DNA from: Pseudomonadota bacterium
GTDB lineage: Bacteria; Pseudomonadota; Alphaproteobacteria; Acetobacterales; Acetobacteraceae
Direction: 5' to 3'
DNA length: 38,614 nucleotides
NCBI GenBank assembly: GCA_021847175.1
Contig: JAJZUI010000006.1
Span: 1-38,614, forward strand
Shown here: piece by piece, positions 1-38,614 of the stretch
Layout of the letters: each line of letters opens with the position of its first letter
How positions within the stretch are numbered: position 1 is the stretch's first letter
The notes under the pieces: model-generated
The model's database searches: none
What the model saw: only the letters and a program-made list of their open reading frames with translations
What the model was told of the DNA's origin: nothing
Translations under genes and position numbers: made by a program

Positions 1-46
1 GGGGAGTTTCGGAGTTTGGCGGGTTTTGGGGGTTTTGGGAACGGGC
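1..46 (+). repeat. GGAGTTTTGG-type intergenic repeat, copy A
   Basis: The sequence begins GGGGAGTTTCGGAGTTTGGC and continues with two GGTTTTGG units. It closely matches copy E near 1651 in the same orientation. The 5' end of the copy may lie outside the window. The function is unknown; it looks like a short non-coding repeat family. Confidence 0.6.
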
Positions 47-64
47 GCGTGCGGCGGCGGCGGG

Positions 65-171
65 GGTTTTTGGAGTTTTGGCGATTTTGGCAGCGGGCGC
101 GAGGCGGCACGGCGGCTATCGGCGGCCGGGCGCGTTCCGCCTGGGTGGAGTTTTGATAGTTTTGGAATCCC
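65..171 (+). repeat. GGAGTTTTGG-type repeat fragments, copies B and C
   Basis: Two further degenerate copies lie here: one at about 65-92 with TTGGAGTTTTGGCGATTTTG, and one at about 146-171 with GTGGAGTTTTGATAGTTTTG. Both face the same way as copy A. No convincing gene lies between 1 and 275, so this stretch seems to be repeat-derived spacer. Confidence 0.5.
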
Positions 172-275
172 GTGGGATCGTTGCGGTAGCCGGGCCCATC
201 CATGAACGTTCGGCTGGCATCCGACACGCCAAATCGGACCGTTTCGTTCGGCTGAAACGGGCGGGTCGCATATCG

Positions 276-902
276 TTACCCCGGGGCTGCCGGCTCAGCT
301 GCATCGATCGGCACGAAGGCCATGCGAACGTCGCCAGCAAGGTGAGGTCGCCCGGCAATCCATTCCCCGTAGCTCAAAAACTCGGGGGCGTTGGGTGCCA
401 ACCTGGGCAGGAACCCGTCGAACTTTAATTGGAAGACATAACGCAGCTTCGCTCCTGAACTGATCATTCTAAGAATCCTTATCGTTTCTTCGAATTGCCT
501 GTCAGCAAGAAAAAACTCGAATCCGATACATTGCGACTGACCCTCAATATCGCTGAATATCACACTAGCGTAGGATGTATTATTATTTTCAGCCGATCGG
601 ATGAGGTCATCGTGGCATTGTTGTATGGCTTCCGCGCGCTCAGCGCCCCATCGCTCCGTGGCGACCAATCGTTGCATCTTGCTTATTTCCCGGTTCGTAC
701 CTGCAGCATCCGCCGAGCGATATACGCGCCATTCTGACGTCAGTCGGCTCAGGGGTGGCGAAGGCGAAAAGTGCCCGCTGAACGAACCTCGGGGCTCGTG
801 ACTTTCGGCGGCTCCATGGGCATACATCACGTATTTATCGTCGACGCCGAACCCGACCTGGGTTCCCACGACATGCCAACTGCCCACCAGAGGCTCCTGC
901 AT
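276..902 (-). CDS. Hypothetical protein of low-GC origin
   Basis: The gene encodes 208 residues that I do not recognise. I see no signal peptide, membrane segment or catalytic motif. The middle (about residues 70-160) alternates charged and hydrophobic stretches typical of a soluble alpha/beta protein, and the C-terminus ends in a Pro/Ala-rich tail. Base composition around 430-620 is clearly more AT-rich than the rest of the window, and codons such as AAT, TTA and ATA are common, which suggests acquisition by transfer. The ATG at 902 has no good ribosome site. A GTG at 887 preceded by GGAG is a possible alternative start. Flanking repeats isolate it from neighbouring operons. Confidence 0.55.
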   Translation of the reverse strand: MQEPLVGSWHVVGTQVGFGVDDKYVMYAHGAAESHEPRGSFSGHFSPSPPLSRLTSEWRVYRSADAAGTNREISKMQRLVATERWGAERAEAIQQCHDDLIRSAENNNTSYASVIFSDIEGQSQCIGFEFFLADRQFEETIRILRMISSGAKLRYVFQLKFDGFLPRLAPNAPEFLSYGEWIAGRPHLAGDVRMAFVPIDAAEPAAPG

Positions 903-1043
903 TTGATTTCATATTCTGGGAGCCTGAAGTTGAGAGAAGTGCGCCGTCAAGTGATCATTCTGGTTGGGTTGCAACTCGGAAGATGATCTCGGCCAAAACT
1001 TGGTCTGGAATTACGGCGACGGTTCGCCCAATCAACTTCCCAT

Positions 1044-1083
1044 GCGGAGCCGGCGTCCGACCGGCGCCGGCTCCGCCGTTTTA
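1044..1083 (+). terminator. GC-rich hairpin followed by TTTT
   Basis: GCGGAGCCGGCG at 1044-1055 pairs perfectly with CGCCGGCTCCGC at 1065-1076 across a 9-nt loop, and CGTTTTA follows. In the plus direction this has the form of an intrinsic terminator, but no convincing plus-strand gene ends before it. It could be the remnant of a lost gene or end an unannotated transcript. Nothing else is visible between 903 and 1128. Confidence 0.5.
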
Positions 1084-1128
1084 GGCGACTGGCGAGCGAT
1101 GCGCTGTCCAGTGGCACTCCTCCCCCGC

Positions 1129-1165
1129 TTCCAAAACTCCCAAAACTCCCAAAACTCCCGCGCCC
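1129..1165 (-). repeat. GGAGTTTTGG-type repeat, copy D (inverted)
   Basis: On the plus strand CCAAAACTCC occurs in three tandem 10-nt periods, so on the minus strand this is GGGAGTTTTG repeated. It lies just downstream of the stop of the truncated SDR and is inverted relative to copies A and E. Confidence 0.65.
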
Positions 1166-1190
1166 CGGCCGCTCCGATCGTCGCCGCCGC

Positions 1191-1631
1191 TCACACCGCG
1201 CGCGTAAGGCCGCCGTCGATGCGCAGGCTCTGGCCGGTGATGTAGCTCGCCTCGTCGGAGACCAGGAACGCGATCGCCGCCGCCACCTCCTCGGCCCTGC
1301 CGTAGCGGCCGAGCGGGACGGCCTGCCGGCGCTCCTCGCTCGCGGGCAGGCTGTCGATCCAGCCGGGCAGCACGTTGTTCATCCGCACGTTGTCGGCGGC
1401 GAAGCTGTCGGTGAAGATCTTCGTGTATGCCGCAATCCCGGCGCGGAACACCGCGGAGGTGGGGAACATCGCGCTCGGCTCCGCCACCCAGGCGGTCGAG
1501 ATGTTGACGATCGCCCCGCCCTTCTGCGCGCGCATCACCGGCGCCACCAGGCGCGTCGCGCGCGCGACGTTGAGGAAATAGACCTCCATCCCCGCGTGCC
1601 ACTGCTCGTCGGTGATCTCGTATGGCGGCAT
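1191..1631 (-). pseudogene. Short-chain dehydrogenase (SDR), N-terminally truncated
   Basis: The 146 residues match only the C-terminal 60 percent of an SDR. Present are the NIS strand (residues 43-45), the RMNNVLPG segment after it, and the ITGQ...IDGG ending typical of the family. The whole N-terminal Rossmann part with the GxxxGxG cofactor loop and NNAG is absent; a full SDR is about 250 residues. Where the catalytic Tyr-x3-Lys should be, the sequence reads FPTSA, so both residues are replaced. I recall a subfamily with this substitution, so it may predate the truncation. Just upstream of the first ATG lies repeat copy E, and the missing N-terminus is not encoded there in any frame. A GGAGG-like site precedes the ATG, so a fragment could still be translated. 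Confidence 0.7.
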
Positions 1632-1650
1632 GACGGTTCCTCGCTCCTCC

Positions 1651-1685
1651 GGGGAGTTTCGGAGTTTTGGTGGTTTTGGAACCGG
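1651..1685 (+). repeat. GGAGTTTTGG-type repeat, copy E
   Basis: The copy starts GGGGAGTTTCGGAGTTTTGG and continues with GGTTTTGGAACCGGG. It is nearly the same as copy A, so A and E are direct repeats bracketing about 1.6 kb. It sits exactly where the 5' part of the SDR gene should be. Confidence 0.65.
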
Positions 1686-1913
1686 GGCTCCCCCGCACCA
1701 CGGTTGAACGAGACACCCCGTAAGCGGGTTCCGCCCTGGAGGTGTGCGATGGACGATCCCGAGGCAGGCAAGGAGCGGCCGGGCGCCGCGGAGCGACCGT
1801 CAGAGTCCGGCGCCGCGCCGCGCGCGTTCCGTGGGGCGCAACCGTCCCGCCGCCACGCCTCCCCGCCGGGCGCCGCATGGTCTAGCCTCGCGCCACAACC
1901 GAGGGAGGAAACC

Positions 1914-2360
1914 ATGCCCGCCAAATCCGCCAAGCCCGCCGCCACCAGGCCCGCCGCCGCGCCGAAGCGCCGCAAGGAGCTGCAGGGCCCGGCCTTCGAG
2001 AAGGGCCTCGCGGTGCGCCGCGCCGTGCTCGGGGGCGAGTACGTCGACGCCTCGATCGCGCGCGCCGACGACTTCACCGTCGATTTCCAGAAGCTCGTCA
2101 CCGAGTATTGCTGGGGCGAGGTGTGGACCCGCAAGGGCCTCTCGCGGCGCGACCGCTCGCTGCTCAACATCGCCATGCTGACCGCGCTCAACCGCGGCAA
2201 CGAGCTGCGCCTGCACCTGCGCGGCGCCATCAACAACGGCCTCACCCGCGACGAGATCAAGGAGGCGCTGCTGCAGACCGGCATCTATTGCGGCATCCCG
2301 GCCTGCCTCGACGCGTTCAAGGTGGCGTCCGAGGTGCTGAAGGAGATGGGCAAGCTCTGA
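1914..2360 (+). CDS. Carboxymuconolactone decarboxylase family protein (PcaC-like)
   Basis: This is a 148-residue protein. After a Lys/Ala/Pro-rich tail (1-22) comes a complete CMD domain, with YCWGEVWTRKGLSRRDRSLL at residues 65-84, NELRLHLR at 96-103 and the ending LLQTGIYCGIPA at 119-130. These are the hallmarks of 4-carboxymuconolactone decarboxylase, which decarboxylates gamma-carboxymuconolactone in the protocatechuate branch of the beta-ketoadipate pathway. No other pca gene is nearby, so the true substrate is open. The ATG at 1914 is chosen because GGGAGGAAACC precedes it; the reading frame stays open upstream but without conserved sequence. A TAGCCT element lies 25 nt before the start and may be the -10 box. 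The stop overlaps the proposed start of the next gene. Confidence 0.85.
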   Translation: MPAKSAKPAATRPAAAPKRRKELQGPAFEKGLAVRRAVLGGEYVDASIARADDFTVDFQKLVTEYCWGEVWTRKGLSRRDRSLLNIAMLTALNRGNELRLHLRGAINNGLTRDEIKEALLQTGIYCGIPACLDAFKVASEVLKEMGKL

Positions 2361-2800
2361 GCACACCGCGCAGCGCCGCGCCGGAGTTCTCCCGCCCGGA
2401 GCGCCTGGCGCGCCCGCCGCCGGAGGTGCGCGTCGAGGCGAGTGCGGCCGAGTGCGCGGCGCTCGCCCGCCGCTTCGCCCTGCCCGCGATCGCCCGGCTC
2501 GCCTGCCGCTTCCGCCTGGCACCGGCGGCGAAGGGCGCGGTGCGGGCCGAGGGCGAGCTCGATGCCGTGGTGAGCCAGGTCTGCGTCGTCAGCGGCGAGG
2601 TGTTCGAGGCGCGGGTGCGCGAGCGCTTCGCCGTGCGCTTCGTCCCCGCCGGCACCGAGAACCCCGAGCCCGACCTCGAGGACGAGGACGAGATCCCCTG
2701 CGAGGGCGATACGATGGATCTCGGCGAGGCGGCGGCGGAACAGCTGGCCCTGGCGCTCGACCCCTATCCGCGCGCGCCGGGGGCGTCGTTCCGGGCCTGA
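2357..2800 (+). CDS. DUF177 / YceD family protein, probable CTG start
   Basis: This is a DUF177 protein of about 147 residues, related to YceD, which acts in 23S rRNA accumulation and usually lies just before rpmF and plsX. Visible features are the conserved N-terminal PEFSRPERL, a CVVSGE core around residue 78, and an acidic stretch (DLEDEDEIP) followed by the DLGEAAAEQLALALDPYPR ending. No ATG, GTG or TTG occurs in frame close to the conserved N-terminus. A CTG at 2357 would overlap the upstream stop as CTGA, has AAGGAG 11 nt before it and gives a typical M-S-T-P beginning. The first GTG (2426) would remove the conserved PEFSRP segment. Here the gene is separated from rpmF by 2.8 kb. Confidence 0.8.
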   Translation: MSTPRSAAPEFSRPERLARPPPEVRVEASAAECAALARRFALPAIARLACRFRLAPAAKGAVRAEGELDAVVSQVCVVSGEVFEARVRERFAVRFVPAGTENPEPDLEDEDEIPCEGDTMDLGEAAAEQLALALDPYPRAPGASFRA

Positions 2801-2857
2801 ACGCGACAGCGGCGCGGGGCTCGCCACCCCGCGCCGCGTTTCGTTACGGAACGGGGA

Positions 2858-3907
2858 TTACTTCTTCGCCCAGTTCACGTTCCAGGAGTTGGGGACGAAC
2901 ACCACCTCGTCGGGGATGTTGAGGTAGCCCGCCGCGTTGCGCGCGACGCCGAGGTGCCCGTAGTTCCACATGATCGCCTTGGTCTGGCGGTTGATCACCA
3001 TCACGCGGTCGTTCCAGTCGTCGCAGACCAGGATGTTGCCGTTGGGCAGCACGATGGCGTTGGACGGGTGGTTGAGCTCACCGATGCCGGAGGTCGGGCG
3101 GTAGTTCCACAGCACCTTGCCCTGCGGCGAATAGATCTCGATCGCGCCCGGCTTCTGGTAGTCCACCACGATGACGTTGCCGTGCGGCGTCACGTTGCCG
3201 TCCGAGGCATAGGTCATGTTGGTGGTGATGCTGTAGTCGAGCTTGCCGGTGGGGCTGATGCGGTCGAGCCAGCTGGTGTCGCCGTGGCCCCAGCCGATCT
3301 CGGTGATCAGCATCCCGCCGTCCGGCGTCGGATAGGCGCCGTCCGGCGCGTTGAGCAGCGTCGGCGGCTGGTGGCCGCGCTTGCCGGTGGTGCCGTACTG
3401 GCGGATGATCTGTTTCGTCTTCGGATTGATGAAGATGACCCGCTGGTTGACGATGTCGGAGGTCTCGACCGTGCCATCGGGAAGCTGGAAGGCGTCGTCC
3501 GGCGTGTTGAGGTAGCCGGGCGCGGAGCCCTTCACGCCGGGATGGCCGTAGGTCCAGGTGATCTGCCCGGTCGCGATCGACATGATGTCGATGGCCTGGT
3601 TGTCCTCCTCGTTGAAGATGATGTGGCGATGGTCGGGGGTGAGGAAGGCGTCGTCGGCCCACTTGGAGTGGATGCCCGTCGGGCTCTTCCAGGTCAGGTG
3701 CTGCGACCAGACCACCTGCTTCGCCGGGTTGACGACGAGCAGGTAGCCGCCGCCGCGGTCGGCGATCAGCAGGTTGCCGCCGAGCGGGTCGCCGGCCGGG
3801 TTGGAGGGCGGGTTGGCGGCGGCGTGGGCCGGGGGCGCGATGGCGGCGACCGCGGCGAGGGCCGCGAGCCCCGCCATGGCGCGGCAGGCTAGGTCGATCG
3901 GTTTCAT
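2858..3907 (-). CDS. Secreted NHL/PQQ-like beta-propeller protein
   Basis: This 349-residue protein has an N-terminal signal peptide (residues 1-29, hydrophobic Ala/Leu core ending PAHAAA), so it should be periplasmic or exported. The rest is a beta-propeller built from about six repeats with a recurrent pattern: a LNxPDDAFxLPDG turn, then strands like VIFINPKTKQI and TWTYGHPG. The pattern recurs near residues 128, 187, 280 and 325. Propellers of this kind often bind ligands or partners rather than catalyse, and no catalytic site is evident. The start at 3907 has GGAGGA 9 nt upstream; a longer frame to 4021 lacks a signal peptide at its end and is unlikely. It is divergent from the PrnB-like gene, with an FNR-type box between them. 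Confidence 0.8.
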   Translation of the reverse strand: MKPIDLACRAMAGLAALAAVAAIAPPAHAAANPPSNPAGDPLGGNLLIADRGGGYLLVVNPAKQVVWSQHLTWKSPTGIHSKWADDAFLTPDHRHIIFNEEDNQAIDIMSIATGQITWTYGHPGVKGSAPGYLNTPDDAFQLPDGTVETSDIVNQRVIFINPKTKQIIRQYGTTGKRGHQPPTLLNAPDGAYPTPDGGMLITEIGWGHGDTSWLDRISPTGKLDYSITTNMTYASDGNVTPHGNVIVVDYQKPGAIEIYSPQGKVLWNYRPTSGIGELNHPSNAIVLPNGNILVCDDWNDRVMVINRQTKAIMWNYGHLGVARNAAGYLNIPDEVVFVPNSWNVNWAKK

Positions 3908-4014
3908 GAACGTCGGTCCTCCGGACAAGGCTCCGGGGGCAGGCGATTCGCCTGTCGAATCGTCTCGGGCTCCCGCGCCGGCGGCAGGGGATGCGCGTTC
4001 TGGCGGCCGAAGCC

Positions 4015-4028
4015 TTGACACAGATCAA
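4015..4028. promoter_or_regulatory. FNR/FixK-type box
   Basis: TTGACACAGATCAA matches the alphaproteobacterial FnrL/FixK consensus TTGAY-N4-ATCAA exactly. It is centred 114 nt upstream of the propeller start and 180 nt upstream of the PrnB-like start. Distance fits activation of the minus-strand gene best, from a start site near 3980, but this is inferred. Confidence 0.6.
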
Positions 4029-4062
4029 TGCGGCACGATTCCGCCGGATCGGATGTCCACGT

Positions 4063-4092
4063 TTTCAGAATGACTTACGGTGCGTTCTGAAA
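4063..4092. promoter_or_regulatory. Inverted repeat TTTCAGAA-N14-TTCTGAAA
   Basis: Two perfect 8-nt arms are separated by 14 nt, so arm centres are 22 bp apart, about two helical turns. The stretch is AT-rich compared with its surroundings. It sits between the FNR-type box and the PrnB-like gene and looks like an operator for a dimeric regulator. It has no T-run and is not a good terminator. Confidence 0.5.
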
Positions 4093-4200
4093 GAATGACG
4101 ACAGGTTGCGCCGCCCCGCCGCCCGGGGCGCGAATCAGCCTCGCGTGCCGCCGGGAGCCTGCCTAATCTCACCCGGCCCCCGCAAGGAGCCGCCCGCCCG

Positions 4201-5379
4201 ATGAGCGCCAACGCACAGGCCTTCGACCGCTGGATCCGCGGGCCCTTCGTCGCCATGAACACGGAGCTGGAGGAGCTCTACTTCGCCCGCCCCGACCGCG
4301 CCGATGTCGAGGGCGTGGGCGAGGCCACCAAGGCGCGCCTGCGCGACGAGGGGCAGCGTCATGTCCTCGCACTCTGGCAGGAGGGCAACACCGGCGACGG
4401 GTTCGAGACCGCGTTCGGCGTGCTCGGCAACGTGGGCATGTATCTCGGCGCCCTGCGCCGCCACGAACTGACGAATCCCGCGCGCGAGGAGCGCTCGCCG
4501 TTCCGCGAGGCCTCGTCGCTGGCGATGCATGTCGGGACCTCGATCGGCATGGCGCCGCGCTTCGCCACCGCCCATCTCGCGCAGCGCAACCTCGCCGTGC
4601 GCGGGGTACGCAAGAGCTTCACCAGCCTCGCCGACGAGTTCCTGTTCATCGACGAGAACACGCGCGGCATCCTCAGCATCCAGCGCGCCGCGGACGCGCT
4701 CGGGCGGATCGTGCCGCTGGGCGTCTCCAACCCCGTGGCGGACGTGGAGTTCGCCGCCGCGCTGGCCGCGCTCCAGACCGCGAAATCGGCCAACGAGCGC
4801 CTGTTCGCGAACCTCGACACCGACCGCTTCTTCTATTCCGTCCGCCCCTACTACAAGCCCTACCGGGTCGGGCGCACGGAATACCGTGGCGCTAATGCCG
4901 GCGATTTCTCGGGCATCAACGAGATCGACCTGCTGCTCGGCCTGTGCCGCGCCAACGACCCCTCCTACGCCCAGATCCTGGTGGAGAAGACGCCGTTCAT
5001 GGTGCCGGAGGACCAGGCGCGCCTGCGCGAGTGCATGCGCCACCGTCCGCTGCTCGACGAGTTTCTGGCCATCGCCGACCAGGGCGGGGCTGGCGAACCC
5101 TGGTTCCAGGCCAACGCGCGCGCGTTCCTCGCCATCTGCGACGTGTTCGCCGAGACCGCCCGCCAGCATCACGACGAGCTGGTCGCGCGCTTCATCGTCG
5201 GCCCCTCGGCCGCGATGGACCAGCGCCACATGGCCGGCCTCACCGCCAGCGGCCCGCCGCTCGCCGCCCTGCTGCGCTCGCTGGAGGCGCTGCGCGACCA
5301 GCGCATGGCGGCCCAGCGCCCGGACCTCGGGACCCGCCACGACGACCTCGCCCGCCTGCGCGCCCTGTGCGTTGGCTGA
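4201..5379 (+). CDS. PrnB-like heme protein (DUF1864; tryptophan/indoleamine dioxygenase superfamily)
   Basis: This 392-residue protein resembles PrnB, the heme enzyme that rearranges 7-chlorotryptophan in pyrrolnitrin synthesis and shares the fold of indoleamine 2,3-dioxygenase. The clearest match is residues 210-229 (FFYSVRPYYKPYRVGRTEYR), corresponding to LRPFYEPIRVGG of PrnB as I recall it. A paired His323-His324 in an ETARQHHDELVARF helix lies where PrnB has its proximal heme histidine. No halogenase or other prn gene is nearby, so chlorotryptophan is not an obvious substrate and the role is open. AAGGAG precedes the ATG by 11 nt and TAATCT by 31 nt. The neighbouring FNR-type box would fit a heme/oxygen-linked function. 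Confidence 0.75.
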   Translation: MSANAQAFDRWIRGPFVAMNTELEELYFARPDRADVEGVGEATKARLRDEGQRHVLALWQEGNTGDGFETAFGVLGNVGMYLGALRRHELTNPAREERSPFREASSLAMHVGTSIGMAPRFATAHLAQRNLAVRGVRKSFTSLADEFLFIDENTRGILSIQRAADALGRIVPLGVSNPVADVEFAAALAALQTAKSANERLFANLDTDRFFYSVRPYYKPYRVGRTEYRGANAGDFSGINEIDLLLGLCRANDPSYAQILVEKTPFMVPEDQARLRECMRHRPLLDEFLAIADQGGAGEPWFQANARAFLAICDVFAETARQHHDELVARFIVGPSAAMDQRHMAGLTASGPPLAALLRSLEALRDQRMAAQRPDLGTRHDDLARLRALCVG

Positions 5380-5595
5380 GGCGGCCAGCCGACGCGCGCC
5401 TCTCGCGCGACTCCCGCGCCACGCCTAGGTTGCCGCCCCGCGTGGGGAGGAACCCCGCGCTGAGGAAGGGCCGCTTGCGGGGGGTAGGGGTGTCTGCTAG
5501 GAGGCGCCGGTTCCGTTTCGTGACCGTCACGCGCGCTGCCGCCTCTGCGGTGGTCGGCCTCTGCGTCGTCACCCGAAGAGAAGGGCTTTCCTCCG

Positions 5596-5799
5596 ATGGC
5601 TGTTCCCAAGCGAAAGACCTCGCCGTCCCGCCGCGGCATGCGCCGCAGCCACGAGGCGCTGCCGGCCGAGGCGCACGCCGAGTGCGCGAATTGCGGCGAG
5701 CTGAAGCGCCCGCACCACGTCTGCCCGCATTGCGGCCACTACGACGGGCGCGAGGTGGCGGAGGCCGGTGCCGCGCTCAAGGGCACCGTCCGGGTCTGA
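5596..5799 (+). CDS. rpmF: 50S ribosomal protein L32
   Basis: A 67-residue basic protein starts [19 protein letters not shown], the standard L32 N-terminus. It has two CxxC pairs, C30-x2-C33 and C43-x2-C46, forming the zinc ribbon found in many L32 proteins. L32 belongs to the large ribosomal subunit near the peptidyl-transferase region. As usual it is followed by plsX, here 46 nt away. A TAGGTT element at 5426-5431 could be the -10 box; the leader would then be about 160 nt, in which I see no clear riboswitch. Confidence 0.96.
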
Positions 5800-5845
5800 C
5801 CCGGCCTCGTTCGACGCGCATGGCGCCACGCGCCACGGCAAGGCG

Positions 5846-6892
5846 GTGAACGGTTTCAGTCTCGCGGTGGACGCCATGGGTGGCGACGCGGCGCCACGCA
5901 TGGTCGTGGACGGCCTCGCCATCGCGGCCGAGCGCCACCCCGGCGCGAGCTTCCTGCTGTTCGGCGACGAAAAGCGGGTGGCGCCGCTGCTTGCCCGCCA
6001 CAAGCGGCTCGCCAGCGCGGAACTGCGCCACGCCTCGGAAGTGATCAGCAACGACACCAAGGTCGCGGCGGCGCTGCGCCTGCGCCAGGCCTCGATGCGG
6101 CTTGCCATCGACGCGGTGGCGCGCGGCGAGGCCGCGGGCGTGGTCTCCGCCGGCAACAGCGGCGCGCTGCTCGCCCTCTCCAAGGTGGTGATCAAAACGC
6201 TGCCGGGGATCGACCGGCCGGCCATGGCCGCGATCGGGCCCTCGGCGCGCGGCGACATCGTGATGCTCGACCTCGGCGCCAACGTCACCTGCGACACCCG
6301 CAACCTCGTGGAGTTCGCGCTGATGGGCGACGTCTTCGCCCGCACCGTGCTCGGCCTCACCTCGCCCACGATCGGGCTGCTCAACGTCGGCTCGGAGGAC
6401 GTGAAGGGCGACGAGACCTTGCGCGAGGCCGCGGAGGCGCTGCGCGCCAGCCATCTCGCGCCGCAATTCCACGGCTTCGTCGAGGGCCACGACATCGCCG
6501 CCGGCACCACCGACCTGGTGGTGACGGACGGGTTCACCGGCAACGTGGCGCTCAAGACCGGGGAGGGCGCGCTGCGCCTGGTCGGGCAGCTGCTGCGCCA
6601 GGTGTTCAACGCCTCGATCGCCAGCCGGCTCGCCTACATCCTGGCGCGGCCGGGGCTGGCGCGGCTGCGCGAATGGCTGGACCCGAGGCGCTACAACGGC
6701 GCGGTGATGCTGGGGCTCAACGGCGTGGTGGTGAAGTCGCATGGCGGCACCGACGCCGAGGGCTTCGCGCACGCGGTGGACGTCGCCATGGACATGGTGA
6801 CACACGGTTTCAACGACGGTATCCGCGACGGGCTGGCGCGGATCGGCAGGCTGGAGACGAGGCATGGATCAGCAGACGCCGACGCGACCTGA
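5846..6892 (+). CDS. plsX: Phosphate acyltransferase PlsX
   Basis: PlsX converts acyl-ACP to acyl-phosphate, the acyl donor for PlsY in the first step of phospholipid synthesis; it is a peripheral membrane enzyme. The 348-residue length is typical. Signatures include LAVDAMGGDAAP near the N-terminus, GVVSAGNSGALLALS around residue 94, DLGANV near 140, and the GFTGNVALKTGEG segment near 232. The GTG at 5846 begins directly before the conserved N-terminal strand; the frame is open further upstream but only across the rpmF end. The 3' end overlaps fabH by 29 nt, which indicates translational coupling in the rpmF-plsX-fabH unit. Confidence 0.95.
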   Translation: MNGFSLAVDAMGGDAAPRMVVDGLAIAAERHPGASFLLFGDEKRVAPLLARHKRLASAELRHASEVISNDTKVAAALRLRQASMRLAIDAVARGEAAGVVSAGNSGALLALSKVVIKTLPGIDRPAMAAIGPSARGDIVMLDLGANVTCDTRNLVEFALMGDVFARTVLGLTSPTIGLLNVGSEDVKGDETLREAAEALRASHLAPQFHGFVEGHDIAAGTTDLVVTDGFTGNVALKTGEGALRLVGQLLRQVFNASIASRLAYILARPGLARLREWLDPRRYNGAVMLGLNGVVVKSHGGTDAEGFAHAVDVAMDMVTHGFNDGIRDGLARIGRLETRHGSADADAT

Positions 6893-7889
6893 CGCGCGGC
6901 CGATCCCCGAGACACAACGCCGCGCGCAGCCGCGCGCGGTGATCGCCGGCACCGGCGGCTACCTGCCGGAGGCGGCGGTGAGCAACGACGAGCTGTCCAG
7001 GACCGTGGACACCTCCGACGCGTGGATCCGCGAGCGCACCGGCATCGGCCAGCGCCATATCGCGGCACCGCACGAGACCTGCGCCTTCATGGCGACACGG
7101 GCCGCCGAGCGCGCGCTCGCCGCCGCCGGCATGCAGGCCGCCGAGGTCGATGCCATCCTGCTCGCGACCGCGACCCCGGACGAGGCGTTTCCCGCCACGG
7201 CGCTGCGCGTGCAGGCCGCCCTCGGCGCCGGCGGCTTCGGCTTCGACCTCTCGGCGGCGTGCAGCGGCTTCATCTACGGGCTCGCGACCGCGGAGGCGAT
7301 GATCGCCGCCGGGCGCATCCGCACCGCGCTGGTGATCGGCTCCGAGGTCTATTCGCGCATCATGAACTGGCAGGACCGCGGCACCTGCGTGCTGTTCGGC
7401 GACGGCGCCGGCGCGGTGGTGCTGCGCGCGGGGCAGGCGGGCGCGGGGCTGCCGGGCATCCTCTCCGTGCACCTGCACTCGGACGGCAGGCTCGGCGACA
7501 TCCTCTACGTGGACGGCGCGGTCGGCCGGCGCGACAAGCCGGGCCACCTGGTGATGAACGGGCGCGAGGTGTTCCGCCACGCCGTCACCCGCCTCTCCGA
7601 GACGGTGGAGGAGGCGCTGGCGGCCAACGGGCTCGACAAGTCCGCCATCGACTGGCTGGTGCCGCACCAGGCCAACAAGCGCATCATCGACGCCATCGGC
7701 AAGCGCCTCGGCCTGCCGGCGGAGCGCGTCGTCACCACCGTGGAGCGGCACGCCAACACCTCGGCGGCCTCGGTGCCGCTGGCGCTGGACGAGGCGGTGC
7801 GCGACGGACGCATCAAGCCCGGGGACCTGGTGCTGATGGAGGCGCTGGGCGGCGGCCTCACCTGGGGGTCCGCGCTGGCGCGGATGTAG
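6864..7889 (+). CDS. fabH: Beta-ketoacyl-ACP synthase III
   Basis: FabH condenses acetyl-CoA with malonyl-ACP to start fatty acid synthesis. The 341-residue protein carries the complete catalytic triad: Cys133 in SAACSGF, His268 in PHQANKR and Asn298 in ERHANTS. The substrate-loop GDGAGAVVL (179-187) and the C-terminal GGGLTWGSALARM are also typical. The ATG at 6864 lies inside plsX and has GGAGACGAGG before it. It adds about 24 residues before the usual N-terminal AVIAGTGGYLP strand, so a GTG further in could also be used. Confidence 0.95.
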   Translation: MDQQTPTRPDARPIPETQRRAQPRAVIAGTGGYLPEAAVSNDELSRTVDTSDAWIRERTGIGQRHIAAPHETCAFMATRAAERALAAAGMQAAEVDAILLATATPDEAFPATALRVQAALGAGGFGFDLSAACSGFIYGLATAEAMIAAGRIRTALVIGSEVYSRIMNWQDRGTCVLFGDGAGAVVLRAGQAGAGLPGILSVHLHSDGRLGDILYVDGAVGRRDKPGHLVMNGREVFRHAVTRLSETVEEALAANGLDKSAIDWLVPHQANKRIIDAIGKRLGLPAERVVTTVERHANTSAASVPLALDEAVRDGRIKPGDLVLMEALGGGLTWGSALARM

Positions 7890-7969
7890 GGGCGCTCGCG
7901 CGCACCTAGCGCGAGAGGCTCCGATGCGAGATTCACAGCGCTATGCCAACCATTTGATCCTGCGAATTC

Positions 7970-7999
7970 TTGACGGCGACCCCCGAGTCTCCCTAGCGT
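7970..7999 (+). promoter_or_regulatory. Candidate ihfA promoter (leaderless)
   Basis: TTGACG (7970-7975) and TAGCGT (7994-7999) are 18 nt apart. The -10 element ends 6 nt before the ihfA ATG and there is no Shine-Dalgarno, so transcription would start at or next to the ATG. A 7-bp hairpin without a T-run (7895-7915) follows fabH and may separate the two units. Confidence 0.5.
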
Positions 8000-8005
8000 C
8001 AATCC

Positions 8006-8317
8006 ATGAACACGATCACGCGCGCGCACCTGACCGAGACCATTTATACCCAGGTCGGGCTCTCCCGGAACGAATCGGCCGACCTGCTGGAGACCGTTCT
8101 GAACCGGATGAGTTCTGCGCTCGAGAGTGGTGAATCCGTAAAAATCAGCGGGTTCGGAACGTTTTCTGTACGCCAGAAGGGAAGGCGGATCGGCCGCAAC
8201 CCGAAGACCGGCGTCGAGGTGCCGATCATGCCCCGGCGGGTGCTGGTGTTCCGCCCGAGCCAGGTGCTCAAGGCGCATGTGAACCATACTGCCGTTCCCC
8301 TTGGGGATGACGAATGA
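8006..8317 (+). CDS. ihfA: Integration host factor subunit alpha
   Basis: This is a 103-residue member of the HU/IHF family of DNA-bending proteins. The N-terminal helix pair ([20 protein letters not shown]) is followed by the [18 protein letters not shown] strand region and the [10 protein letters not shown] beta-arm whose tip proline inserts into the DNA minor groove (near residue 66). IHF works as a heterodimer with the beta subunit, not in this window, in recombination, replication and transcription. Its place after plsX-fabH and before a MerR gene is the usual alphaproteobacterial order. The gene seems to have its own leaderless promoter. Confidence 0.95.
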
Positions 8318-8331
8318 GGGGGCGACGATGA

Positions 8332-8835
8332 ATGAGTGACGTGGCGCCGGCGCGCGCGCGCGCCAAGAAGGCTCCCAGCGCCTTCCGCACCATCAGCGAG
8401 GTCGCGGACGACCTGCATATTCCACAGCATGTGCTGCGTTTCTGGGAAACCAAATTCACCCAGGTGAAGCCGCTCAAGCGCGGCGGCGGGCGGCGTTACT
8501 ACCGGCCCGAGGACATCGACCTGCTGCGCCGCATCTCTGACCTGCTCTACACCCAGGGTTACACGATCAAGGGCGTCCAGCGCCTGCTGCGGGAGGGCGC
8601 CGGGCGGCTGCCCGACCACATCCCCCCGCCCTCGGCTGCCGAGCAGGCCGAGGCAGCGGCGGAGCGCGGCGAGGCGCGCGAGCCGGAACTGCCGATGCCG
8701 GGCCTCGCTCCGGCCAACGCGCCGGCGGCGAAGCCGGCAGGCAAGCCCCGCCCTGATGCCGACGCCGAGCGGCTGCGCGCCGTGCTCGCGGGCGTGCTGG
8801 AGGAACTGGAGGCGATCCGCGCCCTCCTGACCTGA
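8332..8835 (+). CDS. MerR family transcriptional regulator
   Basis: A 167-residue regulator. Residues 19-85 form a MerR-type winged helix-turn-helix: [20 protein letters not shown], then the wing [18 protein letters not shown]. The C-terminal half is an Ala/Pro/Glu-rich linker with a short predicted helix at the end ([20 protein letters not shown]), with no cysteine or ligand motif, so the effector is unknown. It starts 14 nt after the ihfA stop. This conserved ihfA-merR pair is common in Alphaproteobacteria, where it is annotated only as MerR family. Confidence 0.9.
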
Positions 8836-8938
8836 GGGGGCGCGCGGGGAGGGCGGCTTGATCACCGTCAAGGACGCCGCCGCCGCCCGCGCCTACAGGA
8901 AGGAACGCGGGGGGACCAGTCCCGCGCCGGAGGTGACC

Positions 8939-9358
8939 ATGCAACAGCGCCCGCTCGGGACCATCGTGCTCAACCAGAAGCCGCTCACCATGCCGCCCAC
9001 GGCGACGGTGGGCGAGGCGTGCAAGCGCATGCGCGAGCGGCGCGTCGGCGCGGTGCTGGTGACGGACGAGGCGGGCCGCCTCGTCGGCATCTTCACCGGC
9101 CGCGATGCCGTCGCGCGCGTGATCGCGGAGGGCCGCTCCAGCCGAACGAAGCTGGAGGAGGTGATGACCCCCAGGCCCGACACCATGCGCCGCGACATGC
9201 GCGCGGTGGAGGCGCTGCGGCTGATGCGTGACGGCGGGTTCCGCCACGTGCCGGTGGTGGACGGCGACAAGCTGCTCGGCGTCGTCTCCCACGGCGACTT
9301 CCGCGGCGGCGAGATCGACCGGCTCGACGAGGAGACGGGGCTCTGGGAACGGCTGTGA
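8939..9358 (+). CDS. CBS-domain protein
   Basis: The 139-residue protein consists of two CBS domains and little else: about residues 14-65, with AVLVTDEAGRLVGIFTGRD, and 75-125, with VPVVDGDKLLGVVSHGDF. Paired CBS domains (a Bateman module) bind adenine nucleotides such as AMP, ATP or SAM and act as energy sensors. A standalone module must act through partner proteins, which cannot be identified here. The ATG at 8939 has GGAGG 5 nt upstream. A TTG at 8858 would add 27 residues that look unlike the family. It converges with phaC, 13 nt from stop to stop. Confidence 0.88.
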   Translation: MQQRPLGTIVLNQKPLTMPPTATVGEACKRMRERRVGAVLVTDEAGRLVGIFTGRDAVARVIAEGRSSRTKLEEVMTPRPDTMRRDMRAVEALRLMRDGGFRHVPVVDGDKLLGVVSHGDFRGGEIDRLDEETGLWERL

Positions 9359-9371
9359 CGCCGCTCCCGCG

Positions 9372-11210
9372 TCAGGTCTGCAGCACGTAGGTTCCGGGCG
9401 CGTCGCCCAGTACCGGCAGGCCCTTGGCACGGTTGCCGAATCGCGGGGGTGCCACCGGCGCGCCGGAGCGATGGTCGAGCCAGGCTGCCCAAGCCGGCCA
9501 CCAGGAGCCTTCCCGCCGCCGTGCCTGGCCGAGCCATTCGTCGGGCGACAGATAGACGTCGTGCGGCCGGCGCTCGTGCACGAGGTAGTGCCGGCCGGGG
9601 TGGCCGGGCTCGCTCACGATGCCGGCGTTGTGGCCGCCCGAGGTGAGCACGAAGTCCACGTCCGTGCGGGTCTCCCGGAGCAGGTTATAGACGCTGCGCC
9701 AGGGCGCGATGTTGTCGCGGTCGGTGCCGACGGCGAACATCGGCGCGCGCAGGTCGGCCAGCGCCACGGTGCGCCCGTCCACCTGGAGCCTGCCCTCGGA
9801 GAGATCGTTGTCGAGGAAGAGCTGGCGCAGGTATTCGGCGTGCATCCTGGCGGGCATGCGCGTCGCATCCGTGTTCCACGCCATGAGGTCGTTGGGCGGG
9901 TCCTCCTGGCCGAGCATGTAGAGCCGCACCGCGCGCTGCCAGACGAGGTCGCGCACGCGCAGCAGCTGGAAGGCGCCGGCCATCTGCCGCGAATCGAGGA
10001 AGCCCTGGCGCCACATCACGTCCTCGAGCAGGGCGAGCTGGCTGTCGTTGATGAACAGCCGCAGCTCCCCGGCCTCGTGGAAATCCACCTGGGCGGCGAG
10101 CAGCGTGATGGTGGCGAGCCGGTTGTCGGCCTCGCGCGCCATGGCGCAGGCGGCGATGGAGAGCAGCGTGCCGCCGAGGCAGTAGCCGCAGGCATGCAGG
10201 CGCTGCTGGCCGGTGATGGCCAGCGCCGCGTCGATCGCCGCCATCACGGCGCGGCGGTAGTCGTCGAGGCCGACGTCGCGCATCGAGGCGTCCGGGTTGC
10301 GCCAGGAGATGCAGAACACCGTGAAGCCCTGGCTCACCAGGTAGCGGATCATGGAGTTCTGCGGCGACAGGTCGAGGATGTAGTACTTCATGATCCAGGC
10401 CGGCACGATCAGCACCGGCTCCGGACGCACCTGCGCCGTGGTGGGGGCGTATTGCAGCAGCTCGATCAGGTCGTTGCGGAAAACCACCTTGCCCGGCGTC
10501 ACCGCGACCTCGTGGCCGGGGCGGAAGCGCGGGTCGAGGGAGGGGCGCAGGTTGAAGGCGCGCTCCTGGTCGCGCAGCAACAGCGTCGCGCCGTTGATCA
10601 GGTTGGCGCCGCGGCTCCTCAGCGTGGTTTCGATGACCTGCGGGTTGGTCCAGGGGAAGTTGGACGGCGCCAGCGCCTCCAGCACCTGGCGCAGCGCGAA
10701 GCCCATTATGGTGAGGCTCTGCGGCGAGGCGCCGCGCAGCCCCTGGAGCGCCGCGTTCCACCAGGATTCCGCGAGCAACTGGGACTGGGAAAGGGCGTTG
10801 AACGGCGGCATCTGCCAGCTCGGGTCCGCCCAGCGGTGGTCCTGCGCGTCCGGGGTCGCGGCCGGCTGCCCGGTGAGCAGGAAGGCGCCGAAACGCTGCG
10901 CCTCGCGCAGCGCCAGCGCGGCGAGCTCGATCTGGCGGAACGGCGCGTTGGCGAGGTGGACCGCCCAGTCGAACTGCGCGATCGCCAGCGTCGCGGGCGA
11001 GAGCGCCCCCGTGCCGAGCGCCTCGGTCGAGTGGAACAAGCGGTCGAGGTCGGAGAGGCTGCCGATCGCCGGCGGGGGGCCCGGCAGCGGCGGCGGCAGG
11101 GTCGCCCGGCGATGCCGGGGCGTCTGGCGCAGCGGGGCGGCGGGGCGAGGTTTCCGGGGCGGCTCGGCGCCGGCCTTCGCCGCGCCCTTGGGGGATGATT
11201 TCCTGGCCAT
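9372..11210 (-). CDS. phaC: Poly(3-hydroxyalkanoate) synthase, class I type
   Basis: This 612-residue enzyme polymerises hydroxyacyl-CoA into PHA storage granules. The N-terminal 60 residues are a basic, Pro/Ala-rich tail. Residues 80-240 match the PhaC N-terminal domain, and the rest is an alpha/beta hydrolase fold. The catalytic triad is visible: Cys344 in the lipase-like box GYCLGG, Asp499 in TDRDNIAPW, and His527 in SGGHNAGIV. The length and the WRNPDASM segment fit single-subunit class I or a related group. No phaA, phaB or phasin gene is adjacent. The start is uncertain: ATG 11210 fits the family but has no Shine-Dalgarno; a GTG at 11255 is possible. A palindrome ATCATATGAT lies just upstream (11217-11226). 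Confidence 0.9.
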   Translation of the reverse strand: MARKSSPKGAAKAGAEPPRKPRPAAPLRQTPRHRRATLPPPLPGPPPAIGSLSDLDRLFHSTEALGTGALSPATLAIAQFDWAVHLANAPFRQIELAALALREAQRFGAFLLTGQPAATPDAQDHRWADPSWQMPPFNALSQSQLLAESWWNAALQGLRGASPQSLTIMGFALRQVLEALAPSNFPWTNPQVIETTLRSRGANLINGATLLLRDQERAFNLRPSLDPRFRPGHEVAVTPGKVVFRNDLIELLQYAPTTAQVRPEPVLIVPAWIMKYYILDLSPQNSMIRYLVSQGFTVFCISWRNPDASMRDVGLDDYRRAVMAAIDAALAITGQQRLHACGYCLGGTLLSIAACAMAREADNRLATITLLAAQVDFHEAGELRLFINDSQLALLEDVMWRQGFLDSRQMAGAFQLLRVRDLVWQRAVRLYMLGQEDPPNDLMAWNTDATRMPARMHAEYLRQLFLDNDLSEGRLQVDGRTVALADLRAPMFAVGTDRDNIAPWRSVYNLLRETRTDVDFVLTSGGHNAGIVSEPGHPGRHYLVHERRPHDVYLSPDEWLGQARRREGSWWPAWAAWLDHRSGAPVAPPRFGNRAKGLPVLGDAPGTYVLQT

Positions 11211-11314
11211 CAACAAATCATATGATAAGCAACGGGCGCTAGCGCCATGATCCACGTCAAGATAGCAACGCGGACGGCACTGGTGGAATGACGCCGGGGC
11301 GACCGCGGCGCCTG

Positions 11315-11343
11315 TTGCCCCGATCGGGCGCGCGGGCTAGACC
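11315..11343 (+). promoter_or_regulatory. Candidate tRNA-Pro promoter
   Basis: TTGCCC (11315-11320) and TAGACC (11338-11343) are separated by 17 nt and end about 9 nt before the mature tRNA 5' end. They share the TAGNNN pattern of other promoters in the window. Confidence 0.4.
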
Positions 11344-11352
11344 GCGCGGTGT

Positions 11353-11429
11353 CGGAGCGTAGCGCAGCCTGGTAGCGCATCAGTCTGGGGGACTGGGGGT
11401 CGTGGGTTCAAATCCCGCCGCTCCGACCA
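11353..11429 (+). tRNA. tRNA-Pro (anticodon GGG)
   Basis: The 77-nt sequence folds as a full cloverleaf. Acceptor arm CGGAGCG pairs with CGCTCCG, the D stem GCGC/GCGC is complete, anticodon stem TCAGT/ACTGG holds the loop CTGGGGG, and T stem GTGGG/CCCGC encloses TTCAAAT. The discriminator is A and CCA is encoded. Anticodon GGG reads the CCC and CCU proline codons, common at this GC content. Confidence 0.95.
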
Positions 11430-11498
11430 AATTTCCCGCTTACGGATCCTCGCGTTGAGACCCGCCCTTGCGGTCGCGCCGCGCTGCCTGTCGTCCGC

Positions 11499-11534
11499 AA
11501 AAGAAACGCCGGGACCCATCGTCTGGTCCCGGCG
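11499..11534 (-). terminator. Rho-independent terminator (minus strand)
   Basis: CGCCGGGACC (11507-11516) and GGTCCCGGCG (11525-11534) form a perfect 10-bp stem with an 8-nt loop. Read on the minus strand the hairpin is followed by TTTCTTTT. It would end a leftward transcript coming from the small ORF at 11717-11863 and protects the tRNA gene from read-through. Confidence 0.75.
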
Positions 11535-11590
11535 CAGGATGAGGGCGGGTCGCGATCGATTGGGGGAAGATCGCGAGGTCGGCGCGGCCA

Positions 11591-11638
11591 GGCACGTCCG
11601 GCTAGGGTCGGCACGTCCGGGTGGGTCGGCACGTCGGG
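11591..11638. repeat. Three copies of GGCACGTCSGG
   Basis: The 11-mer occurs at 11591, 11610 and 11628, spaced 19 and 18 nt, separated by GGGTC-containing linkers. It lies in the 3' untranslated part of the presumed minus-strand transcript (11535-11716), where I see no gene. Confidence 0.5.
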
Positions 11639-11716
11639 TTCGGCGGGACGGCGCTCGTGGCGACGGCGGGTGCGGCGACGTTGGGCGTGGCGGCGGTAGT
11701 GTGGCCGGGGTCGAAC

Positions 11717-11863
11717 TCAGGCGATGCTGGAGGCAGAGACGATCGCCGCGACCTGGCTGCCCAGGGCGACCTGCTGGGCAACGGCGCCAAGCGTCGCCGC
11801 GAAAACCATCCCAGCCACCATGATCTCGATCAGCGCGCGTCGCATCGCAGGTCTCCAACTCAT
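11717..11863 (-). CDS. Small membrane protein, unknown
   Basis: This is a 48-residue ORF with a basic start (MSWRPAMRRALIE), a hydrophobic segment from about residue 14 to 28 (IMVAGMVFAATLGAV), and an Ala/Val/Ser-rich C-terminus. It would fit a single-span membrane protein or a small exported peptide. GAGGG lies 8 nt before the ATG, and a strong terminator downstream on the same strand supports a real transcript. It is divergent from the P-type ATPase, with an AT-richer 120-nt region between the starts. I do not recognise a family. Chance ORFs of this size are common at high GC, so the call is tentative. Confidence 0.45.
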   Translation of the reverse strand: MSWRPAMRRALIEIMVAGMVFAATLGAVAQQVALGSQVAAIVSASSIA

Positions 11864-11908
11864 GTCCTGGCCCTCATATACGCGCTTCTCACGGCCAATG
11901 GCGTCACC

Positions 11909-11936
11909 TTTTGTGCAGACTTTGACCTTTGTTAAG
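11909..11936 (+). promoter_or_regulatory. Candidate promoter of the P-type ATPase gene
   Basis: TTGTGC (11909-11914) and TAAGCT (11931-11936) are 16 nt apart in an AT-rich gap. A start site near 11943 would exclude the ATG at 11939 and favours the ATG at 11990. Confidence 0.4.
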
Positions 11937-11989
11937 CTATGTTTTCCAAGGCGTCCCGGCACCTCGCCGCCTCGCCCGCGGAGGAGGCC

Positions 11990-14380
11990 ATGGCCGACGC
12001 ATTGCAAGACCGTATCGTTCCGGGCAGGCACGAACCTGACCCGCATGCCGCGCAGCAGGCGGCGGCGGAACTCCCGCCGACGGGCCCCGAAGGGCTCTCC
12101 GAGGCCGAGGCCGCGCGCCGCCGCGCCCGCTTCGGCCCCAACGCCATCCCCGAGAAACGACCAAGCGCGCTGCTGGCATTCGCGCGCAAGTTCTGGGGCC
12201 CGATCGCCTGGATGCTGGAGGCGGCCGCCCTGCTGCAGATCCTGCTCGGCAAGTCGGGCGAGGCCGCGATCATCGCCGCCCTGCTCGCCGTCAACGCCGC
12301 GATCGGCTTCATCGAGGAGGGGCGCGCGAGCAAGGCGCTCGACCTCCTGCGCCATCGCCTGGTGGCGATGGCACGGGTGCGGCGCGACGGCGCCTGGCGC
12401 ACCGTTCCCGCTGCGGAACTGGTTCCGGGCGACCTCGTGCATATGCGCATGGGCGATCTCGCACCGGCGGACGTGGCGATCGGCGAGGGCAGCGTGCTGC
12501 TGGACCAGTCGGCACTCACCGGCGAATCCGTCCCCGTCGAGGCCGGCCCCGGCGCACGCGCCTATGCCGCCGCGATCGTGCGCCGCGGCGAGGCGACGGG
12601 CGTCGTCACCGCGACCGGCCAGGCCACCTATTTCGGCCGCACCGCGGAGCTGGTGCGCACGGCCCATGCGGGGAGCCACCTGCAGGCGACCATCCTCGGC
12701 ATCGTGCGCATCCTCGCCGTGGTCGACGCGCTGCTGATCGCGCTGCTGCTGTGCTACGCCGCCTGGGCCAGCCTGCCGCTGCGCGACGTGCTTCCGTTCG
12801 CGCTGATCCTGCTCGTCGCCTCCGTCCCCGCCGCCTTGCCCGCGACCTTCACGCTCGCGACCGCGCTGGGTGCGGCGGAGCTTGCGCACGAGGGCGTGCT
12901 GGTCGCGCGCCTGCAGGCGATCGAGGAGGCCGCCGGCATGGACGTGCTGTGCACCGACAAGACCGGCACGCTGACCGAGAACAGGCTGCGCCTCGCGGCA
13001 ACCTCGCCCCTCGGCGGCGCGGCGGAGCCCGAACTGCTGCGCTTCGCCGCCATGGCCTGCGACGCCGCGACGCAGGACCCGATCGACCTCGCGATCCTGG
13101 CGGGCGCTGGAAACGTCACGCTGCCGCAACGTCTTGGCTTCGAGCCGTTCGACCCGGCGCTGCGCTATTCGCTCGGCCGTTTCAGCGAGGGCGGCACCGA
13201 GGTGCTGGCGGCCAAGGGGGCCGCCGAGGCGGTCGCGGCCCTGTGCGAGTCGCCGCCCGACTTCGCGGCGGAGGAGCAGCGTCTGGCAGGGATGGGCGCG
13301 CGGGTGTTGGCCGTGGCCGCCGGCCCGGCGAAGGGGCACATGCGCCTGGTGGGCCTGCTCGCGCTGGAAGACCCGCCGCGCGCGGACTCGGCGGAGCTGG
13401 TGGCGGGGCTGCGGGCGATGGGCGTGCGCGTGGTGATGGCGACGGGCGACGCCGTGCCCACCGCCGCCGCGATCGCGAAACGCGTCGGCATCGAGGGCGA
13501 GACGGGCGACGCCGCGTCGCTGGAGGAAATCGACGACCCTCTGCGCTTCGGCGTCTTTGCCCGCGTGCTGCCGGAGCACAAGATCGCGCTGGTGCGCCGG
13601 CTGCAGAAGGCCGGCCATGTCGTCGGCATGACCGGCGACGGCGTGAACGATGCGCCGGCGCTGCGCCAGGCGGAGGTGGGTGTGGCGGTCGCGAGCGCGA
13701 CCGACGTCGCGCGCGCGGCGGCGGGCATCGTGCTCACCTCGCCGGGCCTGGTCGACGCGCTATCGGCGGTGAAGACGAGCCGGTCGATCTACCAGCGGAT
13801 GCTCACCTACACCATCAACAAGATCATGAAGACGCTGGAGATCGTCGTCTTCCTCTCGATCGGCGTCATCCTCACCGGGCAGTTCGTCATCACGCCGCTG
13901 CTGATCGTGATGTTGCTGTTTACCAACGATTTCGTGACCATGACGATCGCAACCGACCGCGTCGTACCGTCACCGCGGCCGGACCGGTGGGATGTCCGCG
14001 GGCTGATGACGACGGGCGGGTTGCTTGCGGCCTGCGTGCTGGTGCTGTCCTTCTCGGTGTTCTTCATCGGGCGGGACTGGCTCGGGCTGCCGCTGGCGCA
14101 GCTGCAGACGCTCGTCTTCGTGATGCTGGTCGCGACCGGCCAGGGCAATGTCTACCTGATCCGCGAGCGCGGCCCGTTCTGGCGCTCGGCGCCGAGCCGC
14201 TGGATGGTTGCGAGTTCCGTCGCCGACCTCGTCGTGGTGGTGACGATGGCGACGGCGGGCGTGCTGATGGCACCGGTGGCGCTGCACCTGCTGCTGGTCC
14301 TGCTCGCGGTGGTGGCGCTCTATCTGCTGATACTGGACCGGGTGAAATTGTGGCTGTTCAGCCGCATCGCGTTCGCGTAA
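11990..14380 (+). CDS. Plasma-membrane proton-efflux P-type ATPase (P3A)
   Basis: This 796-residue protein is a complete P-type ATPase that probably pumps protons outward at the cost of ATP. From the N-terminus it shows an actuator domain with LTGESVPV, the membrane motif VPAALPATFTLA typical of P3A pumps (heavy-metal pumps have CPC here), the phosphorylation site CTDKTGTLT with Asp323, and MTGDGVNDAPAL in the hinge. About ten membrane helices can be seen, four of them in the last 200 residues. There is no N-terminal metal-binding domain. P3A pumps are typical of fungi and plants and are scattered among acid-tolerant bacteria and archaea. The start at 11990 has GGAGGAGGCC before it; the ATG at 11939 does not. 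Confidence 0.88.
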   Translation: MADALQDRIVPGRHEPDPHAAQQAAAELPPTGPEGLSEAEAARRRARFGPNAIPEKRPSALLAFARKFWGPIAWMLEAAALLQILLGKSGEAAIIAALLAVNAAIGFIEEGRASKALDLLRHRLVAMARVRRDGAWRTVPAAELVPGDLVHMRMGDLAPADVAIGEGSVLLDQSALTGESVPVEAGPGARAYAAAIVRRGEATGVVTATGQATYFGRTAELVRTAHAGSHLQATILGIVRILAVVDALLIALLLCYAAWASLPLRDVLPFALILLVASVPAALPATFTLATALGAAELAHEGVLVARLQAIEEAAGMDVLCTDKTGTLTENRLRLAATSPLGGAAEPELLRFAAMACDAATQDPIDLAILAGAGNVTLPQRLGFEPFDPALRYSLGRFSEGGTEVLAAKGAAEAVAALCESPPDFAAEEQRLAGMGARVLAVAAGPAKGHMRLVGLLALEDPPRADSAELVAGLRAMGVRVVMATGDAVPTAAAIAKRVGIEGETGDAASLEEIDDPLRFGVFARVLPEHKIALVRRLQKAGHVVGMTGDGVNDAPALRQAEVGVAVASATDVARAAAGIVLTSPGLVDALSAVKTSRSIYQRMLTYTINKIMKTLEIVVFLSIGVILTGQFVITPLLIVMLLFTNDFVTMTIATDRVVPSPRPDRWDVRGLMTTGGLLAACVLVLSFSVFFIGRDWLGLPLAQLQTLVFVMLVATGQGNVYLIRERGPFWRSAPSRWMVASSVADLVVVVTMATAGVLMAPVALHLLLVLLAVVALYLLILDRVKLWLFSRIAFA

Positions 14381-14428
14381 CGGGCATCGGGCCTGCACAA
14401 ACGAAGCATAGCCGAGAGGAACTTGCCG

Positions 14429-15748
14429 ATGCTCGAACGCCGCGCCTGGGTGCCCGAAGCCAGCGAACGCTATGTTCAGGACGTGGCGGGCGAGGTCGCG
14501 GCGAGCGACGCGGCGGCGAACGAGCGCCGCCTGCTCGCCCTCGTCGCCGAGAACCATGCCATCCACGAACGCGACGCGGTCAACCTCAACCCCGCCGGCA
14601 ACGTGATGAACCCGAGGGCGGAGGCGCTGCTCGCCGACGGGCTGGGCACGCGCGCATCCCTCGGCTACCCCGGCGACAAGTACGAGATGGGGCTGGAGGC
14701 GGTCGAGAAGATCGAGATCATGGCGGCCGAACTCGCCGCCGAGGTGTTCGGCGCGCGCTATGTGGAATTCCGCGTGCCCTCCGGCGGCATCGCCAATCTC
14801 TACGTGTTCATGGCAACCGCGAAGCCGGGCGATGCCATCATCGCGCCGCCACCCTCGATCGGCGGGCACGTGACGCACCACGCGGCCGGCGCGGCCGGTC
14901 TCTACGGCGTGGTGACGCACCCGGCGCCGGTCGATGCCGCGGGCTACACGGTCGATGTCGCGGCGCTGCGCGAGCAGGCGCGCGCGGTTCGGCCGAAGCT
15001 CATCACCATCGGCGGCAGCCTTAACCTGTTTCCTCACCCGATCCGCGCCATGCGCGAGATCGCCGACGAGGTCGGCGCCTGCCTCCTGTTCGACGCCGCG
15101 CACATGTCCGGCATGATCGCTGGCCACGCCTGGCAGCAACCGCTGGAGGAGGGGGCGCACGCGATGACGATGAGCACCTACAAGAGCCTCGGCGGCCCCG
15201 CCGCGGGCCTGGTGGTCACCAACGACGCGGCGCTGGCCGAGCGGCTGGACGCGATCGCATACCCTGGCCTCACGGCCAATTTCGACGCGGCGAAGACGGC
15301 CGCGCTGGCGATGTCGTTGCTCGACTGGAAGGTCTACGGCCGCGACTACGCGAGCGCGATGGCCGCCACCGCCAAGGCGCTGGCGGAGGCGCTGGCCGAG
15401 CGAGGCATCCCGCTTTTCGCGCGCGAGCGGGGCATGACCACCTCGCACCAGTTCGCCATCGAGGCGGCTCGCTATGGCGGCGGCCAGACGGCGGCGAAAT
15501 TGTTGCGGCGGGCGAACGTGCTCACCTGCGGCATCGGCCTGCCCATCGCGCCGGTCGAGGGCGACGCCAACGGGCTGCGCCTGGGCACGCCGGAGATCGT
15601 GCGTTTCGGTATGGGGCCCGGGGACATGAAGGAACTCGCCGGCTACATCGCGGAAGCCTTGGAAGGCAACCGTGCGCCGGAGGACGTGGCCAGGGACGTG
15701 AGCGCGTTCCGCCGTCGCTTCGCCACGTTGCGCTACGTGCGGAACTAG
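14429..15748 (+). CDS. Serine hydroxymethyltransferase-like PLP enzyme
   Basis: The 439-residue protein belongs to fold-type I PLP enzymes and most resembles SHMT. It has the ENHAIHERDAVNLNPAGNVM opening, the FRVPSGGIANLYVF segment, the LLFDAAHMSG cofactor strand near residue 220, and the PLP lysine Lys252 in MSTYKSLGGP. In housekeeping SHMT this site reads T-H-K with an RGP loop, so the substrate pocket differs. Alpha-methylserine hydroxymethyltransferase or a threonine-aldolase/transaldolase activity are alternatives. GAGAGGA precedes the ATG by 8 nt; the TTG at 14423 is too close to that site. It follows the ATPase by 48 nt and converges with the PrpF-like gene. A folate-linked one-carbon role is inference. 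Confidence 0.75.
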   Translation: MLERRAWVPEASERYVQDVAGEVAASDAAANERRLLALVAENHAIHERDAVNLNPAGNVMNPRAEALLADGLGTRASLGYPGDKYEMGLEAVEKIEIMAAELAAEVFGARYVEFRVPSGGIANLYVFMATAKPGDAIIAPPPSIGGHVTHHAAGAAGLYGVVTHPAPVDAAGYTVDVAALREQARAVRPKLITIGGSLNLFPHPIRAMREIADEVGACLLFDAAHMSGMIAGHAWQQPLEEGAHAMTMSTYKSLGGPAAGLVVTNDAALAERLDAIAYPGLTANFDAAKTAALAMSLLDWKVYGRDYASAMAATAKALAEALAERGIPLFARERGMTTSHQFAIEAARYGGGQTAAKLLRRANVLTCGIGLPIAPVEGDANGLRLGTPEIVRFGMGPGDMKELAGYIAEALEGNRAPEDVARDVSAFRRRFATLRYVRN

Positions 15749-15758
15749 ACGGGCACAA

Positions 15759-16904
15759 CTAGACAGGCGGTATCCGCACCCAGCCTTCCATCAGGCGGCG
15801 CGCTGAGCGGCTCATCAGCACCTTGCTCACCACCCATTCGCCATTCCGCTGTTCCGCCTCGGCGCCGACGCCGAGCGTGCCGGAGGGGTGGCCGAACCGC
15901 ACCCGCCCGTCCGCGCCGGCCGGCGCGACGCGGTTGACCAGCGTGCCGGGCACGCAGGCCGCCGCGGCGATGGCAACGGCCCCGGTGCCCGTCATCGCGT
16001 GGTGCAGCGGGCCCATCGAGAAGATGCGCGCCAGCAGGTCGATCGAGGACGCGGCGACCTTCTTGCCGGAGGATGCGGTGTAGTCGCGCGGCTTCGCGAC
16101 ATAGGCGATCTTCGGCGAATGCAGGAGCCGCCGCGCGTGGACGTCCTCCGCCGAGGCCGCGAGGCCCATGGCGACGGCGCCCGCCACGCGGATCGCCTCG
16201 GCGCGGTCGAGCAGCGCCTGGTTGGTGTTCACGTCCGGCTGCAATTCCGTCCCCGTGAGGCCGAGCGTCGCGGCATCGACGAAGACGGTCGGCAGCCCGG
16301 CGTTGATCAGCGTGGCCTCGACCTCGCCCATCCCCGGAACGGCAAGCCGGTCGATCCTGTTGCCGGTCGGGAACATCGCGCCGGTCTCGCCGGGGTCGAG
16401 GAATTCCAGCCTTATCTCGGCGGCGGGGAAGGTGACGCCGTCGAGCTCGAAATCGCCCTCCTCCAACACCTCGCCGCCTCGCATCGGCACGTGGGCAACA
16501 ATCCGCTTGCCGATATTGGCCTGCCAGATCCGCACCGTCGCGATGCCGTGCGCGGGTGCGGCCACCAGTCCCTGTTCGATGGCGAAGGGTCCCACGGCGG
16601 TGGTGAGGTTGCCGCAGTTGCCGGACCAGTCGATCACCGGCTTGTCGATCGCAACCTGACCGAACAGGTAATCCACGTCGCTGTCGGGCCGCGCGGACTT
16701 GCCGACGATGACGATCTTGCTGGTGGAGGATGTCGCCCCGCCCATGCCGTCGATCTGCTTGCCGTAACGGTCCGGGCTGCCGATCACCCGCAGCAACATC
16801 CGCTCCCGCGCCGCCTTATCCGCCGGCAGGCTGCCAGCAAGGAAGAACACCCCCTTGCTGGTGCCGCCGCGCATGTAGGTGGCGGGAATGCGGAGCTGGG
16901 TCAT
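15759..16904 (-). CDS. PrpF-family isomerase (methylaconitate / oxalomesaconate type)
   Basis: The 381-residue protein matches PrpF: the start PATYMRGGTSKGVFF, DGMGGATSSTSKI near residue 53, WSGNCGNLTTAVG near 93, and GVGAEAEQRNGEWVV near the end. PrpF proteins have the diaminopimelate-epimerase fold and move double bonds in unsaturated di- or tricarboxylic acids, for example 2-methylaconitate in propionate use or 4-oxalomesaconate in gallate degradation. No prpBCD or gallate genes are near. It starts 19 nt after the stop of the upstream deacetylase gene on the same strand, so the two are probably co-transcribed. The closing gap to the SHMT-like gene is only 10 nt. The precise substrate cannot be told. 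Confidence 0.85.
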   Translation of the reverse strand: MTQLRIPATYMRGGTSKGVFFLAGSLPADKAARERMLLRVIGSPDRYGKQIDGMGGATSSTSKIVIVGKSARPDSDVDYLFGQVAIDKPVIDWSGNCGNLTTAVGPFAIEQGLVAAPAHGIATVRIWQANIGKRIVAHVPMRGGEVLEEGDFELDGVTFPAAEIRLEFLDPGETGAMFPTGNRIDRLAVPGMGEVEATLINAGLPTVFVDAATLGLTGTELQPDVNTNQALLDRAEAIRVAGAVAMGLAASAEDVHARRLLHSPKIAYVAKPRDYTASSGKKVAASSIDLLARIFSMGPLHHAMTGTGAVAIAAAACVPGTLVNRVAPAGADGRVRFGHPSGTLGVGAEAEQRNGEWVVSKVLMSRSARRLMEGWVRIPPV

Positions 16905-16923
16905 GGGGTGCCGTGCGCCGGCC

Positions 16924-18051
16924 TCACCCGTGCCACCATTTCCCGCCGAGCACGATCCCCTTGCAGGCGAGCTTCCGGTCCGTCGCGAGCTTCTCGCCGG
17001 TGACGTCCTCGAGCTCGAATTTTCCCGTGTCGAAATCCAGCACCGTGGCGTCGCCGAGCAGTCCCGGCTTGAGCGTGCCGCGGTCGGTGAGGCGGATCGC
17101 CTTCGCCGGGTTGATGGTCGCGGCGCGCAGCACCTCCATCAGCGGCATGCCGATGGCAAGCAGCTTCGTCATCGTGGTCAGCAGCTCATAGGCCGGCCCG
17201 TCGATCGAGACCGCGTGCACGTCGGACGAGATCACGTCCGGCATGAACCCGGCCTTGACCATCTTCATCGCGGTCTCCCAGCCGAAGCTGCCCGCACCGT
17301 GGCCGATGTCGAAGATCACCCCGCGCGCACGCGCCGCCTCCACGTCCGCCTGGATCCGCCCGTCCGGCCGGTAGGGCAGGTTGGGGAAGGGTCGGAAGCA
17401 ATGCGTCAGGATGTCGCCCGCGCGCAGCAGGCCCATCACCTCCTGGCGCGAGGGCGGCGTCTGGTCGAGATGTGCCATCACCGGCAGGCCGGCCGCCTCC
17501 GCCACATCCAGCCCGATGCGCAGCGGCTCCGCGCCGAGCACGCCGGAGGTGCCGGCGCCGACGCGCACCTTGATGCCCACCACGAGATCCGCGTCGCGCT
17601 TCGCCACCTGCAGCGCGAGCTTCGCGTTCAACAGCCGCAGATCCTGGCTCTCGCCCACGTTGATCGCGGGGTGGAAGCCGAAGATGCCGGCGAAGGAGAC
17701 GTGCATGAACGGGAGCACCCGCACCTCGGAGCGCTCGATGATCAGCTTGCGGAACCCATGCAGCGTGCCGGGCCCGGCGGAGCCCGCATCGACCAGCGTG
17801 GTGCAGCCGCTGATGCGCGCGTAGTCGTCCGGCATCACGCCGAGCGAGGTTCCGCCCCACCAGACATGGGTGTGCAGGTCAATGAGGCCGGGGACGACCA
17901 TGCGGCCGGAGACGTCGCGGGTCTCCTTTGCCGGGCCGAGGTCCGGCCCCACCGCCGCCACCTTGCCGCCGGCGAACGCCACGTCCGCGACCGTATCCAT
18001 CCCCTGCGCGGGGTCCAGAACGCGCCCACCCTTGAGCACCAGATCGAACAT
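16924..18051 (-). CDS. Amidohydrolase/deacetylase family metallohydrolase (COG3964-like)
   Basis: The 375-residue enzyme has the amidohydrolase fold: small N-terminal beta domain, then LIDLHTHVWWGGTSLG with metal ligands His60 and His62, a probable carboxylated Lys161 in GIKVRVGAG, His194 in AHLDQ, His217 in ILTHCF and Asp277 in SSDVHA. The WWGGTSLG and FAGIFGFHPAI segments point to the COG3964 group. Members of this group (such as Atu3266 and EF0837) have been studied as hydrolases of acetylated 2-hydroxy acids; acetyl-(R)-mandelate is the substrate I remember. The second of two adjacent ATGs (18051) has GGGAGG at better spacing. It heads a two-gene unit with the PrpF-like isomerase and is divergent from the long plus-strand operon. 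Confidence 0.85.
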   Translation of the reverse strand: MFDLVLKGGRVLDPAQGMDTVADVAFAGGKVAAVGPDLGPAKETRDVSGRMVVPGLIDLHTHVWWGGTSLGVMPDDYARISGCTTLVDAGSAGPGTLHGFRKLIIERSEVRVLPFMHVSFAGIFGFHPAINVGESQDLRLLNAKLALQVAKRDADLVVGIKVRVGAGTSGVLGAEPLRIGLDVAEAAGLPVMAHLDQTPPSRQEVMGLLRAGDILTHCFRPFPNLPYRPDGRIQADVEAARARGVIFDIGHGAGSFGWETAMKMVKAGFMPDVISSDVHAVSIDGPAYELLTTMTKLLAIGMPLMEVLRAATINPAKAIRLTDRGTLKPGLLGDATVLDFDTGKFELEDVTGEKLATDRKLACKGIVLGGKWWHG

Positions 18052-18107
18052 CATGCCTCCCAGTTTGCAACGGCGCGGCAGCGTCGCAGTATGGCCCAGA
18101 GGACGCA

Positions 18108-18136
18108 AGATTAGGGGCGCAACCCGCTCCTGTCGC
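18108..18136 (-). promoter_or_regulatory. Candidate promoter of the deacetylase-PrpF unit
   Basis: On the minus strand GCGACA and TAATCT are 17 nt apart, placing a start site near 18101 and a leader of about 50 nt. The region is shared with the divergent aminotransferase gene, whose ATG is only 7 nt beyond the -35 box. Confidence 0.35.
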
Positions 18137-18143
18137 ATGGGGG

Positions 18144-19517
18144 ATGAGCATGGATATCGAGCAGCCGACGAACTCCGCGATCGTCGCGGCCTACCGGGCG
18201 CGCACGCCCGGCTCCGCGGGCCTGGCGGAGGAGGCGCGCCGCCTGCTGCCCAGCGGCATCGCGCACGACGCGCGCCACCTCGACCCCTATGGCATCTATG
18301 TCGAGCGGGCGCTGGGCCCGCACAAATGGGACGTCGATGGCAACCGCTACATCGACTATTTCGGCGGCCACGGCGCGCTGATCCTCGGCCACGGCAATGC
18401 CGCGGTGAACGCGGCGGTCGCCGAGGCGCAGGCGGAGGGCACGCAGTTCGCCGCCAACCATCCGCGCGAGATCGCGTGGGCGAAGGCCGTGCAGCGCCTG
18501 GTGCCGAGTGCGGAGCGCATCCGCTTCACCTCCTCCGGCACCGAGGCGACCCTGATGGCCGTGCGCCTCGCGCGCGCCTTCACCGGCCGCGAGGGGCTGA
18601 TCCGCTTCAAGGGGCATTTCCACGGCTGGCACGACCAGATGACGAGCGGCTACTCCAACCATTTTGACGGCTCGCCGACGCCGGGCGTGATGCAGAGCGT
18701 CGCGCACTCCAACATTCTGCTGCACCCGTGGGACATCGACGCGGTGGCGAAGACGCTGGCGGAGCGCCGAGACATCGCCGCCGCGATCCTGGAGCCGACG
18801 GGGTCCTCCTTTGGCCAGGTGCCGATCCGTCCCGAGTTTCTCGTGGCACTGCGCGAGCTCACGGCGAAGCACGGCGTGCTGCTGATCATGGACGAGGTGA
18901 TCACCGGTTTCCGCGTCTCCGCCGGCGGCGCGCAGGGGCGGTTCGGCGTGCAGCCGGATCTTTCCACCTTCGCCAAGATCCTCGCGGGCGGGCTGCCGGG
19001 CGGGGCCGTCTGCGGGCGGGGCGACATCATGGCGCTGCTCGACTTCGAGGCGATGCAGAAGGCGGGGCGGGAGAAGATCGGCCATCCCGGCACGTTCAAC
19101 GCCAACCCGGTCTCCGCCGCCTCCGGCATCGCGGCGCTGACCCAGCTCGCGGAATCGGACGCCGCCGAGCGGGCGGAGGCGACGGCGGCGAGCCTGCGCG
19201 AGCGCTGCAACGACGTGTTCCGAAAACACAACGTCCACTGGGCGATGTACGGCACATCCTCTGGCTTCCACACCTATATGTCCGCCCCCAGGCCCGGTGA
19301 GTTCGACCCCTTCGCCAGCAGCGTCGAGGCACTGAAGGCGATGCCGGAGAAGCTGGTCGGGCGCCTTCGCCTCGCGCTGCTCGTGCACGGCGTGGACACG
19401 GGGGGACGTATCGGCGGATTCCTGTCGTCCACCCACACGGAGGCGGATGTGGAGGAAACGGCCGCGGCCTTCGAGGCCGCGATCACCATGCTGCGTGACG
19501 AGGGAGAGATCGCGTGA
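18144..19517 (+). CDS. Class III aminotransferase, glutamate-1-semialdehyde aminomutase-like
   Basis: This 457-residue PLP enzyme belongs to the aspartate aminotransferase family, class III. Recognisable are DVDGNRYIDYFGGHGALILGH (about residues 69-89), FTSSGTEATLMAVRLARA (128-145), the cofactor strand LIMDEVITGFR near 248-258, and the PLP lysine Lys278 in FAKILAGGLPGG. It is close to HemL-type proteins but longer at the N-terminus, and no heme gene is adjacent, so it more likely acts on an amino acid or amine in catabolism. It opens the long plus-strand operon; its stop overlaps the amidase GTG (GTGA). A GGGGG tract precedes the ATG. Confidence 0.88.
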   Translation: MSMDIEQPTNSAIVAAYRARTPGSAGLAEEARRLLPSGIAHDARHLDPYGIYVERALGPHKWDVDGNRYIDYFGGHGALILGHGNAAVNAAVAEAQAEGTQFAANHPREIAWAKAVQRLVPSAERIRFTSSGTEATLMAVRLARAFTGREGLIRFKGHFHGWHDQMTSGYSNHFDGSPTPGVMQSVAHSNILLHPWDIDAVAKTLAERRDIAAAILEPTGSSFGQVPIRPEFLVALRELTAKHGVLLIMDEVITGFRVSAGGAQGRFGVQPDLSTFAKILAGGLPGGAVCGRGDIMALLDFEAMQKAGREKIGHPGTFNANPVSAASGIAALTQLAESDAAERAEATAASLRERCNDVFRKHNVHWAMYGTSSGFHTYMSAPRPGEFDPFASSVEALKAMPEKLVGRLRLALLVHGVDTGGRIGGFLSSTHTEADVEETAAAFEAAITMLRDEGEIA

Positions 19518-20926
19518 GCGACGCCGAGATCGGCTACATGCCTGCGGCCGCCATGGCGGAGGCGGTGCGGACAAAGAAGCTCTCGCCGGTCGAGATCGTG
19601 ACGGCGCTGGTGCAACGGATCGAGCGGCTGGAGCCGAAAATCAACGCCTTCGTTGCCACCGATTTCGACCGCGCGATGACGAAGGCGCGCGAGGCGGAGG
19701 CCGCCGTGATGGCCGGCCGCGCCACCGGGCCCCTGCACGGCGTTCCCGTCACGATCAAGGATCTTGCCTGGACGAAGGATTTCCCGACCCAGTTCGGCAG
19801 CCAGATCATGAAGGGCAACCGCGTCGCCGCGGACACGCCCTTCGTCACCAGGCTGGAGGCGGCCGGTGCGATCGTGCTCGGCAAGACCACGACGCCGGAG
19901 TTCGGCTGGACCGGCGTCAGCCGCTCGCCGCTCACCGGCATCACCAGCAACCCATGGAAGCAGGGCTACAACGCCGGAGCGTCCTCCGCGGGCGCCGGCG
20001 CGGCGACGGCCGCCGGCTACGGGCCGCTGCACCAGGGCAGCGACGGCGCCGGATCGATCCGCATGCCGGCGCATTTCTGCGGCATCTACGGGCTGAAGCC
20101 GAGCTTCGGCCGGGTGCCGTACACGCCGGTCGCGACCGGCGATTTCACCTCCCATATCGGCCCCATGACGCGCACCGTCGCCGATGCAGCGCTGATGCTC
20201 GGCATCATGGCCGGGCCGGAGGATGAGGACTTCACCACGCTTGAAAAGGCGCCGGCGGACTACACGGGTGGGCTCGAGGACGGGATCGCCGGCGCGCGCA
20301 TCGCCTATTCCGCGGATCTCGGCCATGCGCGCGTGGACCCCGAGGTCGCGGCCCTGGTGCGAGCGGCGGCGGAGAGTTTCGCGAGGTCGCTCGGCACGGA
20401 ACTGCGTGAGGCGACGATCACCTGGGGGCGCGAGAGCGGCGAGCTCGCGCGCGTGTTCTGGCCCGCGCATACCGCGCGCCACGCGCGCCATCTGGCGGAA
20501 TGGGAATCCCGCATGGACCCGGGCCTGGTGGCCTGCGTGAAGCACGGCGCGCGACTGAGCATGGGCGAGTACCAGGCGGCGCGCGAACGCAAATACGCCA
20601 ACAACGCCGCCATCCACCGCGGCTTCCGCGACTACGACTTCCTGATCACGCCCTCGGTCTCCGTGCCGGCGTTCCCGGCGGAGCGGCTCATCCCCGAGCA
20701 CTGGCCGCAGCACGACTGGGACTGGCTGCAATGGGCGGAGTTCTCCCACCCGTTCAACATGTCCTGGAATCCGGCCGCGAGCCTGCCCTGCGGGTTCACG
20801 AAGGAGGGGCTGCCGGTCGGCCTGCAGATCGTTGGCCGGCGCTTCGACGATCTCGGCGTGCTGCGCGCGTCCCGCGCCTTCGAGCGCGCGCTGCCCTGGG
20901 CCCACAGGCGGCCGGCGCTGGATTGA
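19514..20926 (+). CDS. Amidase (amidase signature family)
   Basis: The 470-residue enzyme contains the Ser-cisSer-Lys machinery of amidase-signature hydrolases: Lys82 in VTIKDLAW, the serine pair S157-S158 in GASSAG (canonical GGSSGG) and the nucleophile Ser181 in GSDGAGSIRMPAHFCG. It hydrolyses amide bonds of small molecules in the cytosol. A GatA role is unlikely because gatB and gatC are absent and the gene sits in a catabolic operon. The GTG start overlaps the aminotransferase stop, and the C-terminus (SLPCGFTKEGLPVGLQIVG) is complete. The next gene starts 10 nt later. Confidence 0.92.
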   Translation: MSDAEIGYMPAAAMAEAVRTKKLSPVEIVTALVQRIERLEPKINAFVATDFDRAMTKAREAEAAVMAGRATGPLHGVPVTIKDLAWTKDFPTQFGSQIMKGNRVAADTPFVTRLEAAGAIVLGKTTTPEFGWTGVSRSPLTGITSNPWKQGYNAGASSAGAGAATAAGYGPLHQGSDGAGSIRMPAHFCGIYGLKPSFGRVPYTPVATGDFTSHIGPMTRTVADAALMLGIMAGPEDEDFTTLEKAPADYTGGLEDGIAGARIAYSADLGHARVDPEVAALVRAAAESFARSLGTELREATITWGRESGELARVFWPAHTARHARHLAEWESRMDPGLVACVKHGARLSMGEYQAARERKYANNAAIHRGFRDYDFLITPSVSVPAFPAERLIPEHWPQHDWDWLQWAEFSHPFNMSWNPAASLPCGFTKEGLPVGLQIVGRRFDDLGVLRASRAFERALPWAHRRPALD

Positions 20927-20936
20927 GAACGCCGGC

Positions 20937-21416
20937 ATGAACGAACTCATCTGCCGCCCGATCGGCCACCTCGAGACGCCCTGGGCGACGACATCGGACT
21001 GCCCGCGCAACGGGCGCCAGCCGGACCCGCCGCCGGTCTGCCGCGCGGTGGTGGCGCCGGAGTTCCGCCCGGGGCTCGCCTCGCTCGACGGGTTCTCGCA
21101 CCTCATCCTGCTCTACTGGCTCGACCGGTCGCGAGGGGGCACGCAGGAATTGGTGTTCACGCCGCCCTTCGACGACACGCCGCGCGGCATCTTCGCCACG
21201 CGCGCGCCGCACCGGCCGAACCCGATCGGGCTTTCCGTGGTGAAGCTGCTCGGGATCGAGGACGGCGTGCTGAACGTGATCTATCTCGACTGCGTCAACG
21301 GCACGCCGTTGCTCGACATCAAGCCCTATCTGGCGCGCACGGATTCGGAGCCGGACGCGATCATGGGCTGGCTCGCCACCCCGCGCACGCGGCACGCAAC
21401 GAAGGAGAAACGATGA
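20937..21416 (+). CDS. TrmO/TsaA family SAM-dependent methyltransferase
   Basis: The 159-residue protein is a TrmO-type (YaeB/VirR) methyltransferase. It has the N-terminal IGHLETPW, the FSHLILLYWLDRS strand near residue 53, and the diagnostic APHRPNPIGLS at 90-100. Characterised TrmO methylates N6-threonylcarbamoyladenosine at position 37 of certain tRNAs. Here the gene is embedded between an amidase and an oxidoreductase, and its stop overlaps the oxidoreductase start (ATGA). Short single-domain versions like this occur in catabolic and transport operons, so it may modify a small molecule; that is inference. Confidence 0.88.
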   Translation: MNELICRPIGHLETPWATTSDCPRNGRQPDPPPVCRAVVAPEFRPGLASLDGFSHLILLYWLDRSRGGTQELVFTPPFDDTPRGIFATRAPHRPNPIGLSVVKLLGIEDGVLNVIYLDCVNGTPLLDIKPYLARTDSEPDAIMGWLATPRTRHATKEKR

Positions 21417-22474
21417 GACGCAAGGTAGCGGTGGTCGGGCTCGGCATCGGGCGCGCCCATATCGACGAGGCTTATTCGAAGCTGCCCGCTCATTGGGAGG
21501 TTGCGGCGATCTGCGACACCGACGCCGCGCGCCTGTCCAAGGTCGGCGGCGAGTTCGGCATCGCCCGGCGCACCTCCTCCTTCGCGGACGTGCTGGGCAT
21601 GGCGGATATCGATGTCGTGGATCTCTGCACGCCGCCGGCACTGCACCGCGAGCAACTGCTGGCCGCGATGGAATCCGGCAAGCACGTGATCTGCGAGAAG
21701 CCCTTCGTGACCTCGCTCGCGGAGATGGACGCGGTCGAGACCGCGGCGGCCGCGGCCCGGGGAACGGTGATGCCGATCTTCCAGTACCGCTGGGGCGACG
21801 GCTTCCGCCGCGCGGTGCGCGTGGTGCGCGCGGGCCTCGCCGGCAAGCCGTACAACGCGACAGTGGAAACCGCCTGGCGGCGCGACAAGGATTATTACGA
21901 CATCAAGTGGCACGGCACCTGGGCGATCGAGCGCGGCGGCTGCCTGCTCGGGCATGCGATCCACATCCACGACATGATGCAGGAACTGATGGGCGACGCG
22001 GCCAGCGCCTACGCGAATGTCGCCACGCGGGTGAACCCCATCGAGACCGAGGATTGCGCGGCGGCAAGCCTGCGCATGACCAGCGGCGCGGTGGTAGCGC
22101 TTTCGGCCACGCTCGGCTCAGCCACCGAGATCTCGCGCATGCGCCTCCATTTCGAGAACGTTACGTTCGAGAGCGGCACCGAGCCCTACGCGCCGGGCAA
22201 CGAGCCCTGGCGGATCCTGCCGCGCAACCAGGCCACGAAGGAGGCGATCGACCGCCTGCTCGCCAACCACGCACCCTACCCGATCCGGTTCGAGGGCCAG
22301 TTCCGCGCCTATGCCGAGGCGCTGGACGCCGGCGGGCCGCCGCCGGTGACGCTCGCCGACGCGCGGCGCTCGCTCGAGCTCATAACCGCGCTTTACGGCT
22401 CGGTGGCGAGCGGCATGCCGCAGGCGCTGCCGGTACCGGCGTCGCATCGCGGCTACCGGGACTGGCGGCCGTGA
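21413..22474 (+). CDS. Gfo/Idh/MocA family oxidoreductase
   Basis: The 353-residue NAD(P)-dependent dehydrogenase has a Rossmann domain starting VAVVGLGIGRAH, the ICEKPFVTS motif with Glu95-Lys96-Pro97 typical of the family, and a C-terminal domain with GGCLLGHAIHIHDMMQ, where a His acts in catalysis in related enzymes. Family members oxidise or reduce sugars, inositols and related hydroxy compounds. GAAGGAGAAACG precedes the ATG. Both ends overlap neighbours by 4 nt, so it is firmly part of the operon. The substrate is unknown. Confidence 0.9.
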   Translation: MRRKVAVVGLGIGRAHIDEAYSKLPAHWEVAAICDTDAARLSKVGGEFGIARRTSSFADVLGMADIDVVDLCTPPALHREQLLAAMESGKHVICEKPFVTSLAEMDAVETAAAAARGTVMPIFQYRWGDGFRRAVRVVRAGLAGKPYNATVETAWRRDKDYYDIKWHGTWAIERGGCLLGHAIHIHDMMQELMGDAASAYANVATRVNPIETEDCAAASLRMTSGAVVALSATLGSATEISRMRLHFENVTFESGTEPYAPGNEPWRILPRNQATKEAIDRLLANHAPYPIRFEGQFRAYAEALDAGGPPPVTLADARRSLELITALYGSVASGMPQALPVPASHRGYRDWRP

Positions 22475-23514
22475 ACCAGGCCGTGAACCCCTGGAGCGAA
22501 ACCCGGATCTGGAACGGCGGCGAGTTCCCGCTGGAGCGCGGCGGCAGGCTCGCGAAACTGGAGATCGCTTACGCCACCGCCGGTACGCTGTCGCCGGACG
22601 GGCGCAACGCGGTGCTGCTTACCCATGGCTACACGTCGAGCCACCGTTTCGCCGAGCCCGCTTCCGACGGCGCGGAGGGCGGCTGGGCGCTGCTGGTCGG
22701 GCCCGGCCGCGCGGTTGATACCAACAAGCTGTTCGTCGTGGCACCCAACATGCTCGGCTCCTGCCATGGCACCACCGGCCCCGCGAGCATCGACCCAGCG
22801 ACTGGTGAGCCCTATGGCCCGACGTTTCCGGAATACACCGTCGCCGACATGGTGCGCGGGCAGAGGGCGCTGCTCGATGCGCTGGGCGTCAAGCACCTGG
22901 TTGCCGTGGTCGGCCCCTCCTATGGCGGGTTTCAGGCTTTCCAGTGGGCCGTGACGTTCCCGGACTTCATGACCGGCATCGTCGCCGCGGTCACGGCGCT
23001 GAAGCGCCCGCGCGACGAGAACGCCAACACCTCCGCCGACCTCGCCAAGGGCTTCGAGCACGACCCCGGCTGGAACGGCGGGCACTGCTATCCCGGCGGC
23101 ATCAAGGCGACGATGGCGAAGCTCAGGGTCAGGACGCTCAAGAACTATGGCATCGAGGCGCGGCTGGCGCCGAAATACCCGGACGCCGGGGAACGCGAGC
23201 GCGCGATCGAGGCGATCGCCGCGAAATGGGCCGAGGAATTCGACCCCAACTCGCTGATCGCGCTGCGCCGTGCGCTCGACTTCTACGACATCACGCCGCA
23301 TGTCGGCCGGATCAGGGCCAAGGTGCTCTACGCGATCTCGCGCACCGACAAGCTCTTCCCGCCCTCGCTGGAGGGGCCGACCATGGCGGCGTTCCGCGCG
23401 GCCGGGGTGGATGCCACCTACACGCTGATCGACAGCGAGCTTGGCCATTCAGCCTCCGGCGACGACGCGGCGAAATGGGAGCCGGCGCTGCGGGACTTCA
23501 TGGCGCGACTTTAG
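22471..23514 (+). CDS. Alpha/beta hydrolase, homoserine O-acetyltransferase-like
   Basis: The 347-residue protein resembles MetX: the N-terminal LAKLEIAYATAGTLSPDGRN, THGYTSSHRF oxyanion region, nucleophile Ser150 in VVGPSYGGFQAFQW (MetX has GGSMGGMQ), Asp293 in SRTDKLFPP and His326 in ELGHSASG. True MetX acetylates homoserine for methionine synthesis; without a met gene nearby and with a changed nucleophile elbow this copy is more likely an esterase or acyltransferase of the pathway. The GTG start overlaps the previous stop. The stop codon lies inside the first unit of a 14-nt tandem repeat. Confidence 0.85.
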   Translation: MNQAVNPWSETRIWNGGEFPLERGGRLAKLEIAYATAGTLSPDGRNAVLLTHGYTSSHRFAEPASDGAEGGWALLVGPGRAVDTNKLFVVAPNMLGSCHGTTGPASIDPATGEPYGPTFPEYTVADMVRGQRALLDALGVKHLVAVVGPSYGGFQAFQWAVTFPDFMTGIVAAVTALKRPRDENANTSADLAKGFEHDPGWNGGHCYPGGIKATMAKLRVRTLKNYGIEARLAPKYPDAGERERAIEAIAAKWAEEFDPNSLIALRRALDFYDITPHVGRIRAKVLYAISRTDKLFPPSLEGPTMAAFRAAGVDATYTLIDSELGHSASGDDAAKWEPALRDFMARL

Positions 23515-23544
23515 GGGCGCGACTTTAGGGGCGCGACTTTAGGG
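23503..23544 (+). repeat. 14-nt tandem repeat, three copies
   Basis: GCGCGACTTTAGGG occurs three times in perfect succession, followed by a partial copy. The first unit holds the last codons and TAG stop of the hydrolase gene; the others lie in the spacer. Strand slippage is the likely origin. Confidence 0.85.
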
Positions 23545-23550
23545 GCGCGA

Positions 23551-23580
23551 TTGTCCTGGCGCGCGCGCCGCGTGTAGGCT
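23551..23580 (+). promoter_or_regulatory. Candidate internal promoter before the amidohydrolase pair
   Basis: TTGTCC (23551-23556) and TAGGCT (23575-23580) are 18 nt apart, 20 nt before the ATG at 23601. It could give the second half of the operon separate control. This is the only sizeable gap in the operon. Confidence 0.4.
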
Positions 23581-23600
23581 GCGGCGCGGGAGAAAACGCC

Positions 23601-24662
23601 ATGCCGCACGCGGCTTCGGGCATCGATTGCGACATCCATCCGGCGCTGCCGTCGATTTCGGCGCTGTTTCCGTATCTGCCGGCCTACTGGTCGGAGCAGC
23701 TGCGGGTGCGCGGCACGGACGGGTTCGACTCCATCCTCTACCCGCCGAACGCGGGGTTTTCCTGTCGGGCGGACTGGCGGGACGGCGCCAAGCCCGGCAC
23801 GAGCCTGGAGGCGCTGCGCCGCCACGCGCTCGACGGGTTCGGCACCCGCATCGCGGTCTGCAACCTGCTCTACAACGTCGCCGCCGTGCGCAACGCGGAC
23901 CTCGGCACGGTGCTGGCGCGCGCCATGAACGACTGGCTCGCGGCCGAATGGCTGGACCGCGAGCCAAGGCTGCGAGCGGCGATCCATATCGCACCGCAGG
24001 ACCCCGGCGCCGCCGCGGAGGAGATCGAGCGCCGCGCCGCCGATCCCCGCTTCGTCCACGTGCTGCTGCCGGCGATGGACGAGACGCTGTTCGGCAAGCG
24101 CCTGTTCCGCCCGATCCACGAGGCCGCCGCGCGCCACCGCCTGCCGCTTGCCATCCACGCGCAGATGACGGCGACTCACGCCACCACCTCGAACGGCTGG
24201 CCCTCGCATCTCGCCGAGGACCACATCGCCATGGCGCACGCGTTCCAGGCGCAGTTGCTTAGCTTCGTGTACGAAGGCGCGTTCACGGCCTTCCCGGAGC
24301 TGCGACTGGTGTTGCTGGAAAGCGGCTTCGCCTGGCTGCCGAATTTTCTGTGGCGCGCCGACCGCACCTGGAAGGCGATGCGCGCGGAGGTGCCCTGGGT
24401 GGACACGCCGCCCTCCGCCATCCTGCGCGAGCACGTGCGCATCGCGCTGCAGCCGGCCGAGGCGCCGCCCGACCCTGCGCAGCTCCCGATACTGCTCGAG
24501 CAGTTGGGCGGCGACGAGCTGCTGCTGCTCTCCACCGACTGGCCGCACGCGCAGTTCGCCGGCAACGACCCGTTTCCCGCCGGCTTTCCCGCGACCCTCC
24601 GCCGTCGCGTGGCGGAGGACAATCCCCGTGCCGTCTATCCCCGCATCGAGGTGAGCCCATGA
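23601..24662 (+). CDS. Amidohydrolase family protein (ACMSD-type), first paralog
   Basis: The 353-residue protein belongs to the amidohydrolase-2 group that includes aminocarboxymuconate-semialdehyde decarboxylase. It has DCDIHP with metal ligands Asp11 and His13, a His-rich stretch LAIHAQMTATHATTS near residue 190, the FVYEGAFTAFPELRLVLLES strand, and LLLSTDWPHAQF near the end with the conserved Asp. Such enzymes decarboxylate or hydrolyse ring-cleavage products. It clearly resembles the next gene along its whole length, and its stop overlaps that start (ATGA). The N-terminus is about 15 residues shorter than in the paralog. Confidence 0.85.
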   Translation: MPHAASGIDCDIHPALPSISALFPYLPAYWSEQLRVRGTDGFDSILYPPNAGFSCRADWRDGAKPGTSLEALRRHALDGFGTRIAVCNLLYNVAAVRNADLGTVLARAMNDWLAAEWLDREPRLRAAIHIAPQDPGAAAEEIERRAADPRFVHVLLPAMDETLFGKRLFRPIHEAAARHRLPLAIHAQMTATHATTSNGWPSHLAEDHIAMAHAFQAQLLSFVYEGAFTAFPELRLVLLESGFAWLPNFLWRADRTWKAMRAEVPWVDTPPSAILREHVRIALQPAEAPPDPAQLPILLEQLGGDELLLLSTDWPHAQFAGNDPFPAGFPATLRRRVAEDNPRAVYPRIEVSP

Positions 24663-25789
24663 CGCCCGACGACGGATTGGTTCTCGCGGATCGTGCCGCG
24701 CGCGGCGAGGCGCGGCTGAAAATCATCGACTGCGACGTGCACCATGCGTTGCGCAGCGCGGCCGACCTCAAGCCGTTTCTCGCCACGCGCTGGCAGGAGC
24801 ATCTCGATCGTTACGGTTTCCGCGTGCCGACCCCGTTCCTGTCCTCGCCGCAATACCCGAAGGGTGCGCCGGCCCTCTCGCGCACGGACTCCTGGCCGCC
24901 CAACGGCGGGCCGCCCGGTAGCGACCTCGCCTTCCTGCGCGAGCAACTGCTGGACCGCTGGGGCATCAGCTTCGGCCTGCTTCACTTCCTGTTTCCCGGC
25001 GCGATGGACCAGCGCAACCAGAGCTTCGGCAACGCGCTCGCCCGCGCGCTCAACGAATGGCAGGTGGAGCACTGGACGCGGCACGAAAGGCGGCTCAAGG
25101 CCGGCATCATCCTGCCTGGCGAGGATGCGGACGCGGCGGTGGCCGAGATCGAGCACTGGGCCGGGCATACCACAGCGGGAGGGGGCGATTTCGTGCAGGT
25201 GGCGCTCGCTACCCACACGATCGAGCTGCTGGGCCGGCGCCGCTACTGGAGGATCTACGAGGCTGCCGCGGCTGCGGGCCTGCCGCTCTGCCTGCACACG
25301 ATGGGCTATAACGGCCGCGCGGTGACGCCAGCGGGCTGGCCCTCCTTTTATGTCGAGGAACACCACGAGGTTGCGATATCGCAACAGACGGTCGTGGCCT
25401 CGCTGATCCTGGAGGGTGTGCTGGAGCGCATCCCGGACCTCAAGGTGGTGATCGTGGAGGCGGGCTTTGCCTGGGTGCCGGGCTTCGCCTGGCGGCTCGA
25501 CCATTACTGGTCGCGCTTCCGCGACGAGCTTGAGCATGTCACGCGCCCGCCCTCCGAGACCATCCGCGAGCGCTTCTGGTTCACCTCCCAGCCCGCGGAC
25601 GAGCCGGAGAAGCCGGAGCAGCTGCGCCAGACCATGGACTGGATGGGCTGGGATCGGCTGCTCTTCGCGACGGACTATCCGCACTGGGACATGGACAACC
25701 CCGAGCACGCCTTCCGCATGCCGATGAGCGACGAGGAGAAGCGCATGGTCTTTGCCGGCAACGCCGAGCGTGTGTACGGGCTCTCCTGA
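24659..25789 (+). CDS. Amidohydrolase family protein (ACMSD-type), second paralog
   Basis: The 376-residue protein has IDCDVHHALRS with metal ligands Asp26 and His28, LCLHTMGYN near residue 215, EEHHEVAISQQTVVASLILE near 237, and LLFATDYPHWDMDNPEHAF near the end with the catalytic-type Asp. It shares a pattern with its upstream neighbour, for example GFAWVPGFAWR against GFAWLPNFLWR. The ATG at 24659 overlaps the previous stop; an open frame further upstream runs through the paralog and is not coding. The two may form a heteromer or act on successive intermediates. The Rieske gene begins directly after its stop. Confidence 0.88.
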   Translation: MTPDDGLVLADRAARGEARLKIIDCDVHHALRSAADLKPFLATRWQEHLDRYGFRVPTPFLSSPQYPKGAPALSRTDSWPPNGGPPGSDLAFLREQLLDRWGISFGLLHFLFPGAMDQRNQSFGNALARALNEWQVEHWTRHERRLKAGIILPGEDADAAVAEIEHWAGHTTAGGGDFVQVALATHTIELLGRRRYWRIYEAAAAAGLPLCLHTMGYNGRAVTPAGWPSFYVEEHHEVAISQQTVVASLILEGVLERIPDLKVVIVEAGFAWVPGFAWRLDHYWSRFRDELEHVTRPPSETIRERFWFTSQPADEPEKPEQLRQTMDWMGWDRLLFATDYPHWDMDNPEHAFRMPMSDEEKRMVFAGNAERVYGLS

Positions 25790-26203
25790 GTGGCCAGGCA
25801 CGTCGTCGCAAAGGCGGAGGAGATTCCGCCAGGCAGCCGCAAGCTGGTCACGGTCCGCGGCCGCGAGATTGGCATCTTCAACCACGAGGGCGAGTTCTTC
25901 GCGCTGCTGAACCGCTGCCCGCACCAGGGGGGCGCGCTGTGCAAAGGCACGCTGGTCGGCCTCGTCACATCGGACGCGCCCGGTACCTATGATTATTCAC
26001 GCCCCGGCGAGATGCTGAAATGCCCGTGGCACGGCTGGGAATTCGACCTGCGCACCGGGCAATCCTATTGCGATCCCAAATCGACCTGGGTGCGCGCCTA
26101 CGAGGTGACGGTGGAACCCGGCGAGGTGCTGGCCAAGGGACCGTTCGTCGCGGAAACCTTCCCGGTCAGCATCGAGGAGAATTACATCGTGGTGGAGCTG
26201 TAG
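25790..26203 (+). CDS. Rieske [2Fe-2S] ferredoxin-type protein
   Basis: The 137-residue protein is a single Rieske domain with both cluster-binding pairs: Cys43-x-His45 in CPHQGG and Cys78-x2-His81 in CPWHGWEFD. Cys51 follows the first pair, and residues 52-75 form a longer insert than in small ferredoxins. It is likely the electron carrier of a dioxygenase or monooxygenase, but no oxygenase alpha subunit or reductase is encoded here, so its partner must lie elsewhere. The GTG start follows the amidohydrolase stop without a gap, which shows tight coupling. Confidence 0.9.
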   Translation: MARHVVAKAEEIPPGSRKLVTVRGREIGIFNHEGEFFALLNRCPHQGGALCKGTLVGLVTSDAPGTYDYSRPGEMLKCPWHGWEFDLRTGQSYCDPKSTWVRAYEVTVEPGEVLAKGPFVAETFPVSIEENYIVVEL

Positions 26204-26210
26204 GAACGGC

Positions 26211-27380
26211 ATGACGATCAAGGGGAAGGCGTTCATCGCCGGTGCCTACGAGCACCCGACGCGCAAGGCGCCGGACAAGTCCGTCATGCAGCTGCACGCC
26301 GAGGCCGCGCGGGGTGCGCTGGAGGATGCCGGGCTTACCAAGGACGACGTGGACGGGTATTTCTGCGCCGGCGACGCGCCGGGCATGGGTGTGTTCTCCG
26401 TCGCCGATTACATGAATCTCCGGTTGCGCCACGTGGATTCCACGGATACCGGCGGCTCCTCCTACCTGGCGCACGTGGCGCACGCGGCTGAGGCGATCGC
26501 GGCGGGCAAGTGCAACGTGGCGCTGATCACGCTCGCCGGTCGCCCGCGCAGCGAGGGCATGGCGACCGGCACCGCGGCGCGCCAAGGCAACCCTGGCCAG
26601 CCGGAGGTCGGGTTCGAATATCCGTACGGGCTCACCGTCGCCAACGGCTATGCCATGGCGGCGATGCGCCACATGCACGAGTTCGGTACGACATCGGAGC
26701 AACTGGCCTGGGTTAAGGTCGCCGCTTCCCACCACGCGCAGCACAACCCCAACGCGATGCTGCGCGACGTGGTGACGGTGGAGCAGGTGCTGGCGAGCCC
26801 GATGGTCACCACACCGCTGCACCGGCTCGACTGCTGCGTCATCTCGGATGGCGGCGGCGCGCTGGTGGTGACGCGCGAGGAAATTGCCCGCGGCCTCAAG
26901 CGCCCGTTGGTGCGCGTCATCGGCGCTGGGGAGTCGCCCAAATTCTCGGGCGGCGGCTTCATGGACCTGACCTACACCGGCGCCCGCTTCTCTGGCGCCG
27001 CGGCCTTCGCGGAAGCCGGCGTCAAGCCCGCGGATATCCAGTACGCCTCCATCTACGACAGCTTCACCATCACCGTGGTGATCCAGATCGAGGATCTCGG
27101 CTTCTGCGAAAAGGGCAGGGGCGGGGCCTTCGTTGCCGACGGCAACCTGATCAGCGGCGTGGGCAGGCTGCCCTTCAACACGGATGGCGGCGGGTTGTGC
27201 AACAACCACCCTGCGAACCGCGGCGGCATGACCAAGGTGATCGAGGCGGTGCGCCAGCTTCGCGGTGAAGCGCACCCGAAGGTGCAGGTCCCCGGCTGCA
27301 CGCTCGCCCTCGCGCACGGCACCGGCGGGCTGATCGCGACGCGCCACGGCAGCGCCACCCTCATCATGGAGCGGATCTGA
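26211..27380 (+). CDS. SCP2-type thiolase-like protein lacking the nucleophilic Cys
   Basis: The 389-residue protein has the thiolase fold of the lipid-transfer (SCP2) branch. The loop that normally carries the acyl-accepting cysteine reads DTGGSSYLAHVAHAAEAI, so Ser or Gly replaces Cys. The later histidine segments NNHPANRGG and LAHGTGG and the IYDSFTITVVIQIEDLGF block are present. Together with the DUF35 protein encoded 1 nt overlapping downstream this recalls the Ltp2-ChsH2 pair of steroid side-chain degradation, where the thiolase-like subunit is a retro-aldolase for acyl-CoA. A related carbon-carbon cleavage is the best guess here. It starts 7 nt after the Rieske stop. Confidence 0.85.
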   Translation: MTIKGKAFIAGAYEHPTRKAPDKSVMQLHAEAARGALEDAGLTKDDVDGYFCAGDAPGMGVFSVADYMNLRLRHVDSTDTGGSSYLAHVAHAAEAIAAGKCNVALITLAGRPRSEGMATGTAARQGNPGQPEVGFEYPYGLTVANGYAMAAMRHMHEFGTTSEQLAWVKVAASHHAQHNPNAMLRDVVTVEQVLASPMVTTPLHRLDCCVISDGGGALVVTREEIARGLKRPLVRVIGAGESPKFSGGGFMDLTYTGARFSGAAAFAEAGVKPADIQYASIYDSFTITVVIQIEDLGFCEKGRGGAFVADGNLISGVGRLPFNTDGGGLCNNHPANRGGMTKVIEAVRQLRGEAHPKVQVPGCTLALAHGTGGLIATRHGSATLIMERI

Positions 27381-27766
27381 TGGCAGAGCGGCGTTATCCC
27401 GAGCCTGTGGTCACGCCCGAGACGGGTGAGTTCTGGCAGGCGGCGAAGGAAGACCGCCTGCTGATCAAGCGCTGCCGCGCATGCGGCAAGTTCCACTGGT
27501 ACCCTCGCGCCGTCTGCCCCCACTGCATGAGCGGCGAGACGGAATGGGTGGAGGCGGAAGGCGATGGCACCATCTATAGTTTCTCGGTGATGGAGCGCGC
27601 CGAGGTGCCCTACGCCATCGCCTATGTGGAACTCGCCGAGGGCGTGCGCATGATGACCAACATCGTGGACTGCCCCTTCGCCGGGATCCGCATCGGCCAG
27701 GCGGTACGCGTCCGCTTCGCGCCGACCGAGGGGGGCGGCAAACTGCCTGTCTTCGTGCCGGCCTAG
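27380..27766 (+). CDS. DUF35 Zn-ribbon/OB-fold protein, acyl-CoA binding partner
   Basis: The 128-residue protein has the classic DUF35 layout: an N-terminal helix, a rubredoxin-like zinc ribbon with Cys32-x2-Cys35 and Cys46-x2-Cys49 (RCRACG...VCPHCMSG), and an OB fold with GTIYSFSVMERA and an IGQAVRVRF ending. Such proteins bind the acyl-CoA and stabilise a thiolase-like catalytic partner. The start overlaps the thiolase stop (TGATG). Its TAG stop shares the tetranucleotide CTAG with the stop of the convergent anti-sigma gene. It closes the operon. Confidence 0.92.
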   Translation: MAERRYPEPVVTPETGEFWQAAKEDRLLIKRCRACGKFHWYPRAVCPHCMSGETEWVEAEGDGTIYSFSVMERAEVPYAIAYVELAEGVRMMTNIVDCPFAGIRIGQAVRVRFAPTEGGGKLPVFVPA

Positions 27767-27990
27767 CCGCCCGGCCGCTCGCGCAACGCCAGCGCCCGCG
27801 CCTCGCCTTGCGCGTCGGCGGGAAGGCGGACACGCGCCAGCACCGATCGCGTGGCACGCAACTGGGCGAGGAAGGCGCGGCACATCGGGCAGAACGCGAG
27901 ATGCCAGCGCACGCCCGCCCATTTCCGGGCACCGAGCGCGCCCTCGGTGTATTCCGTCAGCATCTCCGAAACGTCGCTGCAGACCAGCAT
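27763..27990 (-). CDS. Putative zinc-binding anti-sigma factor
   Basis: The 75-residue protein contains a zf-HC2/ZAS motif, His30-x3-Cys34-x2-Cys37 in WHLAFCPMCRAFL, with a further Cys4 near the start. These proteins bind sigma factors and may release them upon oxidation of the cysteines. No membrane helix is present, so it is cytosolic. AAGGAGG lies 7 nt before the ATG at 27990; upstream extension has no family resemblance. The gene is divergent from an ECF sigma gene, 88 nt apart, which is the likely partner although pairs are usually co-directional. Confidence 0.8.
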   Translation of the reverse strand: MLVCSDVSEMLTEYTEGALGARKWAGVRWHLAFCPMCRAFLAQLRATRSVLARVRLPADAQGEARALALRERPGG

Positions 27991-28031
27991 GCGTTGCCCT
28001 CCTTGGCATAACGCGTGACGCCCCCACTTGT

Positions 28032-28042
28032 GACACAGTGTC
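28032..28042. promoter_or_regulatory. Small inverted repeat between sigma and anti-sigma genes
   Basis: GACAC-A-GTGTC is a perfect 5-bp inverted repeat at the middle of the divergent spacer, 36 nt before the sigma ATG. It is a possible regulator site, too short to be certain. Confidence 0.35.
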
Positions 28043-28078
28043 CATGCGCACGCCAAACGGTCGGTTGGGGAGGCCGCG

Positions 28079-28819
28079 ATGACGGATAGCGAGTTCGACG
28101 ACCCGGCGTTCATCGCCCGCCTCCAGGCCGGCGAGGATGCCGCCTACCGCAGGCTCGTGCACCGCTTCCACGCCGCCATGGTTCGTGTCGCAAACGGCAT
28201 CATCGGCTCTCGCGCCCAGGCGGAGGAGGTGGTCCAGGATTCCTGGGCTGCCGTCTTCACCGCCATCGACCGTTACGAGCCCCGCACCACGCTCGCCGCC
28301 TGGCTGTTCACCATCGTCGCCAACCGCGCCCGCAGCCGCATCCGTGCGGAGGGGAGGCTCACCGGCCTGCCCGCTTCCTTCGGGGGCGCGGAGGATCGCG
28401 CGGTGCCACTCTCCGCCTTCCAGCCGGATGGCCACTGGATCGATGCTCCGCAACTATGGGAGGAGCTGGACCCGGAGCGCGAGTTCGCCGGCCGCCAGCT
28501 CTGGGAGCACGTGCAGGCGGCGATCGAGCGGCTGCCGGAAAACCAGAAGGCGGTGATCGTGCTGCGCGACATCGAGCAGCGCACGCCGGAGGAAACCTGC
28601 GAGATCCTCGGCATCTCGGAGCCCAATCACCGCGTGCTGCTGCACCGGGCACGCGTGAAGGTCCGCAACGCCATCGACGAACTGGTCCGGCCAAAGACCG
28701 GTGGTGCAGCGCCCGCCCGCAAGGGCGCCCTGCAGCGCCTCTGGGATTGGCTCTACTGGCCCCCATTCTACGAACCGAGGTTCTACAAACCGAGGAACTC
28801 CCGTCCGGCCTTCGCGTAG
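28079..28819 (+). CDS. ECF-type RNA polymerase sigma factor
   Basis: The 246-residue protein has sigma region 2 at about residues 22-90, with AEEVVQDSWAAVFTAIDRYE and the LAAWLFTIVANRARSRIR DNA-melting part, and region 4 at about 145-205, with IERLPENQKAVIVLRDIEQR and the helix-turn-helix EETCEILGISEPNHRVLLHR. A longer linker (95-140) separates them. Region 1.1 and region 3 are absent, as in ECF sigmas. GGGGAGG precedes the ATG. The C-terminal tail (PPFYEPRFYKPR) comes from a 15-nt tandem duplication and overlaps the convergent gene by 37 nt. The anti-sigma gene lies divergently upstream; the inducing signal is unknown. Confidence 0.88.
   Translation: MTDSEFDDPAFIARLQAGEDAAYRRLVHRFHAAMVRVANGIIGSRAQAEEVVQDSWAAVFTAIDRYEPRTTLAAWLFTIVANRARSRIRAEGRLTGLPASFGGAEDRAVPLSAFQPDGHWIDAPQLWEELDPEREFAGRQLWEHVQAAIERLPENQKAVIVLRDIEQRTPEETCEILGISEPNHRVLLHRARVKVRNAIDELVRPKTGGAAPARKGALQRLWDWLYWPPFYEPRFYKPRNSRPAFA
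28766..28795. repeat. 15-nt tandem duplication
   Basis: TTCTACGAACCGAGG is followed by TTCTACAAACCGAGG. It encodes FYEPR-FYKPR at the sigma factor C-terminus. On the other strand it supplies the TAG stop of the lyase gene twice in the same register (28783 and 28768). Confidence 0.8.
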
Positions 28820-29634
28820 TCGTCGGCGCGCGTGAGCCGCCGCACCAGCGTCGCGTCCGGCTGGTTGGCGAGCGATGCGGGCGGGTTACCGGCGCGCAGA
28901 TGCGCCAGTGTTTCATAGGCTGCGCGCATCGCCGCCATCACCGGCTGGTGCCCCTGCAACGCGACGCGCACGCCGTCCTCCGCGCGCGGCTCGGCCTTGC
29001 TGCCGCCGAGGATGACCGGCAGGCCGGTCGCCGCATGGATGGCGACGACGTCTTCCCGCCGGTCGGCGCCCGCGAGGAACAGCGCGTCCGCCCCCGCCGC
29101 GGCATAGGCGCGGCAGCGGGCAAGTGCGTCCGCAGCGCCGGTCGCGGCGAGGGCGGAGGTGCGAGCGACGATGACGAAGTTCGGGTCCGTTCGCGCCGCC
29201 AGCGCCGCGCGCAGCTTGCCCAGCCCCGCCTCCAGCGGCAGCAACGTCGTGCCCTTCGCGCCATAGGGCTGCGGCAGGTCGGTATCTTCGAGCGTCATCG
29301 CCGAAACGCCCGCCGCCTCCAGCTCCACCACCGTCCGCGCCGCGCCATGGGCGTTGCCGTAGCCGTGGTCGGCGTCCACCAGCAGCGGCGGGCCGCCGGG
29401 GACGGCGCGGGTGATGCGCCGGCACTGCTCCGCGAATTCGGTGAGCGTGATGGAGACCAGGTCCGGCGTGCCCAGGATCGCGAGCGAGGCGACGGAGCCC
29501 GCGAACATCAGCGCCTCGAAGCCGAGATCCGTGGCGGCGCGTGCGGAAAGCGGGTCGAACACGGACCCGGGATGGACCACCCGCCCGCCGGCGAGCAGGG
29601 CGCGGAACGCGGCGCGGGGAGCGGGTAGGGGCAT
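28783..29634 (-). CDS. Isocitrate lyase/PEP mutase superfamily protein
   Basis: The 283-residue protein has the ICL/PEPM barrel: HPGSVFDPLSARAATDLGFE at 21-40, the metal-binding VDADHGYGN at 86-94, and SAMTLEDTDLPQPYG near 121-135 with the conserved Glu-Asp. The KKCGH loop of isocitrate lyase is missing, so true ICL is excluded. Closest in feel are oxaloacetate decarboxylases and carboxyphosphonoenolpyruvate/methylisocitrate lyase-like enzymes of about 285 residues; the exact one cannot be fixed. It stands alone, convergent with the sigma gene and divergent from the nucleoside hydrolase gene, 78 nt apart. Confidence 0.85.
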   Translation of the reverse strand: MPLPAPRAAFRALLAGGRVVHPGSVFDPLSARAATDLGFEALMFAGSVASLAILGTPDLVSITLTEFAEQCRRITRAVPGGPPLLVDADHGYGNAHGAARTVVELEAAGVSAMTLEDTDLPQPYGAKGTTLLPLEAGLGKLRAALAARTDPNFVIVARTSALAATGAADALARCRAYAAAGADALFLAGADRREDVVAIHAATGLPVILGGSKAEPRAEDGVRVALQGHQPVMAAMRAAYETLAHLRAGNPPASLANQPDATLVRRLTRADDYAKAGREFLGL

Positions 29635-29712
29635 GGCGTGGCCTCGCGTTGACAGGCCGCCAGCCTGCCTCTTTCATCGCGCGACCGGAAGGCAGGCCCA
29701 CAGCATCGCGCC

Positions 29713-30615
29713 ATGACGCGCCGCGTCATCATCGACACCGACCCCGGCACGGACGACGCCATCGCGCTGTTCCTGGCCTTCGCCTCGCCGGAGATCGACG
29801 TGGCACTGGTCACCGTCGCCGGCGGCAATGTCGGGCTCGCCCGCACGCTTCGCAACGCACGCGCCCTCGTTTCCCTGGCGGGGGCCGACGTCCAAGTGGT
29901 GGCCGGCGCGGACCGCCCGCTGCTCGGCCGTTTCGAGGACGCGGCCTACGTCCATGGCGAGGACGGGCTTGCCGGCGTCGCGCTTCCGGAGGGGCGGCCG
30001 GCCGAGCGGGGCATTGCCGCGGACGCCATCCGCGCCGCGCTGCGGGCGGCGGGACCCGAGGGTGTAACGCTGGTCGGCATCGGCCCGGCGACGAACCTGG
30101 CACTCGCGCTTGCCACCGAGCCCGCGCTCGCCGCCCATGTCGCGGAGATCGTGCTGATGAGCGGCGCCGCCACGCGCGGCAACGTCACGCCCCACGCCGA
30201 GTTCAACGCCTGGTCGGATCCCGAGGCGCTGTCCGTGGTGCTGGGGTGCGGCCGTCCGGTCACGCTCGCGACGCTGGACCTTACCCGTCAGGCGATCTGC
30301 ACCCGTGAATGGCTCGGCTCATTGGCGGAAGCCGGGCGGTGCATGGCGGCGGCGCGCGCGATCATGGGGAGCGTGCCGATGCGCGCCTACCCGGCCGGTT
30401 TCGGCCACCCGCAGCACGATGCCTGCGCCATCGCCTGGCTCGCGGCACCCCACCTGTTTACCCATGCGCCCGTCCACGTGGGGGTCGACCTCGCCGGCGA
30501 AACGCGAGGACGGACCCGGATCACCCTGGGCGAGGGCCCGGCCCGGCTGCTGGAGCGCCTTGATTCGCCAGGATTCTTTGCCCTGCTCGCCGAGCGCCTG
30601 GCGCGCCTTCCTTGA
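29713..30615 (+). CDS. Nucleoside hydrolase (inosine-uridine preferring type)
   Basis: The 300-residue enzyme cleaves ribonucleosides into base and ribose. The calcium-binding N-terminal cluster IIDTDPGTDDAIAL contains Asp8, Asp10, Asp14 and Asp15. Further marks are VTLVGIGPATNLALAL near residue 118, the EIVLMSGAA strand, FNAWSDPEA near 167, and HPQHDACAIAW near 236 with the last calcium ligand Asp. It is complete and typical in length. The gene is a single unit, just before alaS; its stop lies within a TTGACA sequence. A salvage role is likely. Confidence 0.92.
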   Translation: MTRRVIIDTDPGTDDAIALFLAFASPEIDVALVTVAGGNVGLARTLRNARALVSLAGADVQVVAGADRPLLGRFEDAAYVHGEDGLAGVALPEGRPAERGIAADAIRAALRAAGPEGVTLVGIGPATNLALALATEPALAAHVAEIVLMSGAATRGNVTPHAEFNAWSDPEALSVVLGCGRPVTLATLDLTRQAICTREWLGSLAEAGRCMAAARAIMGSVPMRAYPAGFGHPQHDACAIAWLAAPHLFTHAPVHVGVDLAGETRGRTRITLGEGPARLLERLDSPGFFALLAERLARLP

Positions 30616-30618
30616 CAG

Positions 30619-30647
30619 GTGACAGGTGGCGCCGGGCGCGCTAGTTC
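30619..30647 (+). promoter_or_regulatory. Candidate alaS promoter (leaderless)
   Basis: GTGACA (30619-30624) and TAGTTC (30642-30647) are 17 nt apart, ending 6 nt before the alaS ATG; no Shine-Dalgarno is present. A TTGACA at 30612 is a second -35 candidate but sits 24 nt from the -10 element. Confidence 0.4.
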
Positions 30648-30653
30648 CGGCCT

Positions 30654-33293
<2,640 letters not shown>

Positions 33294-33522
33294 GGCTGCC
33301 TCCGGCGGGGTGTGCGTACCGCGACTGCGCGGTCTCCGGCGCCCCTGGTGCGCGCGGCGCCCGCGCAAGACGCTCGCGGCGCAGCCTGGTCACTCCTTTC
33401 ACCGGCGCGTTGTTCCAGCCCTTCCGTCGCCACGCCAGCGCCTTGACAGCCCTCGGGCGGGCGCGCGCATAGTTCCGTTTCGGCCATATCGTCTTGCGCA
33501 TCCGAGAAGAGGGGAACCCCGC

Positions 33523-34803
33523 ATGTCCGCAACGATTCCGGCTTCCGCCGCGCCGCACGATCATGGGGCCGCGCGCCGCGCCGTGGTGGCGGCGGCCATC
33601 GGCAACGTCCTCGAATGGTACGATTTCGGCGTCTATGTCTTCTTTGCCGGCGCCATCGCCAAGACCTTCTTCCCCGCCAACAACCCGACCGTCTCGCTGC
33701 TTGCCTCGTTCGCGGTGTTCGGCGTCGGGTTCCTGATGCGTCCGCTCGGCGGCATCATCATCGGCCGCTACGGCGACACCCATGGCAGGCGGGCGGCGCT
33801 CACGCTCACCATTATGACCATGGCGTTCGGCACCGTGGTCGTCGGGCTGCTGCCGGGCTTCGACAGTATCGGCATCGCGGCGCCGGTGCTGCTCGTCGTC
33901 GCGCGGCTGGTGCAGGGGTTCTCGGCTGGCGGCGAGTGGGGCGGCTCGACCGCGTTCATGGCGGAGTGGGCACCCGGCGGGAAGCGCGGCTGGTACGCGA
34001 GCTTCCAGCAGGCCTCGATCACCCTCTCACTGGTGCTCGCCTCGGGCACTGGCGCGCTGTTCACCTCGGTCCTGGGGCCGTCCGCCATCGCCGCCTGGGG
34101 CTGGCGGATACCGTTCCTGCTCGGCATCGTCCTCGCCCTCGTCGGCCGTTACCTGCGCCGCAACGTGGAGGAGACGCCGGTCTATCGCGCCGCGGACCGA
34201 AACGCCCCGCGCGAGCCCGGCGTGTTCAACGCGGCGGCGCGCGCCTTCGGCTTCACCATCCACTGGACCGTCGCGTTCTACATCCTGCTCGCCTACATGC
34301 CGTCCTTCACCGCGGCGCATGCCGGCGTCGGCGGTGCGGCGGCGCTGTGGTCCAACACCATCGGCCTGATCCTGATGACGGTGCTGATCCCGATTTTCGG
34401 CACGCTTTCCGACCGCATCGGGCGCAAGCCGCTGCTGCTGCTCTCCTGCGGCTTCTTCGCGATCCTGACCCTGCCTGCCTTCATGATCATCGACTCCAAG
34501 CCCGGGCTCGGCGTGCTGATCCTGATCCAGCTCGTGTTCGACGCGGCGATCGCGCTGTTCTCGGGCGCGGGGCCCGCGGCGATCGTGGAGATGTTCCCGA
34601 CCATGAGCCGCTCGAGCTGGATGACGCCGTCCTACGCGCTGGCGGTCGCGATCTTCGGCGGCTTCGCGCCGTTCATCGCCACATACCTGATCCACACCAC
34701 CGGTTCGGCGCTCTCGCCCGCATGGTACGTGATCGGGGCGGCCATCGTCAGCTTCATCGTCATCTGGCGCATGCCGGAGACGGCCCATCATGAACTGCGC
34801 TGA
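33523..34803 (+). CDS. MFS transporter, metabolite:H+ symporter (MHS) type
   Basis: The 426-residue membrane protein has about 12 helices. The start AAIGNVLEWYDFGVYVFFAG and the loop GRYGDTHGRRAALTLTI between helices 2 and 3 are signatures of the MHS branch, whose members carry citrate, alpha-ketoglutarate, proline or aromatic acids with protons. The second signature copy FGTLSDRIGRKPLLLL is near residue 295. The ATG at 33523 has GAGGGG upstream; the frame is open from 33118 but that part overlaps the alaS end and is not conserved. The gap after alaS (33294-33522) holds TTGACA and TAGTTC but 21 nt apart. The SDR gene starts 9 nt downstream, so they are co-transcribed. Confidence 0.9.
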   Translation: MSATIPASAAPHDHGAARRAVVAAAIGNVLEWYDFGVYVFFAGAIAKTFFPANNPTVSLLASFAVFGVGFLMRPLGGIIIGRYGDTHGRRAALTLTIMTMAFGTVVVGLLPGFDSIGIAAPVLLVVARLVQGFSAGGEWGGSTAFMAEWAPGGKRGWYASFQQASITLSLVLASGTGALFTSVLGPSAIAAWGWRIPFLLGIVLALVGRYLRRNVEETPVYRAADRNAPREPGVFNAAARAFGFTIHWTVAFYILLAYMPSFTAAHAGVGGAAALWSNTIGLILMTVLIPIFGTLSDRIGRKPLLLLSCGFFAILTLPAFMIIDSKPGLGVLILIQLVFDAAIALFSGAGPAAIVEMFPTMSRSSWMTPSYALAVAIFGGFAPFIATYLIHTTGSALSPAWYVIGAAIVSFIVIWRMPETAHHELR

Positions 34804-34812
34804 GGAGACGGC

Positions 34813-35580
34813 ATGAGCAACGGAAAGGTCGCCGCGAAGGTCGCCATCGTCACCGGCGGCGCGCGGGGAATCGGGCGGGCCTGCGCGCTGGCGCTGGCCC
34901 GCGCCGGGTTCGACCTGGCGCTCGTCGACGTGCTGGAGCCGGAGATGGCGCGCACCCGGGGCGAGATCGAGGCGCTGGGCCGCCGGGCGATGACCTGCGC
35001 CGCCGACGTCGCCGACTTCGCCCGGGCGCAGGCGGTGGCCGCGGAGGTGAAGTCCGGGCTCGGGCGCATCGACGTGCTGGTGAACAACGCCGGCCGCGCG
35101 CAGCCCAAGGGCATCCTGGAGATCACCGAGGCTGAGTACGACAACACCCTCGCGGTCAACCTCAAGAGCTGCTTCAACTATATCCGCGCGACCGCGCCGA
35201 TCATGCTGGCGCAGGGTGGAGGGCGAATCGTTTCGATGTCCTCGCTCAACGCCCATTCCGGCGGTGTCACGGCCGCGGTAAGCCGCTTCGCCTATGCCTC
35301 GGCAAAGGCCGGCATCATCGGCATGACGCGGGCGCTGGCCAAGGAGCTCGGCCCCACGATCCTGATCAACGCCATTTGCCCGGGGCTGATCCAGACGGAG
35401 CTGGCGAAGAACCACGTGATCGTCGAGCGGGGGGCGGCGATCGCGCGCGACGGGATCGCGTTGCACCGTGTCGGCACCACGGAGGACGTGGCGCAACTCG
35501 TCGTGTTCCTCGCGGCGAGCGAGCCCTGCTACATCACCGGCCAGGATTTCAAGGTCGATGGGTTCCAGTACAATATGTGA
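34813..35580 (+). CDS. SDR family oxidoreductase (FabG-like)
   Basis: The 255-residue protein is a complete short-chain dehydrogenase. It carries the cofactor loop TGGARGIGR (14-22), NNAG at 91-94, catalytic Ser144 in SMSSLNAHSGG, and Tyr161-x3-Lys165 in YASAK. Ser and Tyr are 17 apart, a few residues more than the usual 13. The end ITGQDFKVDGFQYNM is standard. FabG-like enzymes reduce or oxidise beta-keto/hydroxy acyl groups or sugars. Co-transcription with the transporter suggests it acts on the imported substrate. It contrasts with the truncated SDR at 1191-1631, with which it is not closely alike. Confidence 0.9.
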   Translation: MSNGKVAAKVAIVTGGARGIGRACALALARAGFDLALVDVLEPEMARTRGEIEALGRRAMTCAADVADFARAQAVAAEVKSGLGRIDVLVNNAGRAQPKGILEITEAEYDNTLAVNLKSCFNYIRATAPIMLAQGGGRIVSMSSLNAHSGGVTAAVSRFAYASAKAGIIGMTRALAKELGPTILINAICPGLIQTELAKNHVIVERGAAIARDGIALHRVGTTEDVAQLVVFLAASEPCYITGQDFKVDGFQYNM

Positions 35581-35712
35581 ACCCTGTGCGGGGACGTTGT
35601 TCGCCGCTCGCTTGATCTTCCCTCGCGATCTCAGGAAGAGCTGTAAATTTGCTGGTAAAATGAGATTATCTGTTGGGCTTCGAGCCCGCGATGCTGTCCC
35701 CTTGCGACCACC

Positions 35713-35728
35713 TTGACGTTAACGTCAA
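35713..35728. promoter_or_regulatory. Perfect 16-bp palindrome, likely MerR (LiuR-type) operator
   Basis: TTGACGTTAACGTCAA is perfectly palindromic and stands in a more AT-rich spacer. It resembles, from memory, operators of LiuR-type MerR regulators of branched-chain and fatty acid catabolism. A LiuR-like gene follows at 36349. The site precedes the acyl-CoA ligase pseudogene and so would have controlled the whole former operon. Confidence 0.6.
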
Positions 35729-35799
35729 TTAGGCTACATCCGCGTCATCGCGCCGGACCCGACCACCTGCCGACCAAGCAACGCAACCCGGCGCCAGCG

Positions 35800-36300
35800 G
35801 GAAGAACAGGGAACTGCCCATAGGCGCTCGCCTCGTCGTCCTCGCCGCCAACGATGCCCAGGTGGCAGGCCTTGTTACGCCGTGCGCGGCTTGGCCCGGA
35901 GCGGCTGCTCGCGGTGCTGCCACTCTTCCCCACGTTTTTGCACTCACCGCGGCTACCATGACCGCTGATTGGCTGGCTGCGCACGGGCGACGTCGGCGCG
36001 ATCGGTCACGTCGGCTACGTGACGCTGGGGGGACCGCAGCAAGGACGTCATCCTCTGCAGCGGCTTCAACGTCTAACCCTGCGCGGTGGAGGAAGCGCTC
36101 TACGCGCTCCCGGACGTGGCCGCTGCCACCGTGGTCGGCATGCCGGCCCCCTATTGCGGCGAGACCCCTGTCACCGATCGGGATGCCCGCGCATCCTCTT
36201 CCGCGACGGCCTGCCGCGCACCATGAGCGGCAAGCTGTCGAAGGAGAATTTGCGTACCGACGTGCTGGCGGAGCTCGGCACGGGAGCGAGGCCCGCGTGA
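35800..36300 (+). pseudogene. Decayed long-chain acyl-CoA ligase (AMP-binding)
   Basis: Fragments of an acyl-CoA ligase are spread over three frames. In order they read LAANDAQVAG (about 35839), ERLLAVLPLF (about 35902), HVFALTAATM after a frameshift near 35928, WLRTGDVGAIGHVGYVTL near 35975, and after another shift DRSKDVILCSGFNV at 36037, a TAA stop, then CAVEEALYALPDVAAATVVG, and finally DGLPRTMSGKLSKENLR ending at 36300. The order follows the family exactly, but the N-terminal half and the part between HVFALT and GWLRTGD are missing. The gene cannot make an active enzyme. It lies between the palindrome and the LiuR-like regulator, where an intact ligase would normally start the operon. 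Limits are approximate. Confidence 0.85.
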
Positions 36301-36348
36301 GCGTCCGCCGCTTGTCACACGCACCGTGGCGCCCACATGGAAGGACGC

Positions 36349-36795
36349 ATGGACAGCTCTCCGCCGCGTGACCTGTACAGCATCAGCGAGCTCGCGCTCG
36401 AACTCGGCATCACGCCGCGGGCGATCCGTTTTTACGAGCAGAAGGGCCTGCTCTCACCGCGCCGCGCCGGCGCGCACCGGGTGCTGGACAGGCGCGACCG
36501 TGTGCGGCTGCTGCTGATCCTGCGCGGAAAGCGGCTCGGCTTTTCGCTCGATGAGATTGCCGAATATCTGCGCCTCTACGCCGCGGACCGCACGCAGGTG
36601 GCACAGATGCGCATGCTGCTCGCGGCGACGCGCCAGCGCCAGGCGGAGCTGCAGCGCCAGCGCCACGACCTCGACGTGACGCTCGCGGAACTGGGCGACA
36701 TCGAACGCCAGGTGCTGCGCGCGCTCGCCAGCCAAGGTGCAACCGAAGCGGGCGCCACCGAAGCGACCGACAGCGACGAACGGAGCAGGACATGA
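36349..36795 (+). CDS. MerR family regulator, LiuR-like
   Basis: The 148-residue protein has an N-terminal MerR winged helix (YSISELALELGITPRAIRFY, then GLLSPRRAGAHRVLDRRDRV) followed by LILRGKRLGFSLDEIAEYL, a block typical of LiuR regulators of acyl-CoA catabolism. The C-terminal half is a coiled coil rich in Gln, Arg and Leu (about 85-130) ending in DIERQVLRALAS. There is no cysteine effector site. The ATG at 36349 has AAGGA closely upstream; one at 36337 is an alternative. Its stop overlaps the thiolase ATG. It probably responds to an acyl-CoA and represses its own operon; the palindrome at 35713 is the likely site. Confidence 0.85.
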   Translation: MDSSPPRDLYSISELALELGITPRAIRFYEQKGLLSPRRAGAHRVLDRRDRVRLLLILRGKRLGFSLDEIAEYLRLYAADRTQVAQMRMLLAATRQRQAELQRQRHDLDVTLAELGDIERQVLRALASQGATEAGATEATDSDERSRT

Positions 36796-37931
36796 ACGAG
36801 ATCGTGATCGCGGGCTACAAGCGCTCGCCGTTCCACTTCGCGAACAAGGGTGAGTTGGTGAAGACGCGCCCCGACGACATGGCGGGCATTGTGGTCAAGG
36901 CGCTGGTGGCCGAGAGCGGCATCGACCCCGGCGCGATCGAGGACGTGATCGTCGGCTGTGCCTTTCCGGAGGCGGAACAGGGTTTCAACGTCGCGCGCAT
37001 CGTCTCCTTCATCGCGGGACTGCCACAATCGGCGGGCGGTGTCACCGTGAATCGTTTCTGCGGCTCCTCGATGCAGGCGATCCACCAGGCTGCCGGGGCG
37101 ATCATGATGGGCGCGGGCGAGGCCTTCGTCTGCGCCGGGGTAGAGAGCATGAGCCGTGTGGCGATGGGCGGCTTCAACCCGATGCCCAATCCCGGACTGA
37201 TGGAAAGCTTTCCGCAGGTCTACATCTCCATGGGCGACACGGCGGAGAACGTCGCGCGGAAATACCAGCTTTCACGCGCCGAGCAGGAGGCCTTCGCCGT
37301 GCGCAGCCAGGCCAAGGCCGCGACGGCGCGCGAGGAGGGGCGCCTCGCCGTCGAGATCGTTCCGATCGCGACCAAGGCGGGCACGGTGGAGCGCGACGGC
37401 TGCATCCGCCCGGAGACCAGCGCCGAGGGCCTCGCCGGGCTGAAGCCCGCGTTCCGCCAGGACGGCACCGTCACCGCCGGAACCTCCTCGCCGCTCACCG
37501 ATGGCGCGACGGCGGTGCTGGTCACCACCGGCGACTTCGCCCGCGCGCAGGGGCTGCCGATCCTCGCCAGGATCCGTTCGATAGCGGTTTCCGGCTGCGC
37601 GCCGGAGATCATGGGCATGGGGCCGGTCGGCGCCTCGCGCAAGGCGCTGGCGCGCGCCGGCATCACCGCCCGGGATATCGACATCGTCGAGATCAACGAG
37701 GCGTTCGCGAGCCAGGCCATCGCCTCCCTGCGCGAGCTCGCGCTGCCGGAGGAAAAGGTCAATCTCGACGGCGGCGCGATCGCCATCGGCCACCCGCTCG
37801 GCGCCACCGGAGCGCGCATCACCGGCAAGGCGGCGGCGCTGCTCAGGCGCGAGGGAGGACGTTTTGCTCTCGCAACGCAGTGCATCGGCGGAGGCCAGGG
37901 AATCGCGACCGTCCTCGAGGCCGTTTCGTGA
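36792..37931 (+). CDS. Acetyl-CoA C-acyltransferase (thiolase)
   Basis: The 379-residue thiolase cleaves 3-ketoacyl-CoA in the last step of beta-oxidation. All active-site motifs are intact: Cys90 in NRFCGSSM, GGAIAIGHPLGATGAR with the catalytic His near residue 337, and the second Cys in TQCIGGGQG near 364. The INEAFASQAI block is also present. It is a typical FadA-type enzyme, unlike the Cys-less thiolase-like protein at 26211. Start and stop both overlap the neighbouring genes (ATGA before, GTGA after), so regulator, thiolase and dehydrogenase form one operon. Confidence 0.95.
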   Translation: MNEIVIAGYKRSPFHFANKGELVKTRPDDMAGIVVKALVAESGIDPGAIEDVIVGCAFPEAEQGFNVARIVSFIAGLPQSAGGVTVNRFCGSSMQAIHQAAGAIMMGAGEAFVCAGVESMSRVAMGGFNPMPNPGLMESFPQVYISMGDTAENVARKYQLSRAEQEAFAVRSQAKAATAREEGRLAVEIVPIATKAGTVERDGCIRPETSAEGLAGLKPAFRQDGTVTAGTSSPLTDGATAVLVTTGDFARAQGLPILARIRSIAVSGCAPEIMGMGPVGASRKALARAGITARDIDIVEINEAFASQAIASLRELALPEEKVNLDGGAIAIGHPLGATGARITGKAAALLRREGGRFALATQCIGGGQGIATVLEAVS

Positions 37932-38614
37932 TCCGCCGCGTCGGCGTGCTCGGTGCCGGCACCATGGGGGCCGGCATCGCGGCGCATGCGGCGAACGCGG
38001 GTGCGGAGGTGGTGCTGCTGGACGTCGTCCCAGGTGCGGCGGCACGCGCGGTCGCGGCGATGGCGAAGACCGACCCGGCGCCGCTGATGCACCGGCGGCT
38101 TGCGCGCCGCATCACGACGGGCGACCTGCCGCGCGACCTCGCCATGCTCGCCGGCTGCGACTGGATCGTCGAGGCGATCGTGGAAAAGCCCTCGGCCAAG
38201 CGCGAGCTCTATGCCGCGATCGACGGCGTGGCGAAGCCGGAGGCGATCGTCTCCTCCAATACCTCGACCATTCCGCTGGCGGCTCTTATCGAGGGCATGA
38301 AGCCGGCGCGCGCCGGGCGCTTTCTGATCACGCATTTTTTCAACCCGCCGCGGTATATGCGCCTGCTGGAGATCGTCGCGGGCCCGGCCACGAGGCCGGA
38401 CGTGGTCGCCTCCGTGCGACACTTCGCCGACCATGCGATGGGCAAGACGGTGGTGGATTGTCGCGATACGCCTGGCTTCATCGCCAACCGCATCGGCACG
38501 CTCTGGATCGCCTCGGCGCTGCGCCACGCGGTGGAAATGGGCCTTACGGTTGAGGGGGCCGACGCGGCCATGGGAAGGCCGCTCGGCATCCCGAAGACCG
38601 GTGTGTTCGGCCTG
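37928..38614 (+). CDS. 3-hydroxyacyl-CoA dehydrogenase, FadB/FadJ-like, cut by window end
   Basis: The first 229 residues are in the window and the frame stays open at the end. The NAD-binding start VGVLGAGTMGAGIAAHAANAG, the IVSSNTSTIPLAALIEG strand near residue 108, THFFNPPRYMRLLEIV near 136 with the catalytic His, and DTPGFIANRIG near 179 are all typical of 3HCDH. The ending MGRPLGIPKTGVFGL is found in the longer bacterial enzymes of about 770 residues that also have an enoyl-CoA hydratase domain, so the missing part probably includes it. The GTG start overlaps the thiolase stop. Confidence 0.93.
   Translation, partial: MIRRVGVLGAGTMGAGIAAHAANAGAEVVLLDVVPGAAARAVAAMAKTDPAPLMHRRLARRITTGDLPRDLAMLAGCDWIVEAIVEKPSAKRELYAAIDGVAKPEAIVSSNTSTIPLAALIEGMKPARAGRFLITHFFNPPRYMRLLEIVAGPATRPDVVASVRHFADHAMGKTVVDCRDTPGFIANRIGTLWIASALRHAVEMGLTVEGADAAMGRPLGIPKTGVFGL

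Follow-up and report, generated by a model that had tools for sequence, protein, structure and literature searches.

A Cys-less thiolase-like protein and its DUF35 partner: a predicted two-component acyl-CoA retro-aldolase in an acetobacterial genome

In the window, that is, the whole 38,614-nt stretch of DNA analyzed here, two adjoining genes encode a thiolase-like protein and a DUF35 protein that probably form a two-component C-C lyase like Ltp2/ChsH2, Sal/Shy and IpfD/IpfE, with a predicted retro-aldolase activity. Among the explanations weighed, the retro-aldolase reading is the best one when homology and active-site residues are taken together, and it is well supported by homology. The idea had been raised in a preliminary description of this DNA, and the support it has gained is that of homology: the thiolase-like protein is placed on the Ltp2/Sal/IpfD side of the tree and Sal, Ltp2 and 4u4e are its top structural matches. 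Ltp2 and Sal have been described as aldolases (PMC12329534) and IpfDE has been described as catalyzing the retro-aldolase step on an ibuprofen-CoA diol (PMC9195938). The evidence for the aldolase reading consists of the loss of the nucleophilic Cys, the His-to-Tyr swap that is linked to it, a set of invariant residues, a constant DUF35 partner, and the placement of the protein by phylogeny and by structure.

The gene pair and its family

The thiolase-like gene (26211..27380, + strand, ATG start) encodes a 389-aa SCP2-thiolase-like protein of the PRK08142 family, the putative retro-aldolase catalytic subunit. The next gene (27380..27766, + strand, ATG start) encodes a 128-aa DUF35/ChsH2-like protein with a zinc ribbon and an OB fold, the putative obligate partner. 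The TGA of the first ORF and the ATG of the second have one base in common, and this 1-bp overlap at 27380 agrees with what had been described before, although the earlier title was wrong in calling the pair "fused", as these are two separate genes. In Pfam, Thiolase_C_1 was found above the cut-off and Thiolase_N under the cut-off in the thiolase-like protein, and both OB_ChsH2_C (PF01796) and zf-ChsH2 (PF12172) were above the cut-off in the DUF35 protein. In NCBIfam, the thiolase-like protein is a member of PRK08142 (NF006010; 720.8 bits compared to a cut-off of 462, residues 1-388), a family named "thiolase domain-containing protein" for which no function is given there; neither these two identifiers nor the family name turned up in any paper of the literature searched. 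Among solved structures, the nearest chains are 4u4e, a putative thiolase (1.7e-91), 9myr, which is Sal (3e-56), and 6ok1, which is Ltp2 (4.2e-48), and the closest DUF35 protein in the PDB to that of the window is ChsH2 (6ok1_B; 1.4e-20).

The family was assembled from 111 loci, from which three duplicates (L034, L043 and L035) were dropped to give 108 distinct members that span about 60 to 97% identity. Close copies of the pair are present in many soil bacteria. Relatives at 60-76% identity are found on plasmids and secondary replicons of Methylobacterium, Cupriavidus, Delftia, Variovorax, Rhodococcus, Pseudonocardia and haloarchaea. Among 60 genomes searched from relatives, including the window's own genome, 37 gave at least one hit with E <= 0.001; apart from the locus in the window, 24 places showed 72-97% identity along 315 residues or more. 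In a sample of 142 genomes from the class (own genome included), 10 passed the family cut-off, compared to none of 14 control genomes.

A DUF35 gene lies directly downstream of the thiolase-like gene in 105 of the 106 distinct loci for which 300 bp or more of downstream sequence is present, L095 being the exception. The distance from stop to start, measured in 105 of them, ranged from -30 to +60 bp (median 3 bp). The pairing of the two genes is far beyond chance. The DUF35 protein of the window has all four zinc-ribbon cysteines (Cys32, Cys35, Cys46 and Cys49; 27473..27526, + strand), and the earlier statement that its zinc ribbon is intact is therefore true for this protein. An intact ribbon is no rule of the family, however, since the full set of four Cys is kept in only 85 of 106 aligned DUF35 partners. 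Moreover, IpfE, the partner of the reported retro-aldolase IpfD, is without the zinc Cys; with IpfE and part of the 106 partners lacking the full set, the ribbon is not essential to the aldolase class.

Active-site residues and closest relatives

The absence of the nucleophilic Cys, with GGSSYL in its place, was confirmed by alignment. The same genome encodes a normal SCP2 thiolase (RYENACATGTAA, L003) with the motifs NACATG, HDCF and GHPIGATG. In an alignment of the window protein with L003, a further 47 paralogues and 7 reference sequences, the nucleophilic Cys of L003 fell on Gly82 of the window protein (26454-26456), within GGSSYL (residues 81-86; 26451..26468, + strand). By residue counting, the column of Gly82 is Gly89 of Sal, which is named as the Cys-equivalent Gly in PMC12329534. 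Column 83, which is one column past the nucleophile site and is Ser83 in the window protein, is Cys in 14/108 members. The HDCF of Cys thiolases corresponds to YDSF in the window protein (residues 282-285; 27054..27065, + strand, by alignment). Among 56 aligned rows (the window protein, 48 paralogues and 7 references), column 282 is His in 13 of the 14 Cys rows and Tyr in 38 of the 42 non-Cys rows. A further motif, C-N-N-H-P (residues 330-334; 27198..27212, + strand), lies in a stretch of low model confidence. Gly82, Tyr282, Asp283, Ser284, Phe285, Cys330, His333 and Pro334 are invariant in 108/108 distinct family members. These invariant residues, together with a Cys loss that is coupled to a His-to-Tyr swap, show that the protein is not a degenerate copy and that it has a stable, different active site.

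Tyr282 aligns with Tyr294 of Ltp2 and Tyr302 of Sal, each of which is given as the proven base (PMC12329534). Column 284 is Ser in the window protein, His296 in Ltp2, Cys304 in Sal and Ala in IpfD, and column 333 is His throughout the window family, as it is in most Cys thiolases (the His of GHP), Tyr344 in Ltp2, Tyr in IpfD and Gln352 in Sal. The same source describes Tyr294/Tyr344 in Ltp2 and Tyr302/Cys304 in Sal as the catalytic pairs, with residues tested by mutation, and reports that Ser and His variants of the Sal catalytic acid Cys304 are dead (PMC12329534).

A thiolase relative, L174 (G006:C33:2826-3920, + strand), has Ser in the nucleophile column and has kept HDAF and GHP; it is possibly a Ser-nucleophile thiolase, and the quick tree described below places it with the Cys rows. 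The window's own genome has another thiolase-like gene without the Cys. This gene, L002 (G000:C127:21779-22795, - strand), has GGASG, YDDY and Gln at column 333, is followed by a DUF35-like frame and groups near Sal on the tree.

Phylogenetic analysis was carried out twice, in a quick tree (74 rows) and, with ten long-branch rows left out, in a careful tree (64 rows); par_L181 and 4bi9 had been removed ahead of both trees, 21 of the 108 family members entered them and the root was assumed from the outgroup. The two trees agree in placing the Cys-bearing thiolases on one side and a Cys-less clade on the other. In the careful tree, the Cys-less clade of 53 rows (100/100) holds Sal, Ltp2, IpfD, 4u4e and the window family, and the window protein lies within a 50-row clade (100/97) that contains Sal, Ltp2 and IpfD. 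The window family itself forms a 100/100 clade, which pairs with the 4u4e group (100/99). Sal falls outside a weakly supported group of 46 rows (89/59) that unites Ltp2 and IpfD with the window group; the reported retro-aldolases therefore bracket the window family. AU tests rejected a union of the window family with the Cys-bearing thiolases (p = 0.00033) as well as an exclusive clade with Ltp2 (p = 4.6e-5). Holding the window family and Sal together was not rejected on the quick tree (p = 0.52), whereas the careful tree puts Sal outside. The phylogeny that the preliminary description had called for thus sets the window protein on the Ltp2/Sal/IpfD side, apart from the Cys-bearing thiolases.

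An AlphaFold2 single-chain model of the thiolase-like protein, built from 17 family sequences, had a mean pLDDT of 76.3 and a pTM of 0.83, with poor stretches that include residues 111-144 and residues 327-336, the latter, around His333, having a pLDDT under 50. In a Foldseek search with this model, 4u4e, Sal and Ltp2 ranked first. The VIA-align Z scores were 43.3 for Sal, which is thus the top match by Z, 43.1 for Ltp2 and 43.1 for 4u4e, and 40.6 and below for Cys thiolases, TbSLP, BbsAB and PhlC; the margin between aldolases and thiolases is small and a common fold proves no function.

Comparison with individual systems showed both common and distinct features. The putative thiolase 4U4E from Sphaerobacter thermophilus, which belongs to the sister group, shares Gly-Gly-Ser-Ser, YDSF and HP with the window protein at 44-49% identity, but has MYG after HP; no function is assigned to 4U4E, and a literature search found no paper describing it. 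The bile-acid aldolase Sal-Shy (9MYR) has in common the Gly at the Cys site, YDxY/F, a TITV...EDxGFCEKG stretch and a DUF35 partner, whereas Cys304 (in YDCY) and Gln352 of Sal are Ser284 and His333 in the window protein, and the DUF35 of Shy is fused to a MaoC domain while that of the window is separate, with no bile-acid context seen. The steroid aldolase Ltp2-ChsH2 (6OK1) likewise shares the Gly site, the Tyr base and a separate DUF35 partner, but carries YDHF and the acid Tyr344 where the window protein has YDSF and His333 (108/108). IpfD-IpfE of pIBU218, a retro-aldolase for the ibuprofen-CoA diol and hence for a non-steroid substrate, is also Cys-less, with YDxF and a DUF35 partner; it differs by YDAF, by Tyr at column 333 and by the lack of zinc Cys in IpfE, and its genes sit with dioxygenase and CoA-ligase genes. 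The ipf genes were assigned in the plasmid record by gene order and by the locus tags in PMC9195938. The SCP2-thiolases and the benzoylsuccinyl-CoA thiolase BbsAB share the fold, and a DUF35 protein is likewise part of BbsAB and of the archaeal thiolase complex; the Cys-bearing thiolase rows, with Cys, HDCF and GHPxGATG, stand apart from the window family on the tree. The pIBU218 plasmid also carries an Ltp2-type pair (L065, 938-2502) with YDHF, Tyr at the Tyr344 column and a DUF35 gene of its own, some 9 kb away from the ipf genes.

Neighboring genes, predicted mechanism and alternatives

Since ten plasmid loci had supplied genes for the reference set, counts that include them are biased, and neighboring genes were recounted without these loci and without the window, in 69 loci compared to 40 control tiles; the tiles came from relatives of the window and the loci from wider taxa, and the p values are uncorrected for several tests. 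Acyl-CoA metabolism genes were found near the pair in 39/69 loci and in 12/40 control tiles (p = 0.0096), a moderate association. Weak enrichment, by uncorrected p values, was seen for MaoC (12/69 compared to 1/40, p = 0.029), for SDR other than SDR_MFE (14/69 compared to 1/40, p = 0.009) and for MhpA-like genes (8/69 compared to 0/40, p = 0.026). In the same comparison no enrichment was found for acyl-CoA dehydrogenase (13/69 and 5/40), ECH (9/69 and 5/40), AMP ligase (6/69 and 2/40), CaiB (10/69 and 3/40) or SDR_MFE (7/69 and 1/40). A set of two or more acyl-CoA dehydrogenases plus MaoC was near 10/98 loci; within 8 kb on both sides, this set was present at 8/65 loci (including the reference locus L055) and in 1/20 control stretches, which is not significant. 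The window contains no MaoC, acyl-CoA dehydrogenase or CoA-ligase match with the reference set; any prior hydration must therefore be encoded elsewhere.

Six loci (L037, L041, L075, L082, L090 and L091) show a same-strand run of an ADP-forming ligase, MaoC, two acyl-CoA dehydrogenases, the thiolase, DUF35 and an SDR for which the nearest model is PRK07791. The two dehydrogenases of L041 matched the PimC and PimD models best, under the cut-offs, with IpdE2 second for the PimD-like one. This gene set resembles the igr operon for cholesterol side-chain removal, which holds Ltp2. An SDR of the PRK07791 family, which is 3-oxoacyl-reductase-like, also shares a gene run with the pair in further relatives, which include loci of Rhodococcus, Pseudonocardia, Methylobacterium and M. 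branderi.

In the proposed retro-aldol mechanism, the thiolase fold would bind a 3-hydroxyacyl-CoA, and the DUF35 protein would bind the thiolase dimer in a presumed complex and help to form the cleft for CoA and substrate. Tyr282, the product of the HDCF-to-YDSF swap, would take the proton from the beta-hydroxyl, and the C-alpha to C-beta bond would break to give an aldehyde or ketone and an acyl-CoA enolate. His333, at the place of the Ltp2 acid Tyr344, may then protonate the enolate, which could be held by Ser284 and backbone NH groups acting as oxyanion support. With the Cys gone, the proposal includes no acyl-enzyme. The roles of Tyr282 as base, His333 as acid, and Ser284 and backbone NH groups as oxyanion support are proposed from the comparison of columns 282, 284 and 333, and the acid assignment is a guess, because neither of the acids used by the two relatives (Tyr344 in Ltp2, Cys304 in Sal) is present here.

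Of the observations that speak against the enzyme being solely a retro-aldolase, the neighboring SDR is the main one, and it counts somewhat against this role, as an SDR that oxidizes the beta-hydroxyl would provide a beta-keto and not an aldol substrate. Cys at column 83 in 14 members and the lack of MaoC, acyl-CoA dehydrogenase and CoA-ligase matches in the window also count against the retro-aldolase reading. It is conceivable, though rather unlikely, that the Cys-free thiolase fold acts on a 3-ketoacyl-CoA, by hydrolytic retro-Claisen cleavage or by decarboxylation, with the ketone made by this SDR. The presence, in several relatives, of a PRK07791-type SDR and MaoC in one run with the pair, the retention of the thiolase GHP His as His333 (108/108) and the slow malonyl-CoA decarboxylation described for TbSLP, which is likewise Cys-less (PMC12329534), are consistent with such an activity. 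However, SDR_MFE is near so few loci that its frequency does not differ from that of the control tiles (p = 0.25) and none is present in the window, and the three functions reported within the Cys-less clade are all retro-aldol. Use of the aldolase in the bond-forming direction, or other acyl-CoA enolate chemistry such as an aldol or Friedel-Crafts-like condensation (cf. the PhlC-DUF35 acyltransferases), is improbable. While PhlABC and MucABC, which are thiolase-fold multi-component acyltransferases, were among the structural matches, PhlC-type enzymes ranked under the aldolases in both structure comparisons, the catalytic Cys of the PhlC type (C88 in PhlC) is missing from the window protein, and the neighboring genes lean to acyl-CoA genes of catabolic look.

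It is very improbable that the protein is an active thiolase with another nucleophile, either Ser83 or the adjacent Cys of some relatives. Cys does occur at column 83 in those 14 relatives, and Ser in the true nucleophile column of L174, an HDAF paralogue, indicates that such swaps exist; but column 83 is one beyond the nucleophile, Gly82 is invariant, YDSF replaces HDCF, and the AU test spoke against a union with the Cys thiolases. That the protein could be a non-catalytic scaffold or binding protein, as might be considered given that DUF35 domains serve as scaffolds in other complexes (PMC12329534), is the most improbable of these explanations, since its active-site residues are invariant over the whole identity range of the family.

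Possible substrates, reach and upstream genes

The preliminary description had also stated that no steroid genes are present and that a new substrate is likely. The first statement holds only as to an Ltp2 or Sal orthologue, none of which was found in a search for these orthologues in the 94.5%-complete assembly, where the other Cys-less copy is L002. A new substrate for the window pair is plausible; a non-steroid substrate alone would not be new, because IpfDE acts on an ibuprofen-CoA diol (PMC9195938).

More tentatively, this very widespread family of bacteria and haloarchaea, annotated as thiolase, might represent a further type of DUF35-dependent acyl-CoA retro-aldolase, with Tyr282/His333 and Ser284, that carries out a common non-steroid catabolic step, for which the sets of paired PimC/PimD-like dehydrogenases, MaoC and CoA-ligase in some relatives (Roseomonas-type, Pseudonocardia) would form a dedicated pathway. 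If the retro-aldolase reading is right, the hundreds of records in which this family is called either "thiolase domain-containing protein" or "acetyl-CoA acetyltransferase" would stand for different chemistry, the acyl-CoA pathways of soil bacteria would be read differently, and a C-C lyase or aldol catalyst free of steroid context would be at hand. Further candidates could be sought by a sequence rule that combines Cys to Gly and HDCF to YDxF with an adjoining DUF35 gene.

Upstream of the pair, on the + strand, lie genes for a MetX-like alpha/beta hydrolase (22459..23514), the Amidohydro_2 proteins AH1 (23601..24662) and AH2 (24659..25789), and a Rieske ferredoxin (25790..26203) that ends 7 bp ahead of the thiolase-like gene, and the run 23601-27766 is tight, its genes overlapping or lying no more than 7 bp apart. 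The trio AH1-AH2-Rieske adjoins the thiolase gene only in the window and in its closest congener (G001), the contig of which reaches through the Rieske gene and 52 residues of AH2. In L066 and L130, which are two further congeners, the hydrolase gene is the direct upstream neighbor of the thiolase gene, with no AH1-AH2-Rieske between them. Sequence shared with these two resumes at window position 26188, within the 3' end of the Rieske gene, of which about 20 bp seem to be kept, and such C-termini (...YIVVEL or the like) are also conserved in Rieske proteins elsewhere; a deletion in L066 and L130 therefore fits better than an insertion in the window. Of 20 other Rieske loci retrieved (L226-L245), 10 had the order AH1-AH2-Rieske, and a gene of the thiolase family was seen in none of the 20 within the stretch displayed. 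The trio is portable among relatives. Deduction of the substrate from AH1-AH2-Rieske was rejected, as this is a separate module that is absent from L066 and L130 and stands without the thiolase elsewhere.

A second AH1-AH2-like amidohydrolase pair, with 37% and 48% identity to AH2, is encoded in the same genome (G000:C208:12837-14953). Also in the window are an ordinary FadA-like thiolase (36792-37931; Thiolase_N plus Thiolase_C), located 9 kb downstream of the pair, and a PrpF-family gene (15759-16904) that scored above the 2-methylaconitate isomerase cut-off and adjoins a deacetylase-like amidohydrolase gene (16924-18138, minus strand).
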